Source of the DNA: Streptomyces sp. RPT161
Lineage (GTDB): Bacteria; Actinomycetota; Actinomycetes; Streptomycetales; Streptomycetaceae
NCBI RefSeq assembly: GCF_027533845.1
Contig: NZ_JAPZVN010000007.1
Coordinates: 62,001 to 126,000, forward strand
Length of the DNA stretch: 64,000 nt
Direction of reading: 5' to 3'
A program made the position numbers and the translations under genes. Below are positions 1-64,000 of the stretch, in pieces (within the stretch, counting starts at the first letter, position 1; every line of letters begins with the position of its first letter). A model generated the notes under the pieces. It was not told the origin of the DNA. It was given only the letters and a program-made list of their open reading frames with translations, and did no database searches.

Positions 1-589
1 CGGCCATGACCGACACGGCCCGGACGGCCCGCAGTTGGGCCCGGCGGGCCTGCGTGAGGCACGGCGCGGTATGCGGATCGCCGCAGAACTCCGCCTTCCG
101 CTGCTCACCGTCATAGACACCGCGGGCGCCGCCCTCTCCCAGGAGGCGGAGGAGGGCGGCCTCGCCGGAGAGATCGCCCGCTGCCTCGCCGACCTGGTGA
201 CGCTTCCTGCACCCACCCTGTGCCTGCTGCTCGGCCAGGGCGCGGGCGGCGGCGCGCTCGCCCTGCTGCCCGCGGACCGGGTGCTGTCGGCACGGCACGC
301 CTGGCTCTCCCCGCTCCCGCCGGAGGGCGCCTCGGCGATCCTGTACCGGACGACCGAGCGCGCGTACGAGGTCGCCGACAGACAGGGCGTCCGCTCCGCC
401 GACCTGCGGTCGCACCGCATCGTGGACCGCATCGTGGAGGAGGTCCCGGACGCCGCCGATGCCCCGGAACCGTTCCTGGCCGGGCTCGGCGACATCCTCG
501 GCGCCGAACTCAACGCGCTGCGCGCGATGGACGACGAGGACCGGCTGGCCGCCCGTCGGGCCCGCTACAGGAGCCTGGGCCTGGGGTGA
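1..589 (+). CDS. Carboxyltransferase (AccA/AccD-like), C-terminal part
   Basis: The gene is cut by the window edge; the frame is open from base 2 and ends with TGA at 587-589. The visible ~195 residues match the C-terminal (alpha-like) half of an acetyl/propionyl-CoA carboxylase carboxyltransferase, which moves CO2 from carboxybiotin to acyl-CoA. Visible signatures are VIDTAGA, the glycine-rich GQGAGGGALAL (family form GEGGSGGAL) and PPEGASAIL (family form SPEGCAAIL), followed by the helical tail with VADRQGVRSADL. The second Gly of the EGG motif is changed, so the oxyanion region is slightly divergent. Whether an N-terminal beta-like half is fused upstream cannot be seen. Cytoplasmic. Confidence 0.85.
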   Translation, partial: GHDRHGPDGPQLGPAGLREARRGMRIAAELRLPLLTVIDTAGAALSQEAEEGGLAGEIARCLADLVTLPAPTLCLLLGQGAGGGALALLPADRVLSARHAWLSPLPPEGASAILYRTTERAYEVADRQGVRSADLRSHRIVDRIVEEVPDAADAPEPFLAGLGDILGAELNALRAMDDEDRLAARRARYRSLGLG

Positions 590-638
590 ACTCCCCCGGT
601 CAGGGCCGGTTGTCAGTGGCGGGTGCGAAGATCCCGGC

Positions 639-1658
639 ATGACTACGCAGAGTACTGGAGTGTGCGCGATGGAGTGCGAGGGGTGTGATCCCGCCGCGCG
701 GCGGGCGTGGGCGGCACGGTTGCGCGGCTGGCTGCCGGACCGCGCGGGCGATGTGCTCGTCCTGGGCCGTGAGACGAACGAACTGGCGCTGCTGGCAGCC
801 GAGTTGGGGCACCGGGTGACCTCGGTCGAGCCGCCCGCCGAGCGGCGGTTCGACGCGGTGCTGGCCCGGCATGTGCTGTGCACGGTGCCGGATCCGGCGG
901 CGGCACTACTCCGCTGGACGCGGCTGCTGCGGCCAGCGGGGCGGCTGGTGCTGATCGAGAAGGGGGATCCCGGCGGCATCCCGGCCGACACCCTCGCCGA
1001 ACTCGCCGCCCCGCTCGCCTCGTACACACACGTCGAACAGCTGGGCCACGACGCGCTGTTGTGGGGTGGCCGGACCTCGAACGAGGGGTACGCCGCCGTG
1101 ATCCGCACCGCCCCGGCGCGACGGCACGCCGAGATCGTGGACGTACACCTGATACTCCGCCAGGAAAATCGGGTGCTGCTCGCCCGCCGTTCCAACACCG
1201 GTTACGCGGACGGGCTGTGGAACGCGCCCAGCGGCCATGTCGAGGACGGCGAGGACGTGCGAACGGCGATGATCCGCGAGGCGTTCGAGGAGATCGCAGT
1301 GGTCATCGATCCGGCGGATCTGCGGGTCGCGCTGGTGATGCAGCACCGGGCGCCGAACGGGACCGCCCGCACCGGGTGGTTCTTCGAGGCGCGCCGGTGG
1401 AGCGGGGAGGTGGCCAACCGCGAGCCGCACAAGTGCGCGGGCGTCGAGTGGTTCGAGCTCGACGCGCTGCCGGACGACATGGTCGCGTACTGCAGAGCGG
1501 GCGTTGACGCCTATCGGGCGGGAGACCGCTTCGTGTTGCACTGGCACCACGCGGGCGACTCGATCGGGTACCCACCGCGAAGCCCGGGCCGCGCGGTGGT
1601 GTTGCCGCACAATGAACCCGACACACGACCGTCACAGCCAGCTGGAGACCGTACGTGA
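639..1658 (+). CDS. Methyltransferase-like / Nudix hydrolase fusion protein
   Basis: 339 residues from ATG 639; the frame is open further upstream but that part reads as noise. Residues ~20-155 resemble a class I SAM methyltransferase core (VLVLGRETNELALLAAELG, then FDAVLARHVLCTVPDP and LLRPAGRLVLIE), but the usual GxGxG loop is not intact. Residues ~163-310 are a Nudix domain: the box starts at Gly199 (GHVEDGE), continues with REAFEEIAV, and has Ala220 where the canonical Gly sits. Nudix enzymes hydrolyse nucleoside diphosphate derivatives; the substrate is unknown. The stop overlaps the start of the GntR gene by 4 bp (GTGA), so the two are translationally coupled. Confident on Nudix, moderate on the methyltransferase-like part. 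Confidence 0.8.
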   Translation: MTTQSTGVCAMECEGCDPAARRAWAARLRGWLPDRAGDVLVLGRETNELALLAAELGHRVTSVEPPAERRFDAVLARHVLCTVPDPAAALLRWTRLLRPAGRLVLIEKGDPGGIPADTLAELAAPLASYTHVEQLGHDALLWGGRTSNEGYAAVIRTAPARRHAEIVDVHLILRQENRVLLARRSNTGYADGLWNAPSGHVEDGEDVRTAMIREAFEEIAVVIDPADLRVALVMQHRAPNGTARTGWFFEARRWSGEVANREPHKCAGVEWFELDALPDDMVAYCRAGVDAYRAGDRFVLHWHHAGDSIGYPPRSPGRAVVLPHNEPDTRPSQPAGDRT

Positions 1659-2026
1659 CACTCAAGATCAGCGTCGATCCCGACTCGGCCGCCGCGCCGT
1701 TCGAGCAGGTACGGGAACAGGTCGCCGCCCAGGCCCGTCGCGGTGCGCTCCCGGTGGGGTACCGGATGCCCACCGTGCGCGGCCTCGCCGAGGACCTCGG
1801 GCTGGCGGCCAACACGGTGGCCAAGGCCTACCGCGTACTGGAGGCGGACGGCGTGATCGAAACCCGCGGTCGGCACGGCACGTTCATCGCCGCCGCGGGC
1901 GACGCCGCGCAGCGCCAGGTGGCGGCCGCGGCGGCGGAGTACGCACAGCGCGCCCACCACCTCGGCCTGGACCGCCGCGCCGCCCTGGCCGCCATCGAGG
2001 ACGCGCTGCGTGCCGTCTACGGATAG
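1655..2026 (+). CDS. GntR-family regulator, YtrA subfamily
   Basis: 123 residues from GTG 1655, overlapping the previous stop. Residues ~10-75 form a GntR winged helix (PFEQVREQVAAQARRGALP, then LAEDLGLAANTVAKAYRVLE, and the wing TRGRHGTFI). The short C-terminal tail (~45 residues, Ala-rich, helical) with no FCD or UTRA ligand domain is typical of the YtrA subfamily. These regulators often control adjacent ABC transporters, but none is present here; the coupled partner is the Nudix fusion gene. The gene ends 6 bp before the convergent CoA-transferase gene, with no hairpin in the gap. Confidence 0.9.
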   Translation: MTLKISVDPDSAAAPFEQVREQVAAQARRGALPVGYRMPTVRGLAEDLGLAANTVAKAYRVLEADGVIETRGRHGTFIAAAGDAAQRQVAAAAAEYAQRAHHLGLDRRAALAAIEDALRAVYG

Positions 2027-2032
2027 CGGCGG

Positions 2033-3445
2033 CTAGGCCCAGACGGGCTCGTCCGTGCCCCAACGGCCAGGCGCGGAAGCCCAGGTGGCCGGGCCGCCAG
2101 CGAAGGACACCGGGGGGAGGGCATGGACGAGACGGCCGATCGGCGCATCAGCCCGCGCGAGATGACGCGCTGGATCGTACGGTTCGTACCCGGCCTCGTC
2201 GCCTGGTGGCTCGGCGGTCAGGCCGTGCGTCAGCCAGTGGCCTGTCGCAGCCAGGCTGAACCGCAACAGCGCACCGCCGCCCGCGTCGTGCCGCTCGGTG
2301 AGCGCGCGCAGCACGGCGGCCGCCACCAGATGTCCGGTGCCGTGGTCGATGGCCTGCGCGGGCAGCGCACCGGGACGGCCATCCGGCCCCGCCTCCACCA
2401 TGGCGATACCGCTCGCCGCCTGCACCAGGCTGTCGAACCCGCGCCGCTGCGCCCACGGCCCCTGATCGCCCCAGGCGCTCAACTCGGCGACGACAAGCCC
2501 CGGTCGGCGCTCCCGCAGGGCCGCCGCCGAAAGGCCGAGCCGGGCCAGGGCGCCCGGACGATAGCCGGTGATCACGACGTCCGCGGTGTCGAGCAGTTCC
2601 TCGAAGACCGCGCGGTCCGGCTGGTGTGCCAGGTCGAGTCGGGTCGACCGCTTGCCGAAGCCGGTGTCCGCGTGGGCGTCCGCCGATTCCGGCAGCCGAG
2701 GCGAGTCGACCCGCAGGACGTCCGCGCCGAGCAGCGCCAACGTCCGGCCCGCCACCGGCCCGGCGATCACCCGGGTCAGATCCAGCACCCGGACCCCAGC
2801 GGCGGGCAGCAGCGCCCCCTCGGGCAGCGGACGTACCGGCCGCCGGGGCGCACCGTCCAACCGCTCGACGCGCACCAGCGGCTGCGCTGCCGCCGCACGG
2901 CCCGCCGGGTGCTCGGCCCACTGCTCGGGGGTGCGCACCGCGACGGCGAGTCCGCCCGCCGCGTACACCCGCTCCTCCACCTCCTGCGCCACCGACTTCT
3001 CCAGCGCGCTGGCCAGTTGCTCGGCCAGTTCCTTGTCCTCGCCCTTGTCGCGAATGTCGAGCGAGGTGAGCAACCGGGCGCGGTGGTGCGGATAGTTGGC
3101 GTGGGTGCGCACCCAGCCGTCGCGGGTGCGCCAGAAGCCCGACAGCGGCGCGAAGTTGACGGGCGCGCGACCGTCGATGCGCAGATGCCGTTCACTGGTG
3201 AACGCCGTGGCCACCGCACCGTCGTCCACCCGTACCGCCGGTACCGGGCGGCCGCTGCGGCGTGCCGCCAACTCCGCGGCGGCCAGCGAGCAGGCGGCGA
3301 CGGTTCCCCGGGCCAACTCCCGTACCGGCAGCCGTGCGGGCAACCCCGCGCTGGGCCTGCCGTACGACACCCGCTCCAGCAACTCCGGTGCGCCGCCTAG
3401 GGCCGCCCAGACCTGCTCGGCGGCGTTCTGAGAATCATGCGTCAT
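2033..3445 (-). CDS. CaiB/BaiF-type CoA-transferase (family III)
   Basis: 470 residues. Family III CoA-transferases exchange CoA between carboxylic acids (formyl-CoA:oxalate, carnitine, bile-acid types). The family core starts near residue 217 with GVRVLDLTRVIAGPVAGRT and LGADVLRVDSP, followed by FGKRSTRLDL, DVVITGYRPGAL and the late block ELSAWGDQGP. The ~210 residues before it look like a degenerate partner half (NFAPLSGFWRTRDGWVRTHA resembles the C-terminal block of the family), so the protein resembles a permuted or duplicated version. It stands alone on the minus strand, so the substrate cannot be inferred. Confidence 0.85.
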   Translation of the reverse strand: MTHDSQNAAEQVWAALGGAPELLERVSYGRPSAGLPARLPVRELARGTVAACSLAAAELAARRSGRPVPAVRVDDGAVATAFTSERHLRIDGRAPVNFAPLSGFWRTRDGWVRTHANYPHHRARLLTSLDIRDKGEDKELAEQLASALEKSVAQEVEERVYAAGGLAVAVRTPEQWAEHPAGRAAAAQPLVRVERLDGAPRRPVRPLPEGALLPAAGVRVLDLTRVIAGPVAGRTLALLGADVLRVDSPRLPESADAHADTGFGKRSTRLDLAHQPDRAVFEELLDTADVVITGYRPGALARLGLSAAALRERRPGLVVAELSAWGDQGPWAQRRGFDSLVQAASGIAMVEAGPDGRPGALPAQAIDHGTGHLVAAAVLRALTERHDAGGGALLRFSLAATGHWLTHGLTAEPPGDEAGYEPYDPARHLARADAPIGRLVHALPPVSFAGGPATWASAPGRWGTDEPVWA

Positions 3446-3480
3446 TCAGCCATGATGCTCCGGCCCATCATGGTTCCGCC

Positions 3481-4611
3481 TCACAGGTACAGGCCGTCGG
3501 CCGCCTCGGCCTGGTTGGGCAGCAGGAGCGGGGTGCCGCGGCGAAGCGCGTAGAGTTCCGCGAGGGTTGAGCCTTCGCGGCCCACGCCCTGGGACGTGCC
3601 GAGCCAGCCGATCGCCTCCTCGCGGGTCAGCGGACCCACCTCGATCCGGCTCAGGCAGCGGCCGGGCCGCACCACCGCCGGATGCAGCCGATCCAACTCC
3701 TCGTTGGTGGTGATGCCGACCAGCACGTTGCGGCCCTGGCCCAGCAGCCCGTCGGTCAGGTTGAGCAGCCGGGACAGTGCCTGGCCCGCGGTGTGCTTGG
3801 CCTGGCCGCGGATCAGCTCGTCGCAGTCCTCGAGCAGCAGCAGCCGCCAGCGCGGCGCGGCCCGGTCGTGCGCTTCGTGGTCGTCCTCGCCGATGGCCAG
3901 GTCCATCAGATAGCCGGGATCGTTGAACAGCCGCTCGGGGTCGAGCACGCAGTCCACCTGGCACCACTCCCGCCAGGACCGCGCCAGGGTGCGCAGGCAC
4001 GAGGTCTTTCCGGTGCCCGGCGGCCCGTGCAGCAGCAGCAGCCGACCGGTGATGCCGTCCGGTGTCAGCTTCATCAGGCTGTCCATCGCCTCGGCCACCG
4101 TCGCGGTGTAGTTGCCCCGTACCTCCGCCCAACTCGACGCGCTGATGGCGCGGGTGTGCCGGACCGGGCCGCGGCGGTGCGAGAAGTGCCAGAAGCCCAT
4201 CTGCACCAACTCCGGCCGCGGTTCCGGCTCGTCCTCGGCATCCTCCAGCGCCTCGTCGAGGATCCGCCGCGCCAGCTCGTCCTCGACCGCGGTGACCGTG
4301 ACGTCCGCGCCGCGCTTCCACCGGGACACCAGGACCGTCCAGCCGTCGCCCTCGGCGAGCACCGCGCGGCGGTCCTTCTCGGCCGCCGACCGCAACACCC
4401 GCGCACCGTTCGGCAGCAGCGTCACCCCCGACCTGACCCGCTGCACCGAGTGGCCGCGGGCGTACGGCTGGGCACCGGAGGCGAACCGGCCGAGCAGCAT
4501 GGCGTCCACGATGTCGGACGGCGAGTCGTTGCCCGCCGTGTTCAGCCGGATGGGCAGCGCCGCGTCGGGTAGGCGGTCATCGGGCGGGTTCATCGCGGAC
4601 ATGACGCCCAT
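3481..4611 (-). CDS. AAA-family ATPase with DUF5925 N-terminal region
   Basis: About 376 residues from ATG 4611. Alternative in-frame starts are TTG 4662, ATG 4602 and ATG 4593; none has a convincing ribosome site. The N-terminal ~150 residues match my recollection of DUF5925, an actinobacterial family; the C-terminal half is an AAA module with Walker A GPPGTGKT, Walker B LLLLEDCDE, sensor-1-like VGITTNEE and an arginine-rich HPAVVRPGRC segment like AAA/Bcs1-type ATPases. Role unknown, probably a remodelling ATPase. It is divergent from the glycoside hydrolase gene, and the gap carries a perfect 7-bp inverted repeat. Confidence 0.85.
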   Translation of the reverse strand: MGVMSAMNPPDDRLPDAALPIRLNTAGNDSPSDIVDAMLLGRFASGAQPYARGHSVQRVRSGVTLLPNGARVLRSAAEKDRRAVLAEGDGWTVLVSRWKRGADVTVTAVEDELARRILDEALEDAEDEPEPRPELVQMGFWHFSHRRGPVRHTRAISASSWAEVRGNYTATVAEAMDSLMKLTPDGITGRLLLLHGPPGTGKTSCLRTLARSWREWCQVDCVLDPERLFNDPGYLMDLAIGEDDHEAHDRAAPRWRLLLLEDCDELIRGQAKHTAGQALSRLLNLTDGLLGQGRNVLVGITTNEELDRLHPAVVRPGRCLSRIEVGPLTREEAIGWLGTSQGVGREGSTLAELYALRRGTPLLLPNQAEAADGLYL

Positions 4612-4665
4612 GATCCGGCAGAAGGGGCGGAGTCGCGCGGTATTTTCGCGGGTGATCGACAAGGA

Positions 4666-4682
4666 AAACCCTCACAGGGTTT
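4666..4682. promoter_or_regulatory. Perfect inverted repeat in divergent promoter region
   Basis: AAACCCT-cac-AGGGTTT, a 17-bp perfect dyad with 7-bp arms, lies between the divergent DUF5925 ATPase and glycoside hydrolase genes. It sits in a locally A-rich stretch, as expected for an operator or upstream activator site. No regulator gene is adjacent, so the cognate protein is unknown. Confidence 0.4.
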
Positions 4683-4727
4683 ACCAAAACGGTCGTTACG
4701 CATGCTTCTCGGCCTTACAGTGCCAAG

Positions 4728-6116
4728 GTGAGCGCTCGTCATGCGGCTGGCAGGTTCGGCCTCTTAGGTGCTGGGTGGCAACGCGTCATCGTGCTGTTCA
4801 CCGTCGCGATGGCGGGACTTGGGCTGCTGCTGACCATGTTCGGCACCACGGGCCACGGCGCCGCGGAACGCTCCACCGGCACTCCCGCCCCCGGCGTCTA
4901 CGGCGACCCCGGCACCGGCGCGCCGCCCAGCGCCCGGCTCGGCTGGGGCTTCACCCATACCGAGTTCAGCGCCGACCGGGGCACCGCGGCCGCCGAGGGC
5001 AGTGCCGACAAACTGCTGGCCGCCCAGCCGCTGCCGCAGAACCAGGCCATCATGGGCTGGGGCTCCGACAACCCCGAGCCGTCGCCCGGCCGGTACGACT
5101 TCAGCGGACTGGACAGCCGCATCGCCCTGATCCGCAGGACCGGCGGCACGCCCGTGATCACCCTGTGCTGCGCCCCCGACTGGATGAAGGGCGGCACCTC
5201 CGGCACCACCGACTGGTCGCGCATCGAGGCCGCGCCCACCCCGGACCACTACGCGGACTTCGCGGACCTGGCCGCCAAGGTCGCCCACCGCTATCCGGAC
5301 GTGCACGACTTCATCGTGTGGAACGAGTTCAAGGGCTTCTGGAACGACAGCGCGCAACGCTGGGACTACGAGGACTACACGCGCCTGTACAACCTGGTCT
5401 ATCGGGCCGTGAAGGCCGTCAACCCGCAGAACCTGGTGGGTGGCCCGTATCTGAACATGGACAGCGTCCCACCCGGTACCAAGGACAACGCCTCCTCGGT
5501 CAGCGGCCCCTGGGGCAGCCTGGACCAGCGCGTCCTCGACGCGCTTGACTACTGGATGCGCAACAAGGCGGGCGCGGACTTCCTGGTGGTCGACGGATCG
5601 AGCACCACCCATGACGGAGCCCTGGTGCCCGACGACTTCAACGCCACCCAGAAGTTCCACGACCTGAGCCGATGGCTGCGCCAGGACACCGGGCTGCCCC
5701 TGTGGTGGGCGGAGTGGTACGTCAAGCCCGACCACACCGTCTGGCCGGAGAACCGGCTGATGGCGGTGCAGGCCACCGCCATGATGCAGCTGGCCGAGGG
5801 GGGCACGGACACCGCGTTCTACTGGAATCCGGAGTCCGAGAGCGGTGACTGCTCAGGCTGCCTGTGGACCGGCACCGAGGCCGACCAGCGGGGTGGAACC
5901 CCGCTGCCCATGCTGGACCTGCTGCGCCGGTTCGCCGCCGCCTTCCCGCCCGGCGCCCAACTGAGCACTCCCGCCGTGGACAACGCCAACGTCATTGCGT
6001 TGGAGAGCGGCAGGACGCTGCTGGCGGTGAACACCACCGACCAGCAGACCGCCGCCCACATCGACGGCACGACCGTCAACCTGACGCCCTACGAGGTCAG
6101 TTGGCCCACACGGTGA
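4728..6116 (+). CDS. Membrane-anchored clan GH-A glycoside hydrolase (GH39/PslG-like)
   Basis: 462 residues from GTG 4728. Residues ~18-40 are one hydrophobic segment (VIVLFTVAMAGLGLLLTMFG), an uncleaved anchor or signal peptide, then a Gly/Pro-rich linker and a (beta/alpha)8 hydrolase domain. The predicted acid/base is Glu200 in VWNEFKGF (Asn-Glu pair on strand 4) and the nucleophile Glu329 in WWAEWYVKPD (strand 7), the clan GH-A arrangement. Similar proteins are often annotated xylan 1,4-beta-xylosidase. It is convergent with the exopolysaccharide gene set, recalling PslG of the Pseudomonas Psl locus, a hydrolase that trims or releases the polymer. The substrate is inferred only from context. 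Confidence 0.85.
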   Translation: MSARHAAGRFGLLGAGWQRVIVLFTVAMAGLGLLLTMFGTTGHGAAERSTGTPAPGVYGDPGTGAPPSARLGWGFTHTEFSADRGTAAAEGSADKLLAAQPLPQNQAIMGWGSDNPEPSPGRYDFSGLDSRIALIRRTGGTPVITLCCAPDWMKGGTSGTTDWSRIEAAPTPDHYADFADLAAKVAHRYPDVHDFIVWNEFKGFWNDSAQRWDYEDYTRLYNLVYRAVKAVNPQNLVGGPYLNMDSVPPGTKDNASSVSGPWGSLDQRVLDALDYWMRNKAGADFLVVDGSSTTHDGALVPDDFNATQKFHDLSRWLRQDTGLPLWWAEWYVKPDHTVWPENRLMAVQATAMMQLAEGGTDTAFYWNPESESGDCSGCLWTGTEADQRGGTPLPMLDLLRRFAAAFPPGAQLSTPAVDNANVIALESGRTLLAVNTTDQQTAAHIDGTTVNLTPYEVSWPTR

Positions 6117-6130
6117 GCGCGTCGGGCACC

Positions 6131-9100
6131 TCAGCTCAACGTGGCGAAGCGGTCCGCCAGGGAGGCGAGGAACACCAAGAGCAGTGGCAGCGCCAGGTAG
6201 AAGGACACCTTCATGCCGCGCCGCCGCCGGTACTCCGGCACCACGACCCGTACCACCTCACGGGCGCCGAGCAGTACCACCAGCAGTACCGCGGCGATCG
6301 CGCCCACCACGGTCCAACGCGTCCACGTCACCACCGGGCCGACCTTGCCGACCACCGGGCGCGGCACCGTGCCCTTGGGCGGTGCCGCCAACTGGTAGAC
6401 GGCGGCGTCCGGGTTGGACATCACCTCCCGAACGTCCGAGCGGGCGTTCAGGGCGGCCACCACGCGGGTGCGCCAGTCGGCCGGGTAGCCCGCGTCCAAC
6501 TGCAGATAGCCGGCGGTACCGGAGGTGATCAGCAGGTACGACTGCGGCCCCGCCGCCTTCAGGTCGGCGACCATGGCGCCGACCCGCGACGGATCACGTG
6601 GGGCCAGCACCCCGCGGTAGTCGACCTTCTCCATGTCCCGGGCCATCCACGGAAGGTTGGGCGTGGGATCGTTGGCCGGGTCCTTACTGGGCCACAACAG
6701 CCGGGCGGACGGCGAGTCATGGCCGTAGACGTAGTCCAGCGCCGCCACCTCGCCGGTGCGCACCCGCTCGAACGGCTCGTTGCCCCAGCGGGCCACCAGG
6801 AACCCGCCCATCAACACCAGTCCCGCCAGCAGCAGCGCCGTCAGCCCGGTCCACGAGCGCTCCGTCGAGGTGCGCGGGAAGAACGCGAGCGCCGCCAGCA
6901 CACTCGCGCCCGGCAGCGCGAACAGGAAGACCCGCAGCGCCATCTCACCGCCGTATGACTGCATGCCGAACCCCAGGAACGGCACCAGCAGCAGGATCAG
7001 CAGCACCCGGTCGCTGATTCCGGAACGCCGCCTGCGCAGCCAGCCGAAGGCGGCCAGCGCCAGCACCGCCACCGCGAGCAACACTCTTGAGTACAGCACC
7101 AGTTTGTGCGTGGGGGAGCCACCCTGGATGCGTCCGGAGACGCTGGAGGAGACGTTGCCGCCCAGCGAACCCAGGCCGCCGAAGAGGTCGTTGAAGTGCC
7201 CCGACCAGTACGGCTCGGCCAGGAAGCCGACCCAGGCCACCACCATGACCCCGCACAGCAGCGGCAGCCCGTACAGTGTCGAGCGCTTCCAGACCACCAG
7301 CGCGGCGGCCACCCCCAGCATCACGAACGGGGTGAGCTGGTGGCTGACCACGGACGCCGCGAACAGCGCCAGCGCGACGCCGAGCAGCACCACCCGGTCG
7401 GCCCGGCCCGCCGGACGCGCCTGCGCCTCACCCGGCATCCGCCCCGTGCCCCCGGTCTGGGGGGAGCGGAACCACACCAGCAGTACGGCCACGAACATGA
7501 TGTAGAAGAGGTAGTTGACCGACTGCGGTGAGAAGTAGTCCTGGCCCACCCAGCCGCACAGCACGAACAGCCAGGCGGCGCACCACTTGGCTCGCCAACT
7601 CGCCCGGATCGCGTGCAGCAGCAGCATCAGCGGTGCCAGATAGAGCAGTTCGACCGCCAGCGGCCACCAGCGCAGCACCTCGGACAGATCGCTGATCCCG
7701 CAGGCCTTGGTGACCAGTGCGACGCCCGCGAAGAACCCCGGCCAGGAGAAACGCGCGTCAAGATACGGGACCGCGTGGCCGGTCCGGTTGACGTACTCGA
7801 TGAACCCCGCGTGCTGCCAGGCGGTCGGGAAGCGCGGCTGCGCCTCCAGTACCGCGGGCACGGCGTGCAGCGACACCACGGTCGCCAGCAGCACGGCCAG
7901 TAGCAGCCAGGGACGGCATCGGGGCAGCGCCAGCGCCCAGCAGAACGCCAGCACGAGCAGGGCCGCGCCCACCAGTGTGCGGAGCGGCAGTACCGAGACC
8001 AGGCCCAGGCCGGTCATCCGGTCCAGCGAGGCGTCGTCCATCCCGCGCAGCGGCAGCCAGTACAGTGCCAGCGCCGCGACCAGCGCCAGCCAGCCGCCGA
8101 ACGCGGCCCAGGACCAGTCCGCCATCCGGTCCCGCAACGGAACCCGCGGTCGCTCGGTGGGCTGCGGGGGCGGTGGCGCCGACACCGGATGCGGGGTGGT
8201 CCCCTCGGCGCGCGACTCCTGGTGCGTCTGCGGTTGCGGGAGGACGTAGGGCCGCCGCTCCAGATGGTCGAAGTCCAACCGGACGCCGAGTGGCAGCGTG
8301 TCCTGGTCGACCGCGGCGCGCAGTGCCCAACGGGTGCCGAACACCAGTGTGTCGGTGTCCAGCGGGGCCTCCTGCGGCGCTTCCGCTGGAGGAGGCGCGG
8401 CGGAGGAGGCCGGAGCCGGGGCGCGCAGGATCCTTGCCAGGCCGAAGCAGGCGATCACCGCGATCACCGTCTGACTGGCCAGTTCCGCCACACCCGCACC
8501 GACGATGCCCAGCGGCGGCAGCAGAAGCAGCGTCGATCCCAGCACCAGTGCGCACAGCAGCCCTTGGAGCATCGCGATCCGCGAGGTTCGGCTCTGCGCC
8601 CGCAGCACCCCGAAGTACGCCTCGAACAGCACCCGGGTGAGCGAGGCGACCGCCATGAAACGCAGCAGCGGCCCGCCCTTGGCCGCGTATCCCGCACCGA
8701 AGACATGCAGTATCTGTGGTGCGAAGACCGCCAGTGTCATGCAGATCGGAATCATGATGCGGGCCATCCGGCGCAGCGCCGCCCGGCAGTTCTCGGCGAT
8801 CCGCGACGGGTCGTGCGCCCCCTCGACGGTGAGCGAGGCGCCCATGTTGATCGCCAGGAGGTCGACCGTGCCGCCGATGGTGGAGGTGATGTAGAAGTAG
8901 GCGTTGTCCTCCGCGCTGATCCGCGCCGCTACGATCACCGGCACCAGGTAGAGCGCGGCCAGCGCGAACAGCGAGCCGGTGTAGTCCCCGGCCAGGAACC
9001 GCCCGATCTCCCGCGCCGACGGTGGATCCGTCCTGTCCTGCGTCGCCTTGACATGGCGCGGGATCAGCCGGCGGAAGACCAGCCAGCCCAACGGCAGTAC

Positions 9101-9793
9101 GGACAGCGCGATCGCCGCGACCCAGGAGACGAACACCCCGGTCGCCGGGATCACCGCGGCCAGCACCACCAGCAGGGCGAGCTTGGCGGTGGAGAACACC
9201 GTGTTGCCGAACGGCACCCACACCGCGCTGCGCAGCCCGGTCAGCACCCCGTCCTGAAGAGTGAGCACCGACCAGGCCACCACGGACCCGACGAACGCGA
9301 GCCCCGGCACCAGCCCACTGAGGAAGTGGTAGGAGGGACCCCACCACCCCAGCGTGAGCAGGAACACCCCCGCGGCGACCGCCACCACGAGTGAACTCGC
9401 CAGATACGTACCGGAGATGAGCCGCGAGGCGCGCCTGCCCGCGACCGGGATGAACCGGGCCAGCGCACCGGTGAGGGTGACCGCGGTGATCCCGGCGAGG
9501 AACTTCATCGCCGCGATCGCGGCCGAGCCCCGGCCCACCGCGTCATCGCTGTAGTAGCGGGCGGCGACCAGCCAGTAGCCGAGCCCGAGCACCGCGGAGA
9601 CCCCGGTGTTGAGCATCAGCGCGTAGGCGTTGCGGAACAGCGGATCGCCTCCGCCGCGCCGTCCGGGAAGCCGCAACCGACCGCGTTTCGGCGGTGGTTC
9701 GGCGGCGACCCCGGGGCCCGCCGCTGCCCGGCGGGGTGCCCCCTGGCCGGTCGCGCTCGTACCGGATGTCTCCTGGGTGGTCGTCTCAGACAC
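6131..9793 (-). CDS. Polysaccharide flippase (Wzx-like) fused to GT-C-like membrane protein
   Basis: 1220 residues from GTG 9793, whose start overlaps the stop of the deacetylase gene (GTGTCTGA). An ATG at 9844 in frame would overlap it further and is less likely. Residues ~50-455 are a MOP-superfamily flippase with about 12 membrane helices (FRNAYALMLNTGVSAVLGLG; FVGSVVAWSVLTLQDGVLTG). A Pro/Glu-rich cytoplasmic linker of ~100 residues follows, then from ~560 a second multi-spanning domain (some 10-13 helices) with large loops, resembling GT-C glycosyltransferases or polymerases. Flippases translocate lipid-linked repeat units; the second half may polymerise or glycosylate them. Plasma membrane. 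The fusion is the notable point. Confidence 0.85.
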   Translation of the reverse strand: MSETTTQETSGTSATGQGAPRRAAAGPGVAAEPPPKRGRLRLPGRRGGGDPLFRNAYALMLNTGVSAVLGLGYWLVAARYYSDDAVGRGSAAIAAMKFLAGITAVTLTGALARFIPVAGRRASRLISGTYLASSLVVAVAAGVFLLTLGWWGPSYHFLSGLVPGLAFVGSVVAWSVLTLQDGVLTGLRSAVWVPFGNTVFSTAKLALLVVLAAVIPATGVFVSWVAAIALSVLPLGWLVFRRLIPRHVKATQDRTDPPSAREIGRFLAGDYTGSLFALAALYLVPVIVAARISAEDNAYFYITSTIGGTVDLLAINMGASLTVEGAHDPSRIAENCRAALRRMARIMIPICMTLAVFAPQILHVFGAGYAAKGGPLLRFMAVASLTRVLFEAYFGVLRAQSRTSRIAMLQGLLCALVLGSTLLLLPPLGIVGAGVAELASQTVIAVIACFGLARILRAPAPASSAAPPPAEAPQEAPLDTDTLVFGTRWALRAAVDQDTLPLGVRLDFDHLERRPYVLPQPQTHQESRAEGTTPHPVSAPPPPQPTERPRVPLRDRMADWSWAAFGGWLALVAALALYWLPLRGMDDASLDRMTGLGLVSVLPLRTLVGAALLVLAFCWALALPRCRPWLLLAVLLATVVSLHAVPAVLEAQPRFPTAWQHAGFIEYVNRTGHAVPYLDARFSWPGFFAGVALVTKACGISDLSEVLRWWPLAVELLYLAPLMLLLHAIRASWRAKWCAAWLFVLCGWVGQDYFSPQSVNYLFYIMFVAVLLVWFRSPQTGGTGRMPGEAQARPAGRADRVVLLGVALALFAASVVSHQLTPFVMLGVAAALVVWKRSTLYGLPLLCGVMVVAWVGFLAEPYWSGHFNDLFGGLGSLGGNVSSSVSGRIQGGSPTHKLVLYSRVLLAVAVLALAAFGWLRRRRSGISDRVLLILLLVPFLGFGMQSYGGEMALRVFLFALPGASVLAALAFFPRTSTERSWTGLTALLLAGLVLMGGFLVARWGNEPFERVRTGEVAALDYVYGHDSPSARLLWPSKDPANDPTPNLPWMARDMEKVDYRGVLAPRDPSRVGAMVADLKAAGPQSYLLITSGTAGYLQLDAGYPADWRTRVVAALNARSDVREVMSNPDAAVYQLAAPPKGTVPRPVVGKVGPVVTWTRWTVVGAIAAVLLVVLLGAREVVRVVVPEYRRRRGMKVSFYLALPLLLVFLASLADRFATLS

Positions 9794-10598
9794 GGGCTCC
9801 GCGTACCTTCCCCAGTGCTCGGCGGGTTCTGCGCACCATGGCATAACTCTTTGTCAACGCCCGGTCCTTGGCGAAGTTCCGGGCGACGGCGCGGCCCTCG
9901 ACGAGTCGTTCGAACTCGGTTATGGACGTGGACCGGCGCACGGTGACCCGGCGCAGCGCGTACGGTCCCTGTGCCCGGGAGGCCAGCCGGTTGCCCACGG
10001 CGAGCGAGATGCCGAACCCGCCGGTGCGCACCATGCGCCGCACCCGCTGGCTTGAGTAGCCGTACGGATAGGCGAACGAGACAGGTGGGGCGTCCAGTTC
10101 CTCGGTGAGGATCTCCTTGCAGCGCAGCACCTCGAACCACAGCCGCTCGTCGGAGAGCTGGTCCAGCTGCGGATGGCTGTGGCTGTGCCCGCCGATCTCC
10201 ACCCCGGACGCCGCCAGTTCGCGTACCTGGTCCCAGTCCAGCATGGTGTCCAGCGCCCCCGGAGCCTGGTCCTGCGTGCCGCGCCCGCGCACCCAGCCGG
10301 TCGAGGTGAACAGCGTCGCCGCGAAGTCGTGCCGCCGCAGTTCCGGCAGCGCGTGCCGGTGCACGCCCTCGTACCCGTCGTCGAACGTGATGAGCACCGG
10401 GCGTTCGGGCAGCGCACGCCGTCCGTCCCGCCAGACGGCGGCCAACTGCCGGGTGGTGAGCGGTGTGAAGCCGCGCTCCGCCAGCAACTCCATCTGCTCG
10501 GCGAACGCCGACGGCGTCACCGAAAGCCCACGCGCGGCCCTCGCCGGGGCGTCGGCGACCGCGTGGTACATCAAGATGGGCACCCCACCTGTGGTCAT
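9786..10598 (-). CDS. NodB-type polysaccharide deacetylase
   Basis: 270 residues from ATG 10598, overlapping the preceding glycosyltransferase stop (ATGA). Motif 1 is TFDDG (71-75; base and metal Asp), motif 2 is HSHSH (138-142; metal His pair, H-x3-H), and SFAYPYGYSS fits motif 3. The carbohydrate esterase family 4 fold removes N- or O-acetyl groups from polysaccharides in a metal-dependent reaction. No signal peptide is evident, so it may act at the cytoplasmic face or be exported by another route. Within the operon it probably tailors the polymer made by the neighbouring glycosyltransferases. Confidence 0.92.
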   Translation of the reverse strand: MTTGGVPILMYHAVADAPARAARGLSVTPSAFAEQMELLAERGFTPLTTRQLAAVWRDGRRALPERPVLITFDDGYEGVHRHALPELRRHDFAATLFTSTGWVRGRGTQDQAPGALDTMLDWDQVRELAASGVEIGGHSHSHPQLDQLSDERLWFEVLRCKEILTEELDAPPVSFAYPYGYSSQRVRRMVRTGGFGISLAVGNRLASRAQGPYALRRVTVRRSTSITEFERLVEGRAVARNFAKDRALTKSYAMVRRTRRALGKVRGARV

Positions 10599-11647
10599 GC
10601 CACCGCTCCCGGTCTGTGCTGTCCGCTGTGTGGGGCTTCCCGAGGCGCGTCGGCCCTCCCGGGATCCGTGCCCTGCGCTTCCGCCACGGGGATGACGAAC
10701 CGGCCGCCGTTGCGGGACCGTACGGTGCCGACGGCGTATCCGGCCGCCGTCGTCGCCAGCCCGGCCACGATCGCACCGGCCCGGGCCAGGCCGCTGACCC
10801 GGCCGAGCAGCGCGTCCCGTACGCCGCGGGCCACTCCGAACGGCAACACCCTTGTGGCGTACCGGCGTTCGGTCGCCAGCCCGGCCTCGGTGCCCACGCT
10901 GCGGGCCACCAGTGCCTTGGACAGGCCCTCGGCGTAGCAGCGGGTGCGGAAGTAGCCGAACCGCTCCCGCGCCGGTGGCACCCGGTGGTGGATGACCGCG
11001 CGGTCGTCGAGCAGCAGCAGCGCGTCCGGGCGGGCCCGCCGCAGCCGGATGCACAGCTCGGTCTCCTCGCAGCCCAGCGGGCGCTTGTCGCCGTCCCGGC
11101 CGATCCCGGTGGCGAAGCCGCCAGCGGCGTCGAACGCCGTGCGCCGGAACGAGGCGTTTCCGCCCAGCACGTTGCGCACCGGCACCCGGCCGGGCGGCAG
11201 GCCCAGATAGGTGCAGCCCACCACCCACTCGAACTCGCGCGGGAACCACCCCGGGCGGCGTCCCGACGCCCAGGCGGGCATGGTCCTGCCGCCCACCGCC
11301 ATCACCCGCGGGTCCTCGTAGGCCGCCACGAAGTGCCGCAGCCAGTCCCGTTCGGCCACCGCGTCATCGTCCAGGAACGCGATGACCGAGCCGCTGGACG
11401 CGGTGATTCCGGTGTTGCGGCCCGCGGACAGGCCGCGGGGCCCGGCGTTGGGCAGCACGCTGACGGTGTGGTCGTCCGCGTACCGCTCGCGCAGCCGGGC
11501 CAGCAGCGTGGGGTTGTGGTCCACCACGAGCAGTGTTTCGTGTGCCGGGAGGCTCTGCGCCCGCACCGAGGCCACCGCGGCGAGGATGTCGCCCCAGCGG
11601 TCCTCGGTGTAGACGCAGATCACCACGGAGACGGTCTCCGTGCTCAA
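10595..11647 (-). CDS. Family 2 glycosyltransferase
   Basis: 350 residues starting at TTG 11647, which overlaps the stop of the upstream gene. GT-A fold: the nucleotide-sugar site is at VSVVICVYTEDRW, with the metal-binding DDD at 93-95 (FLDDDA) and the acceptor-region motif GCEETELCIRLR. The C-terminal ~100 residues are moderately hydrophobic and may associate with the membrane. The sugar is not predictable. It is the second gene of a four-gene overlapping set (two glycosyltransferases, deacetylase, flippase fusion), so a role in assembling an exported glycan is likely. Confidence 0.92.
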   Translation of the reverse strand: MSTETVSVVICVYTEDRWGDILAAVASVRAQSLPAHETLLVVDHNPTLLARLRERYADDHTVSVLPNAGPRGLSAGRNTGITASSGSVIAFLDDDAVAERDWLRHFVAAYEDPRVMAVGGRTMPAWASGRRPGWFPREFEWVVGCTYLGLPPGRVPVRNVLGGNASFRRTAFDAAGGFATGIGRDGDKRPLGCEETELCIRLRRARPDALLLLDDRAVIHHRVPPARERFGYFRTRCYAEGLSKALVARSVGTEAGLATERRYATRVLPFGVARGVRDALLGRVSGLARAGAIVAGLATTAAGYAVGTVRSRNGGRFVIPVAEAQGTDPGRADAPREAPHSGQHRPGAVA

Positions 11648-12492
11648 GAACCCTCCCCCAGGCTGGCGCTGGCGGGCAGCATCGCCGGGCGGGAGCGCAG
11701 CCGACGGGGTCTGTGCTCCCGCAGGATGACCTTCAGCACGCGCAGACCGTCCCGTACCGCCCGCAGGTTGCTGGCGCCGTGGATGCGCAGATGCTCATGG
11801 CTGGGAATCTCCTGTACCTTCAGGCCGGCCTTGACCACGCGGATGTTCATCAGGGTCTCCACCTCGAAACCGGCGCAGTCCAGCGCGATGTGGTCCAGGC
11901 AGTGTCTCCAGAAGGCGTTGTAGCCGTAGCACAGGTCGGTGTAGCGGGCGCCGAACTTGGCGTTGACCAGTGCGCACAGCACCCAGTTGCCGAGTTTGCG
12001 GATCGGGGTCATGTCGTCGGTGCCACCGCCGTTGGCGAAGCGCGAGCCCTTGGCGAAGTCGGCCCCGGAGACCAGGGCGGAGACATAGCTGACGATCTCG
12101 CTGCCGTCGGCCGAGCCATCGGCGTCCACCATCACGATGATCTCGCCGGTGGCCGCGGCGAAGCCGCTGATCAGGGCATCGCCCTTGCCGCGGCCGCGCT
12201 GCTCGACGACGGTCACCGAAGGCCACAGTTCACGGGCGACCTTCACGGTGTCGTCGGTGGAGTGCCCGTCGACCAGGACGACCTCGTGGATCCAGGGCGG
12301 GAGCGTGGCGAACACATGGGGAAGGTTCTCCGCCTCGTTCATCGCCGGGATGACGACGCTGACCGGCGGGGTGATCGCCAGGTGTGTGGAGATCGGCCGG
12401 AACTTCGCCGCAGCTGCGACGGTGGAGCGGTCCGTTGGTGGGTTCGAACTTAGCGATGGTCCGGGTACGGCCGGTTGAACAAACGAGCTCAT
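11644..12492 (-). CDS. Dolichol-phosphate mannosyltransferase-like family 2 glycosyltransferase
   Basis: 282 residues from ATG 12492, chosen because a GAGAGGG ribosome site lies just upstream; the longer open frame to 12708 reads as noise. GT-A core: VSVVIPAMNEAENLP, LVDGHSTDDTV, RGRGKGDAL and the metal-binding MVDADGS (DAD 123-125), the pattern of DPM1/DpgS-like enzymes that load a sugar onto a polyprenyl phosphate. There is no C-terminal membrane domain. First gene of the minus-strand polysaccharide operon; its promoter should lie in the 550-bp gap upstream. Confidence 0.92.
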   Translation of the reverse strand: MSSFVQPAVPGPSLSSNPPTDRSTVAAAAKFRPISTHLAITPPVSVVIPAMNEAENLPHVFATLPPWIHEVVLVDGHSTDDTVKVARELWPSVTVVEQRGRGKGDALISGFAAATGEIIVMVDADGSADGSEIVSYVSALVSGADFAKGSRFANGGGTDDMTPIRKLGNWVLCALVNAKFGARYTDLCYGYNAFWRHCLDHIALDCAGFEVETLMNIRVVKAGLKVQEIPSHEHLRIHGASNLRAVRDGLRVLKVILREHRPRRLRSRPAMLPASASLGEGS

Positions 12493-13042
12493 GAGTCCGT
12501 TTCCCTCTCGTCCGGTCGACCGCCCGCGCCGGGCGGCCCGTGTCGTGGGTCCGGTTCGAAAGGGGGGTCTCACCTGCTCCATGCCGACTTCGCCCAGGGC
12601 GGTATCGCCCATGGGCGGGTCTGGCGCCTTGCGAGCCTGGTGAGTTGGCGTACGTGACCGGCCGCGCGGTGCGCGGCTCGGCACATGCGCAGTGTCCGAG
12701 CACGGCACCCCCCTACCGCGCCCCGCACCGGTTCCATCGCGGCCTGTTGAGCCCCCTCCCCTGAGGTCTCCTAGGGCCGCCCTTCCCTGATGGCTGATGC
12801 GGGTGGATGTCCGACGGTATTGATGATTAGGACTCTAAGGCAAGACCCGGCGTCGTGATTCACAATTGACGGAAAATACTACGCGGCTGTCCTTTTGATC
12901 TTGCCTCAGTGATCGAACTTGCGGGGAAGCGAATCATTCCTTTCGACTCGCTGGACAAATGAGCTGGGCAGCGGGTTGTACGCGAAGTCGCCACGATCCG
13001 GCGCGAAGGAGCGCTGGATGCGTACGGTGGCACGGGGGCGCG
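12493..13042. other. Non-coding gap upstream of the polysaccharide operon
   Basis: No convincing gene in about 550 bp. The part around 12811-12960 is distinctly A/T-richer than the surroundings, as expected for the promoter of the minus-strand operon. An 8-bp inverted pair, AGGCAAGA (12838-12845) and TCTTGCCT (12899-12906), flanks it. I could not assign -35/-10 boxes with confidence, nor any RNA gene. Confidence 0.5.
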
Positions 13043-14143
13043 TCACCGTTCGGTCCGCAGCCGCCCCAGCAGTCTGAGCAACTGATCGGCGCGGCCCAGG
13101 AGTTGGGGGCGCGCCAACACCGCGTTGCGGGCCGCCCGCACCGGCGCACGCCTGACCAGGTGACCGATGGCGACCGGATGGCGCCTTGTCACCCAACCTT
13201 CGCTGACCGAAAGTTCACGCGTTTTGAGCGACTCTTTGTATTCTTTTTCACCGCGGCCGAGATCAAGGTAGGAGATACCATTCGCCGCAGCCGCCTCGGC
13301 CATTCTCAGATGCAACGCGAGGCCCGGCGAGTATTTGCCGAACGCGGTGTCGTACGCCGGGAACCAACAGGCGACCACCCGGTCGGATCGCAACCCGAAG
13401 TGCGCCGCCACCGGACGACCGCCCGCATAGAGCACGGAGAGCTGTCCGGCGAAGTCCTCGCCGCGGACGTTGAAGAGGTGCTCCACCAACCGCACGATCC
13501 ACGGCCGGGCGAACCGGTCGCTCCGCCCGGTCCTGCGGTACTGCGCCGACTTCCAGCCCATCAACGTGCGCAGCGCGGCCGGATCACGCTCGTCGTGCAC
13601 GTACCGCAGCCCGCCGGCGTCCCGCTCCAGCTTGCGCTCCTTGGCCAGCGTGGTGCGCACGAACTTCGGCGCGTGGGAGCGCAGATAGCCCAGATACGCC
13701 TCGTACCCCTGCTCCACGTCGATCACCGGAGACGGGAACGAGCCGGTGGCGCCCACCTCGAAGGGCTTCTCGCCCTCCACCAGGTGGTCGAACTCCCAGA
13801 TCGCCAGCCGGCAGGCGCGCAGCAGCTCCCGCGCCTCCCACTGGAAACCCGGCCGGTGCACCAGCCCCTGGCAGTCGGACAGCCCGAGGCCGACCGCCCG
13901 ACCCACCCCCAGCACGGTGCGCTGAAAGGGGAAGAACGCGGCCGGCTCGCCGTCCTCGTAGACCACCGCCACCCGAACCCCGCGCCGGAAGCGGTCCACC
14001 GCCAGGGTGAACTCCGGGGACAGGAAGGGACTGGCGAGCGCCGGACTGCCGCAGACCCAGGCCCGTGACTGGAGGCCGGTCCAGGCCGCCCGGTCGGCCT
14101 CGGTCAGCTCGGCGGGGCGCAGGACGCGTATCCGGGATGTCAA
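13043..14143 (-). CDS. GNAT/FemAB-like acyltransferase (CelD/BcsL type)
   Basis: 366 residues from TTG 14143, overlapping the previous stop by 4 bp (TTGA). It has the tandem-GNAT architecture of the CelD/BcsL and FemAB group: a substrate block GEPAAFFPFQRT, then YLRSHAPKFVRTTLAKERKLE, and the terminal GNAT block with ISYLDLGRGEKEYKESLKT. Relatives acylate polysaccharides or lipid-linked sugars in exopolysaccharide loci. It forms a coupled pair with the membrane protein downstream in coordinates and sits beside the glycosyltransferase operon, so acyl decoration of the same polymer is the simplest reading. The acyl donor is unknown. Confidence 0.82.
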   Translation of the reverse strand: MTSRIRVLRPAELTEADRAAWTGLQSRAWVCGSPALASPFLSPEFTLAVDRFRRGVRVAVVYEDGEPAAFFPFQRTVLGVGRAVGLGLSDCQGLVHRPGFQWEARELLRACRLAIWEFDHLVEGEKPFEVGATGSFPSPVIDVEQGYEAYLGYLRSHAPKFVRTTLAKERKLERDAGGLRYVHDERDPAALRTLMGWKSAQYRRTGRSDRFARPWIVRLVEHLFNVRGEDFAGQLSVLYAGGRPVAAHFGLRSDRVVACWFPAYDTAFGKYSPGLALHLRMAEAAAANGISYLDLGRGEKEYKESLKTRELSVSEGWVTRRHPVAIGHLVRRAPVRAARNAVLARPQLLGRADQLLRLLGRLRTER

Positions 14144-14514
14144 GGATCGCGCCTTCGCACCGTCACTCCGTAGCCGTGCCGGGCCAGTGGCAGCAGGAAC
14201 AGCGTCGCGCTCAACGCCGCGACCACCGCCACCCCGCCGCGGATCGACCACAGGTGCAGCATCAGCATCACCTGGCCGACCAGCAGGTCCAGCACGATCG
14301 AGCCGATCACGGCGACCACCACCCGGGTCAGCGGGTCAAGGCTGCGCAGCGTGCTGGCGAGCGCGGCCCCCGGCGCGACGATCAGGAAGAAGAAGGTGAA
14401 CGGTGCGCGCAGCGGCGAACTGATGTCGGCCAGTACGAGCGCGGCGCCGGCCACTCCCGTGCCGACGGCGGCACCAGCGAGAAGTGGCAGAGATTCCCTG
14501 GCAATTGGATGCAT
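14140..14514 (-). CDS. Small integral membrane protein, probably four helices
   Basis: 124 residues from ATG 14514. Hydrophobic segments run at roughly 8-28, 36-54, 64-86 and 92-110, with a basic C-terminus (HGYGVTVRRRDP). No catalytic motif is visible and I do not recognise the family. The stop overlaps the start of the acyltransferase gene, so the two are translationally coupled and the proteins may work together at the membrane, for example as an anchor or partner for the acyltransferase. Confidence 0.75.
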   Translation of the reverse strand: MHPIARESLPLLAGAAVGTGVAGAALVLADISSPLRAPFTFFFLIVAPGAALASTLRSLDPLTRVVVAVIGSIVLDLLVGQVMLMLHLWSIRGGVAVVAALSATLFLLPLARHGYGVTVRRRDP

Positions 14515-14689
14515 TGGCGACTTGCCCCCCGGGCTTCAATGTTGCGCAGTCCCGGCAGCCCGTCAAGCAGTCCGGGCCTCTTGGGACACACCATCACCGA
14601 TCGGGGGAATCTCCGGGCGGGGTACCGCCGCGGTGGGCCGTCCGCTGCTACGACGGACGCGGCAGAAACACGCCGTCGAGAGAGGTTCC

Positions 14690-15487
14690 ATGAGGATCAC
14701 CCGGCTTGTCGCCACCTTGTCCGCCCTGCCCCTCATCGCGGCCCTCAGTCTTTGGGGGACGAGCGGCGCGGGCGCGGCCGGGCCCGGCTATGTGGCGCTC
14801 GGCGACTCGTACTCCGCCGGGGTGGGCGCGGGCGGCACCATCGCGGCCAGCGGGGAATGCCGCCGGAGCACCCGTGCCTATCCGGAGCTGTGGGCGGCCG
14901 CCGCCGCTCCCGCGTCGTTCGCCTTCACCGCCTGCGACGGAGCCACCACGGTGGACGTCCTCAACGGCCAACTGGGGTCGTTGCGTTCGGCCACCGGTCT
15001 GGTCAGCATCACGGTGGGCGGCGATGACGCGGGCTTCGCGCAGGTGATGGCCACCTGCGCGCTCTCCGCCGACCTGCTCTGCGTCCAGCGGGTGGACCGG
15101 GCCCGCGGCTTCGTGCGCGACTCCCTGCCGGGACTGCTGGACACCGTCTACTCGGCGATCCGCGCCCGGGCGCCGCACGCGCGGGTGGTGGTGCTCGGCT
15201 ATCCGCGTTTCTACCAACGCGGCGGCGGCTGTCTGGCCGGGCTGGGGGAGGCCAAACGTACGGCCATCGACGCGGGGATCGACCAGTTGGACTCCGTCAT
15301 CGCCGACCGCGCGGCCGCGCACGGCTTCGCCTTCGGTGACGTTCGCGGAGTCTTCGCCGCGCACGAGATCTGCGGCCAGGACCCCTGGCTGCACAGCGTG
15401 ACGCTTCCGGTCGGTGATTCGTACCACCCGACGGCGGCGGGACAGTCGCACGGGTACCTTCCGGTGTTCACCGCGGTGGCTGGCTGA
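14690..15487 (+). CDS. Secreted SGNH/GDSL-family lipase or esterase
   Basis: 265 residues from ATG 14690; the open frame upstream to 14351 is antisense noise. A signal peptide covers ~1-30 (hydrophobic core then AGAAG). The catalytic blocks are GDSYS with Ser40 as nucleophile, block III as TVGGDDAGF (the family usually has GGND; the oxyanion Asn is Asp here), and SYHPTAAG with His246. Paired cysteines suggest disulfides, as in Streptomyces SGNH lipases. It acts outside the cell on ester substrates. It is divergent from the membrane-protein/acyltransferase pair. Confidence 0.92.
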   Translation: MRITRLVATLSALPLIAALSLWGTSGAGAAGPGYVALGDSYSAGVGAGGTIAASGECRRSTRAYPELWAAAAAPASFAFTACDGATTVDVLNGQLGSLRSATGLVSITVGGDDAGFAQVMATCALSADLLCVQRVDRARGFVRDSLPGLLDTVYSAIRARAPHARVVVLGYPRFYQRGGGCLAGLGEAKRTAIDAGIDQLDSVIADRAAAHGFAFGDVRGVFAAHEICGQDPWLHSVTLPVGDSYHPTAAGQSHGYLPVFTAVAG

Positions 15488-15650
15488 CATTGGCATCGGC
15501 ACTCGGTCAACTACCGTGTGTACGCGCGGCGCCGGGTGGCAACACGCCTGTTCGGCAGGTGAATCCGAGGCCGTGGATGCGCGGGTGACGCGGCGGGGCG
15601 ATAGGGTTACGCTGCCCGGGCCGGGTGCCTCGTACGGGTGGGGAGAAGTA

Positions 15651-15911
15651 ATGGAGCAAATAGTGCGCAGCAGGCCACGTGTGCCTGCGATCAACTGTGG
15701 GAGCAGCGCGACCAGTGCGCGTCTTGACCGTCATCTGGCGGTGCTCGGCGGCCCCGTCGTGCCGCAGCGTGAGACCGCGGACGCCACACTGCTGATGCGT
15801 GAGTTGACGGCCCGGGACACCTGCCCGGCCAGGGAGAACCGCGGCGCCCGCGTCTCGCTGTTCGCGCCGCTGCGCCGGCTGCGCCGGTCGCTGTTCGGCA
15901 GCCGCGGCTGA
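15651..15911 (+). CDS. Small basic hypothetical protein
   Basis: 86 residues from ATG 15651, with a GGGAGAAG ribosome site 5-12 bp upstream; the longer open frame is not credible. No domain recognised. The centre (RLDRHLAVLGGPVVPQRETA, then LLMRELTA) looks like a natural helical protein and the C-terminus is strongly basic (FAPLRRLRRSLFGSRG). I recall similar small proteins in other Streptomyces but cannot verify it. There is no signal peptide; a nucleic-acid or membrane-surface interaction would fit the charged tail. Confidence 0.6.
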   Translation: MEQIVRSRPRVPAINCGSSATSARLDRHLAVLGGPVVPQRETADATLLMRELTARDTCPARENRGARVSLFAPLRRLRRSLFGSRG

Positions 15912-16226
15912 CCCGCTGCCGACCGGACCGACGGGACCCCGTGCCCCTCGGTCCGACCGGCGCACCCTTCCCCGAGGCCATCCGGCGCCCCAACCCGGCA
16001 GGGGGCGCCGGTACCGCGCGGCGCGGGCATCACCCGAGTGATCCCTGTCCGCGCGCTCACCGGCCGTTGCGCGCGAACCGCCCCGCATGGCCCACCCGGC
16101 AAGGGAGTTGGGGAGCGGCGCCTATCCCCACCTGGCGGCGGCCCGCACCCGCGCCCACCGAGCCGGACACGACGTTCGAGCGCGTACTGGGCCGGATCCT
16201 CAACGGGTACGCGGCGTAGGCAACCG
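15912..16226. other. Gap of 315 bp with a weak ORF candidate
   Basis: No well-supported gene. A plus-strand frame at 15941-16219 is open (92 codons) and its last ~20 residues (TTFERVLGRILNGYAA) look protein-like, but the rest is Pro/Arg-rich and it lacks a good ribosome site. No strong hairpin was found. Confidence 0.4.
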
Positions 16227-17438
16227 CTAGAGGAGGGCGAACTGGCCGCCAGGCCCTTCCTCCGGGTGATCGAGCACGGAGGCGGGGCGGCGAGCCGAGG
16301 CCGGAACGGGGAGTACGCCCGCGGCGCGCAGCTCGGCCTTACCCGTGCGCGGGCCCTTGTCGAGAGCGGCGGCCAACGCCGTCTGCCGCGTTCGCAGTTC
16401 CGAGAGCAGCGCCAGTACGGTTACCAGTTCCAGCAGGTCCGAGGTCCACTCCTGCAGCCACGCGCCCGGCCCGATGGCCGCCAGCGTGCCGGGTTCGGCG
16501 GCGCCCGCACGTGCCTCGAACCACGCCTCCAGCACCCGCACGCCACCCGCGTGGGACTCCCAGGCGCCGCGGGGTACCGGTGAGATGCGCCCCTCGCCGA
16601 CGAGCAGCGCTTCCTCCTGTTCGTCGTACCGCAGCGCGTCCGGCCGGGCGGGCAACGGCGCGCGCACATACGGCCGTCGGCCGCCGGGCAGTCGTGGCCG
16701 TACCCCGCTGCGCGCGCCACGGGTCTGCACGTCCAGCGCTGTGCGCCCCAACTCCACACCGACGTCCCACAGTTCACCGTTCGCCGGAAGCGGCACCACG
16801 CGACCCATGGGGGACTGCCGGGCACACACCGTGATCCACGCCAGCAGGTCCTCGGCGGAAACCTGCCGTTCGCACCGCTTGCCGAGATGGTCCAGCAACC
16901 CGGGGGCGACATTGGGCTCCACCCCGCCGGGACGGCGGTACAGCGGGCGGATCCGGCCGGGGCGCCCGGCGGGCGAGTGGCCGTCCGGCAGCAGCGTGCT
17001 GCACACCACCGCCGGGCCGGGCACCTGCGGTACGTGCGCCTGCTCGACGGCGAAGACCTGCCGCTCGTCCGCCACCCGCCACAGCTCGGTCCGCGCGGTG
17101 TCCAGCAACCGGTGGTCGGGGATCAGCCACTGCTGGTCGTACGGCCCGTGCAGCACCCGCAGCGGCTCGGGGCACGGACCCTGCTCCTCGGCGAGCGTGC
17201 CCGTCGGCGCCGGATGGCCCGGAAGCTGCGCCACCGTGCTGTGCACGCTGCGTGCCCGGGTCGGGTGGAACAGCGCGTCGCGCTGCTTCGCCGTACCGGC
17301 CCGCAGCAGGGTGTCCCAACGGGCTCGCAGTGACCGGGGGTCCGGAGCCAGCACCCAGCTCCTGCCGAACCGCGGCGGCGCGGTGGACCACGGCATCAGG
17401 TCGTCGAGCAGGGGCGCGTCGTCGCTCACCGCACGCAT
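16227..17438 (-). CDS. Standalone type ISP restriction-enzyme C-terminal domain protein
   Basis: 403 residues. I recognise the pattern of the target-recognition/C-terminal specificity domain of type ISP (LlaBIII-like) enzymes: CPEPLRVLHGPYDQQWLIPD near 85, SPAGRPGRIRPLYRRPGG near 155, GVRPRLPGGRRPYVRAPLP near 235 and LEAWFEARAGAAEPGTL. Full-length type ISP enzymes are ~1500 residues with nuclease, ATPase, methyltransferase and this recognition module; here only the last is present and no nuclease, helicase or methyltransferase gene adjoins it. It may be a domesticated DNA-binding protein. The start could also be GTG 17429. Confidence 0.75.
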   Translation of the reverse strand: MRAVSDDAPLLDDLMPWSTAPPRFGRSWVLAPDPRSLRARWDTLLRAGTAKQRDALFHPTRARSVHSTVAQLPGHPAPTGTLAEEQGPCPEPLRVLHGPYDQQWLIPDHRLLDTARTELWRVADERQVFAVEQAHVPQVPGPAVVCSTLLPDGHSPAGRPGRIRPLYRRPGGVEPNVAPGLLDHLGKRCERQVSAEDLLAWITVCARQSPMGRVVPLPANGELWDVGVELGRTALDVQTRGARSGVRPRLPGGRRPYVRAPLPARPDALRYDEQEEALLVGEGRISPVPRGAWESHAGGVRVLEAWFEARAGAAEPGTLAAIGPGAWLQEWTSDLLELVTVLALLSELRTRQTALAAALDKGPRTGKAELRAAGVLPVPASARRPASVLDHPEEGPGGQFALL

Positions 17439-17526
17439 GGTAGTGGGACCGGGCCGCGCTTTCCCGGGGGATGGCCCCAGGCTCCCCAGGGCGGCACGCC
17501 GGACCCGGGTGTCGCCGCAGGGCGGA

Positions 17527-18276
17527 TCAGTACCGCGCCTCCATGGTGACCGAGAAGGAGAACCGGTCGCCGCGGTAGTGGATGCGCACCACGTCGACCG
17601 TACGGCCCTCGTCGTCGTAGGTGATCCCGGTGTAGTGCAGGATCGGGCTGCACAGCGGTACGTCCAGCAGTCGCGCGGTCTCCGGGTCGGCCAGCCTGGC
17701 CTCCACGGTGTCGGTGATCCGGCTGATCCGTACCCCGAGGCGGTCCCGCAGCACCTTGGTCATCGGCCAGTGTTCCAGGTCGGCCAGGTCGATGCGGGCG
17801 GCCAGTTCCGGAAGGACGTGGTTGTCCGCCCAGTTGGTCGGTTCACCGCTGTCGTCCCGGCGCAGCCTGCGGTAGGAGACCAGCTCGGTAGCGTCGGGGA
17901 AGTGCTCGCTGATCTCGGCGGGGACCGGCACCGCGCCATGGCCGAGGATCGTGGCCCGCATGCCCGACTGCTGGGCCACGATCGCGTCGACGGAACCCAG
18001 CAGCCGGACCGGCGCGCCCCGCCGGGCCCCCGGTTCGATGAAGGTGCCGCGCCGCCGGTGGCGGCTGATCAGCCCCTCCTCCTCAAGGGACTTGAGCGCC
18101 TGCCGCATGGTGAGCACGCTGACCCCGTAGTGCGCGGCGAGGTCGTCCTCGGTCGGCAGCCGTAGCGGCGCGTCCGCGCTGCGGCCGAGTATCGAGGCGC
18201 GCAGCGACTGCGACACCTGGTACCACAACGGGAGTTTGCGGTTCAGGGTGATCGAATCGGGGGCGAAAGAGGTCAA
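17527..18276 (-). CDS. GntR-family regulator, HutC/UTRA subfamily
   Basis: 249 residues from TTG 18276, chosen for the GGAG ribosome site and because upstream sequence runs into the homogentisate dioxygenase gene. An N-terminal winged helix (~15-80: LPTEDDLAAHYGVSVLTMRQ, SRHRRRGTFIEPG) is followed by a UTRA ligand domain (~95-245; ISRITDTVEARLADPETARL, PILHYTGITYDDEGR). It lies 32 bp downstream of hmgA on the same strand, so it is probably co-transcribed and may respond to a homogentisate or tyrosine-catabolism intermediate. A candidate operator is the perfect dyad at 19679-19708. Confidence 0.9.
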   Translation of the reverse strand: MTSFAPDSITLNRKLPLWYQVSQSLRASILGRSADAPLRLPTEDDLAAHYGVSVLTMRQALKSLEEEGLISRHRRRGTFIEPGARRGAPVRLLGSVDAIVAQQSGMRATILGHGAVPVPAEISEHFPDATELVSYRRLRRDDSGEPTNWADNHVLPELAARIDLADLEHWPMTKVLRDRLGVRISRITDTVEARLADPETARLLDVPLCSPILHYTGITYDDEGRTVDVVRIHYRGDRFSFSVTMEARY

Positions 18277-18308
18277 GTCCGCTCCGGCGTACGTGGGTTC
18301 GCGGGTGG

Positions 18309-19655
18309 CTAGGCCCTGAAGTGTCGTTCCAGACCCTGCCACACCGCGTCGTAGTCCTGTTGGCGGTGGTCCGCGTGCAGGGCCTGCGCGGTCGGTACCA
18401 CCGGCCAGCGGGTCTCGAACATGAACGCGAGTCCGTCGTCGACCTTCTGCGGCTTCAGCTCCGCGGCGCTGGCCTTGTCGAAGGTCTCCCGGTCGGGACC
18501 GTGCGCGGACATCATGTTGTGCAGTGACGAGCCGCCCGGCACGAAGCCCTCCGCCTTCGCGTCGTACGCGCCCTCCACCAGGCCCATGAACTCGCTCATC
18601 ACGTTCCGGTGGAAGTACGGCGGCCGGAAGGTGTCCTCGCCCACCAGCCAGCGCGGTGCGAACACCACGAAGTCCACACCAGCCAGTCCCGGGGTGTCGG
18701 TCGGCGAGGTGAGCACGGTGAAGATGGACGGGTCCGGGTGGTCGTAGGAGATCGAGCCGATCACGTTGAACCGGTGCAGGTCGTAGACGTACGGCAGGTA
18801 GTTGCCGTGCCAGGCGACGACGTCGAGCGGGGAGTGGTCGTAGGCGGCGGTCCACAGGTTGCCGCCGAACTTGTTCACCACCTCGACCGGCCCTTCCCGG
18901 TCCTCGTACGCGGCGACCGGGGCCAGGAAGTCCCTCGCGTTCGCCAGGCCGTTGGCGCCGATCGGGCCGAGGTCGGGCAGCCGGAAAGGCTGGCCGTAGT
19001 TCTCGCAGACGTAACCGCGCGCGTCGGCGTCCAGCAGTTCCACCCGGAACCGCACCCCGCGCGGAATCAGCGCGATGTGTCCCGGCTCGGCGCGCAGCAG
19101 CCCGAACTCGGTGCGCAGCAGCAGCCCGCCGCGCTGCGGGACGATCAGCAGCTCGCCGTCGGCGTCGGAGAAGACCCGGTCGGTCATGGAGCGGTTGGCC
19201 GCGTACCAGTGGATGCCGATTCCGCTGCGTTGCAGCACATCGCCGTTGCCGCCGACGGTCACCAGGCCGTCCAGGAAGTCGGTCGGCTCCTGTGGAACGG
19301 GCAGCGGGCTCCAGCGCAGCCGGTTGGGGTCCGGCACGCTCTCGGTGAACGGCGCGCTGCGCAGGTGCCTGCTGTCGATCCGGTAGAACGGCGGATGCGC
19401 GGCCGAGGGCCGGATGCGGTAGAGCCAGCTGCGCCGGTTGTGGTGGCGCGGCTCGGTGAAGGCGCTGCCGGACAGCTGCTCCGCGTACAGCCCGAGCGGT
19501 GCGCGCTGCGGTGAGTTGCGGCCGACCGGCAGTGCGCCCGGTACCGCCTCGCTGGCGTGCTCGTTGCCGAAGCCGGAGGAGTAGGCGAGCGCCTCGGCGG
19601 CCTTGCGGGCCGCCTCCACGTCGCTGTTCCCTTTCCCGTCCTGCGTGCCGCCCAT
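18309..19655 (-). CDS. hmgA: Homogentisate 1,2-dioxygenase
   Basis: 448 residues, the full family length. It opens the aromatic ring of homogentisate to maleylacetoacetate with O2 and Fe(II), a central step of tyrosine and phenylalanine catabolism; loss usually gives brown pyomelanin. The iron ligands line up with the human enzyme at the same spacing: His349 and Glu355 ([12 protein letters not shown]) and His385 ([13 protein letters not shown]). The family N-terminus [13 protein letters not shown] is intact. The ATG start has a strong GGAGGGCGGGAG site. Maleylacetoacetate isomerase and fumarylacetoacetase are not in the window, so the pathway is split. Cytoplasmic. Confidence 0.97.
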
Positions 19656-19678
19656 GCCGTGCTCCCGCCCTCCGAGTA

Positions 19679-19708
19679 CTGAATCCTATGGATGACCGTA
19701 GGATTCAG
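19679..19708. promoter_or_regulatory. Perfect 10-bp inverted repeat upstream of hmgA
   Basis: CTGAATCCTA, ten bases, then TAGGATTCAG: perfect 10-bp arms, 24 bp upstream of the hmgA start. The position and symmetry fit a repressor operator, most simply for the GntR regulator downstream of hmgA. The spacer also contains a short ATCC/GGAT symmetry with the left arm. Confidence 0.6.
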
Positions 19709-19750
19709 GCGGCGTGCCGTCAATCACCCCGGGCATGCTGGTGCCGCGGT

Positions 19751-19767
19751 AACTAGCGCCGTTAGTT
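19751..19767. promoter_or_regulatory. Candidate TetR operator, aldehyde dehydrogenase promoter
   Basis: AACTAGCGCCGTTAGTT, an imperfect 17-bp palindrome (14 of 16 paired positions), about 95 bp before the aldehyde dehydrogenase start. Read on the other strand it matches 14 of 17 bases of the site at 23189-23205 beside the TetR gene at 22528-23160, so that TetR is the likely binder of both. Confidence 0.6.
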
Positions 19768-19862
19768 TGAGCGGTACAGGCATCCGCATCCGCCCACCCG
19801 TCGCCCGACCACCGCCGCCACGGCGGCCCGGCCGACGGCGTGGAATCCGGGAGGGCAACGAC

Positions 19863-21281
19863 GTGCAGGCACACGACGGGATGTACATCGACGGCGAGTG
19901 GCGGCGCGCCGCGGGCCAGGGCCGGATCGAGGTGGTCAACCCCGCGGACGAGCGGCCCATCGGCTCGGTACCGGCCGGCAACGCCGAGGACGTGGACACC
20001 GCGGTGCGCGCCGCCCGCGCCGCCTTCCGCGGCTGGGCGGAGACGCCGCCCGCCGAGCGCGCCGCACGGATCGGCGCGCTCACCGCACGGCTCGGCGCCC
20101 GTCGCGAGGAGATCGCCCGGACCGTGACCGCTGAACTCGGCGCCCCGCTCACCTTCAGCGGCAAGGTCCACACCGGCATGCCGACCTCGGTCGCCGCCTC
20201 CTACGCCCGGCTGCTGGAGACCTACGAGTTCACCGAGAAGGTCGGCAACTCCGTCGTCCACCACGAACCCGTGGGCGTGGTCGGGGCGATCACCCCCTGG
20301 AACTACCCGCTGCACCAGATCGTCGCCAAGGTGGTGCCCGCGCTGGCCGCGGGGTGCACCGTCGTGCTCAAGCCCGCCGAGGACACCCCGCTGGTCGCCC
20401 AGCTGTTCGCCGAGGCGGTGCACGAAGTGGGCTTCCCGGCAGGGGTGTTCAACCTGGTCACCGGTCTGGGCCCGGTGGCGGGCCAGGCGCTGGCCGAACA
20501 CGAGGGCGTGGACCTGGTCTCGTTCACCGGCTCGACCGCCGTCGGCAAGCTGATCGCGGCCGCCGCCGCCCGGTCGGTGAAGCGGGTGGCGCTGGAACTC
20601 GGCGGCAAGTCCGCCAACGTCATCCTGCCGGACGCCGATCTGGGCCGCGCGGTCAACGTCGGCATCGCCAACGTCATGGCCAACTCCGGTCAGACGTGCA
20701 GCGCCTGGACCCGGATGCTGGTCGACGCCGACCGCTACGAGGAGGCGGTCGAGTTGGCCAGGGCCGCCGCGGCCAAGTACGTCCCCGGTGACCCCGCGCA
20801 CCCGGACACCCGGCTCGGCCCGCTGGTCAGCGCCGGACAGCGGGAGCGGGTGCGCGGTTACATCGCCGGCGGCGTCGCGCAGGGCGCACGGCTGGTCGCG
20901 GGCGGGCCCGAGGCGCCGGAGGGGCGCGAGCGCGGATACTTCGTCCGCCCGACCGTGTTCGCCGACGTGACACCGCAGATGACCATCGCCCAGGAGGAGA
21001 TCTTCGGCCCGGTGGTGTCGATCATGCGGTACGAGAACGAGGAGCACGCCCTGGAGATCGCCAACGGCACGGTCTACGGCCTGGCCGGGGCGGTGTGGTC
21101 GCAGGACGAGGCGGCCGCGGTGGCGTTCGCCCGGCGCATGGAGACCGGCCAGGTGGACATCAACGGCGGCCGGTTCAACCCCCTCGCGCCGTTCGGCGGT
21201 TACAAGCAGTCCGGCGTCGGGCGGGAGCTCGGCTCGCACGGACTGGCGGAGTTCCTCCAGACCAAGTCCCTGCAGTTCTGA
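19863..21281 (+). CDS. Aldehyde dehydrogenase (NAD(P)+)
   Basis: 472 residues from GTG 19863, with a GGGAGGG ribosome site; upstream codons to 19692 read as noise. It oxidises an aldehyde to the acid. Catalytic residues: Asn147 (PWNYPL), Glu245 (LELGGKSAN), Cys279 (GQTCSAW); also the FTGS motif and the C-terminal FGGYKQSGVGRE. It is followed 47 bp later by a zinc alcohol dehydrogenase, so the pair probably converts an alcohol to an acid in two steps. A palindrome in the promoter suggests control by the nearby TetR regulator. Substrate unknown. Confidence 0.95.
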   Translation: MQAHDGMYIDGEWRRAAGQGRIEVVNPADERPIGSVPAGNAEDVDTAVRAARAAFRGWAETPPAERAARIGALTARLGARREEIARTVTAELGAPLTFSGKVHTGMPTSVAASYARLLETYEFTEKVGNSVVHHEPVGVVGAITPWNYPLHQIVAKVVPALAAGCTVVLKPAEDTPLVAQLFAEAVHEVGFPAGVFNLVTGLGPVAGQALAEHEGVDLVSFTGSTAVGKLIAAAAARSVKRVALELGGKSANVILPDADLGRAVNVGIANVMANSGQTCSAWTRMLVDADRYEEAVELARAAAAKYVPGDPAHPDTRLGPLVSAGQRERVRGYIAGGVAQGARLVAGGPEAPEGRERGYFVRPTVFADVTPQMTIAQEEIFGPVVSIMRYENEEHALEIANGTVYGLAGAVWSQDEAAAVAFARRMETGQVDINGGRFNPLAPFGGYKQSGVGRELGSHGLAEFLQTKSLQF

Positions 21282-21328
21282 TCATCCGTCGTCGCGTCGT
21301 CAACCGAGTGGTTCACCGAGGAGAGACC

Positions 21329-22411
21329 GTGGTCCGCGCCGCCGTACTGCCCGCCGTGGGAGCACCGTTGGAGATCGCCGAGATCGGCCTGCCGGATCCC
21401 GGCCCCGGTCGGGTACGGGTCCGGCTCGCCGCGGCCGGGGTGTGCCACTCCGACCTGTCGCTGGCCAACGGCACCTTGCGGCAACCCGTTCCCGCGGTGC
21501 TCGGCCACGAGGGCGCGGGTACGGTCACCGCGGTGGGCGAGGATGTCGCCGGTGTCGCGGTGGGGGACCGGGTGGTGCTCAACTGGGCGCCGTCCTGCGG
21601 CGGTTGCCACTTCTGCGGACTGGGCGAGCCGTGGCTGTGCGCCAACGCCTCGGCGGGGGCGGCGGCTCCGTACGCGGTGCGCGCGGCGGACGGCACCGAG
21701 CTGTACCCGGGGCTGGGCACCGCGGTCTTCGCCGAGGAGACGGTGGTGTCCGCGGGCGCGGTGCTGCCGCTGCCGGACGGGGTGCCGCTGACCGAGGCCG
21801 CGCTGCTGGGGTGCGCCGTGCTCACCGGGTACGGGGCGGTGCACCACGCCACCCGGTTGCGGGCGGGGGAGACGGTCGCCGTCTTCGGCGTCGGCGGGGT
21901 GGGCCTCGCGGTGCTCCAGTCGGCCAGGATCGCGGGGGCCGGTGCGGTGATCGCGGTCGATGTCGCCCCGGGCAAGGAGGAGTTGGCGCGGGCCGCGGGC
22001 GCCACCGACTTCGTGCTCGCCGCCGACGACACCGCCAAGCGGATCCGCAAGCTCACCGGCGGGCACGGGGTCGACGCCGCGATCGAGTGTGTCGGCCGCG
22101 CCGACACCATCCGTACCGCCTGGTCCGCCACCCGGCGCGGCGGCCGGACCACGGTGGTCGGCATCGGCGGCACGGAGCAGCAGGTCACCTTCAGCGCCCT
22201 GGAGATCTTCCACTTCGCCCGCACCCTGACCGGCTGCGTCTACGGCAACAGCGACCCGGCGAAGGACCTGCCGGTCCTCGCCGAACATGTTCGCACCGGC
22301 GGTCTCGACCTGTCCGCGATGGTGACCGACCGGATCGGGCTGGACGCGATCCCCGCCGCGTTCGACGCGATGCTCCAGGGACGCGGTGGGCGCGCGTTGG
22401 TGGTCTTCTAG
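21329..22411 (+). CDS. Zinc-dependent alcohol dehydrogenase (class III/MDR type)
   Basis: 360 residues from GTG 21329, with GAGGAGAG just upstream. Medium-chain dehydrogenase fold: catalytic zinc site at Cys39 (GVCHSD) and His60 (GHEGAG), with the third ligand region LLGCAVLTGYGAV; structural zinc cysteines at 90, 93, 96 and 104; Rossmann motif GVGGVG. Length and sequence are close to the mycothiol/formaldehyde and aryl-alcohol dehydrogenase groups. Co-transcribed with the aldehyde dehydrogenase upstream. A strong hairpin follows at 22425-22464. Confidence 0.95.
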   Translation: MVRAAVLPAVGAPLEIAEIGLPDPGPGRVRVRLAAAGVCHSDLSLANGTLRQPVPAVLGHEGAGTVTAVGEDVAGVAVGDRVVLNWAPSCGGCHFCGLGEPWLCANASAGAAAPYAVRAADGTELYPGLGTAVFAEETVVSAGAVLPLPDGVPLTEAALLGCAVLTGYGAVHHATRLRAGETVAVFGVGGVGLAVLQSARIAGAGAVIAVDVAPGKEELARAAGATDFVLAADDTAKRIRKLTGGHGVDAAIECVGRADTIRTAWSATRRGGRTTVVGIGGTEQQVTFSALEIFHFARTLTGCVYGNSDPAKDLPVLAEHVRTGGLDLSAMVTDRIGLDAIPAAFDAMLQGRGGRALVVF

Positions 22412-22424
22412 ACGCTCGCCGTGG

Positions 22425-22464
22425 GGCAGACGGGGGTGCGGGCGGTTCGCACCGGCGGTCTGCC
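22425..22464. terminator. Bipartite hairpin terminator between convergent genes
   Basis: Outer stem GGCAGAC/GTCTGCC and inner stem GGTGCG/CGCACC with a 7-nt loop, placed between the ends of the alcohol dehydrogenase (+) and TetR (-) genes. No U-tract, as is usual in high-GC actinomycetes. Confidence 0.6.
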
Positions 22465-22527
22465 TCGGCGTGGTCGCTCGCCGCGGGGGATGCTTCCCGG
22501 GGCAAGCCCGCGACCCCGACGCGGCTG

Positions 22528-23160
22528 CTAGCGCAGCCGCTCGTACTGGATTGCCAGGCCGTCCACGAGGGCGCGCAGGCCCGTTTCGAACGCGCCCTCG
22601 TCCACCCGCTGTTGGTGCTCGGGGAGCAGATGGGCCTGGCCGAGGTGCGGATAGTCGTCCGGGTCGTACGCGGTCGGGTCGTCCACGAACCCCCGGGCGA
22701 AGGAACCCAGCGCCGATCCGGCGACGAAGTACCGCATCATCGCGCCGATCCGGGTGGCGTGCCCGGGCGGCCAGCCGGCGTTCACCATGCCGCCGAACAC
22801 GGCGTCCGCCAGCCGCAGTCCGGCCGGCCGGCGGCCGGGCCCCTGGGCCAGGAACGGCACGATGTGCGGATGCGCGGCGAGTGCCGCGCGGTACGAGCGC
22901 GCCCAGCGCACCAGCGCGTCCGTCCACCGCGTGCCGTCGTCGAACATCGACAGGTCCACCTGCGCCACGACGGTGTCCGCGACCGCGTCCAGGATCTCGT
23001 CCTTCGTGCGGAAGTGGTTGTACAACGACGGCCCGCTGACCCCGAGTTCGGCGGCGAGCCGCCGGGTGGAGACCGCCTGCAGCCCTTCCTCGTCCACCAG
23101 CGCCAGCGCCGCGGCGACGATGCGCTCTCGGCTGAGCAGGGGCTTGCGGGGGCGTGCCAT
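22528..23160 (-). CDS. TetR-family regulator (TetR_C class)
   Basis: 210 residues from ATG 23160 (MARPRK); the frame is open to 23184. The helix-turn-helix is at ~15-55 (LVDEEGLQAVSTRRLAAELG, GPSLYNHFRTKDEIL). The C-terminal half resembles the tetracycline-repressor-type ligand domain (HPHIVPFLAQGPGRRP). It is divergent from an acyl-CoA dehydrogenase gene and convergent with the alcohol dehydrogenase gene. Two related palindromes, 29 bp upstream of its own start and in front of the aldehyde dehydrogenase, suggest that it represses both operons and itself. Confidence 0.92.
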   Translation of the reverse strand: MARPRKPLLSRERIVAAALALVDEEGLQAVSTRRLAAELGVSGPSLYNHFRTKDEILDAVADTVVAQVDLSMFDDGTRWTDALVRWARSYRAALAAHPHIVPFLAQGPGRRPAGLRLADAVFGGMVNAGWPPGHATRIGAMMRYFVAGSALGSFARGFVDDPTAYDPDDYPHLGQAHLLPEHQQRVDEGAFETGLRALVDGLAIQYERLR

Positions 23161-23188
23161 GCGGCACATAGTAGAGGCCGCCAAGAAA

Positions 23189-23205
23189 AACTAGCAGCGC
23201 TAATT
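23189..23205. promoter_or_regulatory. Candidate TetR operator, divergent TetR/acyl-CoA dehydrogenase
   Basis: AACTAGCAGCGCTAATT in the 61-bp gap between the divergent TetR and acyl-CoA dehydrogenase genes. It shares 14 of 17 bases with the site at 19751-19767 read on the opposite strand. It ends 17 bp before the chosen dehydrogenase start, a repressor-like position. Confidence 0.6.
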
Positions 23206-23221
23206 TATGAGGGATGCGCCC

Positions 23222-24373
23222 GTGGACCTTGAGCTGAACGAGGAACAGGCCGCCGTCCGGCAGCTCGCCAGGGACTTCGTGGACCGCGAGGTCACGCCGT
23301 ACGCGGCGGCCTGGGACCGGGCGGAGCGGGTCGACCGCGGCATCGTGAAGAAGCTGGGCGACCTGGGCTTCCTGGGCATGACGATCGCGCAGCGGTACGG
23401 CGGTTCGGGCGGCGACCACCTCGCGTACTGCCTGGTCACCGAGGAGTTGGGGCGTGGTGACTCCTCGGTGCGCGGCATCGTCTCGGTCTCGCTCGGCCTG
23501 GTGGCCAAGTCCATAGCGGCCTGGGGGAGCGAGGAGCAGAAGCGGGAGTGGCTGCCCCGGCTCTGCTCCGGTGCGGCGGTCGGCTGCTTCGGCCTCACCG
23601 AGCCGGGCACCGGCTCCGACGCGGCCAACCTCACCACCAGGGCGGTGCGCGACGGTGACGGCTATGCCATCACCGGCGGCAAGATGTTCATCACCAACGG
23701 CACCTGGGCGGACGTGGCCCTGGTCTTCGCCCGCACCGGGGCGGAACCCGGCCACAAGGGCATCAGCGCGTTCCTGGTGCCCACCGACACCCCCGGCGTG
23801 GAACGCCGGGAGATCCACGGCAAGTTGGGGCTGCGCGGCCAGGCCACCGCCGAGATCGTGCTCGACGGCGCGCGGGTGCCGGCCAGCGCGATGCTGGCGC
23901 CGGAGGGCAAGGGGTTCGCCGTCGCCATGTCCGCGCTGGCCAAGGGGCGGATGTCGGTGGCGGCCGGTTGCGTGGGGATCGCGCAGGCGTGTCTGGACGC
24001 GGCGGTCGAGTACGCGGGCCAGCGCGAGCAGTTCGGTGCGCCGATCGCGCGGCACCAGCTGGTGCAGGAGCTGATCGCCGACATCGCCGTGGACGTGGCC
24101 GCCGCCCGCCTGCTGACCTGGCAGGTGGCCGACCACATCGACCGAGGTCTGCCGTTCGCCACCCAGTCCTCGATCGCCAAGCTGCACGCCAGTGAGGCGG
24201 CGGTGCGCTGCGCCAACAACGCCCTCCAGGTCTTCGGCGGCTACGGCTACATCGACGAGTACCCGGTCGGCAAACTCCTGCGCGACGCAAGGGTGATGAC
24301 CCTCTACGAGGGCACCACCCAGATCCACAAACTCCTCATAGGCCGCGCCCTGACGGGCGTCTCCGCCTTCTAG
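23222..24373 (+). CDS. Acyl-CoA dehydrogenase
   Basis: 383 residues from GTG 23222, preferred over ATG 23207 because GAGGGA precedes the GTG at proper spacing while the ATG has only the operator-like sequence in front. FAD enzyme introducing a 2,3 double bond into acyl-CoA. Visible: CFGLTEPGTGSDAANL (FAD contact), MFITNGTWAD, GKGFAVAMSALAKGRMSVAA, the helix with QREQFGAPIARHQLVQELIA, and the catalytic-base region LYEGTTQIHK with Glu. The family length is complete. Regulated probably by the divergent TetR. Chain-length preference is not predictable. Confidence 0.95.
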   Translation: MDLELNEEQAAVRQLARDFVDREVTPYAAAWDRAERVDRGIVKKLGDLGFLGMTIAQRYGGSGGDHLAYCLVTEELGRGDSSVRGIVSVSLGLVAKSIAAWGSEEQKREWLPRLCSGAAVGCFGLTEPGTGSDAANLTTRAVRDGDGYAITGGKMFITNGTWADVALVFARTGAEPGHKGISAFLVPTDTPGVERREIHGKLGLRGQATAEIVLDGARVPASAMLAPEGKGFAVAMSALAKGRMSVAAGCVGIAQACLDAAVEYAGQREQFGAPIARHQLVQELIADIAVDVAAARLLTWQVADHIDRGLPFATQSSIAKLHASEAAVRCANNALQVFGGYGYIDEYPVGKLLRDARVMTLYEGTTQIHKLLIGRALTGVSAF

Positions 24374-24398
24374 CCGCGGGCCGGTTCGCGCGGGTCCG

Positions 24399-25010
24399 CT
24401 ACTCGGGGCGGACCATGCGCAGCACCAGGTCGGCGTACAGCTCGCCGATCTGGTCCGGGGTGCGGCGGCCGCCCGGGTTGAACCAGCGGGCAACGTCGAT
24501 GCACAGGGAGAGCACCGCGAGCGTCGTACCGGAGACGTCGGGCACGTCGAAGTCGCCGGAGCGCACGCCGTCCTCGATGATCGAGCGCATCGTCGCCTCG
24601 CTGAGCCGGCGCAGTCCGACGATCTCCGTGTGGTGCTCCGGGCCGAGCGCGCCCAACTCGTACTGGACCACCCGGCCGGTGGTGTGGTGCTCGGCGTGCC
24701 AGCGGACGAAGGAGCGCACCGCGGTGCGCAGCCGTTCGGCCGGGGTGCCACCGCCCTCGGCGGCCTGCCGTAGCAGGGTGAGGGCACGGCGGTGGCCGAC
24801 GCCGCTGATCTGGTAGAGCAGTTCTTCCTTGTTCTTGTAGTGGATGTACAGCGCGGCCGGGCTCATTCCGGCGCGCCCGGCGATGTCGCGCGTCGTCGTG
24901 GCGTGGTACCCGCGCTCGGCGAAGGCCTCGACGGCGGCGACCACCAACCGCCTCGCCGCGTCCGGGGTGATGTCACTCCACGCCTCGGTGTCCGTCGCCT
25001 CCGCATCCAT
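24399..25010 (-). CDS. TetR-family regulator of fatty-acid-type genes
   Basis: 203 residues. The helix-turn-helix at ~20-65 contains AVEAFAERGYHATTTRDIAG, then MSPAALYIHYKNKEELLYQI. The C-terminal domain has ATMRSIIEDGVRSGDFDVPD and CIDVARWFNPGGRRTPDQIG, a pattern common in regulators of acyl-CoA metabolism (KstR2/FadR-like TetRs). It lies downstream of the MaoC hydratase gene on the same strand. Its own promoter carries CTGAGCAACCGCTTAG (25030-25045), and nearly the same site precedes the MaoC gene, indicating autoregulation plus control of MaoC. Confidence 0.92.
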   Translation of the reverse strand: MDAEATDTEAWSDITPDAARRLVVAAVEAFAERGYHATTTRDIAGRAGMSPAALYIHYKNKEELLYQISGVGHRRALTLLRQAAEGGGTPAERLRTAVRSFVRWHAEHHTTGRVVQYELGALGPEHHTEIVGLRRLSEATMRSIIEDGVRSGDFDVPDVSGTTLAVLSLCIDVARWFNPGGRRTPDQIGELYADLVLRMVRPE

Positions 25011-25029
25011 GCGGACACCTTACCGTCCC

Positions 25030-25045
25030 CTGAGCAACCGCTTAG
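25030..25045. promoter_or_regulatory. Candidate TetR operator (autoregulatory)
   Basis: CTGAGCAACCGCTTAG, 20 bp upstream of the TetR start at 25010. Reverse-complementing the site at 25574-25589 gives CTGAGCAAGCGCTTAG, identical in 15 of 16 bases. The shared form is CTnAGCnnnnGCTnAG. Confidence 0.7.
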
Positions 25046-25073
25046 CCGCCTTCCGGCGAGGGCGTCCGGCGCC

Positions 25074-25535
25074 TCAGAGGTAGAACCGGGCCACCGTCTC
25101 CGCCACACACACCGGCTTGTCTCCGCCCTCCCGCTCGATCGTCACCCGGGTGACCAGCTGCACGCCGTCCGGCACCTCGCCCACCTCGGCGATCACCGCG
25201 GACGCGCGCAGCCGGGAGCCGACCGGCACCGGGGAGGGGAAGCGCACCTTGTTCACCCCGTAGTTGACCCCCATCCGCACCCCCTCGACCCGCATCAGCT
25301 CCGGCATCAGTGAGGGGATGAGGGAGAGCGTCAGATAGCCGTGCGCGATGGTGGTGCCGAACGGCCCCCGCGCGGCCTTCTCCGGGTCGACATGGATCCA
25401 CTGGTGGTCGCCGGTCGCCTCGGCGAACAGATCGATCCGCTTCTGGTCGACCTCGATCCACGGCGTCTGGCCCAGTTCCTCCCCGACGGCCGTCCGCAGC
25501 TCGTCGACCGAAGCGAAGACCCTGGCCTGCGACAT
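25074..25535 (-). CDS. MaoC-like (R)-specific enoyl-CoA hydratase
   Basis: 153 residues from ATG 25535, chosen because GGGAGG lies 5-10 bp upstream; the open frame continues to 25616 across the operator. Single hot-dog fold with the hydratase-2 motif: DLFAEATGDHQWIHVD (catalytic Asp and His) and GPFGTTIAHGYLTLSL. It hydrates trans-2-enoyl-CoA to (R)-3-hydroxyacyl-CoA. Followed by a TetR regulator 63 bp downstream. The same operator motif before both genes suggests a small regulon responsive to an acyl-CoA. Confidence 0.93.
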   Translation of the reverse strand: MSQARVFASVDELRTAVGEELGQTPWIEVDQKRIDLFAEATGDHQWIHVDPEKAARGPFGTTIAHGYLTLSLIPSLMPELMRVEGVRMGVNYGVNKVRFPSPVPVGSRLRASAVIAEVGEVPDGVQLVTRVTIEREGGDKPVCVAETVARFYL

Positions 25536-25573
25536 CTGTTGCCTCCCATATGCTTGGCGTCGGAGCGTGCTGT

Positions 25574-25589
25574 CTAAGCGCTTGCTCAG
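25574..25589. promoter_or_regulatory. Candidate TetR operator, MaoC promoter
   Basis: CTAAGCGCTTGCTCAG, 39 bp upstream of the MaoC start. It is the near-exact inverse of the site at 25030-25045 (15 of 16 bases), so the TetR at 24399-25010 is the likely binder. Confidence 0.7.
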
Positions 25590-25717
25590 CATGGTTGGCC
25601 GAAGGTCGTGTGTCAACGTGGCCGAAGTGCTCGCTCGCCGCCGCGGTGGCGGACCCGCCCGCGACGGCGAGACGGCTCAACAGGCGCGGCCCGCACCGGC
25701 CGCGGACGGCAGCGGGC

Positions 25718-26329
25718 TCACCGCACCGCGTACCGGCTCTCCCACGCGACGGCCCGCGCCGCCGACAGTGCTTCGGGACGCAGCACCGGCACCGGCACCA
25801 CGATGCCGCACTCCGTGCACACCGGTCCCGCGGCCGGATCGTGGCGCAGGCCCTCCCGCCACACGATGCGCGTCGCGCCGCACACCGGGCAGCAGTCGCC
25901 GGGCGCCGAGTCGAGGGCGGTGATCAGTCGACGCAGCACATCGGCGAGCCGCCCCGCCGGATGGACGGCCGGATCGTCGCACCAGGCGACCCCGTTCCCA
26001 CCCCAGGTGCGCCGGTGCCAGTCGTCAAGGCTGGTGGGACGGCGGATGCCGTCGTACTTCTCGCGCTTGCGGCGGGCGGCGAACTCCGCCTCATAGCCCA
26101 GCCATACCGCTCTCGCCTCCTCCAACTCCTCAAGCGCTGCCATGAGTTGCGCTTGGCGTGGATGTCGGTCGTCGGGTGCGATACCGGCGCGCAGGCACAG
26201 GTGGTGCCAGGTCGCCCGGTGGCCGTACGGCGCGAACCGCTCAAGGCACCGCCGCAGCGAGGTGCGTTGCTCGGCGTCTATCAGCCGCGGATCGCGTACC
26301 CGTCTCGCGAGACTGCGGAACCCGGCCAT
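25718..26329 (-). CDS. Hypothetical protein with C-terminal zinc ribbon
   Basis: 203 residues from ATG 26329, with a GAGGTGG site at good spacing. The first ~110 residues are charged and helical (LEELEEARAVWLGYEAEFAA) with no family recognised. Residues ~145-175 contain CPVCGA and CTECG, two CxxC knuckles about 20 residues apart, a rubredoxin-like zinc ribbon typical of nucleic-acid or protein contacts. It is divergent from the penicillin-acylase gene. Function unknown; a cytosolic DNA- or RNA-associated protein is a guess. Confidence 0.7.
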   Translation of the reverse strand: MAGFRSLARRVRDPRLIDAEQRTSLRRCLERFAPYGHRATWHHLCLRAGIAPDDRHPRQAQLMAALEELEEARAVWLGYEAEFAARRKREKYDGIRRPTSLDDWHRRTWGGNGVAWCDDPAVHPAGRLADVLRRLITALDSAPGDCCPVCGATRIVWREGLRHDPAAGPVCTECGIVVPVPVLRPEALSAARAVAWESRYAVR

Positions 26330-26537
26330 CTCGTACCACCTCCGTCACAGTGGACCACAACACCTCGTGGCGCTATGGAATGGACGTACCGGGCCCGTGA
26401 TTGGCTCCCCTGGTGAAGGAGTTGTGGAGAGGAACGCCGTAGATCCAGCCGAGATCGGGAACATGACGGCTGCTCATCTTCCCGCATAGCCCTACCGACG
26501 GTAACCTCCGTCGCATTCCCCCCAGGGAGGAGCAGGA

Positions 26538-29354
26538 ATGCGACGACGCACCCTCACTCTCAGAACCGTGGCGGCGACCACGCTGCTCGCGCTCGGCGTC
26601 ACCCTGACCGGACCCGTTCCGCACGCGGCGGTCGCCGCCGACTCCGGCGGTGACTACTGCCAGGGCCAGTGCGACGACATCCTTCCGCCCGGCGAGAACG
26701 GCAACGCCACTCTCGCCGACATCCTCGGCAACAAACTGTTCGGCACCCATCCCGCACACACCGAGGACCAACTCGGCACCTATGGTGCGCTACCCGCAGG
26801 CTACGGCTCGCTCACCGACGCCACTCTCGGCGACTTCTACAACAGCTCCTCGTTCGGCGTCCCGTCCGACCAGGTCGAATCCGTGCAGCAGCCGCGCTCC
26901 GACGTCACCATCACCCGTGACAAGGCCACCGGCGTCCCGCACATCCAGGGCACCACCCGCTCCGGCACCGAGTTCGGGGCCGGGTACGCGGCGGCCGAGG
27001 ACCGGTTGTGGCTGATGGACCTCTTCCGACACGTCGGCCGCGGCGAGTTGACCTCCTTCGCCGGTGGCGCCGCCGCCAACCAGGGACTGGAGCAACAGTT
27101 CTTCAGCGCCGCCCCCTACACCGAGGCCGACCTACAGGCCCAGGTGGACCGCATCGCCAAGACCAACGGCGCCCGCGGCCAACAGGCGCTCGCCGACGCG
27201 CAGTCCTATGTGGACGGCATCAACGCCTACATCGGCCAGGCCAAACCGGGCCGGTACTTCCCCGGTGAGTACGACCTCACCGGCCACGTCAACGCCATCA
27301 CCAACGCCGGGGACATCGAGCCGTTCAAGCTCACCGACCTGATAGCGCTGGGCGCGGTGGTGGGCGCGCTGTTCGGCTCGGGCGGCGGTGGCCAGGTCCA
27401 GTCGGCGCTCGCGCTACAGGCCGCCCAGAACAAGTACGGGGTCGTCAAGGGCACCCAGGTCTGGGAGTCGTTCCGCGAGCGCAACGACCCGGAGGCGGTG
27501 CTGACCCTGCACGACGGGCAGAGCTTCCCCTACGCGGACCAGCCCGACCATCCGCGTGGCGAGGCGCTGCCCGACCCCGGTTCCGTCGTCCCGGAACCGC
27601 TTGTCTACGACCGCACCGGCTCAGCCGCCGGCAGCGGGGCCTCCGCGCGCACTCCGGTACGCGTTCCTGCGAAGCTGCGGCCGCTGCAGGGCATCTTCGA
27701 CAACGGCGTACTGCCCGGCAACCTGTTCTCCACGCCCAAGAAGGGCATGTCCAACGCGCTGCTGGTCTCCGGCAAGTACACCGCCAGCGGTCATCCCGTC
27801 GCCGTCTTCGGGCCGCAGACCGGCTACTTCGCGCCGCAGCTGCTGATGCGCGAGGAACTGCAGGGGCCCGGCATCAGTGCCCGCGGCGCGGCCTTCGCGG
27901 GCCTGAGCATGTACGTCGAACTCGGCCGCGGCCAGGACTACGCGTGGAGCGCCACCTCCGCGGGCCAGGACGTCATCGACACCTACGCCGTCGAACTGTG
28001 CGACCCCAGCGGAAACAAGCCCACCCTCCAGTCCAACTCCTACCTGTGGCATGGAAGTTGCGTGCCGTTCGAGAAGATCGAGCGCACCGACGCCTGGTCG
28101 CCGACGATCGCCGACTCCACCGCGGCGGGCTCGTACCGGATGCAGGTCTACCGCACGAAGTACGGCCTGGTGACCGCACGCGCCACGGTCGGCGGCAAGC
28201 CCGTCGCGTACACCTCGCTGCGCAGCTCCTACCAGCACGAGGCCGACTCGATCATCGGCTTCCAGATGCTCAACGACCCGGGGTTCGTGCACGACGCCCA
28301 GAGTTTCCAGCAGGCGGCGCAGCACATCAACTACACGTTCAACTGGTTCTACGCGGACTCCCGGGACATCGCCTACTACAACTCGGGCACCAACCCGGTG
28401 CGGGCCGCGGACGTGGACCCCTCACTTCCGGTGCTCGCGGAGCAGCAGTACGAGTGGCAGGGCTTCGACCCGGCCGACAACACCTCCGCGGCCACCCCGC
28501 CGTCGCAGCACCCGCAGTCCGTCGACCAGGACTACTACGTGTCCTGGAACAACAAGCAGGCCAAGGGCTACAGCTCGTCCGGGTTCGGCAACGGCTCGGT
28601 GCACCGCGTCAACCTGCTCGACGACCGGGTCAAGCGACTGGTCGGGCAGGGCGGCGTCACCCGTGCCTCGCTCACCCAGGCGATGGCCGACGCGGCCGTC
28701 ACCGACCTGCGCGGCGAGGACGTGCTTCCCGAACTGCTCGCGGTACTGCGCAGCAAGCCCGTCACCGATCCCCAACTCGCCAACGCGGTACAGGAACTGG
28801 CGAACTGGAGCAACGACGGTGCCAAGCGCAAGGAGACCTCGTCCGGCTCCCACACCTATGCCGACTCCGACGCGATCCGCATCATGGACGCCTGGTGGCC
28901 GCTGCTGGTCAAGGGCGAGTTCGAGCCGGGTCTCGGCAGTGACCTGTACAGTGCGCTGACCGCCAACCTGGGCGTGGACGAATCACCGTCGGCCGGGCAC
29001 GGTCCGACCGGATCGCATGCCGGAAGCTCCTTCCAGTTCGGCTGGTGGTCGTACGTGGACAAGGACCTGCGCGCGGTGCTCGGCAGGCCGGTCCAGGGCG
29101 GCCTGGCCGAGAAGTACTGCGGGAACGGCGATCTGGCCGCCTGCCAGTCGACGCTGCTGGACACCCTCAAGCAGGCCGTGGCCACCCCGGCGAACCAGGT
29201 CTACCCGGGCGACGGCACCGGCTGCTCGGCGGGTGACCAGTGGTGCGCCGACTCCATCCTTCAGCGGCCGCTCGGCGGCGTCACCGACGACCGGATCTCC
29301 TGGCAGAACCGCCCGACCTACCAGCAGGTGGTCGAATTCCCCAGCCATCGCTAG
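26538..29354 (+). CDS. Secreted penicillin acylase-family Ntn hydrolase
   Basis: 938 residues from ATG 26538, with GGGAGGAG 5 bp upstream. A signal peptide spans ~1-34 (HAAVAADSGG). The alpha-chain part contains GVPHIQGTTRSGTEFGAGYA and AAEDRLWLMDLFRHVGRGEL. The predicted autocatalytic break is before Ser405 in GMSNALLVSG, freeing the beta-chain nucleophile; EPGLGSD and YADSRDIAYYNSG fit later blocks. Such enzymes cleave amides: penicillins, cyclic lipopeptides (echinocandin, aculeacin) or N-acyl homoserine lactones. The linker before the beta chain is long (Ser/Gly-rich around 350-375). The spacer carries no tight Cys pattern. Substrate not predictable. It ends just before a strong hairpin. 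Confidence 0.93.
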   Translation: MRRRTLTLRTVAATTLLALGVTLTGPVPHAAVAADSGGDYCQGQCDDILPPGENGNATLADILGNKLFGTHPAHTEDQLGTYGALPAGYGSLTDATLGDFYNSSSFGVPSDQVESVQQPRSDVTITRDKATGVPHIQGTTRSGTEFGAGYAAAEDRLWLMDLFRHVGRGELTSFAGGAAANQGLEQQFFSAAPYTEADLQAQVDRIAKTNGARGQQALADAQSYVDGINAYIGQAKPGRYFPGEYDLTGHVNAITNAGDIEPFKLTDLIALGAVVGALFGSGGGGQVQSALALQAAQNKYGVVKGTQVWESFRERNDPEAVLTLHDGQSFPYADQPDHPRGEALPDPGSVVPEPLVYDRTGSAAGSGASARTPVRVPAKLRPLQGIFDNGVLPGNLFSTPKKGMSNALLVSGKYTASGHPVAVFGPQTGYFAPQLLMREELQGPGISARGAAFAGLSMYVELGRGQDYAWSATSAGQDVIDTYAVELCDPSGNKPTLQSNSYLWHGSCVPFEKIERTDAWSPTIADSTAAGSYRMQVYRTKYGLVTARATVGGKPVAYTSLRSSYQHEADSIIGFQMLNDPGFVHDAQSFQQAAQHINYTFNWFYADSRDIAYYNSGTNPVRAADVDPSLPVLAEQQYEWQGFDPADNTSAATPPSQHPQSVDQDYYVSWNNKQAKGYSSSGFGNGSVHRVNLLDDRVKRLVGQGGVTRASLTQAMADAAVTDLRGEDVLPELLAVLRSKPVTDPQLANAVQELANWSNDGAKRKETSSGSHTYADSDAIRIMDAWWPLLVKGEFEPGLGSDLYSALTANLGVDESPSAGHGPTGSHAGSSFQFGWWSYVDKDLRAVLGRPVQGGLAEKYCGNGDLAACQSTLLDTLKQAVATPANQVYPGDGTGCSAGDQWCADSILQRPLGGVTDDRISWQNRPTYQQVVEFPSHR

Positions 29355-29367
29355 GAGTTCACTCCAA

Positions 29368-29404
29368 CGGCGTGCGCTCCCGTGGTTTACGGGAGCGCAC
29401 GCCG
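29368..29404. terminator. Perfect 16-bp hairpin between convergent genes
   Basis: A 16-bp uninterrupted stem (left arm 29368-29383, right arm 29389-29404) with the 5-nt loop GGTTT lies between the penicillin-acylase gene (+) and the hydrolase gene (-). It should terminate both directions. It is the most stable-looking hairpin in the window. Confidence 0.85.
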
Positions 29405-29421
29405 CTCAGCGCGTGGGTGGC

Positions 29422-30636
29422 CTAATGCGCTATCCGTCCGGCCAGCAGCACCAACCGGGCCAGACCCGCGTGGCAGATGTCCATGTGCGCGCCCATCGGC
29501 GGGTAGCCGCGCCGCACCACACCGGAGACGTCCACGCTCACCAGCCCGGACTCCGGAAAGTCCCGCCCGGCCGACGGAGAGGTCTCGGCGAGCGTGCGGC
29601 GGACGGCGTCGCTTCCCGCGGGGAGTCCGTGGTACCCGACCGCGGCCGGACTGCCGGTGCTGCCGGACGTGCGCCACGCCAGCGGATACAGCGTGCCGAG
29701 CCCGTCGTCGTACCGTGAATGGCACACCACCAGCGGCCCGTTGACCCGCTGCCGGGTGCCGCGCAGCGCGTCCGATGTGACCGCGCCCTGGAGCAGCGTC
29801 ACCGAGGCGGCGAACGCCCCGGCCGCCCGCACCCCGGACAGCGTCAGCCGCGCGCCGAAGCCGTGACCGAGCAGATGGACACGCACCCGTGGCGCCACGT
29901 CGGCGAGTTGGTCGAGCAGCTCGGCCAGCCCGATCTCGCCTATGAGGTCGGCCTGGCGGCAGATCCGGTAGTAGGCGAGCTGGCGCAGCACCTCCCTGGC
30001 GCCGCTCCACCGGCGGAAGGACGCGGCGTCCGAAGCGCCCTCGCGAGCGATCGGAACCGTCTCCGCACCGGTGCTCTCCAGCGCCGCCGCGAACTCCTCG
30101 CAGATCCGCTCGACGTCACCGGTGAGTATCGCCAGCCGGGCATCGGGGGCGAACCGCCGTGCCAGTTCGAAGAACTCGGTGAGCCGGCCCGATGAGGCGG
30201 GCCGCTCCCGAAGCAGCGCCGCCATGCGCCGTAGCTCCTTGGACCGGGAGGGGAACAGGTCGAGCAGACCGTCCAGGGTGTCCTTGTCCAACCCGCGCTG
30301 GACCGCCAGGTTCGCCGCCTGCTCGGCGAGCATCGACGGCCGGTAGTCCACCAGCGGTTCCTCGGTGAAGCGCAACGAGGGCCAGTACACGCCCGCGTAG
30401 CCCACCACCGCGTCCCGGCGGCCGCGTTCCAGCAACGCGGGGAAGGGCGTGAAGAAGCGGCGGTACACGCGGACCGCGGTGGCGAGGTCGTTGTTCCAGC
30501 CGTGCGCGAAGACGATCAGATCCGTGATCCCGGCCCCGGCAGCGCCCAGTATCAGCCGGTCACGCTGTTCCGGGTCGGCGCTGCCCTCCGCGTCGAAGGT
30601 CACCGTCCAGTACGGATCGACACCCATGGCCCCCAT
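29422..30636 (-). CDS. Alpha/beta hydrolase-like protein with degenerate nucleophile elbow
   Basis: 404 residues from ATG 30636 (purine-rich AGGGGGCGAG upstream; ATG 30627 possible). The fold signals are TDLIVFAHGWNND near 40 (oxyanion HGW) and VHLLGHGFGARLTLSG, where the nucleophile elbow G-x-S-x-G reads G-H-G-F-G: Gly (GGC) replaces the catalytic Ser. A C-terminal HMDICHAG could supply a His. Relatives carry annotations such as serine peptidase or are unnamed. Probably non-hydrolytic, perhaps a binding or scaffold protein; cytosolic, with no signal peptide. Its 3' end shares the hairpin at 29368-29404. Confidence 0.75.
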   Translation of the reverse strand: MGAMGVDPYWTVTFDAEGSADPEQRDRLILGAAGAGITDLIVFAHGWNNDLATAVRVYRRFFTPFPALLERGRRDAVVGYAGVYWPSLRFTEEPLVDYRPSMLAEQAANLAVQRGLDKDTLDGLLDLFPSRSKELRRMAALLRERPASSGRLTEFFELARRFAPDARLAILTGDVERICEEFAAALESTGAETVPIAREGASDAASFRRWSGAREVLRQLAYYRICRQADLIGEIGLAELLDQLADVAPRVRVHLLGHGFGARLTLSGVRAAGAFAASVTLLQGAVTSDALRGTRQRVNGPLVVCHSRYDDGLGTLYPLAWRTSGSTGSPAAVGYHGLPAGSDAVRRTLAETSPSAGRDFPESGLVSVDVSGVVRRGYPPMGAHMDICHAGLARLVLLAGRIAH

Positions 30637-30763
30637 CGGCTCGCCCCCTGCCGTTCTTCCCCGCCGCCCCCCAGCGTCCCCCTGGCCAGTGTGAGCTACA
30701 CCCATTACCGCCGGAAGATACTGTTCCGGCCAGCTGTCCGGGAATCCCACCCCTTCCCGATCC

Positions 30764-30783
30764 CATACCGACTGGTTAGTATG
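30764..30783. promoter_or_regulatory. Candidate TetR operator, SDR/acyl-CoA synthetase operon
   Basis: CATACCGACTGGTTAGTATG, a 20-bp imperfect palindrome with perfect 5-bp outer arms, 42 bp before the GTG of the SDR gene. It matches CATGCCGACCAGTCGGTATG at 37309-37328 in 15 of 20 positions. The TetR gene at 33327 is the likely source of its binder. Confidence 0.6.
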
Positions 30784-30825
30784 CGAGCGCTAGTCGCAGA
30801 TCCGACCAACCGAAGGGACTCCGGC

Positions 30826-31608
30826 GTGGGCGCGCACCAGGACACACGGATTGTGGTCACCGGCGCAGGACGCGGCATCGGCGCTGCCCTGGCCCGCAGA
30901 TTCGCCGCGGAGGGCGCCCGCCTGGTGGTCAACGACCTGGACGCGGACGCCGCCCGGGCCGTCGCCGAGGAACTGGGCGCGGTGGCCGTCCCCGGCGACG
31001 CCGCCAGCGAGCACGGGGTCGGCGAACTGATCCGGAAGGCCCGCACGGCGTTTGACGGGCCGATCGACGTCTACTGCGCCAACGCGGGCGTACCGACCGG
31101 CGGCGGCCCCGAGGCGTCGGAGGAGGACTGGGCGCTGGCGTGGGACGTCAACGTGATGGCCCATGTGCGCGCCGCGCGGGCACTGCTGCCGGAGTGGCTG
31201 GAGCGCGGCCAGGGCAGGTTCGTCGCCACGGTGTCCGCCGCCGGACTGCTCACCATGATCGGCGCGGCCCCCTACTCGGTGACCAAGCACGGCGCGCTCG
31301 CCTTCGCCGAGTGGCTCTCGCTGACCTACCGGCACCGCGGCGTCCAGGTGCACGCTGTCTGCCCGCAGGGCGTGCGTACCGACATGCTGGACGGCACCGG
31401 CGCCGCCGGGCAACTGGTGCTCGCGCCCACGGCCATCGAGCCGGAGAAGGTGGCCGAGGCCGTGCTCGCCGGAATCGCCGACAACCGCTTCCTGATCCTG
31501 CCGCACCCGGAAGTCGCCCAGTTCTACACCAACCGCGCAAGCGACCCGGACCGCTGGCTGGGCGGGATGAACAAGCTGCAGCGGCACCTGGAGGACGGTG
31601 AGGCGTGA
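30826..31608 (+). CDS. Short-chain dehydrogenase/reductase
   Basis: 260 residues from GTG 30826, chosen for GAAGGGA at proper spacing; ATG 30781 in the same frame overlaps the operator. Classical SDR: cofactor loop TGAGRGIGAA, acidic residue NDLD after strand 2 (favours NAD(H)), CANAG, and the catalytic Ser/Tyr/Lys as VSAAG and YSVTKHG. It oxidises or reduces a hydroxyl/keto group on an acyl substrate. The stop overlaps the acyl-CoA synthetase start (GTGA), so the two work as a unit. In the proposed pathway it would interconvert a 4-keto and a 4-hydroxy acyl-CoA, or act at a 3-hydroxy step. Confidence 0.93.
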   Translation: MGAHQDTRIVVTGAGRGIGAALARRFAAEGARLVVNDLDADAARAVAEELGAVAVPGDAASEHGVGELIRKARTAFDGPIDVYCANAGVPTGGGPEASEEDWALAWDVNVMAHVRAARALLPEWLERGQGRFVATVSAAGLLTMIGAAPYSVTKHGALAFAEWLSLTYRHRGVQVHAVCPQGVRTDMLDGTGAAGQLVLAPTAIEPEKVAEAVLAGIADNRFLILPHPEVAQFYTNRASDPDRWLGGMNKLQRHLEDGEA

Positions 31609-33266
31609 GGTACGCGGACAAACCCTGGCTCCAGCACCTCAGCGCCGAACACATCGCCCCGGTCGATCCGCCGCCCACCATGCTGCACGCGTTCCGTGCG
31701 TCGGCCCGGCGCGTCCCCGACCGCACCGCACTCGTCTACTTCGACGGACGGCTGACCTACTCCGAGGCCGACGCGCTCTCCGACGGCATCGCCAACCACC
31801 TGCTGGCACACGGCTTCCGGCCCGGCGACCGCACCGCGATCGCGCTGCAGAACACCCCGCAGTTCGTCCTCGCACTGCTCGCCACCTGGAAGGCGGGCGG
31901 CATCGCGGTGCCGGTCAGCCCCATGTACAAGAGCCGGGAACTCGGCCACGTGCTGCGGGACGCCCAGGCGACGGCGCTGGTCTGCCATGAGCGCGGCTGG
32001 AGCGCGTACATCCGGGAGACCGTCGCCGACTCGGCGGTCCACATCGCGCTGACCACGAGCGAGTTGGACCTGCAAAGCCGAGACGACCACCGGGTGCTGC
32101 CGACCGATGCCGGGAGCCATCCCGACGACGCCACCGACCTGTTGGCCGCCCGCGCCTCGGCGGGCACACCGGTGCCCGAACCGGCGCTCGGCCCCGACGA
32201 CGCCGCGCTGATCACCTACACCTCCGGCACCACCGGAGTGCCCAAGGGAGCGCGCAACACCCACGGCAACATGGCCTACAACGCCCAACGCCAGTGCCGG
32301 ATCCTCCAGTTGCCCGACGGCGCCGTGATCTTCGCGCTGGCGCCGCTGTTCCACATCAGCGGGATGGTCTCGCAACTCGCCGCCGCCCTCACCGGCGGTT
32401 CCACCCTGGCCATGGCGTACCGGTTCGAGGCGGGCGTGGTGCTCGACGCCATCCGCGAGCACCGGCCCGCCTACATGGTCGGGCCGTCCACCGCCTACAT
32501 CGCGCTGATGGCCCGGCCGGACACCAGTGCCGACGACTTCGCCTCCTTCCGGTGGCTCAGCTCCGGCGGCGCACCGCTGCCGCCCGCGGTGGTCGAGGAG
32601 TTCCGGCGGCGCTACGGCCACTACGTGCGCAACGGGTACGGGCTCACCGAGTGCACCGGCGCCTGCGCCAGCGTGCCGCCGGGCAAGGAGGCCCCGGTCG
32701 ATCCGGTCTCCGGGACGCTGGCGGTGGGCGTGCCGGGCCCCGACACCGTGATCCGGATCGTCGACGAGACCGGCGGCGACGTGCCGTTCGGCGAGCACGG
32801 CGAGATCGCGGTGCGCGGCCCCATGGTGGTGCCCGGCTACTGGCGGCGGCCCGAGGAGTCGGCCGCCACCCTTCCGGACGGTGAACTGCGCACCGGCGAC
32901 ATCGGGTTCATGGACGAGACGGGCTGGCTCTACGTCGTGGACCGCAAGAAGGACATGATCAGCGCCTCCGGATTCAAGGTATGGCCACGCGAGGTCGAAG
33001 ACGTGCTCTACACCCATCCGGCGGTACGGGAAGCGGCCGTCGTCGGCGTACCCCACCCCTACCGCGGCGAGACCGTCAAGGCGTACGTCAGCCTCAAACC
33101 CGGTGCTTCGGTGGATTCCTGCGAACTGGTGGCGTACTGCAAGGACCGGCTCGCGGCGTACAAGTACCCGCGCGAGGTCGAGCTCCTGGCCGAACTCCCC
33201 AAGAACACCAGCGGAAAGATCCTGCGCCGTGAGCTGCGCGGGCTACCAGGTCAACGGCGCGGCTAG
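31605..33266 (+). CDS. Acyl-CoA synthetase (AMP-forming)
   Basis: 553 residues from GTG 31605. ANL superfamily adenylate-forming enzyme: P-loop-like YTSGTTGVPKGA near 205, NGYGLTECTG near 345, TGDIGFMDETGWLYVVDRKK near 430, and the catalytic lysine region KNTSGKILRREL at the C-terminus. It activates a fatty or related acid with ATP and CoA. Coupled to the SDR upstream and followed by the TetR gene 60 bp downstream. It would supply acyl-CoA for the kinase/dehydrogenase pair on the other strand. Substrate range not predictable. Confidence 0.95.
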   Translation: MRYADKPWLQHLSAEHIAPVDPPPTMLHAFRASARRVPDRTALVYFDGRLTYSEADALSDGIANHLLAHGFRPGDRTAIALQNTPQFVLALLATWKAGGIAVPVSPMYKSRELGHVLRDAQATALVCHERGWSAYIRETVADSAVHIALTTSELDLQSRDDHRVLPTDAGSHPDDATDLLAARASAGTPVPEPALGPDDAALITYTSGTTGVPKGARNTHGNMAYNAQRQCRILQLPDGAVIFALAPLFHISGMVSQLAAALTGGSTLAMAYRFEAGVVLDAIREHRPAYMVGPSTAYIALMARPDTSADDFASFRWLSSGGAPLPPAVVEEFRRRYGHYVRNGYGLTECTGACASVPPGKEAPVDPVSGTLAVGVPGPDTVIRIVDETGGDVPFGEHGEIAVRGPMVVPGYWRRPEESAATLPDGELRTGDIGFMDETGWLYVVDRKKDMISASGFKVWPREVEDVLYTHPAVREAAVVGVPHPYRGETVKAYVSLKPGASVDSCELVAYCKDRLAAYKYPREVELLAELPKNTSGKILRRELRGLPGQRRG

Positions 33267-33268
33267 CC

Positions 33269-33286
33269 GCGTACCGGTCGGTACGC
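33269..33286. promoter_or_regulatory. Candidate operator upstream of the TetR gene
   Basis: GCGTACCGGTCGGTACGC, an 18-bp palindrome with only the two central positions out of symmetry, 40 bp before the TetR start. The right half GTCGGTACG resembles GTCGGTATG of the 37309 site, so it may be the autoregulatory copy with a shorter centre. This link is weaker than the 30764/37309 match. Confidence 0.45.
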
Positions 33287-33326
33287 TGGCAGTCCATTCG
33301 CGGGTACGCAGAGGAAGGGAACGGCC

Positions 33327-33923
33327 ATGGCAGACGGCGGCGACACCAAGGCGGCCACGGTTCCGCAACGGCTGCTGGCCGAGGCCACCCGCCTCTTCGC
33401 CGACCGGGGCTTCGACCGCACCTCCGTCCAGGAGATCGTGGAGGCCGCCGGGGTGACCAAGGGCGCGCTCTACCACTACTTCGGCAGCAAGGACGACCTG
33501 CTGCACGAGGTGTACGCACGGGTACTGCGACTACAGACCGAACGACTGGAGGAGATCGCCTCCGGTACCGGGACGGTCACCGAGCGGCTGCACCGCGCCG
33601 CCGCCGACGTCGTGGTGACCAGCATCGAGAACCTGGACGACACCAAGATCTTCTTCCGGTCGATGCACCAGCTCAGCCCGGAGAAGCAGAAGGCGGTTCG
33701 GGCCGAACGCCGCCGCTACCACGAGCGGTTCCGCGCACTGGTCGAGGAGGGGCAGCGGGAGGGCACCTTCCGCCCCGAGCTGCGCCCCGACCTGGTCGTG
33801 GACTACTTCTTCGGCTCGGTCCACCACCTGGGCACCTGGTACCGCGAGGGCGGACCGCTGTCCGCCGCCCAGGTGGCCTCGGAGTTCGCAGATCTGCTGC
33901 TGTACTCGGTACGGCGGCCCTGA
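33327..33923 (+). CDS. TetR-family regulator of the acyl-CoA module
   Basis: 198 residues from ATG 33327 (GAGGAAGGGAA upstream). The helix-turn-helix spans ~12-55 (TRLFADRGFDRTSVQEIVEA, TKGALYHYFGSKDDLLHEVY). The C-terminal domain contains FFRSMHQLSPEKQKAVRAER, as in KstR/FadR-like TetR_C_33/QsdR-type regulators of lipid genes. It is embedded between the acyl-CoA synthetase and quinone oxidoreductase genes on the same strand. Similar palindromes before the SDR operon, before this gene and before the kinase/SDR divergent pair suggest that it is the local repressor, released by an acyl-CoA. Confidence 0.93.
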   Translation: MADGGDTKAATVPQRLLAEATRLFADRGFDRTSVQEIVEAAGVTKGALYHYFGSKDDLLHEVYARVLRLQTERLEEIASGTGTVTERLHRAAADVVVTSIENLDDTKIFFRSMHQLSPEKQKAVRAERRRYHERFRALVEEGQREGTFRPELRPDLVVDYFFGSVHHLGTWYREGGPLSAAQVASEFADLLLYSVRRP

Positions 33924-33941
33924 GGTTACGGAGAACCCCCT

Positions 33942-34928
33942 GTGAAGGCATGGCGCGTACACGAGACCGGGGAGCCGCGGGAGGCCATGCGCCTCGAAGA
34001 GGTCCCCGACCCGGTACCCGGGCCCGGTGAAGTGCTGGTGCGGGTGCGCGCCGCCAACGTGAACTTCCCCGACGCACTGCTGTGCCGGGGCCAGTACCAG
34101 ATCCGCCCCGAGTCGCCGTTCACCCCCGGCGTCGAACTGTGCGGGGAGATACGGGAGTTGGGCCCTGGTGTCACCGGACTCCAGCCCGGCGCCCGGGTGA
34201 TCGCCCCGGCCACGCCGCCCGGCGGGGCGTTCGCCGAGCTGGCGGTCGTCAAGGCGGCGACCGTACTGCCCGCGCCCGAGTCCCTCGACGACGCCGAGGC
34301 CGCCGCGCTGCACATCGGCTACCAGACGGGCTGGTTCGGGCTGCACCGCAGGGCGGCGCTGCGCGCCGGTGAGACTCTGCTGGTGCACGCGGCGGCGGGC
34401 GGCGTCGGAAGCGCCGCCGTACAGCTGGGCAAGGCCGCCGGCGCCTCGGTGATCGGCGTGGTGGGCGGCCCGGAGAAGGCCGCCGTGGCCGCCGAGTTGG
34501 GCTGCGACGTCGTGGTGGACCGGCGTACGCAGGACTTCGTCGCCGTCGTCAAGGAGGCGACCGGCGGGCGCGGCGCGGACGTGGTCTACGACCCGGTGGG
34601 CGGCGAGGCGTACGCCCGCTCCACCAAGTGCGTCGCCTTCGAGGGCCGCATCGTGGTGGTCGGTTTCACCAGCGGCACCATCCCCACCCCCGGCCTCAAC
34701 CACGCCCTGGTCAAGAACTACTCGATCCTGGGCCTGCACTGGGGCCTGTACAACACCCACGACCCGGCGGCGATCCACCACTGCCACCGGGAACTGACCC
34801 GCCTGGCAGCGGGGTCGAAGGTGAAGCCGCTGGTCACGGAGCGTCTGCCGCTCGGGGCAGCGGCGGACGCCGTACAACGGGTGGCCGACGGCACGACGAC
34901 GGGCCGCCTGGTCATCGTCACGGCCTGA
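33942..34928 (+). CDS. NADPH:quinone oxidoreductase-type MDR enzyme
   Basis: 328 residues from GTG 33942. Zinc-free medium-chain reductase: N-terminal GroES-like fold (GPGEVLVRVRAANVNFPDAL), VHAAAGGVGSAAVQLGKAAG as the nucleotide site, and VYDPVGGEAYARSTK. No structural-zinc cysteines are seen. These enzymes reduce quinones or 2-enoyl substrates with NADPH. It follows the TetR gene by 18 bp and is probably in the same transcript as the SDR/synthetase genes. In an acyl catabolic module it may act as an enoyl reductase or detoxify enones. Confidence 0.93.
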   Translation: MKAWRVHETGEPREAMRLEEVPDPVPGPGEVLVRVRAANVNFPDALLCRGQYQIRPESPFTPGVELCGEIRELGPGVTGLQPGARVIAPATPPGGAFAELAVVKAATVLPAPESLDDAEAAALHIGYQTGWFGLHRRAALRAGETLLVHAAAGGVGSAAVQLGKAAGASVIGVVGGPEKAAVAAELGCDVVVDRRTQDFVAVVKEATGGRGADVVYDPVGGEAYARSTKCVAFEGRIVVVGFTSGTIPTPGLNHALVKNYSILGLHWGLYNTHDPAAIHHCHRELTRLAAGSKVKPLVTERLPLGAAADAVQRVADGTTTGRLVIVTA

Positions 34929-35015
34929 CTGTCTCCTCAGTCGCCGGACGAGCTCTGAAAATGAGCCCGTCCGGCGGCTGAGGACAAGCCGCGCCAGCGG
35001 CGGCGACGGGACGGC

Positions 35016-35036
35016 CCGGGGGGCGAAGCCCCCCGG
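35016..35036. terminator. Perfect 9-bp GC hairpin between convergent genes
   Basis: CCGGGGGGC, loop GAA, GCCCCCCGG: nine uninterrupted pairs with a 3-nt loop, followed by AAAA, between the ends of the quinone oxidoreductase (+) and the ACAD11-like dehydrogenase (-). Confidence 0.8.
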
Positions 35037-35057
35037 AAAAGGGCGGACGGGCGGGAG

Positions 35058-36266
35058 TCACACGTACCGCTGGAGCTCCCGGCGCGCCAGCGACCTCTTG
35101 TGCACCTCGTCCGGCCCGTCGGCCAGCCGCAACGTCCGCGCCGCGGCCCACAGTTCCGCCAGCGGAAAGTCCTGGCTGACCCCGGCCGCCCCATGTACCT
35201 GGATCGCCCGGTCCACGATCCGCTGCACGGCCGCCGGAGTTGCGATCTTGATCGCCTGGATCTCGGTGTGGGCCCCACGGTTGCCCACCGTGTCCATCAG
35301 CCACGCCGTCTTCAGCACCAGGAGCCGCAACTGCTCGATCTCCACCCGCGCTTCGGCGATCCACTCCCGTACCACGCCCTGCGCGGCGATCGGCTTGCCG
35401 AAGGCGGACCGGGCCACGGCGCGGCGGCACATCAACTCGACCGCCCGCTCGGCCATCCCGATCAGCCGCATGCAGTGGTGGATCCGGCCGGGGCCGAGCC
35501 GGGCCTGGGCGATGGCGAAGCCGCCGCCCTCCTCGCCGATCAGGTTCGTCACCGGTACGCGCACATCCTGGAAGACCACCTCGGCGTGGCCGCCGTGGTC
35601 ACCGTCGTCGTAGCCGAACACCCGCATTCCGCGCCGTACCTCGACACCGGGTGTGTCCCGTGGCACCAGGACCATGCTCTGCTGGCGGTGCCGGTCCGCC
35701 GACGGATCGGTCTTGCCCATGACGATGAAGATCCGGCAGTTGGGGTTCATCGCCCCGGAGATGTACCACTTGCGGCCGTTGATGACGTACTCGTCACCGA
35801 CACGCTCGATCCGGGTTTCGATGTTCGTCGCGTCAGAAGAGGCGACATCCGGCTCGGTCATCGCGAACGCCGAACGGATCTCGCCCGCGAGCAGCGGTTC
35901 CAGCCACGCCTTGCGCTGCTCCTCGGTGCCGAACTCGTTCAGCACCTCCATGTTGCCGGTGTCGGGGGCGGCGCAGTTGAGGGCGGGAGGCGCCAAGTGC
36001 GGGCTGCGGCCGGTGATTTCGGCGAGCGGCGCGTACTGGAGGTTGGTCAGTCCGCCGCCGCTCTCGCCCGGCAGGAACAGGTTCCACAGGCCGCGCTCAC
36101 GGGCCTCGGCCTTCAGCTCCGCCACCACCGGAGGCGGGGACCAGGGGTCGTCCGCCTCGGCGCGCTGCCGGGCGAAGACCGGTTCCGCCGGGTAGACGAA
36201 CTCGTCCATGAAGGCCAGCAGTCGCCGCCGCAACTCCTCGGTGCGCGCGTCGTATCCGAAGTCCAT
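35058..36266 (-). CDS. ACAD10/11-like acyl-CoA dehydrogenase
   Basis: 402 residues. Full acyl-CoA dehydrogenase fold, but its signatures match the dehydrogenase half of mammalian ACAD11/ACAD10 and bacterial LvaC as I know them: [82 protein letters not shown]. Where ordinary members have YEGT with the catalytic Glu, this one reads [14 protein letters not shown]11/LvaC convert a 4-phospho-acyl-CoA to the 3-hydroxy isomer through a dehydrogenation/elimination type reaction. It sits 5 bp after the kinase gene on the minus strand, in one operon. Confident on subfamily, inferred for substrate. Confidence 0.9.
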
Positions 36267-36271
36267 GCCGT

Positions 36272-37300
36272 TCAGTCCTTCTCGCTGAGGATGGTGAGCC
36301 CACGGTCGATGAAGGCCGGGACCAGGGTGCCGATGCGGTCGAAGCCCGCGCCCACGGTCTGGCCGAGGGTGAAGCGGTAGTGGATGCCCTCCAGGATCAC
36401 CGCGAGCTTGAAGTAGGCGAACGCGGTGTACCAGGCGACCGCGGAGGCGTCCCGTCCGGAGCGCTCCGCGTAGCGGGCGACGAGTTCCGCGGGTTCGGGG
36501 TGGCCGGGGGCGCCGCTGGTGGTGGCGACCGGAGAGTCCTCGACCGGCAGCCGCTCGCTGTACATGACCAGCAGACCCAGGTCGGTGAGCGGATCGCCGA
36601 GGGTGGACATCTCCCAGTCGAGGACCGCGCGGATCCGGCCGTCCGGGCCGACCAGTACGTTGTCCAGCCGGTAGTCACCGTGCACCACGGTGGGCGCGCC
36701 GGAGGCCGGCAGCCGGGTGGCGAGCCCGTCCCGCAGCTCGTCGATGCCGGGCAGCTCCCGGTTGCGGGAGGCGGCGAGTTGCTTGTCCCAGCGGCGCAAC
36801 TGCCGTTCCAGGAAGCCTTCCGGGCGCCCGAAGTCCGACAGCCCGGCTCCGGCCGGATCCACGGCGTGCAGGTCCACCAGCGTGTCGACCAGGCCCAGCA
36901 CCACCTCGCGGGTGCGCTCGGGGCCGATCTGGGCGAGCTGCGCCGCGGTGCGGTACGGCGTTCCGTCGACGTGTTCCATCACGTAGAACGGCGCCCCGAG
37001 CACCGTCTCGTCCCGGCACAGCAGCAGTGGCCTCGGCACCGGTACCGGTGTGGGGTGCAGTCCGGTCAGTACGGTGAACTCGCGCCCCATGTCGTGCGCG
37101 GTGGCCAGCACGTGTCCGAGCGGCGGCCTGCGCACCACCCAGCGGGAGACGCCGTCGGTCACGGCGTAGGTGAGGTTCGAGCGACCGCCCTCTATCAGCC
37201 GCCCGGTGAGCGGTCCGGTGACGAGGCCCGGCCGCTCGCGGTCCACGTATGCGCGCAACCGCTCCAGATCCAGGCCGGGGGGATTGTCAGTCGTGGTCAT
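36272..37300 (-). CDS. APH-like phosphotransferase (ACAD11 kinase half / LvaA-like)
   Basis: 342 residues from ATG 37300. Aminoglycoside/choline-kinase fold: nucleotide region [15 protein letters not shown] with WVVRRPP, hinge FYVMEHVDG, catalytic loop HGDYRLDNV (His207, Asp209, Asn214) and metal-binding Asp228 in [12 protein letters not shown]. The last two motifs resemble the N-terminal kinase domain of mammalian ACAD10/11 and of LvaA, which phosphorylates the 4-hydroxyl of 4-hydroxyacyl-CoA. First gene of the operon with the ACAD11-like dehydrogenase (5-bp gap). Operator-like palindromes lie just upstream. No separate LvaB-like small subunit is visible. Confidence 0.9.
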
Positions 37301-37308
37301 CCGGCCAT

Positions 37309-37328
37309 CATGCCGACCAGTCGGTATG
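37309..37328. promoter_or_regulatory. Candidate TetR operator before kinase/dehydrogenase operon
   Basis: CATGCCGACCAGTCGGTATG, 20-bp palindrome with most positions paired, 8 bp upstream of the kinase start. It is closely related to the site at 30764-30783 in front of the SDR/synthetase operon. Confidence 0.6.
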
Positions 37329-37361
37329 GCGTCCAGAGGGGATCGCCGTAAGGGCGGTGAA

Positions 37362-37375
37362 GAGAACGTGTTCTA
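37362..37375. promoter_or_regulatory. KstR-like motif in divergent kinase/SDR promoter
   Basis: GAGAACGTGTTCTA fits the published KstR-type consensus TnnAACnnGTTnnA at every fixed position except the first T. The core AGAAC-GT-GTTCT is symmetric. It lies 87 bp before the SDR start, separate from the 37309 site, so a second lipid-responsive TetR encoded elsewhere may act here. Confidence 0.45.
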
Positions 37376-37462
37376 AGTCTCGCGGGCATCCGCTACCTTC
37401 GTGCCGCGATCAAGATCGAGCCGATTGGGGTGGCCGGTATCCGGCCACAGGGAGGGAACGCG

Positions 37463-38227
37463 ATGAACCGATTCGACGGGCGGAAAGTGCTGGTCACCGG
37501 GGCGGGGTCAGGCATCGGGCAGGCGGCCGCGCTACGGCTGCTGGCCGAGGGGGCGACCCTGGCTGCCGCCGACATCAGCGAGGACGGCCTGAAGCGGACG
37601 GCGGAGCGCGCCGAGGCCGACGGGCTGGCGGCGCGACTGACCACCGTCGCGCTGGACATCGCCGACGAGGCGTCCGTCGAGCGGGTGGTCGGCGACGCGG
37701 TGTCCGGTCTGGGCGGCCTGGACGTCGTGGTCAACGCGGCCGGAATCCTGCGCAGTTCGCACACCCACCAGATGACGCTGGAGTTCTGGAACCGGATCAT
37801 CGGGGTCAACCTCACCGGCACCTTCCTGGTCACCCGCGCCGCACTGCCCGCCCTGCTGGACAGCGGCCGGGGCGTGGTCATCAACTTCAGTTCCACCTCC
37901 GCCTCGTTCGCGCACCCGTACATGGCCGCCTATGCGGCCAGCAAGGGCGGCATCCAGTCCTTCACCCACGCGCTGGCGCTGGAGTACAGCAAGCAGGGCC
38001 TGCGCGCGGCCTGTGTCGCGCCCGGCAGCATCCAGTCCGGCATGACCGCCGACCCCGGTCTGCCGGAGGACACCGACTGGAGCCTGCTGTCCAAGCTGCT
38101 CCCGGCGGTCGGCGAGGGCTTCGCGCCGCCGGAGACGGTGGCCTCGGTCGTCGCGATGCTGGCGTCCGACGACGGCGCCTTCATCACGGGCACCGAGATC
38201 AGGGTGGACGGCGGCACGCACATGTAA
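37463..38227 (+). CDS. Short-chain dehydrogenase/reductase (FabG-like)
   Basis: 254 residues from ATG 37463, with GGAGGGAA immediately upstream. Classical SDR: TGAGSGIGQA, AADISED after strand 2, VVNAAGIL, catalytic NFSSTSA and YAASKGG, and the C-terminal FITGTEIRVDGGTHM typical of FabG-like dehydrogenases. Divergent from the kinase/dehydrogenase operon and sharing its regulatory region, so it is likely part of the same pathway, for example oxidising the 3-hydroxyacyl-CoA made by the ACAD11-like enzyme or reducing a 4-keto precursor as LvaD does. Confidence 0.94.
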   Translation: MNRFDGRKVLVTGAGSGIGQAAALRLLAEGATLAAADISEDGLKRTAERAEADGLAARLTTVALDIADEASVERVVGDAVSGLGGLDVVVNAAGILRSSHTHQMTLEFWNRIIGVNLTGTFLVTRAALPALLDSGRGVVINFSSTSASFAHPYMAAYAASKGGIQSFTHALALEYSKQGLRAACVAPGSIQSGMTADPGLPEDTDWSLLSKLLPAVGEGFAPPETVASVVAMLASDDGAFITGTEIRVDGGTHM

Positions 38228-38270
38228 GGCGGTGCGGCACCGGGTGGAGGCGCGCATTAAGTGGGTGCCA

Positions 38271-38300
38271 TTGACGCCCACTTCGGGAGGCGCCTAGCCT
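38271..38300 (+). promoter_or_regulatory. Candidate sigma-70-type promoter, possibly leaderless mRNA
   Basis: TTGACG (38271-38276), 18-bp spacer, TAGCCT (38295-38300). The dehydratase ATG is at 38309, only 9 bp after the -10 box, which would leave almost no 5' leader; no ribosome site is visible before that ATG. Confidence 0.5.
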
Positions 38301-38308
38301 CTGGCTCT

Positions 38309-39640
38309 ATGGGTGAACGTCATTCACATATACAGACGGCTGTCGGGGGTACCTCGGCGCTCACCATCGCCGAGGTACGGCTGACCCCGGTGCTGATCGC
38401 CGATCCGCCGCTGCTGAACACCCAGGGCGTCCACCAGCCGTACACCCCGCGGTTGATCGTCGAGGTGGTCACGGCGAACGGCATCACAGGTGTCGGCGAG
38501 ACGTACGGCGACACCTGCTATCTGGACCTGGCACGTCCGCTGGCGGACGCCCTGCCCGGGCAGTCGGTCATGCATCTGAACGGCCTGTTCACCCTGGCCG
38601 AGACGGTGTGCGGCGAGCCGGAGGGGGTGTCCGACTCCGTCGACACCGGTGGGCTGCGCGGGGTGCGGACGGCCCACAAGTTGCGGCTGTCCGTTGTCTC
38701 CGGCTTCGAGGTCGCCTGCCTCGACGCCCTCGGCAAGGCGCTCGGCGTCCCCGTGCACGCCCTGCTCGGCGGGAAGGTCCGGGACCGGGTGGAGTACAGC
38801 GCCTACCTGTTCTACCGCTGGGCCGAACACCCGGTCAGCGGTGCGCCGTTGGACGACTGGGGCGCGGCGCTGGACCCGGAGGGGATCGTGGCCCAGGCCC
38901 GGCGCTTCGTACGGGACTTCGGCTTCGCCTCGTTCAAGCTCAAGGGCGGCGTCCTCCCGCCCGACGACGAGATCGCCGCCATCCGCGCGCTGGCCCGGGC
39001 GTTTCCCGGGCGTCCGCTGCGGCTGGACCCCAACGGCGCCTGGTCGGTGGAGACCTCGCGGTATGTCGCCGGTCAACTCGTCGGCACACTGGAGTACTTG
39101 GAGGACCCGACGAGCGGCACCGCCGGTATGGCGCGGGTGGCCCAGTCCGCGGGGATGCCGTTGGCCACGAACATGTGCGTGACGACGTTCGCCGAGATCC
39201 CCGAGGCGTTCACCAGGGGCGCCGTCCAGGTCGTGCTCTGCGACCACCACTACTGGGGCGGGCTGCGCCGGACCCGGGAACTGGCCGCCGGCTGCCGGAC
39301 GTTCGGAGTGGGCCTGTCCATGCACTCCAACACCCATCTGGGCATCAGCCTGGCCGCGATGACCCATGTCGCGGCCACTGTCCCCGGCCTCGGCTACGCC
39401 TGCGACTCGCACTACCCGTGGCAGACCGAGGACGTCATCACCGCCCGGCACACCTTCCACGGCGGCCGTCTCACCGTCAGCGACGCCCCCGGCCTGGGCG
39501 TGGCACTCGACCGCACCGCCCTGAAGGCCCTGCACCAGCGGTGGTTGGACGACGACGGCGCCCTGCGCGACCGCGACGACTCCGCCGCCATGCGCAAGGC
39601 CGACCCGGCCTGGACCACCCCCGCCGTACCTCGCTGGTAG
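38309..39640 (+). CDS. Sugar-acid dehydratase of the enolase superfamily (glucarate dehydratase-like)
   Basis: 443 residues from ATG 38309. Capping domain (VRLTPVLIADPPLLNTQGVH) then barrel: SFKLKGGVLPPDDE carries the KxK-type lysine, RLDPNGAWSVE the first metal Asp, EYLEDPTSG the second metal Glu, then LATNMCVTTF and SMHSNTHLGISLAA with the catalytic His. The TNMCVT and HSNTHLG motifs are those of glucarate dehydratases (GudD). The reaction dehydrates a hexarate to 5-keto-4-deoxyglucarate. It is convergent with gluconate uptake and phosphorylation genes, consistent with sugar-acid use. Specificity for glucarate is inferred. Confidence 0.87.
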   Translation: MGERHSHIQTAVGGTSALTIAEVRLTPVLIADPPLLNTQGVHQPYTPRLIVEVVTANGITGVGETYGDTCYLDLARPLADALPGQSVMHLNGLFTLAETVCGEPEGVSDSVDTGGLRGVRTAHKLRLSVVSGFEVACLDALGKALGVPVHALLGGKVRDRVEYSAYLFYRWAEHPVSGAPLDDWGAALDPEGIVAQARRFVRDFGFASFKLKGGVLPPDDEIAAIRALARAFPGRPLRLDPNGAWSVETSRYVAGQLVGTLEYLEDPTSGTAGMARVAQSAGMPLATNMCVTTFAEIPEAFTRGAVQVVLCDHHYWGGLRRTRELAAGCRTFGVGLSMHSNTHLGISLAAMTHVAATVPGLGYACDSHYPWQTEDVITARHTFHGGRLTVSDAPGLGVALDRTALKALHQRWLDDDGALRDRDDSAAMRKADPAWTTPAVPRW

Positions 39641-39672
39641 CCGGGGTGCGGGGCGACCGCCCCACACCCCGG
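39641..39672. terminator. Hairpin between dehydratase and gluconate permease genes
   Basis: Stem of 8 bp (CCGGGGTG/CACCCCGG), one mismatch, then 5 bp (GGGGC/GCCCC) with loop GACC. It sits between convergent gene ends and just after the dehydratase stop. Confidence 0.75.
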
Positions 39673-39676
39673 GGAG

Positions 39677-41077
39677 TCACAACACCACTGACAACGCCAG
39701 CACGAACACGATCGACACCACGGAGATCACCGTCTCCATCACCGACCAGGACTTCAGGGTCTGCGGGACGTCCATCCCGAAGTACCCCTTGACCAGCCAG
39801 AAGCCCGCGTCGTTCACATGGGAGAAGAACAGCGAACCGGCGCCCACCGCGAGCACCAGCAGTGCCGTGTGCGTCGTGCTCATCCCCGTGGCCAGTGGGG
39901 CGACCAGTCCGGCAGCCGAAATCGTGGCCACGGTCGCCGAGCCTGTGGCGACCCGGATCAGCAGCGCGATCAGCCACGCCAGCAGCAGCGGCGAAATGTG
40001 CCAGCCGTGCGACCAGTTGAGGATCATCTGGCCGATCCCGGCGTCGACCAGCACCTGCTTGAACCCGCCGCCCGCACCGACGATCAGCACGATGCCGGCG
40101 ATCGGGCCGAGCGACCGGTCAACGGTCGCGGAGATGCGCTCCTTGGAGAACCCGGCCGGGCGCGCCAGCGTGAACATGGCCAGCACCACCGCGGCCAGCA
40201 GGGCCACCAGCGGAGTGCCGATCACGTCGAAGATCCGGTAGACCAGGCTTCCCTGGTTCTTCACCAGCACGTCGACCAGCGCCTTGGCCAGCATCAGCAC
40301 CACCGGCAGCAGCATGGTGCACACCGTCGGCACGAATCCGGGCCGTCGCGCCAGGTCGTCGGAGGCCCGGGTGGGCGTCAGGTTCTCCGGCGGCGTGGCC
40401 TCGACCCACCGGTCGGCGATCCGCCCGAACAGCGGACCGGCGATGATCACCGTCGGGATCGCGACCAGCACGCCGAGCGCCAGCGTCGTACCCAGGTCCG
40501 CGTGGATCGCGGCAACCGCGGCCAGCGGCCCGGGGTGCGGTGGCACCAGACCGTGCATGACCGAAAGACCGGCCAGCGCCGGAATGCCCACCCGCATCAG
40601 CGACTGGTTGCCGCGCCGGGCGACCAGCAGCACGACGGGGATCAGCAGCACGATCCCCACCTCGAAGAACAGCGGCAGCCCGATCAGCGCCGCGATCAGC
40701 GTCATCGCCCACGGCAGCCGCCGCTCCCCGGTCCTGGCCAGGACGGTGTCGACGATCTGGTCGGCGCCGCCGGAGTCGGCCAGCAGCTTGCCCAGTATCG
40801 AGCCGAGCGCGATCAGCACACCGGTGCTCGCGACCGTCGCGCCGAGGCCGGTGGTGTAGCTGGTGATCGCCTTCGCCAGCGGTGCTCCGGCGACCACGCC
40901 GAGCACGCCGGAGCCGATGGTGAGCGCCAGGAAGGCGTGCATCTTCCAGCGGGTGATCAGCAGCACGATCACGGCGATGCCGGCCAGCGCGGCGATGCCG
41001 AGCTGGGTGTCACCTGCGCTGGTGATCGGCGGCGGGGCCGGGGTCGCGGCCAGCAGCTCGACGCTGAGTGCGGGCAT
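39677..41077 (-). CDS. gntP: GntP-family gluconate:H+ symporter
   Basis: 466 residues with about 12-14 membrane helices along the chain. Family features: IALGSILGKLLADSGGADQIVDT near 90 (first half of that string is the conserved GntP block), LSVMHGLVPPHPGPLAA near 175, and the terminal block with RVATGSATVATISAAGL and FFSHVNDAGFWLVKGYFG. It imports gluconate or a related aldonate with protons. Downstream of gluconokinase on the same strand (37-bp gap), giving an uptake-plus-phosphorylation operon controlled by the divergent GntR regulator. Confidence 0.94.
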   Translation of the reverse strand: MPALSVELLAATPAPPPITSAGDTQLGIAALAGIAVIVLLITRWKMHAFLALTIGSGVLGVVAGAPLAKAITSYTTGLGATVASTGVLIALGSILGKLLADSGGADQIVDTVLARTGERRLPWAMTLIAALIGLPLFFEVGIVLLIPVVLLVARRGNQSLMRVGIPALAGLSVMHGLVPPHPGPLAAVAAIHADLGTTLALGVLVAIPTVIIAGPLFGRIADRWVEATPPENLTPTRASDDLARRPGFVPTVCTMLLPVVLMLAKALVDVLVKNQGSLVYRIFDVIGTPLVALLAAVVLAMFTLARPAGFSKERISATVDRSLGPIAGIVLIVGAGGGFKQVLVDAGIGQMILNWSHGWHISPLLLAWLIALLIRVATGSATVATISAAGLVAPLATGMSTTHTALLVLAVGAGSLFFSHVNDAGFWLVKGYFGMDVPQTLKSWSVMETVISVVSIVFVLALSVVL

Positions 41078-41114
41078 GAGAACTCCGTAGGACGCGGGGA
41101 CGGGGAGGGTCGGG

Positions 41115-41609
41115 CTAGTCGGGCAGGGCGGCGAACGCCCGCTCGGCGATCTGTGCCGGGCCGCCGTCGATGGTGATCACGGCGCCGGCCTCGTCGGGCT
41201 CCAGCGGTTCCAGTGCTTCGAGTTGGGAGCGCAGCAGCCCGGCGGGCATGAAGTGCTCCATGCGCGCCGCGAGCCGCGAGGCGATCAACTCCGGTGGCCC
41301 GTCGAGGTGGACGAAGAAGAGGTCGGGCGCGGCGGCCCGCAGCCGGTCGCGGTAGCTGCGCTTGAGCGCCGAGCAGCTCACCACTCCGCCCTCGCGGCCG
41401 CGATCGGTGATCCAGGCGGCGATGGCGTCCAGCCAGGGCGCCCGATCGGCGTCGTCCAGCGGATGTCCGGCCGACATCTTGGCGATGTTGGCGGGCGGAT
41501 GGAAGTCATCCGCCTCGGCGTAGGGGACTCCCAGCCGTTCCGCGAGCAGTCCGCCCACGGTGGACTTGCCCGAACCGGACACCCCCATGACGACGACCAT
41601 GTGTGACAT
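41115..41609 (-). CDS. gntK: Gluconokinase
   Basis: 164 residues from ATG 41609 (AGGAAGAGG upstream; ATG 41600 also possible). P-loop kinase of the GntK/shikimate-kinase-like group: Walker A GVSGSGKST, gluconate-site ADDFHPPANIAKMSAGHPL, CSALKRSYRDRLR and the lid/ribose region LAARMEHFMPAGLLRSQLE. It phosphorylates gluconate to 6-phosphogluconate for the pentose phosphate pathway. First gene of the kinase/permease operon; divergent from the GntR regulator with an operator-like palindrome between them. Confidence 0.95.
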   Translation of the reverse strand: MSHMVVVMGVSGSGKSTVGGLLAERLGVPYAEADDFHPPANIAKMSAGHPLDDADRAPWLDAIAAWITDRGREGGVVSCSALKRSYRDRLRAAAPDLFFVHLDGPPELIASRLAARMEHFMPAGLLRSQLEALEPLEPDEAGAVITIDGGPAQIAERAFAALPD

Positions 41610-41653
41610 CCGCGTGAAACCTCTTCCTCTGAATGACGCGTTCAATAAACGCC

Positions 41654-41668
41654 ATAGGTACTACTTAT
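41654..41668. promoter_or_regulatory. Candidate GntR operator in gntK/gntR divergent promoter
   Basis: ATAGGTACTACTTAT, a 15-bp imperfect palindrome (12 of 15 positions self-complementary). Its opposite strand contains TAGTACC, the core of the published Corynebacterium GntR1/2 site TATGATAGTACCAAT. A second small dyad, TGAC-N6-GTCA, follows around 41680-41694. Confidence 0.5.
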
Positions 41669-41725
41669 TCAAGAGCCTGTGACATAAAAGTCATACGAGA
41701 GTGCTGACGGAATAAGCTGTCCCCC

Positions 41726-42442
41726 ATGCCTCAGCAGGAAGCCCGGCCGGGCGAAGGCGGTCTGCACGCCCGCGTACTGGCCGAACTCGGCCCAGCCATC
41801 GCCTCCGGGGAGTATCCGCCGGGCACCGTGCTGCGCATCGACGAACTGGAACAGCGCTACGGCGTCTCGCGCACCGTCGTCCGCGAGGCCGTCCGGGTCC
41901 TGGAGGCGATGCACCTGGTCGAGACCCGGCGCCGGGTGGGTATCACCGTGCGCCGCACCGAGGAGTGGAACGTCTTCGACCCCGCCGTCATCCGCTGGCG
42001 CCTCGCCGGACCCGACCGGCCGCGCCAACTGCGCTCACTGACCATGCTGCGCACCGCCGTGGAACCGGTCGCCGCCGGGCTCGCTGCCGTGGCCGCTGAC
42101 CCCGGCCAGTGCGGCAGCCTCACCGCGCTCGCCGCTGAGATGGCCGCCGCGGGCCGGGCCGGGGACCTGCGCGAGTACCTGGTGCACGACGTGGCCTTCC
42201 ATCGGGTGGTGCTTGAGGCATCCGGCAACGAGATGTTCGCCCGCCTCGGCGATGTGGTCGCCGAGGTGCTCACCGGCCGTACCGAGCACCATGTGATGTT
42301 CAGCGCCCCCGACCCGGCGGCCGTCACCCTGCACGTCCAGGTCGCCGAGGCGGTACGGGCCAGGGACGCCGAGGTCGCGGAGCGGCTGATGCGGGAGATC
42401 TGTGTCGGCGCACTGCGTGAACTGGACATCCTCGCGCCCTGA
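41726..42442 (+). CDS. GntR-family regulator, FadR subfamily (gluconate regulator)
   Basis: 238 residues from ATG 41726. Winged helix ~15-75 (PGTVLRIDELEQRYGVSRTV, LETRRRVGITVRR-type wing) followed by a C-terminal FCD all-helical ligand domain (~95-230), with RTAVEPVAAGLAAVAA and the metal/ligand residues in EYLVHDVAFHRVVLEASGN. Divergent from gntK, it is the natural repressor of gluconate uptake and phosphorylation, released by gluconate or 6-phosphogluconate. The likely operator is at 41654-41668. Confidence 0.92.
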   Translation: MPQQEARPGEGGLHARVLAELGPAIASGEYPPGTVLRIDELEQRYGVSRTVVREAVRVLEAMHLVETRRRVGITVRRTEEWNVFDPAVIRWRLAGPDRPRQLRSLTMLRTAVEPVAAGLAAVAADPGQCGSLTALAAEMAAAGRAGDLREYLVHDVAFHRVVLEASGNEMFARLGDVVAEVLTGRTEHHVMFSAPDPAAVTLHVQVAEAVRARDAEVAERLMREICVGALRELDILAP

Positions 42443-42483
42443 CAGCGCCCCAACGCGCCCCCGGTGCTGCCAGTAGCTCGTTA

Positions 42484-42500
42484 TTGCAGGTAATGTGCAG
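42484..42500. promoter_or_regulatory. Nur-box-like sequence before the nickel/cobalt transporter
   Basis: TTGCAG, five bases, GTGCAG. The Streptomyces nickel-responsive Nur box is tTGCaa-N5-ttGCAA; the spacing is exact and the TGCA cores are kept in both halves, but the outer bases are imperfect. It lies 96 bp before the transporter start, a plausible promoter position. Confidence 0.35.
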
Positions 42501-42595
42501 CAGCGATTCAATGTCGACAGCGCCCTGACGGCAGCCGAGCTGTGCAGGAGCCGCGCTCGCGCACCGTACGCACCGACGCACAGGGGGACCGACCC

Positions 42596-43723
42596 ATGGC
42601 CACGACCGGTATCCAGCCAGCCCCGTCCCTGAGTCGAATACGCCAGTCGCTGACCCGCGCCGAGTGGGCGCGACTCGGCGGCATGGCCGGGTTCATCCTG
42701 CTGCTGCACATCGTCGGCTTCGGCATCCTGACCGCCTTCGTGGCTCCGGAGCACTACAAGCTCGGCACCGGCGCCTTCGGACTGGGCACCGGGCTGACCG
42801 CGTACACCCTCGGCATGCGGCACGCCTTCGACGCCGACCACATCGCGGCCATCGACAACACCACTCGCAAGCTGATGGCCGACGGCCAGCGGCCGCTGTC
42901 GGTGGGTTTCTGGTTCTCCCTCGGCCACTCCTCCGTGGTCTTCGGGCTGACCTTCCTGCTCGCACTGGGCATCAAGGCCGTCGGCACCGGCCTGGCCGAC
43001 GACAACTCCCAACTGCACAACGTCGGCGGCCTGATCGGCACCCTGGTCTCCGGCTTCTTCCTGGTGCTGATCGCCGCCATCAACCTGGTGGTCCTGATGA
43101 GCCTGGTCAGGGTGTTCCGCAGCATGCGGCGCGGGGAGTACGACGAGGCCGAACTGGAAGCGCAGTTGGACAAGCGCGGCTTCATGAACAGGATCCTCGG
43201 CAAGACCACCGGCGCGGTCCGCAAGCCCTGGCACATGTACCCGATCGGCTTCCTGTTCGGCCTCGGCTTCGACACCGTCACCGAGGTCAGCCTCCTTGTG
43301 ATGGCCGCGGGCTCGGTCGCCTCCGGGCTGCCCTGGTACGCGATCATCTGCCTGCCGGTGCTGTTCGCGGCCGGGATGTCGCTGCTGGACACCATCGACG
43401 GCTCGTTCATGAACTTCGCCTACGGCTGGGCCTTCTCCAAGCCAGTCCGCAAGGTCTACTACAACCTCACCATCACCGGCCTGTCGATCGCCGTGGCGCT
43501 GATCATCGGCGGCGTCGAACTGCTCGGCCTGCTCGGCGACAAGCTCTCGCTGACCGGCCCGTTCTGGGACTGGGTCGGCTCGGTCGACCTCAACACCGTG
43601 GGCTTCTGGATCGTCGGGCTGTTCGTGGTCACCTGGGTCGTGGCGCTCGCGGTATGGAAGTTCGCCCGCATCGAGGAGAAGTGGGACCACGGTATGCGCG
43701 CCGCCGAGGAGCCCGCGCACTAG
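42596..43723 (+). CDS. NiCoT-family nickel/cobalt permease
   Basis: 375 residues from ATG 42596 (GGGGGACC upstream). Eight or so membrane helices; the signature in helix 2 is RHAFDADHIAAIDN (HX4DH, metal selection), with LGHSSVVFGLT and later LGFDTVTEVSLL and the FAAGMSLLDTIDG segment, all diagnostic of HoxN/NixA/NhlF permeases. It imports Ni2+ and/or Co2+ for urease, hydrogenase, Ni-SOD or cobalamin. A monocistronic gene ending 5 bp before a convergent Nudix gene. A Nur-like box in the promoter points to nickel. Confidence 0.95.
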   Translation: MATTGIQPAPSLSRIRQSLTRAEWARLGGMAGFILLLHIVGFGILTAFVAPEHYKLGTGAFGLGTGLTAYTLGMRHAFDADHIAAIDNTTRKLMADGQRPLSVGFWFSLGHSSVVFGLTFLLALGIKAVGTGLADDNSQLHNVGGLIGTLVSGFFLVLIAAINLVVLMSLVRVFRSMRRGEYDEAELEAQLDKRGFMNRILGKTTGAVRKPWHMYPIGFLFGLGFDTVTEVSLLVMAAGSVASGLPWYAIICLPVLFAAGMSLLDTIDGSFMNFAYGWAFSKPVRKVYYNLTITGLSIAVALIIGGVELLGLLGDKLSLTGPFWDWVGSVDLNTVGFWIVGLFVVTWVVALAVWKFARIEEKWDHGMRAAEEPAH

Positions 43724-43728
43724 CCGGC

Positions 43729-44277
43729 TCAGTCGGCGCTGCCGCCGACCGCGCCCTCTCCGCTGCGTACGGCCTGGAGCTGGAGGTAGGCCTCCAGGCC
43801 GTCCGGCACCCACTCCCACTCCGGAAGCCTGCGCTCCAACTCCTCCTCGGTGAGGAAGGTGTGCCAGGAGACCTCCTCGGCCTGCGGATGAACAGGTAGG
43901 GCGCACTCCACCTCGTAGACCCTCGACCACCAGGTGTGCTCGGCGGTCTCGTACAGGAACTGCAGCACCGGCGACGGCTGCGGCAGCCCCTGGACGCCCA
44001 GCTCCTCCTCGGCCTCACGCAGCGCCGCCTCGTCGTAGCTCTCGCCCGCGCCGACCACGCCACCGACGAACATGTCGTAACGCGACGGAAAGACAAGCTT
44101 GTTCGGGGTGCGGCGATGGACGAAGATCCGCCCCTGGGGGTCGCGGGCGAGCACGAAGACGCAGCGGTGCCGCAACCGCTTCCGGTACGCCTCACCGCGC
44201 GGCGCCTGCCCCGTCACACGGTCGTTCTCGTCCACGATGTCCAGCAACTCGTCCGCCGAGCGTCCCTCAACAGCCAT
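43729..44277 (-). CDS. Nudix hydrolase (YfcD/IPP-isomerase-like)
   Basis: 182 residues from ATG 44277; the much longer open frame to 45138 is the antisense of the LysR gene. The N-terminal DIVDENDRVTGQAPRGEAYR and HRCVFVLARDPQGRIFVHRR resemble YfcD and isopentenyl-diphosphate isomerase relatives. The Nudix box is complete: GGVVGAGESYDEAALREAEE followed by ELGV. It likely cleaves a nucleotide or prenyl diphosphate; specificity unknown. Cytoplasmic. It is divergent from the LysR regulator. Confidence 0.92.
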   Translation of the reverse strand: MAVEGRSADELLDIVDENDRVTGQAPRGEAYRKRLRHRCVFVLARDPQGRIFVHRRTPNKLVFPSRYDMFVGGVVGAGESYDEAALREAEEELGVQGLPQPSPVLQFLYETAEHTWWSRVYEVECALPVHPQAEEVSWHTFLTEEELERRLPEWEWVPDGLEAYLQLQAVRSGEGAVGGSAD

Positions 44278-44397
44278 GACGCCATCCAAGCAGAGCGGCC
44301 CCCGCGGCTGGCGCAACCTCGGCACGTACGGTCGGTGGCGTCCGGCACACCCACCAGGACACCAGCGCCGACCAGCCGTTGACCAGAGGAACCGACA

Positions 44398-45309
44398 GTG
44401 GAAATACGCCAGCTCCAGTACTTCACCGCCGTCGCCGAGGAGTTGCACTTCGGTCGCGCGGCGGAACGGCTGCACATCGGGCAGCCCGCGGTCAGTCAGC
44501 TGATCCGGCGGCTGGAACGTGAACTGGGCGTCGAACTCTTCGACCGCTCGCCCCGGCACGTACGGCTGACTCCGGCCGGTACCCGACTGCTGCCGGAGGC
44601 ACGGGCGGTGCTGGCCGCAGCAGAGCGGGCGCGGGCGGTCGTGGCCGAGGAGTTGGCGGTCCAGCGGGACAGCCTGCGGATCGGCACCAGCACGGGTATG
44701 GGGGAGCGGCTGGACGATGTGCTGACCGCCTTTGGCGAACTCGTTCCGCAAGCCGGTGTCGACCTGCGCTACGTGCCCACCAGGGAGCGCCTGGAACAGG
44801 TGGCGCAGGGCGCGTTGGACGCCGCCTTCGTGCGCGGTGAGCAGGAGGAGGACGAGCGGCTGCGGATCGTCCCGGTCTGGCAGGAGCCGCTCGTCGCGGT
44901 GCTTCCCGCGGCACACCCGCTCGCCGTCCGCGACGAGTTGCCGTGGGAGGAACTGGCCGCGCTGCCGTTGCGGCTCACCGCGCGCCGCAACAACCCGCCC
45001 CTGGTGGACCTGGTGCTCTCCGCATGCCGGGACGCCGGGTTCGAGCCGATCCCCGGGCCACCCAGCACCGCGCTGCAGGACACCCTGGCGGCGATCGGCT
45101 CCGGGACCCCCATGTGGACCGTGGTGTACGCCGCGCACGCCGCCCAGTTGAGGGCACCAAGGGTGGCGTTCGTGCCGTTCAGGTCACCGGGGCTGACCAT
45201 CACCACCGGACTCGTGCTGCCCCGCGCCCGGCCGCCACGGCATGCGCAGGCCCTGCTGGAGGCGTGCGCACGGGCGCGTGTGCGCTGGACGGACGATCAC
45301 GTCCACTGA
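44398..45309 (+). CDS. LysR-family regulator
   Basis: 303 residues from GTG 44398 with GAGGAA upstream. N-terminal winged helix (EIRQLQYFTAVAEELHFGRA, LHIGQPAVSQLIRRLERELG) then a periplasmic-binding-protein-like effector domain (~90-300; LRIGTSTGMGERLDDVL, VPVWQEPLVAVLPAAHPLA). Full family length. The next gene on the same strand, 116 bp on, encodes a 4-oxalocrotonate-type tautomerase, and the divergent neighbour is a Nudix hydrolase; either could be the target. I saw no clear T-N11-A box. Confidence 0.93.
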   Translation: MEIRQLQYFTAVAEELHFGRAAERLHIGQPAVSQLIRRLERELGVELFDRSPRHVRLTPAGTRLLPEARAVLAAAERARAVVAEELAVQRDSLRIGTSTGMGERLDDVLTAFGELVPQAGVDLRYVPTRERLEQVAQGALDAAFVRGEQEEDERLRIVPVWQEPLVAVLPAAHPLAVRDELPWEELAALPLRLTARRNNPPLVDLVLSACRDAGFEPIPGPPSTALQDTLAAIGSGTPMWTVVYAAHAAQLRAPRVAFVPFRSPGLTITTGLVLPRARPPRHAQALLEACARARVRWTDDHVH

Positions 45310-45425
45310 TCGCGGTGAGTGCCGGATGCGCCTTGGTGCCGGTCGTCCGCCGCGATGAACTGGGGCCATGCCGGTGAGCGGCCCGGAACAGCCGGAAGCC
45401 ACCGGGGGAGTTGAAGGAGCACGCC

Positions 45426-45608
45426 ATGCCCAACGTCATCGTGCAGCAGGGTCCCCGTAGCGTCGAGCTCAAGCGCGACCTGGTGCGCCGGATCACGGAC
45501 GCGTTCGTCGACGCCTACCAGGTTCCGGCCGACACCGTGTCCGTCTGGATCCAGGAGACGCCCGCCGACAGCTGGGGCTCGGGCGGAAAACTCACCGCCG
45601 ACAAGTGA
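45426..45608 (+). CDS. 4-oxalocrotonate tautomerase-family enzyme
   Basis: 60 residues from ATG 45426 with GAAGGAG at ideal spacing. The start is fixed by the family rule that Pro follows the initiator Met: MPNVIVQQGPRSVELKRDLV, so Pro becomes the N-terminal catalytic base after Met removal. The length matches the 4-OT subunit (about 60-65). VWIQETPADSWGSGG matches the family's C-terminal beta-strand with the conserved E-x-P-x-xx-W-G-x-G. Such enzymes isomerise enol/keto acids or dehalogenate. Probably a hexamer. Confidence 0.92.
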   Translation: MPNVIVQQGPRSVELKRDLVRRITDAFVDAYQVPADTVSVWIQETPADSWGSGGKLTADK

Positions 45609-45620
45609 GGCCGCTCATCA

Positions 45621-45666
45621 GAACGGGTCTGGCCGCCTGATGCTCATCAGTCGGACAGACCCGTTC
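45621..45666. terminator. Long hairpin between tautomerase and ribonuclease genes
   Basis: An 11-bp outer stem (GAACGGGTCTG/CAGACCCGTTC), one mismatch, three pairs, then a CTGATG/CATCAG inner stem; nearly the whole 46 bp is paired. It lies between convergent gene ends. Confidence 0.8.
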
Positions 45667-45689
45667 GGGCGTGTGGGGGGACAGGTACT

Positions 45690-46124
45690 TCAGCAGCTGA
45701 AGTCGATCTGGCTGAACGAGGCGTAGTGGTCGGCGGTGTAGTAGTCGGTGCCGTCGTCGCCGGTGACGATGCGGCGGGCACCGCGGGTGCTCGCGCCGGG
45801 GGTGATCACGGTGTACGCGTGGTAGTAGCCGTACGACTCCGACGGGAGGACGCCCTCCCGGTTGTCGAAGACCTCACCGTCCTTGGAGAACGGGTACGGC
45901 CCGCCCTGGGCGATCAGGTTGAGCGTGTCGTCGGCCTGGCTGGGCAGGGCGGACTGGCACACCGTGCCGACGTCGAAGGGCTGCACCGCCACGGTCGAGG
46001 CGGCGGGCGCGGCGGTGGCCGCCTGCGCGGGTCCGGCCAGCACGGTGGTGGGGCCGAGAATGATCGTTCCGGCGAGGATCATCGCGGAACCGCGGGAAAG
46101 CAACGCGCGTAGAGGCATTCGCAT
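45690..46124 (-). CDS. Secreted guanyl-specific ribonuclease (RNase Sa homologue), active-site Glu lost
   Basis: 144 residues from ATG 46124; a signal peptide covers ~1-36 (to AQAATA), and the mature part is colinear with RNase Sa of Streptomyces aureofaciens: FDVGTVCQSALP, DTLNLIAQGGPYPFSKDGEV, NREGVLPSESYGYYH, YTVITPGASTRGARRI, DHYASFSQIDFSC. Both disulfide cysteines are kept (56, 144). Catalytic Arg (114, 118) and His133 are present, but the general base Glu54 of RNase Sa is Ala103 here (codon GCG at 45816-45818), and Arg63 is Ser112. Expected activity is strongly reduced. No barstar-like inhibitor gene is adjacent. Confidence 0.92.
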   Translation of the reverse strand: MRMPLRALLSRGSAMILAGTIILGPTTVLAGPAQAATAAPAASTVAVQPFDVGTVCQSALPSQADDTLNLIAQGGPYPFSKDGEVFDNREGVLPSESYGYYHAYTVITPGASTRGARRIVTGDDGTDYYTADHYASFSQIDFSC

Positions 46125-46454
46125 ATGGCCAGTGTGGAGTGGCGTATGGGTGGCGTAAAAGTGTCTCGCGTGAGGATTCACTTGACGTTTACCTGACAAG
46201 TCTGCGGTGTGATGGACTTGTGTAGAGCGGGTGTTGACCAGGTGTCGGGTGGGCAACGTGCCGGTAAGGCGAATCAAACGGCTCCGGTTGAGCCGTGGCG
46301 AACGTACACCGATTCGGACATTGCATTGCGGATCGGCGCGGCTGATGTTGTCGGCGCACAGGTGATGCCAAGTCAGCCAGGCAAGCGTTGCAGGAAGTTG
46401 AGGATGCGGGCACCGAGGCCGGTTCCGGGGGCGAGGCCCCGGAGAGCTCGCCAC
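46125..46454. other. Gap of 330 bp with ribonuclease promoter and a hairpin
   Basis: No gene seen. The first ~90 bp is A/T-richer and probably holds the promoter of the ribonuclease gene (minus strand). The far end carries the hairpin at 46424-46443. The rest shows no repeat or RNA signature that I can identify. Confidence 0.5.
46424..46443. terminator. Short GC hairpin after the 46455 gene
   Basis: TCCGGGG, loop GCGAGG, CCCCGGA: 7-bp stem just beyond the 3' end of the minus-strand hypothetical gene. Confidence 0.5.
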
Positions 46455-47222
46455 TCAGTCGATTCGAACCGCCAGCTTGTCCAACGCCTCAAGGAGGGCG
46501 GGCAGTTCGGGCCCCCGCCCGACGGGCAGTACCTCGCCCGGCTTGTCGTCCAGCAGTACGAAGGCGATGTCGTCCGTCCTTGCGACGATGCTCCACCCCG
46601 GGCCGTCCGCGCGCAGTGAACGCGCCCCGCCCTCCGCGTAGGAGGACCGTATGCGGCCCGGCGGCGGAGGGTCGTCCGTGTACGCCTGGGCCTCGGCGAG
46701 CACACGACGTACCGCGGGATTGCGCCCCTCGCCGGGTGCCGCGAAGTCCTCGTCGTCGACCTGCGACCGCCAGGTGTGCCACCGCAACGCGATCTCGTCG
46801 GCGCCCAGGCGACGTTGGGCGGGCCCCCACTGCTCGGTGTCCGGCGGTACGAGCGGCGGACGGTCACCCTCCTCCTGAGGCGGGTCGTGCGGCTCGGCCA
46901 GCCCCGGCGCCGAGACGGCCAGGGTCAGCGGCCAGCCGGGCAGTGAGACGACGATGTCCCGATCGCCGGGAGACAGGTCGTACGCCATCCCGCAGTCCCA
47001 GGTGGCGATGGCCAGCGCGACCAGCGCGGTGTCACGGGTCACCACCGTCCACCGCGCACCGTTGCCGTCCTGGCCCAGCACCAGCCCGTACCCTCTGGTG
47101 ACCGGCCGGAGACCGAGTGCCGCGCAGGCCGCCGGATAGTCGTCGCCAAGCGCGCCGGGGAACTGCGCGGGCGTCAACATCACGGCCGTCAGCACATAGA
47201 GCGCGTCGTCGTCTCCGGACAC
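46455..47222 (-). CDS. Conserved-looking hypothetical protein
   Basis: 255 residues from GTG 47222, preferred because GGGAG lies about 6 bp upstream; the frame is open to 47354. I do not recognise a family. The protein appears to have two similar alpha/beta parts: residues ~1-100 (ALYVLTAVMLTPAQFPGAL, GYGLVLGQDGNGARWTVVTR) and ~190-255 (GPGWSIVARTDDIAFVLLDD, LPALLEALDKLAVRID), joined by a Pro/Glu-rich linker around 105-150. Acidic, cytosolic, no signal peptide. It is upstream of, and on the same strand as, the ribonuclease gene but 330 bp away, so an inhibitor role is not supported. Confidence 0.7.
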   Translation of the reverse strand: MSGDDDALYVLTAVMLTPAQFPGALGDDYPAACAALGLRPVTRGYGLVLGQDGNGARWTVVTRDTALVALAIATWDCGMAYDLSPGDRDIVVSLPGWPLTLAVSAPGLAEPHDPPQEEGDRPPLVPPDTEQWGPAQRRLGADEIALRWHTWRSQVDDEDFAAPGEGRNPAVRRVLAEAQAYTDDPPPPGRIRSSYAEGGARSLRADGPGWSIVARTDDIAFVLLDDKPGEVLPVGRGPELPALLEALDKLAVRID

Positions 47223-47502
47223 CTGAGTCTCCCGGTCGTGGTCCGTCCGCCAGAGTCGTCCGCGCACCTTAACCAGCAGGTAACAGCGGAGTCGAGGGTT
47301 AATGAGCCGCCGACTCCACTCCGGGGGGAACCGTTCATCCCCGAGCCCCGCCACAGCTGGCCTGCTGGCCGTGCCGCGCCGTGGTCACTTCGTCCGCCTG
47401 TTCCGCGGGGTCCGCGTCAAGGGGACGCCGGGCCCGGCGCGCCCATGCCGCCGCCCCCGGTACTCCGGTGGCCGAGGCTTGCCTGCCGCGAGCCGGGCAG
47501 GG

Positions 47503-48117
47503 TCAGCCGTCCAGCCTGACGGCCAGGGCGAGGTAGCGGTCCTCGGCGTCGTCGTACCTGGTCAGCCGCCAGCCCGTGGCGGCCAGCAGCGGGCGCAGGT
47601 TGGGTTCGGCGCGTACGTCGTCGTCGGACAGGGAGTGTCCCCGGCGGGCGGCTAGTGCGGCGCGCCCGATGGGGTGGAAGAGGGCGAGCCGCGCCCCGGG
47701 GCGGCACACCCGGGCGAACTCATGCAGCCCCGCCGCCGGATCGGGCAGGTGGTGCACGAGCCCGGCGGCGAAGACCGCGTCGAGGCGGCCGTCGCGCAGC
47801 GGCAGCCGGGCCGCGTCCGCCTCCACGAGCAGCGCGACGCGGTCGCGTCCGGCCCGTACTGCGGCGCTCAGCATCTCGGGAGTGAGGTCGGCACCGATGA
47901 CGACGCCGCTCGCGCCGACGGCGGCGCGCAGTGCGGGCAGTGCCCGGCCGGTGCCGCAGCCCGCGTCGAGAGCCGACTGCCCGGTGCGCAGCCCCAGTTC
48001 GGCGACGCCCGCTTCGTAAACGGGCGTGTCGTCCGGGTACTTGCTGTCCCAGGTGTCGGCTTTGCCGCCGAAGAACGCCCGGACGCTCGCCGGGTCGTTG
48101 TTCATGTCGTGGGGCAT
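47503..48117 (-). CDS. Class I SAM-dependent methyltransferase (UbiE/MT11-like)
   Basis: 204 residues from ATG 48117 with GAGGAG upstream. Motif I LDAGCGTGRALPAL binds S-adenosylmethionine, then VIGADLTPEML (acidic loop), LLVEADAARLPLRDGRLDAV with FAAGLVHHLPDP (motif II/post I) and CRPGARLALFHPIGRA (motif III). A typical small-molecule methyltransferase; the substrate is unknown. It is divergent from the conservon across a 293-bp region that holds a perfect 14-bp palindrome. Confidence 0.92.
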   Translation of the reverse strand: MPHDMNNDPASVRAFFGGKADTWDSKYPDDTPVYEAGVAELGLRTGQSALDAGCGTGRALPALRAAVGASGVVIGADLTPEMLSAAVRAGRDRVALLVEADAARLPLRDGRLDAVFAAGLVHHLPDPAAGLHEFARVCRPGARLALFHPIGRAALAARRGHSLSDDDVRAEPNLRPLLAATGWRLTRYDDAEDRYLALAVRLDG

Positions 48118-48224
48118 GGCGGTCGGCTCCTCGCGGTCGGCTGCGGGCCTCATGCTGCCATGATCAGGCGACGGCCGAACGTGTTCGGACGAGTGTGACG
48201 AGTCCCGCCGACGAGACGATCAGT

Positions 48225-48238
48225 TGTGACATGTCACA
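48225..48238. promoter_or_regulatory. Perfect 14-bp palindrome between methyltransferase and conservon
   Basis: TGTGACATGTCACA, fully self-complementary, in the divergent promoter region. The TGTGA/TCACA halves are those of CRP/FNR-type sites but with a 4-bp rather than 6-bp centre. It lies 107 bp before the methyltransferase start and 172 bp before cvnA. Confidence 0.45.
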
Positions 48239-48410
48239 GTCACGGGGTTCCAAGGGGAAGTCCGTACCAGACTGTGCGGGTCCCGCACGGACCCGGTACC
48301 GCACGCGGCACCCCGGCCTGTGGCGGGTCTGTGATGAACCCGCGAAGAACCCGTGGGGCGGCGGCTCCGCTCGTTCCGCGCGCCGCCAGCTACCGAGGAT
48401 CCTCCCGACC

Positions 48411-50879
48411 ATGCGCCTGCGCCCCCGCACCATCCGCACGCAGCTCCTGGTACTGCTCCTGGTGCCCATGGTCTCGCTCGCCGCGCTGTGGACGTACAGC
48501 TCCTTCACCACCGTACGCGGTGCCTGGGCGCTCATCCGGGTCTCCGCGGCGTACCACTACTACGGCACGCCGACCACCGAGCTGGTGGAGGGGCTTGAAC
48601 AGGAGCGCCGCACCGCCGTTGAGTACGTGGCGTCCGGCGGCACCAGGGAAGCCCGCCAACTGGTCGCTGCGCAGCGGGCGACGGATCAGCGCCTCGCGGT
48701 GCTGCGCGACCACACCCGGTGGCGCCGTCACAGTCCCACCCTCACCGCCGACCAGAAGGCGCGCGTCGACGACCTGCTCAACGGGGTGGACGGACTCGGC
48801 CGGTTACGGCAACAGGTCACCGCGCGGCGCACCAACTGGTCGCAGATCCTGGACCGTTACTCGGCGCTGATCGACCCGGGGTTCCGGCTGTGCGGGTCCC
48901 TTACCGAGCTCCAGACCGGTGAAGTGGCCCGGATGGGAGCGGTGGTGGTCGAACTCGCCAGGGCCCGTGAGTTGCTCTCCCAGGAGGACGCCATGGTCGC
49001 GGGCGGTCGCGCCGCCAACGGCATGACCGACGGGCAGTACCGCGACCTGATCGGCACCATTGACGGCCGCAAACTGCTGCACGAGATCTACGCGCCCGAA
49101 CTGCCGCCCGCCGACAGCGCGAAGCTCCAGGAGTTCGAGAACGGCAGTGTCGGCTGGTCGCTGTACTCCCTGGAGGAGTCGGCCCGTACCGCGGCCCCGC
49201 TGACCGTCGCCACCGGGTTCGGCGTCCAGCAGTGGCGGCAGACCGCGGACGCCGCGCTGGCGCAACTGGAGACCATCGACGACCAGGCCGCCCGGCACGT
49301 CGGCGATGAGGCGCACACCCAGGGCATGACCGTACTGGCCAGGGCCGCGGGCGTCAGCCTCGCCGGGCTCGGCGCGGTCGTCGGCTCACTGCTGATCTCG
49401 CTGCGGATCAGCCGCCAGATCGCCGGACGGCTCACCGCGTTGCGGGACGCCGCCCAGGAGTTGTCGGGGCGGCGGCTGCCCGAGGTGATGCGGCGGCTGC
49501 GGGAGGGTGCCCCCGTCGATGACGTGACCGGCGCCGACGACACCGGGCAGTTCACCGACGACGAACTCGGCGACGACGAAATCGGCCAGGTGGGAAGGGC
49601 GTTCGGAGTGGCACAGCGGGCGGCGGTGGGCGCGGCGGTCGAGCAGGCCCGGCTGCGGCGCGGGATCTCCGCGGTCTTCACCACCTTGGCCCGGCGCAGC
49701 CAGGTGCTGCTGCACCGGCAGTTGACGCTGCTGGACGCCATGGAGCGGCGCACCGAGGATCCGGCGGAACTCGCCGACCTGTTCAGGCTCGACCACATGA
49801 CGACGCGCATGCGGCGGCACGCGGAGGGGCTGCTGATCCTCTCCGGTAACGCTCCTGGGCGGGCGTGGCGGCGGCCGGTACGGCTGGTGGAGGTCGTCCA
49901 GGCGGCGGTCGGCGAGGTGGAGGACTACCGGCGGATCGTGGTGCACAGGCTGCCCAGGACGGCCCTGGCGGGTGCCGCGGTCGCCGATGTGCTGCATCTG
50001 CTGGCCGAGTTGATGGAGAACGCCACCGCCTTCTCGCCGCCGAACACCAGCGTGGAGGTCGGCTGCGAGGAGGTCTCCGACGGGCTGGCCATCCGGATCG
50101 AGGACCACGGTCTGGGCATGAGCGTGGAGCGCGTCGCCGAGGCCAACCAGGAACTGCGCATCGCCGCCGACACCGTTGACCTGCCGGAGACCGACCGGCT
50201 CGGCCTGTTCACCGTGGGACGGCTCGCGGCCCGCCATGGTGTGCGGGTCGCGCTGCACCGCACCGAGGAACAGGGCACGGCCGCCGTCGTCCTGCTGCCC
50301 CTGGAACTGCTGGCTCCGGCCGAGGAGCATCGGGAGAGCCCGGACGGTACGGAGCAACGGCTGGAAACGGTCGGTGTGCGCGCGGGTCGTGTGAAAGAGC
50401 GTGGCGCGGGGGAAGTTGTCGTACGGGAGGGCGAACGCGTCGGCGGGGAGGGTGATCGCACGAGCCGCGTCAGGGACGGCGCGCGCGAGGGCAGGGGCCG
50501 TCAGCCTGTGGCCGTGCCAGCCGCAGCGAGGGCCAGCGCACCGGACACCCGCACCACCACCGCGGCCGGGCTGCCGCTACGGGTACCCAGGGGACGGGTG
50601 CCCAAGGGCGGTCCGGCGCGGCGTCTGCACGACGAGCCGCCCACTCATGAGCGAACCGTGCACGACCACCCTGGTTTCACCGGCGAGGAGTCCCAGGGGC
50701 ACGGTACAGACAGGACAGTTGGGGTGGACGGGAAAGACGTGACAGTCGGGACGGACAGGGAACGATCGCCAGAGGCGGCTCGTTCCACTTACGCGGCCTA
50801 CGCACGAGGCCTCGCCCGTGGGCGCTCGGGGCTGGCCGCCGTACAGAAGTCGAGAGAAGAAGACGGGGGATCACCGTGA
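48411..50879 (+). CDS. cvnA: Conservon sensor kinase-like protein CvnA (nitrate/sulfate-sensing type)
   Basis: 822 residues from ATG 48411. Membrane helix ~10-30, extracytoplasmic nitrate/nitrite-sensing-like helical domain ~45-310 (LEQERRTAVEYVASGG is a family hallmark), second helix ~322-345, HAMP-like linker, then DHMTTRMRRHAEGLLILSG as the dimerisation region and an HATPase domain with N-box LLAELMENATAFSPP near 533 and DHGLGM. The tail ~640-822 is low-complexity and probably disordered. CvnA proteins sense a signal and act with CvnB-D in a membrane complex resembling a eukaryotic G-protein system. The stop overlaps cvnB (GTGA). Confidence 0.92.
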   Translation: MRLRPRTIRTQLLVLLLVPMVSLAALWTYSSFTTVRGAWALIRVSAAYHYYGTPTTELVEGLEQERRTAVEYVASGGTREARQLVAAQRATDQRLAVLRDHTRWRRHSPTLTADQKARVDDLLNGVDGLGRLRQQVTARRTNWSQILDRYSALIDPGFRLCGSLTELQTGEVARMGAVVVELARARELLSQEDAMVAGGRAANGMTDGQYRDLIGTIDGRKLLHEIYAPELPPADSAKLQEFENGSVGWSLYSLEESARTAAPLTVATGFGVQQWRQTADAALAQLETIDDQAARHVGDEAHTQGMTVLARAAGVSLAGLGAVVGSLLISLRISRQIAGRLTALRDAAQELSGRRLPEVMRRLREGAPVDDVTGADDTGQFTDDELGDDEIGQVGRAFGVAQRAAVGAAVEQARLRRGISAVFTTLARRSQVLLHRQLTLLDAMERRTEDPAELADLFRLDHMTTRMRRHAEGLLILSGNAPGRAWRRPVRLVEVVQAAVGEVEDYRRIVVHRLPRTALAGAAVADVLHLLAELMENATAFSPPNTSVEVGCEEVSDGLAIRIEDHGLGMSVERVAEANQELRIAADTVDLPETDRLGLFTVGRLAARHGVRVALHRTEEQGTAAVVLLPLELLAPAEEHRESPDGTEQRLETVGVRAGRVKERGAGEVVVREGERVGGEGDRTSRVRDGAREGRGRQPVAVPAAARASAPDTRTTTAAGLPLRVPRGRVPKGGPARRLHDEPPTHERTVHDHPGFTGEESQGHGTDRTVGVDGKDVTVGTDRERSPEAARSTYAAYARGLARGRSGLAAVQKSREEDGGSP

Positions 50880-51301
50880 ACAGTGCCACCACCTCGGGGG
50901 ACCGGGCCGGACTCGGTTGGCTGCTGGACGACTTGACCGATCGTGTCGAGTCCGTCAAGCACGCCCTGGTCCTGTCCAGTGACGGGCTGGTGACGGGCGC
51001 CAGCCGCGATCTGGAGGCAGCGGACGCTGAGCATCTGGCGGCAGTCTCGGCCGGCTTCCACAGTCTGGCCAAGGGCGCCGGGCTGCACTTCGGGGCCGGG
51101 GTGGTGCGTCAGACGATGATCGAGTTCGACGACGGGTTCCTCTTCGTCACCGCCGCTGGCGACGGAAGCTGTCTGTCCGTCCTGACCGGCGCCGGGGCCG
51201 ATGTGGGGCAGATAGCCTACGAGATGACGCTGCTGGTGCACCGAGTCGGCGAACACCTCGGCGTCGCCCCCCGAGCCACCGACGACCCCGCCGGGACGTG
51301 A
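50876..51301 (+). CDS. cvnB: Conservon roadblock/LC7 protein CvnB
   Basis: 141 residues from GTG 50876, overlapping the cvnA stop. A single roadblock/LC7 (MglB-like) domain: LGWLLDDLTDRVESVKHALV, SSDGLVTGASRDLEAADAEH, LSVLTGAGADVGQIAYEMTL. In conservons CvnB associates with the GTPase CvnD and with CvnA, and MglB-like proteins act on small GTPases. Here there is no CvnD in the locus, so its partner must be encoded elsewhere or be lost. Confidence 0.94.
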   Translation: MNSATTSGDRAGLGWLLDDLTDRVESVKHALVLSSDGLVTGASRDLEAADAEHLAAVSAGFHSLAKGAGLHFGAGVVRQTMIEFDDGFLFVTAAGDGSCLSVLTGAGADVGQIAYEMTLLVHRVGEHLGVAPRATDDPAGT

Positions 51302-51307
51302 CCCGAG

Positions 51308-51709
51308 GTGGACCGGCTGCCGGGTGAATCGGGCGCGCTCTGGTACGACGACGAGGCAGGGCCGATGGTCCGCCCTTACACCGTCACCCGCGGGCGCACC
51401 CAGCCCGACGCGGCGGCGGCCGACATCGAACTGATCACGGTCCTGGCCGCCGATCCCGGGACCGGGACCGAGGCGTGCGGCGATGCCCTCGGCGAGGACC
51501 ACCTCGCCTTGCTGGAACGGTGTGTGGGGCAGCCGCGCTCGGTCGCCGAGTTGGCTTCCGAGGCGGACCTTCCGGTAGCGGTGGTCCGTGTTCTGCTCGG
51601 CGACCTGCTGGATGCGGGGCGCATCCATGTGGTCCCACCGGACATCTCGGGTGAGCAGCCGGATGTCGGCGTGCTGCGGCATGTCATCGATGGGCTGAAG
51701 TCCCTCTAG
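51308..51709 (+). CDS. cvnC: Conservon DUF742 protein CvnC
   Basis: 133 residues from GTG 51308, 6 bp after cvnB. DUF742 domain: MVRPYTVTRGRTQPD with IELITVLAADPG at the N-terminus, then a winged-helix-like region LLERCVGQPRSVAELASEAD, LPVAVVRVLLGDLLDAGRIH. CvnC is always between CvnB and the Ras-like GTPase CvnD in the conservons I know. Here the normal overlap into cvnD is absent: the gene ends with a TAG and 316 bp of non-coding DNA follow. Confidence 0.93.
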   Translation: MDRLPGESGALWYDDEAGPMVRPYTVTRGRTQPDAAAADIELITVLAADPGTGTEACGDALGEDHLALLERCVGQPRSVAELASEADLPVAVVRVLLGDLLDAGRIHVVPPDISGEQPDVGVLRHVIDGLKSL

Positions 51710-52025
51710 ACGTAGGCGAGTTCAGCCGAGGGAGCGGGCTCTCCGTGCTTCCTCCAGTCCGTTTCGCCCTGCCAGGCCGCTGTCGCCTTGGGAGCGCCGT
51801 GTGCGGTGGTTCGGGTGACCGCTCGCTGGGCCGCGACGCTGCCCGTACTCGACGTGGCCCCTCGCCGCTCCGATCGATGTGCGCGTGACGCGTGAACGCA
51901 CCGACGTCGCGCGCCGGATTCGAGTTATCCACAGGCTCGCCGCGCTGTCCACGCACGGGGCTATCGTGGTTACCGACAGTGATCGAGGGGTCGTTGGGGA
52001 ACGGCCGACAAAAGGGGGATTCGTC
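51710..52025. other. Non-coding gap where cvnD would be expected
   Basis: 316 bp with no P-loop (GxxGxGKT) or other GTPase remnant in any plus-strand frame that I could read. It contains a single sequence TTATCCACA (51925-51933), matching a DnaA box, and presumably the promoter of the DUF6397 gene. Confidence 0.55.
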
Positions 52026-52961
52026 ATGGGCGTCGCTGGGCAGCAGATGGGGATCACGGGGGAGTGGCCGGATACCGTGTGTGGTCCTTCCGTCGCACGA
52101 GATGAACTGGGCCTGAACCAAAGGGAGTTCGAGTTGGCGGTGCAGCTTGGTGAGGTACGTACGGTGCCGGGCGAGCATCGCGGAGCGCTGGGCGAACACC
52201 GGATGGTGAGCCGGACGGAACTGGAGCGTCTGCGCGCCGAGGACGGCTTTCCGGACACGTTGCGTGACAGGCTGCGCCTGGTCGGAACGGAAGCGGGCGC
52301 GGAGTTGCTGGGCGTCAGCCGGGACCGGTTCGGCAAGTTGGCCAGAGCGGGCTGTTTCCGTCCGGCGCGCTGGTACGTCAACCGGTACCAGGTCGTGGTG
52401 TGGCTCTACCTCGCCTGCGAGGTAGCGGAGTTCGGTGCGCTCAACCGCCACCTGCTGGGGCGACGGCTGCCAGCTGAACTGCGGGCGCGTATCGAGACGG
52501 GCGGTGATCTACGGGCGCGCGGCTGGCGGTCCCGGTGTGTCGAACGGCTGGTCGCCGATGCCACCGATGCCTGGCAGGAGGCGGCCGTGTGGGCGGCGCT
52601 GCTCGGCCCGGAGCAAACGGCGCGGGAGGTGCCGGATCGCCGGGAGCGGGAGCGTCTGCGCCAACTGCTACCGACTCTGTCGCCCGGCAGGCCGGGGATC
52701 TACGCCCCGCGTGCGGTGATCGAGTCCCATCTGACGGCCGACGACCCAGAGGAGATCCTGTTCGCCAGGCTCTGCCTGGGGCATGCGCTGGACAGGGCGC
52801 GCACCGCACCCCCGGTGCCTTTGCCGCCGGACGGGCCGGCGCCGCTGGAGCGCGCGGGTTCGTCGCGTAGGCCATGGCTGCGGTTGCTCCATAGAACGGG
52901 CGAAGGACGCGTGCGGGCGCGGCGGAGTACGGAACGGGTGGGGCCTGTTGCGGAACGGTGA
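52026..52961 (+). CDS. DUF6397-like putative DNA-binding protein
   Basis: 311 residues from ATG 52026 with AAGGGGG upstream. It contains two helix-turn-helix-like stretches: RDELGLNQREFELAVQLGEV (residues ~24-45) and GTEAGAELLGVSRDRFGKLA followed by CFRPARWYVNRYQVVVWLYL (~97-135). The layout, a regular domain then a Pro/Arg-rich tail from ~255, matches my memory of the Streptomyces family DUF6397. Role unknown, likely a transcription-associated protein. It directly follows the conservon genes but is not coupled to them. Confidence 0.75.
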   Translation: MGVAGQQMGITGEWPDTVCGPSVARDELGLNQREFELAVQLGEVRTVPGEHRGALGEHRMVSRTELERLRAEDGFPDTLRDRLRLVGTEAGAELLGVSRDRFGKLARAGCFRPARWYVNRYQVVVWLYLACEVAEFGALNRHLLGRRLPAELRARIETGGDLRARGWRSRCVERLVADATDAWQEAAVWAALLGPEQTAREVPDRRERERLRQLLPTLSPGRPGIYAPRAVIESHLTADDPEEILFARLCLGHALDRARTAPPVPLPPDGPAPLERAGSSRRPWLRLLHRTGEGRVRARRSTERVGPVAER

Positions 52962-53108
52962 CAGACGGGGGCGCAACGGAGCCTGTGCTTCCGCTGTCTG
53001 TGTAGCTACACGGACTAGACCACTCACGGTACGGGCCTTGGCCAACGGGGAGGTCGCCCTGGCCGGTACCCAGTCCGTCTGACCACCTGATTCAGCGAAG
53101 GGAAGCTG

Positions 53109-53519
53109 ATGTTCAACCGCAGCCGCGGCACCCTGCGTGCCGCCGTCATCGCCGCCGTCGGTATCTCAACGATCGGCCTGGCCAGCACCTCGGCCTGGGC
53201 GAAGTCCGACATCTACTTCTCAGCCGGACCGCACGACGTACGCGTGGGCAAGTTGATCCACCTCACCGGCAACGGCGACGACGACAACTCGACCTACAAC
53301 AGGTTCTGCATACAGGAGCGCTCCGGCCACGGGAGTTGGCGGACGCTGAGGTGCTCACACGGTGACTACAACGGCGGGGGCGGGATCAACATGTCGATAC
53401 GAGCCCAGCACCGGGGCGTCGTGCAGTTCCGCGGTGCGCTCGTGGAGGGCTCGTCCCCGAAGGACAAGCACCCCAAGGTGCGTCTGGTGTCGCGGACGTT
53501 CAGCATCGACGTCCGCTGA
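53109..53519 (+). CDS. Small secreted hypothetical protein
   Basis: 136 residues from ATG 53109 with GAAGGGAAG upstream. Signal peptide ~1-31 (AAVIAAVGISTIGLA, cleavage after AWA). The mature ~105 residues look all-beta: SAGPHDVRVGKLIHLTGNGD, two cysteines in RFCIQERSGHGSWRTLRC that can form one disulfide, a Gly-rich turn, then VVQFRGALVEG and SRTFSIDV. The shape is that of a single Ig-like or beta-sandwich domain. Family and function not recognised. Confidence 0.8.
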   Translation: MFNRSRGTLRAAVIAAVGISTIGLASTSAWAKSDIYFSAGPHDVRVGKLIHLTGNGDDDNSTYNRFCIQERSGHGSWRTLRCSHGDYNGGGGINMSIRAQHRGVVQFRGALVEGSSPKDKHPKVRLVSRTFSIDVR

Positions 53520-53554
53520 GCCAGCGCGACGGGCTCCGTCGAGGCGCTGGTTCA
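53517..53554. terminator. Hairpin between secreted protein and thioesterase genes
   Basis: An outer stem of about 11 pairs (one G-T) formed by TGAGCCAGCGC and GCGCTGGTTCA, and an inner GACGG/CCGTC stem. The outer stem uses the stop codon of the secreted-protein gene. Convergent gene ends on both sides. Confidence 0.75.
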
Positions 53555-54418
53555 GTTGCCCACCTTGCGGAACAGCCCCTCCTGCATGACGGAGACCAGG
53601 AGCCTGCCCTCGCGGTCGTAGATCTGGCCCCGAGCCAGGCCCCTGGCGCCCGTGGCGATGGGGGACTCCTGCTGGTACAGGAACCACTCGTCGGCGCGGA
53701 ACGGGCGGTGGAACCACATCGCATGGTCCAAGGAGGCCATGTCGAAGCCGCGCGGGCCCCACAACGGCTCCACCGGGACCCGTACGGCATCGAGCAGCAT
53801 CATGTCGCTCGCGTAGGTCACGGCGCAGGTGTGCACCAGCGGATCGTCACCGAGCGGTCCAACGGCCCGCATCCACACCGCACTGCGGGGTTCGGCCCCC
53901 TCGATCTCCTCCGCCGTCCAGCGCAACCGCTCCACGTACCGGATGTCGAAGGGCTGCCGCCGGGCCATCCTCTCCAGTGGTTCCGGGAGGGTGCCCAGGT
54001 GAGTGCGCAACTCGTCCGGAAGCTTTGGCAGTTGATCGGGATCCGGCACCGAGGGCATCGGTAGCTGGTGTTCGAAACCCGGCTCGGGAAGATGGAAGGA
54101 GGCGGTCAAATTGAAGATGGTGCGCCCCTCCTGGACGGCCACCACCCGCCGAGTGGTGAACGACCGCCCGTCCCGCACCCGTTCCACCTGGTACACGATC
54201 GGCACACCAGGCCGGCCCGGCCGCAGGAAGTACGCGTGCAGCGAGTGCACGGGACGCTGCCCGTCGGTGGTGCGCCCAGCGGCAACCAGCGCCTGCCCCG
54301 CGACCTGTCCGCCGAACACCCGCTGCAACCGCTCCTGCGGGCTGCGGCCACGGAAGATGTTCTCCTCGATCTTCTCCAGATCGAGCAGATCGACCAGCCG
54401 TTCTGCGGGATTCGTCAT
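53552..54418 (-). CDS. tesB: Acyl-CoA thioesterase II
   Basis: 288 residues from ATG 54418 (GAGGGAG upstream). Double hot-dog thioesterase: N-terminal DLLDLEKIEENIFRGRSP and VFGGQVAGQALVAA, HSLHAYFLRPGRPGVPIVYQ, and the C-terminal hot-dog with SLDHAMWFHRPFRADEWFLY carrying the catalytic Asp, plus GLARGQIYDREGRLL. It hydrolyses medium- and long-chain acyl-CoA to free acid and CoA. Length matches E. coli TesB (286). It is downstream of the helicase gene on the minus strand with a 55-bp gap. Confidence 0.95.
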   Translation of the reverse strand: MTNPAERLVDLLDLEKIEENIFRGRSPQERLQRVFGGQVAGQALVAAGRTTDGQRPVHSLHAYFLRPGRPGVPIVYQVERVRDGRSFTTRRVVAVQEGRTIFNLTASFHLPEPGFEHQLPMPSVPDPDQLPKLPDELRTHLGTLPEPLERMARRQPFDIRYVERLRWTAEEIEGAEPRSAVWMRAVGPLGDDPLVHTCAVTYASDMMLLDAVRVPVEPLWGPRGFDMASLDHAMWFHRPFRADEWFLYQQESPIATGARGLARGQIYDREGRLLVSVMQEGLFRKVGN

Positions 54419-54473
54419 CGGGACTCCCTCGGGGCGAACTCAGGCGGCGTCAGCGTACCTTCACCTCCCACGG

Positions 54474-56987
54474 TTACAACTGGCCCACATCCGTGAGCCG
54501 GACTACGGCACGACCCTCCTCGTCGGACGCGGCCAGGTCGACCTCGGCACTGATGCCCCAGTCGTGGTCGCCCTGGGGATCGGCGAAGACCTGCCGGACC
54601 TTCCACAGTCCGTGCTGCGGCTCCTCCTCGATCTGGAGCAGCTTCGGGCCGCGCGCGTCCGGTCCGGTGCCCAGGTCCTCGTACTCGTCCCAGTAGGCGT
54701 CCATGGCGTCCGCCCAGGCGTCGGCGTCCCAGCCGGTCTCGGCGTCCAGCTCGCCCAGTTCCTCGTACTTCTCCAGCGCGGCCAGCTCCACCCGGCGGAA
54801 CATCGCGTTGCGGACCAGCACCCGGAAGGCGCGGGCGTTGGATGTCACCGGCTTGACCTGGTCGGCGCGGTCGGCCGCCTCGTCCGCCGTCTCCTCCTGT
54901 GGGTTTGCCAACTGCTCCCACTCGTCAAGCAGGCTGGAGTCCACCTGGCGCACCATCTCGCCCAGCCATGCGATCAGATCCTGAAGGTCCTCGGACTTGA
55001 GGTCCTCCGGCACGGTGTGCTCAAGCGTCTTGTACGCGCTGGCCAGGTAGCGCAGCACGATGCCTTCGGCACGGGCGAGTTCGTAGTGGGAGGTGAACTC
55101 GGTGAAGGTCATCGCCCGCTCGTACATGTCCCGCACCACGGACTTGGGCGACAGCGGATGGTCGCCGACCCAGGGGTGGCTCTTGCGGTAGACGCCGTAG
55201 GCGTGGAACAGCAGCTCTTCCAGGGGCTTGGGGTAGCTCACGTCCTGGAGCAGTTCCATGCGCTCCTCGTACTCCACCCCGTCGGCCTTCATCTGGGCGA
55301 CTGCCTCGGCGCGTGCCTTGTTCTGCTGCGCGGCGAGGATCTGGCGCGGGTCGTCCAGCGTGGACTCGACCACCGAGAGCATGTCGAGCGCGTACGAGGG
55401 GGACTCCGGGTCCAGAAGGTCGAAGGCCGCCAACGCGAAGGTGGACAGCGGCTGGTTGAGCGCGAAGTCCGACTGGAGGTCCACGGTGAGCCGGACGATA
55501 CGGCCCTCCGCATCCGGCTCAGGCAGGCGCTCGACGACTCCGCCGTCCAGCAGCGAGCGGTAGATCGCGATGGCCCGCCGGATGTGCCGCAACTGGGCCG
55601 CGCGCGGTTCGTGGTTGTCCTCCAGCAACCGGCGCATCGCCTCGAAGGCGTCGCCCGGCCGGGCGATCACCGACAGCAGCATCGCGTGGGTGACCCGGAA
55701 ACGCGAGGTCAGCGGCTCGGGTTCGGCGGCGATCAGCTTCTCGTAGGTCTGCTGGGACCAGTTGACGAAGCCCTCCGGCGCCTTCTTGCGCACCACCTTG
55801 CGGCGCTTCTTCGGGTCGTCACCGGCCTTTGCCAGCGCCTTCTCGTTCTCGATGACGTGCTCGGGGGCCTGCGCCACCACCAGGCCCGAGGTGTCGAACC
55901 CCGCGCGTCCGGCGCGTCCGGCGATCTGGTGGAACTCCCGGGCCCGCAGCACCCGCACCCGCGAGCCGTCGTACTTGGTGAGCGCCGTGAACAGTACCGT
56001 GCGGATCGGCACGTTGACTCCCACGCCGAGGGTGTCGGTGCCGCAGATGACCTTCAGCAGTCCGGCCTGCGCCAACCGCTCCACCAGCCGCCGGTACTTG
56101 GGAAGCATTCCGGCGTGGTGCACGCCGATCCCGTGCCGCACGAAACGCGACAGGTTCCGGCCGAACTTGGTGGTGAAGCGGAAGTTGCCGATGAGTTCGG
56201 CGATCGCGTCCTTCTCGGCCCTGGTGCACATGTTGATGCTCATCAGCGCCTGCGCCCGCTCCACCGCCGCCGCCTGCGTGAAGTGCACGATGTAGACCGG
56301 TGCTTGGTGGGTCTCCAGCAACTCGGTGAGCGTCTCGGTCATCGGCGTCGAGCGGTACTCGTAGCTCAGCGGCACCGGCCGGGTCGCCGAGCGGACCACG
56401 GTCGTCGGCCGCCCGGTGCGCCGGGTCAGGTCCTGCTCGAACCGCGACATATCGCCGAGCGTCGCCGACATCAGCAGGAACTGCGCCTGCGGCAGTTCCA
56501 GCAGCGGGATCTGCCAGGCCCAACCGCGGTCCGGCTCGGCATAGAAGTGGAACTCGTCCATCACCACCTGGCCGACGTCGGCGTCCCGGCCGTCCCGCAA
56601 CGCGATGGACGCCAGCACCTCGGCGGTGCAGCAGATCACCGGGGCGTCCGGGTTGACGGACGCGTCGCCGGTGAGCATGCCGACGTTCTCGGTTCCGAAG
56701 ATCTTGCACAGGTCGAAGAACTTCTCCGAGACCAGCGCCTTGATCGGCGCGGTGTAGAAGGTGACCTGGTCGTTGGCGAGCGCGGTGAAGTGCGCTCCGG
56801 CGGCCACCAGGCTCTTACCGGAACCGGTGGGGGTGGAAAGGATCACGTTGGCCCCGGAGACCACCTCGATCAGCGCCTCTTCCTGGGCCGGGTACAAGGC
56901 GATGCCCCGCTCCTCGGTCCACGACGAGAACGCCTCGAAGAGGTTGTCGGGATCGGGGGACGCGGGGAGCTGATCGATGAGGGTCAC
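54474..56987 (-). CDS. Superfamily 2 RNA helicase with DUF3516 C-terminus
   Basis: 837 residues from GTG 56987 (VTLIDQLP..., the usual N-terminus of the family as I recall it); GTG 57047 in frame is less likely. Motor domains: Walker A STPTGSGKS, Walker B with DEFH (MDEFHFYAEPDRGW), motif III LLMSATLGD, motif VI QIAGRAGRAGFD. The C-terminal ~400 residues (from KKRRKVVRKKAPEGFVNW) are the actinobacterial DUF3516 domain. Related to Ski2/Mtr4-like helicases, so a role in RNA processing or decay is likely. Cytoplasmic. Divergent from the YdjM-like membrane gene. Confidence 0.93.
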   Translation of the reverse strand: MTLIDQLPASPDPDNLFEAFSSWTEERGIALYPAQEEALIEVVSGANVILSTPTGSGKSLVAAGAHFTALANDQVTFYTAPIKALVSEKFFDLCKIFGTENVGMLTGDASVNPDAPVICCTAEVLASIALRDGRDADVGQVVMDEFHFYAEPDRGWAWQIPLLELPQAQFLLMSATLGDMSRFEQDLTRRTGRPTTVVRSATRPVPLSYEYRSTPMTETLTELLETHQAPVYIVHFTQAAAVERAQALMSINMCTRAEKDAIAELIGNFRFTTKFGRNLSRFVRHGIGVHHAGMLPKYRRLVERLAQAGLLKVICGTDTLGVGVNVPIRTVLFTALTKYDGSRVRVLRAREFHQIAGRAGRAGFDTSGLVVAQAPEHVIENEKALAKAGDDPKKRRKVVRKKAPEGFVNWSQQTYEKLIAAEPEPLTSRFRVTHAMLLSVIARPGDAFEAMRRLLEDNHEPRAAQLRHIRRAIAIYRSLLDGGVVERLPEPDAEGRIVRLTVDLQSDFALNQPLSTFALAAFDLLDPESPSYALDMLSVVESTLDDPRQILAAQQNKARAEAVAQMKADGVEYEERMELLQDVSYPKPLEELLFHAYGVYRKSHPWVGDHPLSPKSVVRDMYERAMTFTEFTSHYELARAEGIVLRYLASAYKTLEHTVPEDLKSEDLQDLIAWLGEMVRQVDSSLLDEWEQLANPQEETADEAADRADQVKPVTSNARAFRVLVRNAMFRRVELAALEKYEELGELDAETGWDADAWADAMDAYWDEYEDLGTGPDARGPKLLQIEEEPQHGLWKVRQVFADPQGDHDWGISAEVDLAASDEEGRAVVRLTDVGQL

Positions 56988-57122
56988 CCAACCATCTTGC
57001 CTGCCTTTGGCGACCAACCGGGAACCGGCGGTCAGAACGAAGATCACTCCCCGATAGGCTGTGCGGTCGCAGAAGTGTCAACTCCCGTCCGTGGGCGGGC
57101 CGAAGGGGGCGGGGCAGCAACC

Positions 57123-57920
57123 ATGATGGGACCGGCGCATTCACTGTCCGGAGCGGCGGCATGGCTGGCGGTGGGCGCGGTGGCCGCCGGGATGCACCAT
57201 CCGATGCCCTGGCCGACCCTGGTCGTCGGCGCACTGATCTGTGCGGGCGCCGCGCTCGCACCGGACCTGGACCACAAGCCCGCGACGATATCCCGCGCCT
57301 TCGGGCCGCTGTCCCGGGGCCTGTGCGAGATCGTCGAGAAGCTGTCCCTCGGCGTCTACAACGCCACCCGGATGAAGGGCGACCCGCATCGCAACGGCGG
57401 TCACCGCACGCTGACCCACACCTTGGTGTGGGCGGTGGGCTGCGGCGCGGGCGCGTCGGCGATCGCCACCTACGGCGGCCGCTGGGGTGTGCTCGGGGTG
57501 CTCTTCGTCCACCTGGTGCTGGCGGTCGACGGGTTGCTGTGGAAGGAGGTCAAGGGCGGCCACCACCTGCTGGTCTGGCTGCTCGGCGCCGCCGGTTCCT
57601 GGCTGCTCGCCGGGATCCTCAATGACCCCGGTATGGGGCAGTCCTGGCTGTTCACCCAGCCCGACCAGCACTACCTGTGGATCGGCGTGCCGGTGGCCCT
57701 CGGCGCCCTGGTGCACTGCCTCGGTGACGCGCTGACCGTCTCCGGCTGCCCGATCCTGTGGCCCCTGCCCATCGGCCGCAAGCGCTGGTACCCGATAGGC
57801 ACGCCGCACTTCATGCGCTTCAAGGCCGGCGGTTGGGTGGAGCTGAAGGTGCTGATGCCGCTGTTCATGGGCATCGGCGGAGTGAGCTGCGCCGCCGCGC
57901 TGGGGCTGATCGGCGGCTGA
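57123..57920 (+). CDS. YdjM-like membrane-bound metal-dependent hydrolase
   Basis: 265 residues from ATG 57123 (MMGPAHSL); the enormous open frame upstream to 54111 is the antisense of the helicase. Family features are GPAHSLSGAAAW at the N-terminus, PDLDHKPATISR (PDLDH metal motif), GGHRTLTHTLVW (HRTLTH motif) and about six membrane helices. The C-terminus contains HCLGDALTVSGCPILWP. E. coli YdjM is LexA-regulated; no clear SOS box is seen here. The biochemical role of the family is unknown. Confidence 0.9.
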   Translation: MMGPAHSLSGAAAWLAVGAVAAGMHHPMPWPTLVVGALICAGAALAPDLDHKPATISRAFGPLSRGLCEIVEKLSLGVYNATRMKGDPHRNGGHRTLTHTLVWAVGCGAGASAIATYGGRWGVLGVLFVHLVLAVDGLLWKEVKGGHHLLVWLLGAAGSWLLAGILNDPGMGQSWLFTQPDQHYLWIGVPVALGALVHCLGDALTVSGCPILWPLPIGRKRWYPIGTPHFMRFKAGGWVELKVLMPLFMGIGGVSCAAALGLIGG

Positions 57921-57931
57921 CGCGGCGGTGG

Positions 57932-58417
57932 TCACGCGCAGGGCGCGTGGCCACCATCCGGATCGGCGACCAGCGCGGAGAGCAGTTCGCCGAGTTGCCG
58001 CCGCTGGCCCGGGCCGAGCGGAGCGAGAAGTTCCTCGGCGGCGGCGCGGCGGGCGGCGCGCAGTTGTTCCAGCGCGGCCCGGCCGTTGTCGGTGAGTTCC
58101 ACCCGTACCACCCGCCGGTTCGCCGGGTCGGGCATCCGGCGGACCATTCCGTACCCCTCCAGTCCGTCGACGAGTGAGGTGACCGCGCGCGGTACCACGT
58201 CGAGACGCTGGGCGAGGTCCACCATGCGCAGCGGCTCGGGGCTGTGCGCTGCCGTGCGCAGCAGCCGTGACATGGCAGGGGTGATGCCCAGTGGCCGCAG
58301 ATGTTCCTTCTGCCTGCGGTGCAGCCGCCGGGTCAGCTGCAGCAACTGGTCGGCGAGGTTTCCGGTGGCTTCCCCGGTCTCGGTGGTCATGGCGCTGTTC
58401 CGGTGGTCATGGGCCAT
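57932..58417 (-). CDS. MarR-family regulator
   Basis: 161 residues from ATG 58417, or from ATG 58390; neither has a clear ribosome site, and the two start regions are a short direct repeat (CGGTGGTCATGG on the plus strand, 58381 and 58401). Winged-helix core ~45-135 with LRPLGITPAMSRLLRTAAHS, RMVDLAQRLDVVPRAVTSLV and the wing MPDPANRRVVRVELTDNG. Divergent from an ABC exporter gene across a 132-bp gap that contains a clean inverted repeat, so it is very likely the repressor of that exporter. Confidence 0.92.
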   Translation of the reverse strand: MAHDHRNSAMTTETGEATGNLADQLLQLTRRLHRRQKEHLRPLGITPAMSRLLRTAAHSPEPLRMVDLAQRLDVVPRAVTSLVDGLEGYGMVRRMPDPANRRVVRVELTDNGRAALEQLRAARRAAAEELLAPLGPGQRRQLGELLSALVADPDGGHAPCA

Positions 58418-58435
58418 AGGCTATCAGGACCATAC

Positions 58436-58460
58436 TCATTGTGAATATAGGTAACAATGA
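58436..58460. promoter_or_regulatory. Candidate MarR operator
   Basis: TCATTGT, eleven bases, ACAATGA: perfect 7-bp arms in an A/T-rich stretch between the divergent MarR and ABC exporter genes. It starts 19 bp upstream of the MarR ATG at 58417, and would overlap both promoters. Confidence 0.65.
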
Positions 58461-58549
58461 ACTACCCTCGCATATGTCGACACGGTGCCGAGGCACGGCG
58501 CGGTGTCCCAAAAAAACCGCACTCTTCCCCTAGCCCTCCGTAGGAGCAC

Positions 58550-60409
58550 ATGAATCCGCACTCCCGAGACATCGACTGGACCCCGCCGCCCAAGGACCCT
58601 GACCGCCCCGCCGACGTACGGCGGATCCTGCGGCTGTTCCGTCCCTACCGCTGGCGGCTGACCGTCGTACTGCTGCTGGTCGCGGCCTCCTCGCTGGTCT
58701 CGATCGCCTCACCGTTCCTGCTGCGGGCGATCCTGGACACCGCCATCCCGCACGGCCGCACCGGACTGCTCAGCCTGCTCGCCCTCGGCATGATCGCCAC
58801 CGCCGTGATCACCAGCGTCTTCGGGGTGTTGCAGACGCTGATCTCCACCACCGTCGGCCAGCGCGTCATGCACGATCTGCGGGCCGCCGTCTACGCGCAG
58901 TTGCAGCGCATGTCGCTGTCGTTCTTCACCCGCACCCGCACCGGCGAGGTGCAGTCCCGCATCGCCAACGACATCGGCGGGATGCAGGCGACCGTCACCA
59001 ACACGGCGACCTCGATCGTCTCCAACACCACCAGCGTCATCGCCTCCATCGTGGCGATGCTCGCCCTCGACTGGCGGCTGACCCTCGCCTCCCTCCTGCT
59101 GCTGCCGGTCTTCGTCTCCATCAGCCGCCGGGTGGGCCGCGAACGCCGGAAGATCACCACGCAGCGGCAGAAGCAGATGGCCGCGATGTCCGCGATAGTG
59201 ACGGAATCTCTGTCGGTCAGCGGCATCCTGCTGGGCCGCACCATGGGCCGCGCCGACTCGCTCACCCGCGCCTTCGAGGACGAGTCGGAGCAGCTCGTCG
59301 GCCTTGAGGTGCGCTCCGACATGGCCGGACGCTGGCGGATGTCGACCATCAGCATCGTGATGGCCGCCATGCCGGCCCTGATCTACTGGGCGGCCGGGAT
59401 CGCGCTGCACTTCGGCGGACCCACCATCTCCATAGGCACGCTGGTGGCGTTCGTCTCGCTTCAGCAGGGCCTGTTCCGGCCCACGGTCAGCCTGTTGCAG
59501 ACCGGTGTGCAGGTGCAGACCTCGATAGCGCTGTTCCAGCGGATTTTCGAGTACCTGGACCTGCCCGTGGAGATCACCGAACGCCCGGACCCGGTACGGC
59601 TGGACGAGGTCCGCGGTGATGTGAGCTTCGACAAAGTCGACTTCCGCTACGACGCCGACGCGCCGGAACTCACCCTCTCGGGCATCGACTTGACGGTTCC
59701 GGCGGGTGGCAGCCTCGCCATCGTCGGCGCCACCGGCTCTGGCAAGAGCACGCTGAGCTATCTGGTGCCGAGGCTGTACGACGTGACCGCGGGCCGGGTC
59801 ACCATCGACGGAGTCGATGTCCGGGATCTGTCCTTCGACACGCTCTCCCGCGCCGTCGGGGTGGTCTCCCAGGAGACCTACCTCTTCCACGCCTCGGTGG
59901 CGGAGAACCTGCGGTTCGCCAAGCCGGACGCGACGGACGAGGAGTTGACCGCCGCCGCCCGGGCCGCGCAGATCCACGACCACATCGCCGGACTGCCAGA
60001 CGGCTACGACACCGTGGTCGGCGAGCGCGGTTACCGCTTCTCCGGAGGCGAGAAGCAGCGGCTGGCCATCGCCCGCACGATCCTGCGCGATCCGCCGGTG
60101 CTCATCCTGGACGAGGCGACCAGCGCGCTGGACACCCGCACTGAACACGCCGTTCAGGACGCCATCGACGCGCTCGCCGCCGGACGCACCACGATCACCA
60201 TCGCGCACCGGCTGTCCACGGTCCGGGACGCCGACCAGATCGTGGTGCTGGACCACGGCCGGATCGTGGAGCGCGGCAAGCACGACGAACTGCTGGCCAT
60301 GGGCGGGCGGTACGCGGAACTGGTCCGCCGTGACGCGCGGTTGGCGCCCTCGGACGCCCAACCGGCCACCTTGGAAAAGGAGTTGGCGGCGGTGGAAGCG
60401 GCGGGCTGA
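58550..60409 (+). CDS. ABC exporter, fused membrane and ATPase domains
   Basis: 619 residues from ATG 58550. Type IV exporter half-transporter: six helices ~35-320 (LTVVLLLVAASSLVSIASPF; GLLSLLALGMIATAVITSVF), coupling-helix region with SFFTRTRTGEVQSRIANDIG, and an ATPase with Walker A GATGSGKS (393-400), Q-loop VVSQETYLF, signature FSGGEKQRLAIART (~497) and Walker B VLILDEATSALD (~518). It should homodimerise and export lipids or drugs. Repressed presumably by the divergent MarR protein. Confidence 0.95.
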   Translation: MNPHSRDIDWTPPPKDPDRPADVRRILRLFRPYRWRLTVVLLLVAASSLVSIASPFLLRAILDTAIPHGRTGLLSLLALGMIATAVITSVFGVLQTLISTTVGQRVMHDLRAAVYAQLQRMSLSFFTRTRTGEVQSRIANDIGGMQATVTNTATSIVSNTTSVIASIVAMLALDWRLTLASLLLLPVFVSISRRVGRERRKITTQRQKQMAAMSAIVTESLSVSGILLGRTMGRADSLTRAFEDESEQLVGLEVRSDMAGRWRMSTISIVMAAMPALIYWAAGIALHFGGPTISIGTLVAFVSLQQGLFRPTVSLLQTGVQVQTSIALFQRIFEYLDLPVEITERPDPVRLDEVRGDVSFDKVDFRYDADAPELTLSGIDLTVPAGGSLAIVGATGSGKSTLSYLVPRLYDVTAGRVTIDGVDVRDLSFDTLSRAVGVVSQETYLFHASVAENLRFAKPDATDEELTAAARAAQIHDHIAGLPDGYDTVVGERGYRFSGGEKQRLAIARTILRDPPVLILDEATSALDTRTEHAVQDAIDALAAGRTTITIAHRLSTVRDADQIVVLDHGRIVERGKHDELLAMGGRYAELVRRDARLAPSDAQPATLEKELAAVEAAG

Positions 60410-60410
60410 C

Positions 60411-61667
60411 TCAGGGCAGCGGCTGAGGCGGGCGCGGGCCGGTGTACTGGCCGCGCGGGCGCACCCGCAACGGCCGCTCGCCGTACTCCTCCAGCGCGTG
60501 TGCGATCCACCCCGCCGTCCTGGCCACCGCGAACACCGTCTCGCCCGCGTCGATCGGCATCCCGGCCGAGACCGACAGCACCGCGAGCGCCAGGTCGACA
60601 TTGGCGTGCACCGGCACATCCCGGGCCGCCGCCCGCTCCACGGCCCGTGCGGCATCCAGCGCCCGCTCGGCCGACGGCACCTGGGCCAGCAACTCGAACA
60701 GCGCCCGCGCCCGCGGGTCCTCACCCCGGTAGAGCCGGTGGCCCAGCCCGGGCACGGCCCGTCCGGTGCGCAGGTGGTCGGAGACGACGGCACCCGCGCT
60801 GCCGCGCTCCAGCACCTCCGTCAGCATCCGGTGCGCCAGCCCGCTGGCGGCGCCGTGCAGCGGGCCGTCGACGGCCCCCAGTCCGGCCGAGACCACCGCG
60901 TACGGGTGCGCGCGGGACGAGGCGGCGACCCGGGCGGCGACTGTGGAGGCGGCCAGATCGTGGTCGATCAGCAGTACAAGTGCCGCTTGAAGGACCTTGA
61001 TCGACGTGTCGTCGGCGTCCCTCGGAGCCAGCCGGGACCACAGGCGCTGGGCGATCGAGCCGCCCGGCCTGTGGAACCGGTCGCCCGCCAGCGGCAGCGC
61101 GTCGACCAGCGTGGCGATCAGACCCCGGGCGGCGGCGATCACTGTCTGCGGTGCGAGGTCGAAGCGCAGTGGATCCGCCACGGCGGCGGCCACGGTCGCG
61201 GCGCGTAGGCGGTCGGTCAGGCCGCTGTGCGGGGGCAGGGCGGCGACCGAGCGGTCCGCGGCGGCCAGCACGTCCGGGGGCGCGGTGAAGCGGGTGCCGG
61301 GCCGCAGGGCTCCGGTCCACAACCAATGGGCGACCTCCTCGTAGTCGTACCGGGCGGCCAGTTCGACCGCGTCGACACCGCGGAAGAAGTAGCGGTCGTC
61401 ATCGATGAGGGTGATGCCGGTGGTCACGGGCACGGCGTGAGCGGCGGCCGGCGGCTCCTCGGAGGCGCTGGGGCGTACACGACGGCCGCGCCGCGCCAGC
61501 TCGTCGACCTCGGCCGCGTCGAAGGTGCTGCCCCGGCCGCCGGAGACACGCTCACTGCTCAGCAGCCCGCGGCTGACGTACGAGTAGAGCGTCTCGGGTT
61601 TGACGCCGAGGCGCTGCGCGGCCTCCCTGGTGGTCAGTCGCCGCTGCTGTGCCGCCTGATCCGTCAT
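60411..61667 (-). CDS. Citrate synthase-like protein with N-terminal MerR-type helix-turn-helix
   Basis: 418 residues from ATG 61667. Residues ~8-55 form an excisionase/MerR-type DNA-binding helix-turn-helix (RLTTREAAQRLGVKPETLYS, then YVSRGLLSSERV). Residues ~80-415 are a citrate synthase fold in which the three catalytic positions appear intact: DGPLHGAAS (first His), GLGHRLYRGEDPR (second His) and HANVDLALAVLS (Asp). It is divergent from a plain citrate synthase gene, and the shared promoter holds repeated CAAYRTTG elements. It could be a metabolite-sensing regulator that is also an enzyme. Annotated simply as citrate synthase in many genomes. Confidence 0.88.
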   Translation of the reverse strand: MTDQAAQQRRLTTREAAQRLGVKPETLYSYVSRGLLSSERVSGGRGSTFDAAEVDELARRGRRVRPSASEEPPAAAHAVPVTTGITLIDDDRYFFRGVDAVELAARYDYEEVAHWLWTGALRPGTRFTAPPDVLAAADRSVAALPPHSGLTDRLRAATVAAAVADPLRFDLAPQTVIAAARGLIATLVDALPLAGDRFHRPGGSIAQRLWSRLAPRDADDTSIKVLQAALVLLIDHDLAASTVAARVAASSRAHPYAVVSAGLGAVDGPLHGAASGLAHRMLTEVLERGSAGAVVSDHLRTGRAVPGLGHRLYRGEDPRARALFELLAQVPSAERALDAARAVERAAARDVPVHANVDLALAVLSVSAGMPIDAGETVFAVARTAGWIAHALEEYGERPLRVRPRGQYTGPRPPQPLP

Positions 61668-61760
61668 GCGGTCCATCCCATCGCATCGTGGCGCTCCGCT
61701 CCGCATTCACATTGATTCAATCAACATTGACAAGATCTAGTCAACCATAGACAGTCGACT

Positions 61761-61808
61761 CAATATTGCGAGATGGCAATGTTGCGAGACGCCAACGTTG
61801 AAAGACAG
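61761..61808. repeat. Three tandem 16-bp repeats in citrate synthase promoter
   Basis: CAATATTGCGAGATGG, CAATGTTGCGAGACGC and CAACGTTGAAAGACAG lie head to tail without gaps. Each begins with the palindrome CAAYRTTG. A fourth CAACATTG is at 61722-61729, and a perfect 13-bp dyad TTGATTCAATCAA at 61712-61724. The array ends 18 bp before the ATG of the citrate synthase at 61827. The repeats probably bind the helix-turn-helix of the divergent gene product. Confidence 0.75.
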
Positions 61809-61826
61809 CTGACGGAGGACGACACC

Positions 61827-63008
61827 ATGCCGACCAGCACCGCCCACGACGACACATCCGCACCCGCCCCGGCCGACGCCCCCATCGACGTCCCCCGCGG
61901 CCTCAAGGGAGTCGTGGTCACCGACACCGCGCTGGGCGCGGTCCGCGGCCGGGAGGGCTTCTACCACTACCGGCAGTACCCGGCCGTCGAGTTGGCCCGC
62001 ACCCGCACCTTCGAGGACGTCTGGCACCTGATGTTCCACGGTGACCTGCCGACCGCCGCCCAGCGCGCAGCCTTCACGGCCCGCACCGGCGCCCTGCGTC
62101 CGCTGCCCGACGCCGTACGAGCCGCACTGCCCGCCATCGCCAGTGGCTGCGCGGGCGCCGGACCGCTGGCCGCGCTGCGCACCGCCCTCTCGCTGGCCGG
62201 GGCGGCCACCGGGTTCCAGCCGCTCTACGACCTCACCCCCGCCCAGCGCGCCGAGGACGCGCTTGCCGCCTGCGCCTGGGTGCCGACCCTGCTGACCGCG
62301 CTGCACCGGCTCGGGCACGGGCTACAGCCCGTCGAACCGCGCGCCGATCTGCCGTACGCCGCCAACTACCTGTACATGCTCACCGGCGAGGAGCCGGACC
62401 CCGTGCGGGCCCGTGCCGTCGAGCAGTACCTGATCTCCACCATTGATCACGGCTTCAACGCGTCAACGTTCACGGCGCGGGTCATCGCCTCCACCGGCGC
62501 CGACCTCGCGGCCTGCCTGACCGGGGCCATCGGGGCGCTGTCCGGCCCGTTGCACGGCGGTGCGCCCAGCCGCGCGCTGGACACCCTCGACGCCATCGGC
62601 AGCCCGGACCGCATCACCCCATGGATCCGCGAACGCGTACTGGCGGGGGAGCGCATCATGGGCTTCGGGCACGCCGTCTACCGCACCGAGGACCCGCGCT
62701 CGCGGATGCTCAAGGAGGTGGCGCGGCAATTCGGCGGGCCGCGGGTGGAGTTCGCCATCGAGGTCGAGCGGCGCGTCGAGGAGATACTGGCCGAGCTGAA
62801 GCCGGGCCGCGAACTCCATACCAACGTCGAGTTCTACGCCGGTGTGGTCATGGAACGGTGCGGTCTGCCGCGGGAGATGTTCACCCCGACATTCGCCTGC
62901 GCCCGCGTGGTGGGCTGGAGCGCCAACATCCTGGAGCAGGCCGAGGACGGCAAGATCATCCGCCCGGACGCCCGCTATGTAGGCCCGGCGCCCCGGCCGG
63001 TCCCCTAG
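61827..63008 (+). CDS. Citrate synthase / 2-methylcitrate synthase-like enzyme
   Basis: 393 residues from ATG 61827 with GGAGGACG upstream. Complete type II fold, with the small-domain and active-site blocks SGPLHGGAPSRALDTLD (first His), MGFGHAVYRTEDPRS (second His) and LHTNVEFYAGVVMERCGL, where the usual catalytic Asp of NVDFYSG is replaced by Glu (NVEFYAG), as in many archaeal/actinobacterial homologues. It condenses acetyl-CoA or propionyl-CoA with oxaloacetate. Divergent from the helix-turn-helix citrate synthase and preceded by the tandem repeats. Confidence 0.92.
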   Translation: MPTSTAHDDTSAPAPADAPIDVPRGLKGVVVTDTALGAVRGREGFYHYRQYPAVELARTRTFEDVWHLMFHGDLPTAAQRAAFTARTGALRPLPDAVRAALPAIASGCAGAGPLAALRTALSLAGAATGFQPLYDLTPAQRAEDALAACAWVPTLLTALHRLGHGLQPVEPRADLPYAANYLYMLTGEEPDPVRARAVEQYLISTIDHGFNASTFTARVIASTGADLAACLTGAIGALSGPLHGGAPSRALDTLDAIGSPDRITPWIRERVLAGERIMGFGHAVYRTEDPRSRMLKEVARQFGGPRVEFAIEVERRVEEILAELKPGRELHTNVEFYAGVVMERCGLPREMFTPTFACARVVGWSANILEQAEDGKIIRPDARYVGPAPRPVP

Positions 63009-63013
63009 ATGAG

Positions 63014-63102
63014 TCATTCCGAATCATTCCGAATGCTGGCGTACGTCCGGGAGTACAGACAGGGCGTTGACCCGTTCAACCTCGGTAGCCACATCGGAAT
63101 GA
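63014..63102. repeat. Direct repeat TCATTCCGAA x2 with an inverted copy
   Basis: TCATTCCGAA occurs twice in tandem (63014-63023, 63024-63033), and TCGGAATGA, the inverse of its first nine bases, at 63094-63102. It lies in the 292-bp gap between the citrate synthase and FabH-like genes. It may form a hairpin or be an operator; a 73-codon open frame over it (63009-63230) is not convincing. Confidence 0.4.
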
Positions 63103-63300
63103 GCCGTCCAGGCCTGACCAGGAGCACCAGTCGCCGCTACATCAACACCACGTCAAGAAGGCCCTTTCGGACGCCAGAGGCAAGTCAAGGCGGGTGCGAC
63201 ATGACCGAGATGCCCGTCCATGCCGCATAGATTGGCGTACGCGGCGGTCCGCACCGGACACAACCGTGCATCAAGCGACGCAGCGGAGAGGGGCGGCAAC

Positions 63301-63990
63301 GTGAAGGCGGCGGCGATAGGCATCCGTGCGGTGGGCAGCTCCAGTGAACTCGGCGCGGCGACCGGAGACGCGCTGGCGCGGGCCTCGATGGCGGCAGCGG
63401 ACCTGGTGCTGCCCTACTACATGGTCTGCGGCACGGAGCACGATGGCGGGGCGCAGGCCCAACTCGCCGCGCGCCAGGGCCTGGACGCGCTGGGCATCGG
63501 CCGTGCCTGCTCGTACCGGGTGGCGGAGGTCGGCACCAGCGCGCTGGCCCTGCTGGCCAGAGTGGCCGGGCATCTGATCACCGACGGAACGTTGCGGCAG
63601 GGCCTGGTGATGGCGCCCACCAACGAAGGCACCGCCGCCGTTCTCCTCGCCGAACAGCACTGGCCGCACAACCGTGTCCGCTCCGTGGTCACCGGCCGCG
63701 ACACCGCCGACCGGGAGCTGGACCGCCTGATCGGCCGCGCCCTACGGGAGGCCGGTATCGCCTGGTCCCGCATCGACCGTGTCGCCCTGCACACCGACAC
63801 CCCCGCCCTGGAGCGCCGCTTCCGCGAGCGCTTCGGCTCCCACAGCACCCGCATCACCGAGTGCGGGCGCCCAACGGGCGTCCTGATGACCCTGCAACGG
63901 GTCATCGAGGACCAACACCCCATGGGAACCAGGGTGTTGACGGTCTCCTTGGAGCCCGGAGCGACCAGCGCGGCGGTCTTGGAGTGCTAG
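63301..63990 (+). CDS. FabH-like (thiolase-fold) protein without recognisable active site
   Basis: 229 residues from GTG 63301 with GAGAGGGG upstream. The sequence follows the second half of ketoacyl-ACP synthase III proteins: VAEVGTSALALLARVAGHLI, QGLVMAPTNEGTAAVLLAEQ, RIDRVALHTDTPALERRFRE and ECGRPTGVLMTLQRVIED, but the nucleophilic Cys of the family (ACAG-type) is not evident and the protein is ~100 residues shorter than FabH (~330). It may be a degenerate or regulatory homologue in a biosynthetic or lipid locus continuing beyond the window. Identification moderate. Confidence 0.55.
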   Translation: MKAAAIGIRAVGSSSELGAATGDALARASMAAADLVLPYYMVCGTEHDGGAQAQLAARQGLDALGIGRACSYRVAEVGTSALALLARVAGHLITDGTLRQGLVMAPTNEGTAAVLLAEQHWPHNRVRSVVTGRDTADRELDRLIGRALREAGIAWSRIDRVALHTDTPALERRFRERFGSHSTRITECGRPTGVLMTLQRVIEDQHPMGTRVLTVSLEPGATSAAVLEC

Positions 63991-64000
63991 GGACTGTCCA

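Follow-up and report, generated by a model that had tools for sequence, protein, structure and literature searches.

Within a 64,000-nucleotide stretch of Streptomyces sp. RPT161 DNA (hereafter the window), a kinase gene lies directly in front of a gene for an acyl-CoA dehydrogenase (ACAD)-fold enzyme. This raises the question of whether the two proteins correspond to the halves of the mammalian ACAD10/11 fusion and, if so, which of the surrounding genes belong with them. At a probability of roughly 80%, we consider the locus to be a module under TetR control that breaks down 4-hydroxy fatty acids, and probably 4-oxo ones as well, and is built on a two-protein form of ACAD10/11.

All genes named in a first-pass annotation of the locus were found within positions 30764-38227, and the motifs quoted there were present as well. 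On the forward strand, SDR1 (30781..31608; PF00106) is followed by a FadD-like AMP-binding acyl-CoA synthetase (31605..33266; PF00501, 307 bits), whose gene overlaps that of SDR1 by 4 bases, by a TetR repressor with a TetR_C_24 domain (33327..33923; PF17932, 103 bits), and by an MDR-superfamily reductase of the quinone-oxidoreductase (PIG3)-like kind (33942..34928; PF00107, 104 bits). The reverse strand carries the APH-family kinase (36272..37300; PF01636, 187 bits) as the first gene of the pair and, 5 bases after its stop, the start of the ACAD10/11-type enzyme (35058..36266), which was assigned by homology, residues and tree position. A second short-chain enzyme, SDR2 (37430..38227, forward strand), is located downstream. 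Only the left edge of SDR1 had to be moved: a reading from 30764 is out of frame and contains 8 stops, and the plausible start is the ATG at 30781. The family matches spanned whole proteins with E-values down to 8e-141, which is far beyond chance. No hydratase, thiolase, lactonase or aldehyde dehydrogenase was recognised in the module.

The kinase and the adjoining dehydrogenase

The window ACAD scored 470-473 bits against the ACAD11 structures 8v3u, 8v3v and 2wbi, as opposed to 151 bits for its best match to an ordinary ACAD, and it is 56% identical to the human ACAD11 stretch, the structure of which has been solved. All six ACAD11 residues tested were matched. Specifically, the phosphate-binding set R626, H634 and R637 is kept as R256, H264 and R267, R631 corresponds to R261, the catalytic D753 to D383, and H597 to residue 227. 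In a tree of 66 chosen rows, the window ACAD and human ACAD11 shared one 48-row clade with 100/100 support, while 10 ordinary ACADs from the same genome fell outside it. A grouping with ordinary ACADs, which the first-pass annotation had named as the result that would speak against its proposal, was not seen. On the basis of the R-R-H-R and Asp residues and the 48-row clade, we rejected the reading as an ordinary beta-oxidation ACAD. By analogy with ACAD11, the enzyme is expected to convert 4-phosphoacyl-CoA into 2-enoyl-CoA.

The kinase is 36% identical to the human ACAD11 stretch and retains the equivalents of the catalytic D220 and N225, plus that of R176, a modelled CoA contact, whereas no confident counterpart was found for R86. 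Its nearest PDB chain was 9o56 (235 bits), the ACAD11 chains scored 180-183 bits, and its next match within its own genome reached only 62 bits. In a kinase tree of 54 rows, from which L203 dropped out for want of a kinase match, the window kinase did not join specifically with the ACAD11 kinase, the deep forks of this tree being weak (56/92). By homology, we assign it as an ACAD10/11-type 4-hydroxyacyl-CoA kinase. Conceivably, the kinase could instead act on an unrelated alcohol of the antibiotic, choline or macrolide type beside an ordinary beta-oxidation ACAD, as PF01636 is a broad family, APH(3') and other phosphotransferase models matched the protein weakly, and macrolide and viomycin kinases were among its weak PDB matches. 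This is very improbable, as the scores against five NCBIfam models lay far below the cut-offs, the Asp plus R-R-H-R set was absent from 10 of 11 other ACADs examined among the 21 further matches in the genome, and the gene pairing is conserved. The ACAD11-level scores, the six residues and the clade, along with D220 and N225 of the kinase, make a 4-hydroxyacyl-CoA kinase acting with a phosphate-eliminating ACAD well supported by homology, in agreement with the earlier view that the proteins represent the two ACAD11 halves.

The gene order points in the same direction, the kinase being encoded upstream of the ACAD as in the fused mammalian domains. The mammalian enzymes act on 4-hydroxy acids, with chemistry described in PMC12440821 and PMC11342911; here, in contrast, two separate proteins are clustered with TetR, FadD, SDR1 and the reductase. 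Among 35 loci with a kinase match, the kinase directly preceded the ACAD on one strand in 22 (21 relatives and L118), with 9-124 bases between the BLAST ends of the two genes. The reverse order was found in 8 loci, the genes were 986 bases apart in L115, and the remaining 4 had no ACAD match on the strand of the kinase. Stand-alone proteins of this type are also present in Proteobacteria, and the window ACAD is 61% identical to a Pseudomonas protein of the 48-row clade. Unlike in the window, no kinase adjoins the ACAD in the Pseudomonas loci L218, L219, L225 and L228, where its neighbour is a LysR-like ORF (recognised by eye) and the kinase is encoded elsewhere. Burkholderia orthologues have replaced ACAD10 domains, according to PMC11342911. 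Proteins of the phosphotriesterase family and strictosidine-synthase/SMP-30-like proteins were also observed in related clusters.

Comparison with lva-like operons and the partner genes

The kinase, ACAD, SDR and acyl-CoA synthetase are also the enzyme classes of the Pseudomonas lva operon (PMC6692424), and the pair had previously been likened to LvaA/LvaC as well. As a reference for this comparison we used the lva-like Pseudomonas operons L262-L266, labelled as such by gene order, rather than the KT2440 proteins; they came from a survey in which an L240-type ACAD was detected in 11 of 149 genomes at 1e-85 and the regions of 8 of the 11 were taken. In L262-L266 the kinase, DUF6285 and ACAD genes are consecutive; each of these loci also gave a synthetase match, and L263-L265 an SDR match too. 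A histidine phosphatase gene intervenes in L267, and L268 and L269 are arranged otherwise. The lva-like ACADs share the R...R..HCMR and Asp signature with the window ACAD. Nevertheless, these are distant lineages: identities to the lva-like proteins were 36-38% for the ACAD and 30-34% over 209-232 residues for the kinase, against 56% and 36% to ACAD11, the kinase scored 75-87 bits against them versus 192 against ACAD11, and the ACAD of L240 fell outside the 48-row clade. SDR1 and SDR2 were 25-32% identical to the SDRs of the lva-like operons. The DUF6285 protein, on which a literature search found no paper, is probably LvaB, judging by gene order. It had no match in the window's own genome, and among 26 genomes none gave a match above the cut-off (one sub-threshold match in G012), consistent with the previously noted lack of an LvaB-like subunit. 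Furthermore, the regulator is a TetR protein and not a sigma54-type LvaR (PMC6692424). It is therefore improbable that the locus is an LvaABCDE-type operon for levulinate, and on sequence grounds the module is of the ACAD10/11 type, not the Lva type.

Both SDRs had been placed in the pathway, and this held for SDR1 and not for SDR2. Proteins at least 50% identical to SDR1 were found in 18 related loci, and on plasmids of Deinococcus and Tsukamurella SDR1 adjoins the kinase and the ACAD. The Tsukamurella plasmid cluster comprises SDR1 (61%), the reductase (67%), FadD (41%), the kinase (51%) and the ACAD (75%), in addition to MaoC, FabG and thiolase. We propose that SDR1 may serve as a 4-oxoacyl-CoA/4-hydroxyacyl-CoA oxidoreductase and that the reductase, which scored 248 bits against TIGR02824 (below the cut-off of 297), may be an ene-reductase. 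SDR2 was rejected as a member of the module. Close orthologues (at least 79% identity) occurred in 4 of 41 loci examined (L081, L082, L083 and L089), always with an enolase-superfamily gene, which also occurs without SDR2 in L084, L086 and L087. Moreover, SDR2 is missing from L085, L088 and L090, where SDR1, TetR, kinase and ACAD are all kept, and from L091, which keeps SDR1, kinase and ACAD and lacks TetR. SDR2 is thus probably not part of the module and belongs with a sugar-acid-like island.

The TetR regulator and its candidate operators

A palindrome, TACCGACYGGT, was found in front of SDR1, TetR and the kinase. The candidate operators are CCATACCGACTGGTTAGT for SDR1-FadD (30763..30780, forward), situated in the gap that separates SDR1 from the divergent gene 29422-30750, GCGTACCGACCGGTACGC for TetR-reductase (33269..33286, reverse) and CCATACCGACTGGTCGGC for kinase-ACAD (37312..37329, reverse). 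Candidate sites of the TACCGACCGGT type were thus located both at the TetR gene itself and at the kinase-ACAD pair. When matches below 50% identity and genes with less than 150 bases upstream were left out, an exact palindrome was present in the 200 bases preceding the kinase at 15 of 26 related loci, preceding TetR at 11 of 22 and preceding SDR1 at 5 of 18, compared with 0.9% of 3000 random 200-base windows from the same loci. The exact palindrome was absent upstream of the kinase in 11 of the 26, and L091, L102, L103, L105, L106 and L107 had none there within 2 mismatches; a search of the Tsukamurella cluster and two Deinococcus clusters found none. Some Bacillaceae also carry it, and the hypergeometric value of 4.8e-4 overstates independence, since the five loci with TetR all belong to Bacillaceae genera. 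Taken by itself, the motif lacks specificity at the scale of the genome: a scan returned 15 matches versus 11 for the reversed control, three of the 15 being in the module and one of interest elsewhere. Nonetheless, the palindrome likely unites SDR1-FadD, TetR-reductase and kinase-ACAD as one regulon, a feature that the first-pass annotation had missed.

PDB matches of TetR included 3dcf (96 bits), 3vpr (87 bits) and KstR2 (79 bits). The 3vpr stretch agrees with the translation of Thermus PfmR, and TetR is a TetR_C_24-type homologue of both PfmR and KstR2. KstR2, likewise of the TetR_C_24 type, represses CoA-dependent catabolism; it differs in its operator and in its substrate, the cholesterol ring. 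The PfmR-controlled operon, which we take to be lva-like, differs from the window in its DUF6285 and histidine phosphatase genes and in a regulator that is 32.5% identical to TetR. PfmR of Thermus thermophilus binds CCTACCGACCGGTCGG at 0.3 nM, and a PfmR mutant shows higher levels of its operon's ACAD and phosphotransferase, with only TTHB014 and TTHB015 of the downstream operon genes near an adjusted p of 0.02 and the others at 0.07-0.17 (PMC7022988). The two systems have in common a TetR_C_24 repressor, the operator core and, in the window as a probable feature, control of a kinase and an ACAD.

Proposed pathway and substrates

For the reactions, the TetR binding, the substrate, the ligand and the roles of SDR1 and the reductase, we infer the following scheme. 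FadD would form the CoA ester, SDR1 would interconvert 4-oxoacyl-CoA and 4-hydroxyacyl-CoA, and the kinase would phosphorylate the 4-hydroxyl with ATP. Asp383 of the ACAD would then abstract the alpha proton and, with FAD as an internal electron shuttle, phosphate would be expelled to yield 2-enoyl-CoA, which would enter beta-oxidation encoded elsewhere. The PfmR/KstR2-like TetR would bind the palindromes before SDR1-FadD, TetR-reductase and kinase-ACAD, and would probably be released by an acyl-CoA.

A narrower form of this explanation holds that lipid-peroxidation products or gamma-lactones are the substrates, the reductase and an old yellow enzyme (OYE), whose gene lies elsewhere and carries the palindrome too, saturating 4-hydroxy-2-enals or butenolides before the module degrades the 4-hydroxy acid. 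Supporting this idea, the start of CATACCGACTGGTACC lies some 30 bases ahead of an OYE gene at G000:C74:437694, and of the 10 genomes that have this gene, 3 show the exact site, the window's own among them; four 18-kb stretches around OYE held no relative of the window TetR (best E 0.3), in a search that covered such relatives and not more distant TetRs. The phosphotriesterase-family and strictosidine-synthase/SMP-30-like proteins of related clusters, and the 4-hydroxy acid substrates of mammalian ACAD10/11 (PMC12440821 and PMC11342911), would also fit. However, the OYE site is degenerate in G001 and G011, none was found in G004, G007, G009, G032 and G033 by the spacing searched, and the module lacks a recognisable lactonase or aldehyde dehydrogenase. 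We regard this version as possible though doubtful.

Returning to the broader reading of a 4-hydroxy fatty acid module, it can tentatively be speculated, at slightly better odds than for these substrates, that the PfmR-type TetR and the operator RCATACCRACYGGTYRGT form a unit crossing the phyla Actinomycetota, Bacillota and Deinococcota that is dedicated to 4-hydroxyacyl-CoA catabolism and serves both ACAD10/11-type and lva-type pairs. On that view, what is described in Thermus as a 'phenylacetate and fatty acid' regulator would in truth respond to 4-hydroxy/4-oxo acids, and in the window family the unit would, helped by ene-reductases, act on gamma-lactones or on 4-hydroxy acids from peroxidised lipids. 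The module links a human lipid pathway, whose enzymes received their assignments in 2024-2025, to a bacterial cluster for which a candidate operator is defined. Inducer screening is thus a way to look for the physiological substrate, and the module also offers a function for the Thermus regulon and for DUF6285.

The dehydrogenase and the kinase

The module occupies 30781–37300 of the window. SDR1 (30781–31608), an AMP-binding synthetase (FadD; 31605–33266), a TetR regulator (33327–33923) and a quinone-oxidoreductase-like reductase (33942–34928) share the plus strand and are convergent with an APH-family kinase (36272–37300, minus strand), which is followed after 5 bases by an acyl-CoA dehydrogenase (ACAD; 35058–36266). 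Against PDB, the ACAD scored 473, 471 and 470 bits to the ACAD11 entries 8v3u, 8v3v and 2wbi and 449 bits to 4hr3, the next ACAD scoring 151 bits. In the available text of PMC12440821, R626, H634 and R637 of ACAD11 are modelled as contacts of the 4-phosphate that are absent from conventional ACADs, D753 as the base and R631 as general, and substitutions to alanine or leucine were most disruptive at R626, H634 and R637. The window ACAD carries the same set, with R256, H264 and R267 at these three positions, D383 for D753, R261 for R631 and H227 for H597.

This signature set was missing from 10 of the 11 other ACADs examined in the own genome, searched as 7.69 Mb in 139 contigs. A second ACAD (L010, also L276; contig C65, 49417–50544), adjoining an AMP-binding synthetase, has the catalytic Asp and the full set except for an Arg at the H634 position; none of the 17 PF01636 matches of the genome lies on contig C65, where this relative of the phospho-ACADs is encoded. 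In a tree of 66 ACAD rows, the window ACAD and human ACAD11 fell into one clade of 48 rows (100/100). Inside this clade, a branch of 17 rows (100/99) joins the window ACAD to relatives and actinomycete plasmids. A grouping with ordinary ACADs, named in the first-pass annotation as evidence against its reading, was not seen, as ten ordinary ACADs of the own genome fell outside the 48-row clade.

The kinase matched PDB entry 9o56 with 235 bits, ACAD11 with 183 and 180 and 3dxp with 178, after which scores fell to 49; it retains the equivalents of D220, N225 and R176, and its second-best match in the own genome scored 62 bits. In the kinase tree it grouped with kinases of relatives, the deep forks being weak.

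Comparison with the lva operons

As stand-ins for LvaA and LvaC of KT2440 we used Pseudomonas operons assigned by gene order. One of these, L240, contains a kinase, DUF6285, a histidine phosphatase, an ACAD and an SDR, in an order close to that of the P. citronellolis lva genes as given in the available part of PMC6692424. Five others (L262–L266) read kinase-DUF6285-ACAD and then synthetase, and three of them also have an SDR match; since this arrangement matches lvaABCDE, DUF6285 is probably LvaB, described in the same source as a 12 kDa partner of LvaA. The absence of an LvaB-like subunit was borne out, as DUF6285 had no match in the own genome and the cut-off was reached in none of 26 genomes. 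The lva-like ACADs retain the R...R..HCMR signature and the Asp, but are 36–38% identical to the window ACAD and 34–37% to human ACAD11, and that of L240 sits outside the 48-row clade. Because of this distance, the position of L240 and the lack of a DUF6285 match, the module is, as judged from its sequences, of the ACAD10/11 kind and not Lva. Of the two likenesses originally proposed, that to ACAD10/11 thus stood, on bit scores, residues and the clade, whereas that to Lva did not, on ACAD identity and DUF6285. Recombinant ACAD10/11 is reported to be active alone in the available portions of PMC11342911 and PMC12440821. The former, as far as available, gives ACAD11-LvaC identity as 56%; here, human ACAD11 was 56–57% identical to a stand-alone Pseudomonas ACAD (L218, L228), and its 34–37% refers to the lva-like ACADs of L240, L262, L263 and L265, not to KT2440's own.

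A candidate operator palindrome

TACCGACYGGT closely precedes SDR1, TetR and the kinase, the 12-base site being separated from the start codon by 3, 43 and 14 bases, respectively. Since the window holds 22 matches with up to two mismatches and shuffled sequences up to 19 (mean 9.4), it is position and conservation that make the case for the palindrome. Among loci up to L119 with upstream sequence present and genes of at least 50% identity (kinase 26, TetR 22, SDR1 18, reductase 10, FadD 8, SDR2 4), the exact palindrome lay within 200 bases upstream of the kinase in 15/26, TetR in 11/22 and SDR1 in 5/18, against a background of 0.9% of 3000 random windows from the same loci. It also preceded an enolase-superfamily gene (3/7), SDR2 (4/4), S442 (2/5) and an acylase gene (2/6); all but the acylase copies are compatible with divergent promoters being shared. 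In the same count, no exact palindrome was found upstream of GntP, GlcK, FadRg, FadD or the reductase. In Cytobacillus spongiae, ACATACCAACCGGTTAGT stands ahead of SDR-ACAD-TetR, with the kinase downstream. When 80 loci from named genomes were searched with TACCRACYGGT, 3 had TetR and site, 2 TetR alone, 1 the site alone and 74 neither.

A literature text search with the motif led to the Thermus TetR regulator PfmR (TTHB023). According to the available text of PMC7022988, PfmR binds CCTACCGACCGGTCGG at 0.3 nM and TTTACCGACCGGTTGG at 1 nM, and in the mutant TTHB015 (a putative ACAD; log2 1.68) and TTHB014 (a phosphotransferase; log2 1.86) are up, with an adjusted p of 0.02. In the Thermus operon, an ACAD bearing the signature accompanies DUF6285 and a histidine phosphatase, and we therefore regard this operon as lva-type, whereas the paper, in that text, suggests a role in the degradation of fatty acids or branched-chain amino acids. 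Literature searches brought up papers on ACAD10/11, lva and PfmR; in titles, abstract openings and passages, none of the matches listed, which cover few subscription papers, tied PfmR or the palindrome to 4-hydroxy-acid enzymes, which is weak evidence of absence.

Neighboring genes and candidate substrates

Kinase (1e-30) and ACAD (1e-80) matches each occurred in 38 of 41 genomes, own included; the kinase immediately precedes the ACAD in 22 of 35 kinase-matching loci and follows it in 8. SDR2 (37430–38227, plus strand), previously counted in the module, is better taken as a neighbor, as high-identity copies were found only where the enolase-superfamily gene is present. That gene adjoins a GntP permease, a GntR-FCD regulator and a small P-loop kinase that we read as gluconokinase-like.

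Facing SDR1 across the palindrome is a divergent gene (29422–30750, minus strand) whose protein had no match in Pfam or NCBIfam. It carries the motifs AHGWNND and GHGFG (GHSFG in the relative L090), and is perhaps an alpha/beta-hydrolase whose nucleophile was lost in part of the clade. A penicillin-amidase family acylase (26538–29354, plus strand; 380 bits) is kept close to SDR1 in several relatives.

On a Tsukamurella plasmid, SDR1 (61% identity), reductase (67%), FadD (41%), kinase (51%) and ACAD (75%) cluster with MaoC, FabG, a thiolase and a phosphotriesterase-family protein, and two Deinococcus plasmids carry SDR1 homologues (45–47%) near ACAD and kinase. An ACAD match lay within 5 kb in at least 7 of 15 listed SDR1-bearing plasmid records (50 in all), counted by listed positions among the best 60 of 202 ACAD records.

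Elsewhere in the own genome, an old-yellow-enzyme gene (L131, L272; contig C74, 437694–438818) has CATACCGACTGGTACC just upstream. The site core is exact in 3 of the 10 genomes with the gene (own, G002 and G005) and degenerate or missing in 7, and the gene is possibly an extra regulon member. Together with the reductase, it thinly suggests unsaturated precursors. Candidate substrates compatible with the module itself are 4-hydroxy acids, 4-oxo acids and gamma-lactones. On a plasmid of Streptomyces sp. NBC_00388 (L281, 6853–15487), the kinase-ACAD pair is followed by ketosynthases, a CoA-transferase, a HAD hydrolase and an AfsA-domain gene, and this cluster may be linked to butyrolactone signals.
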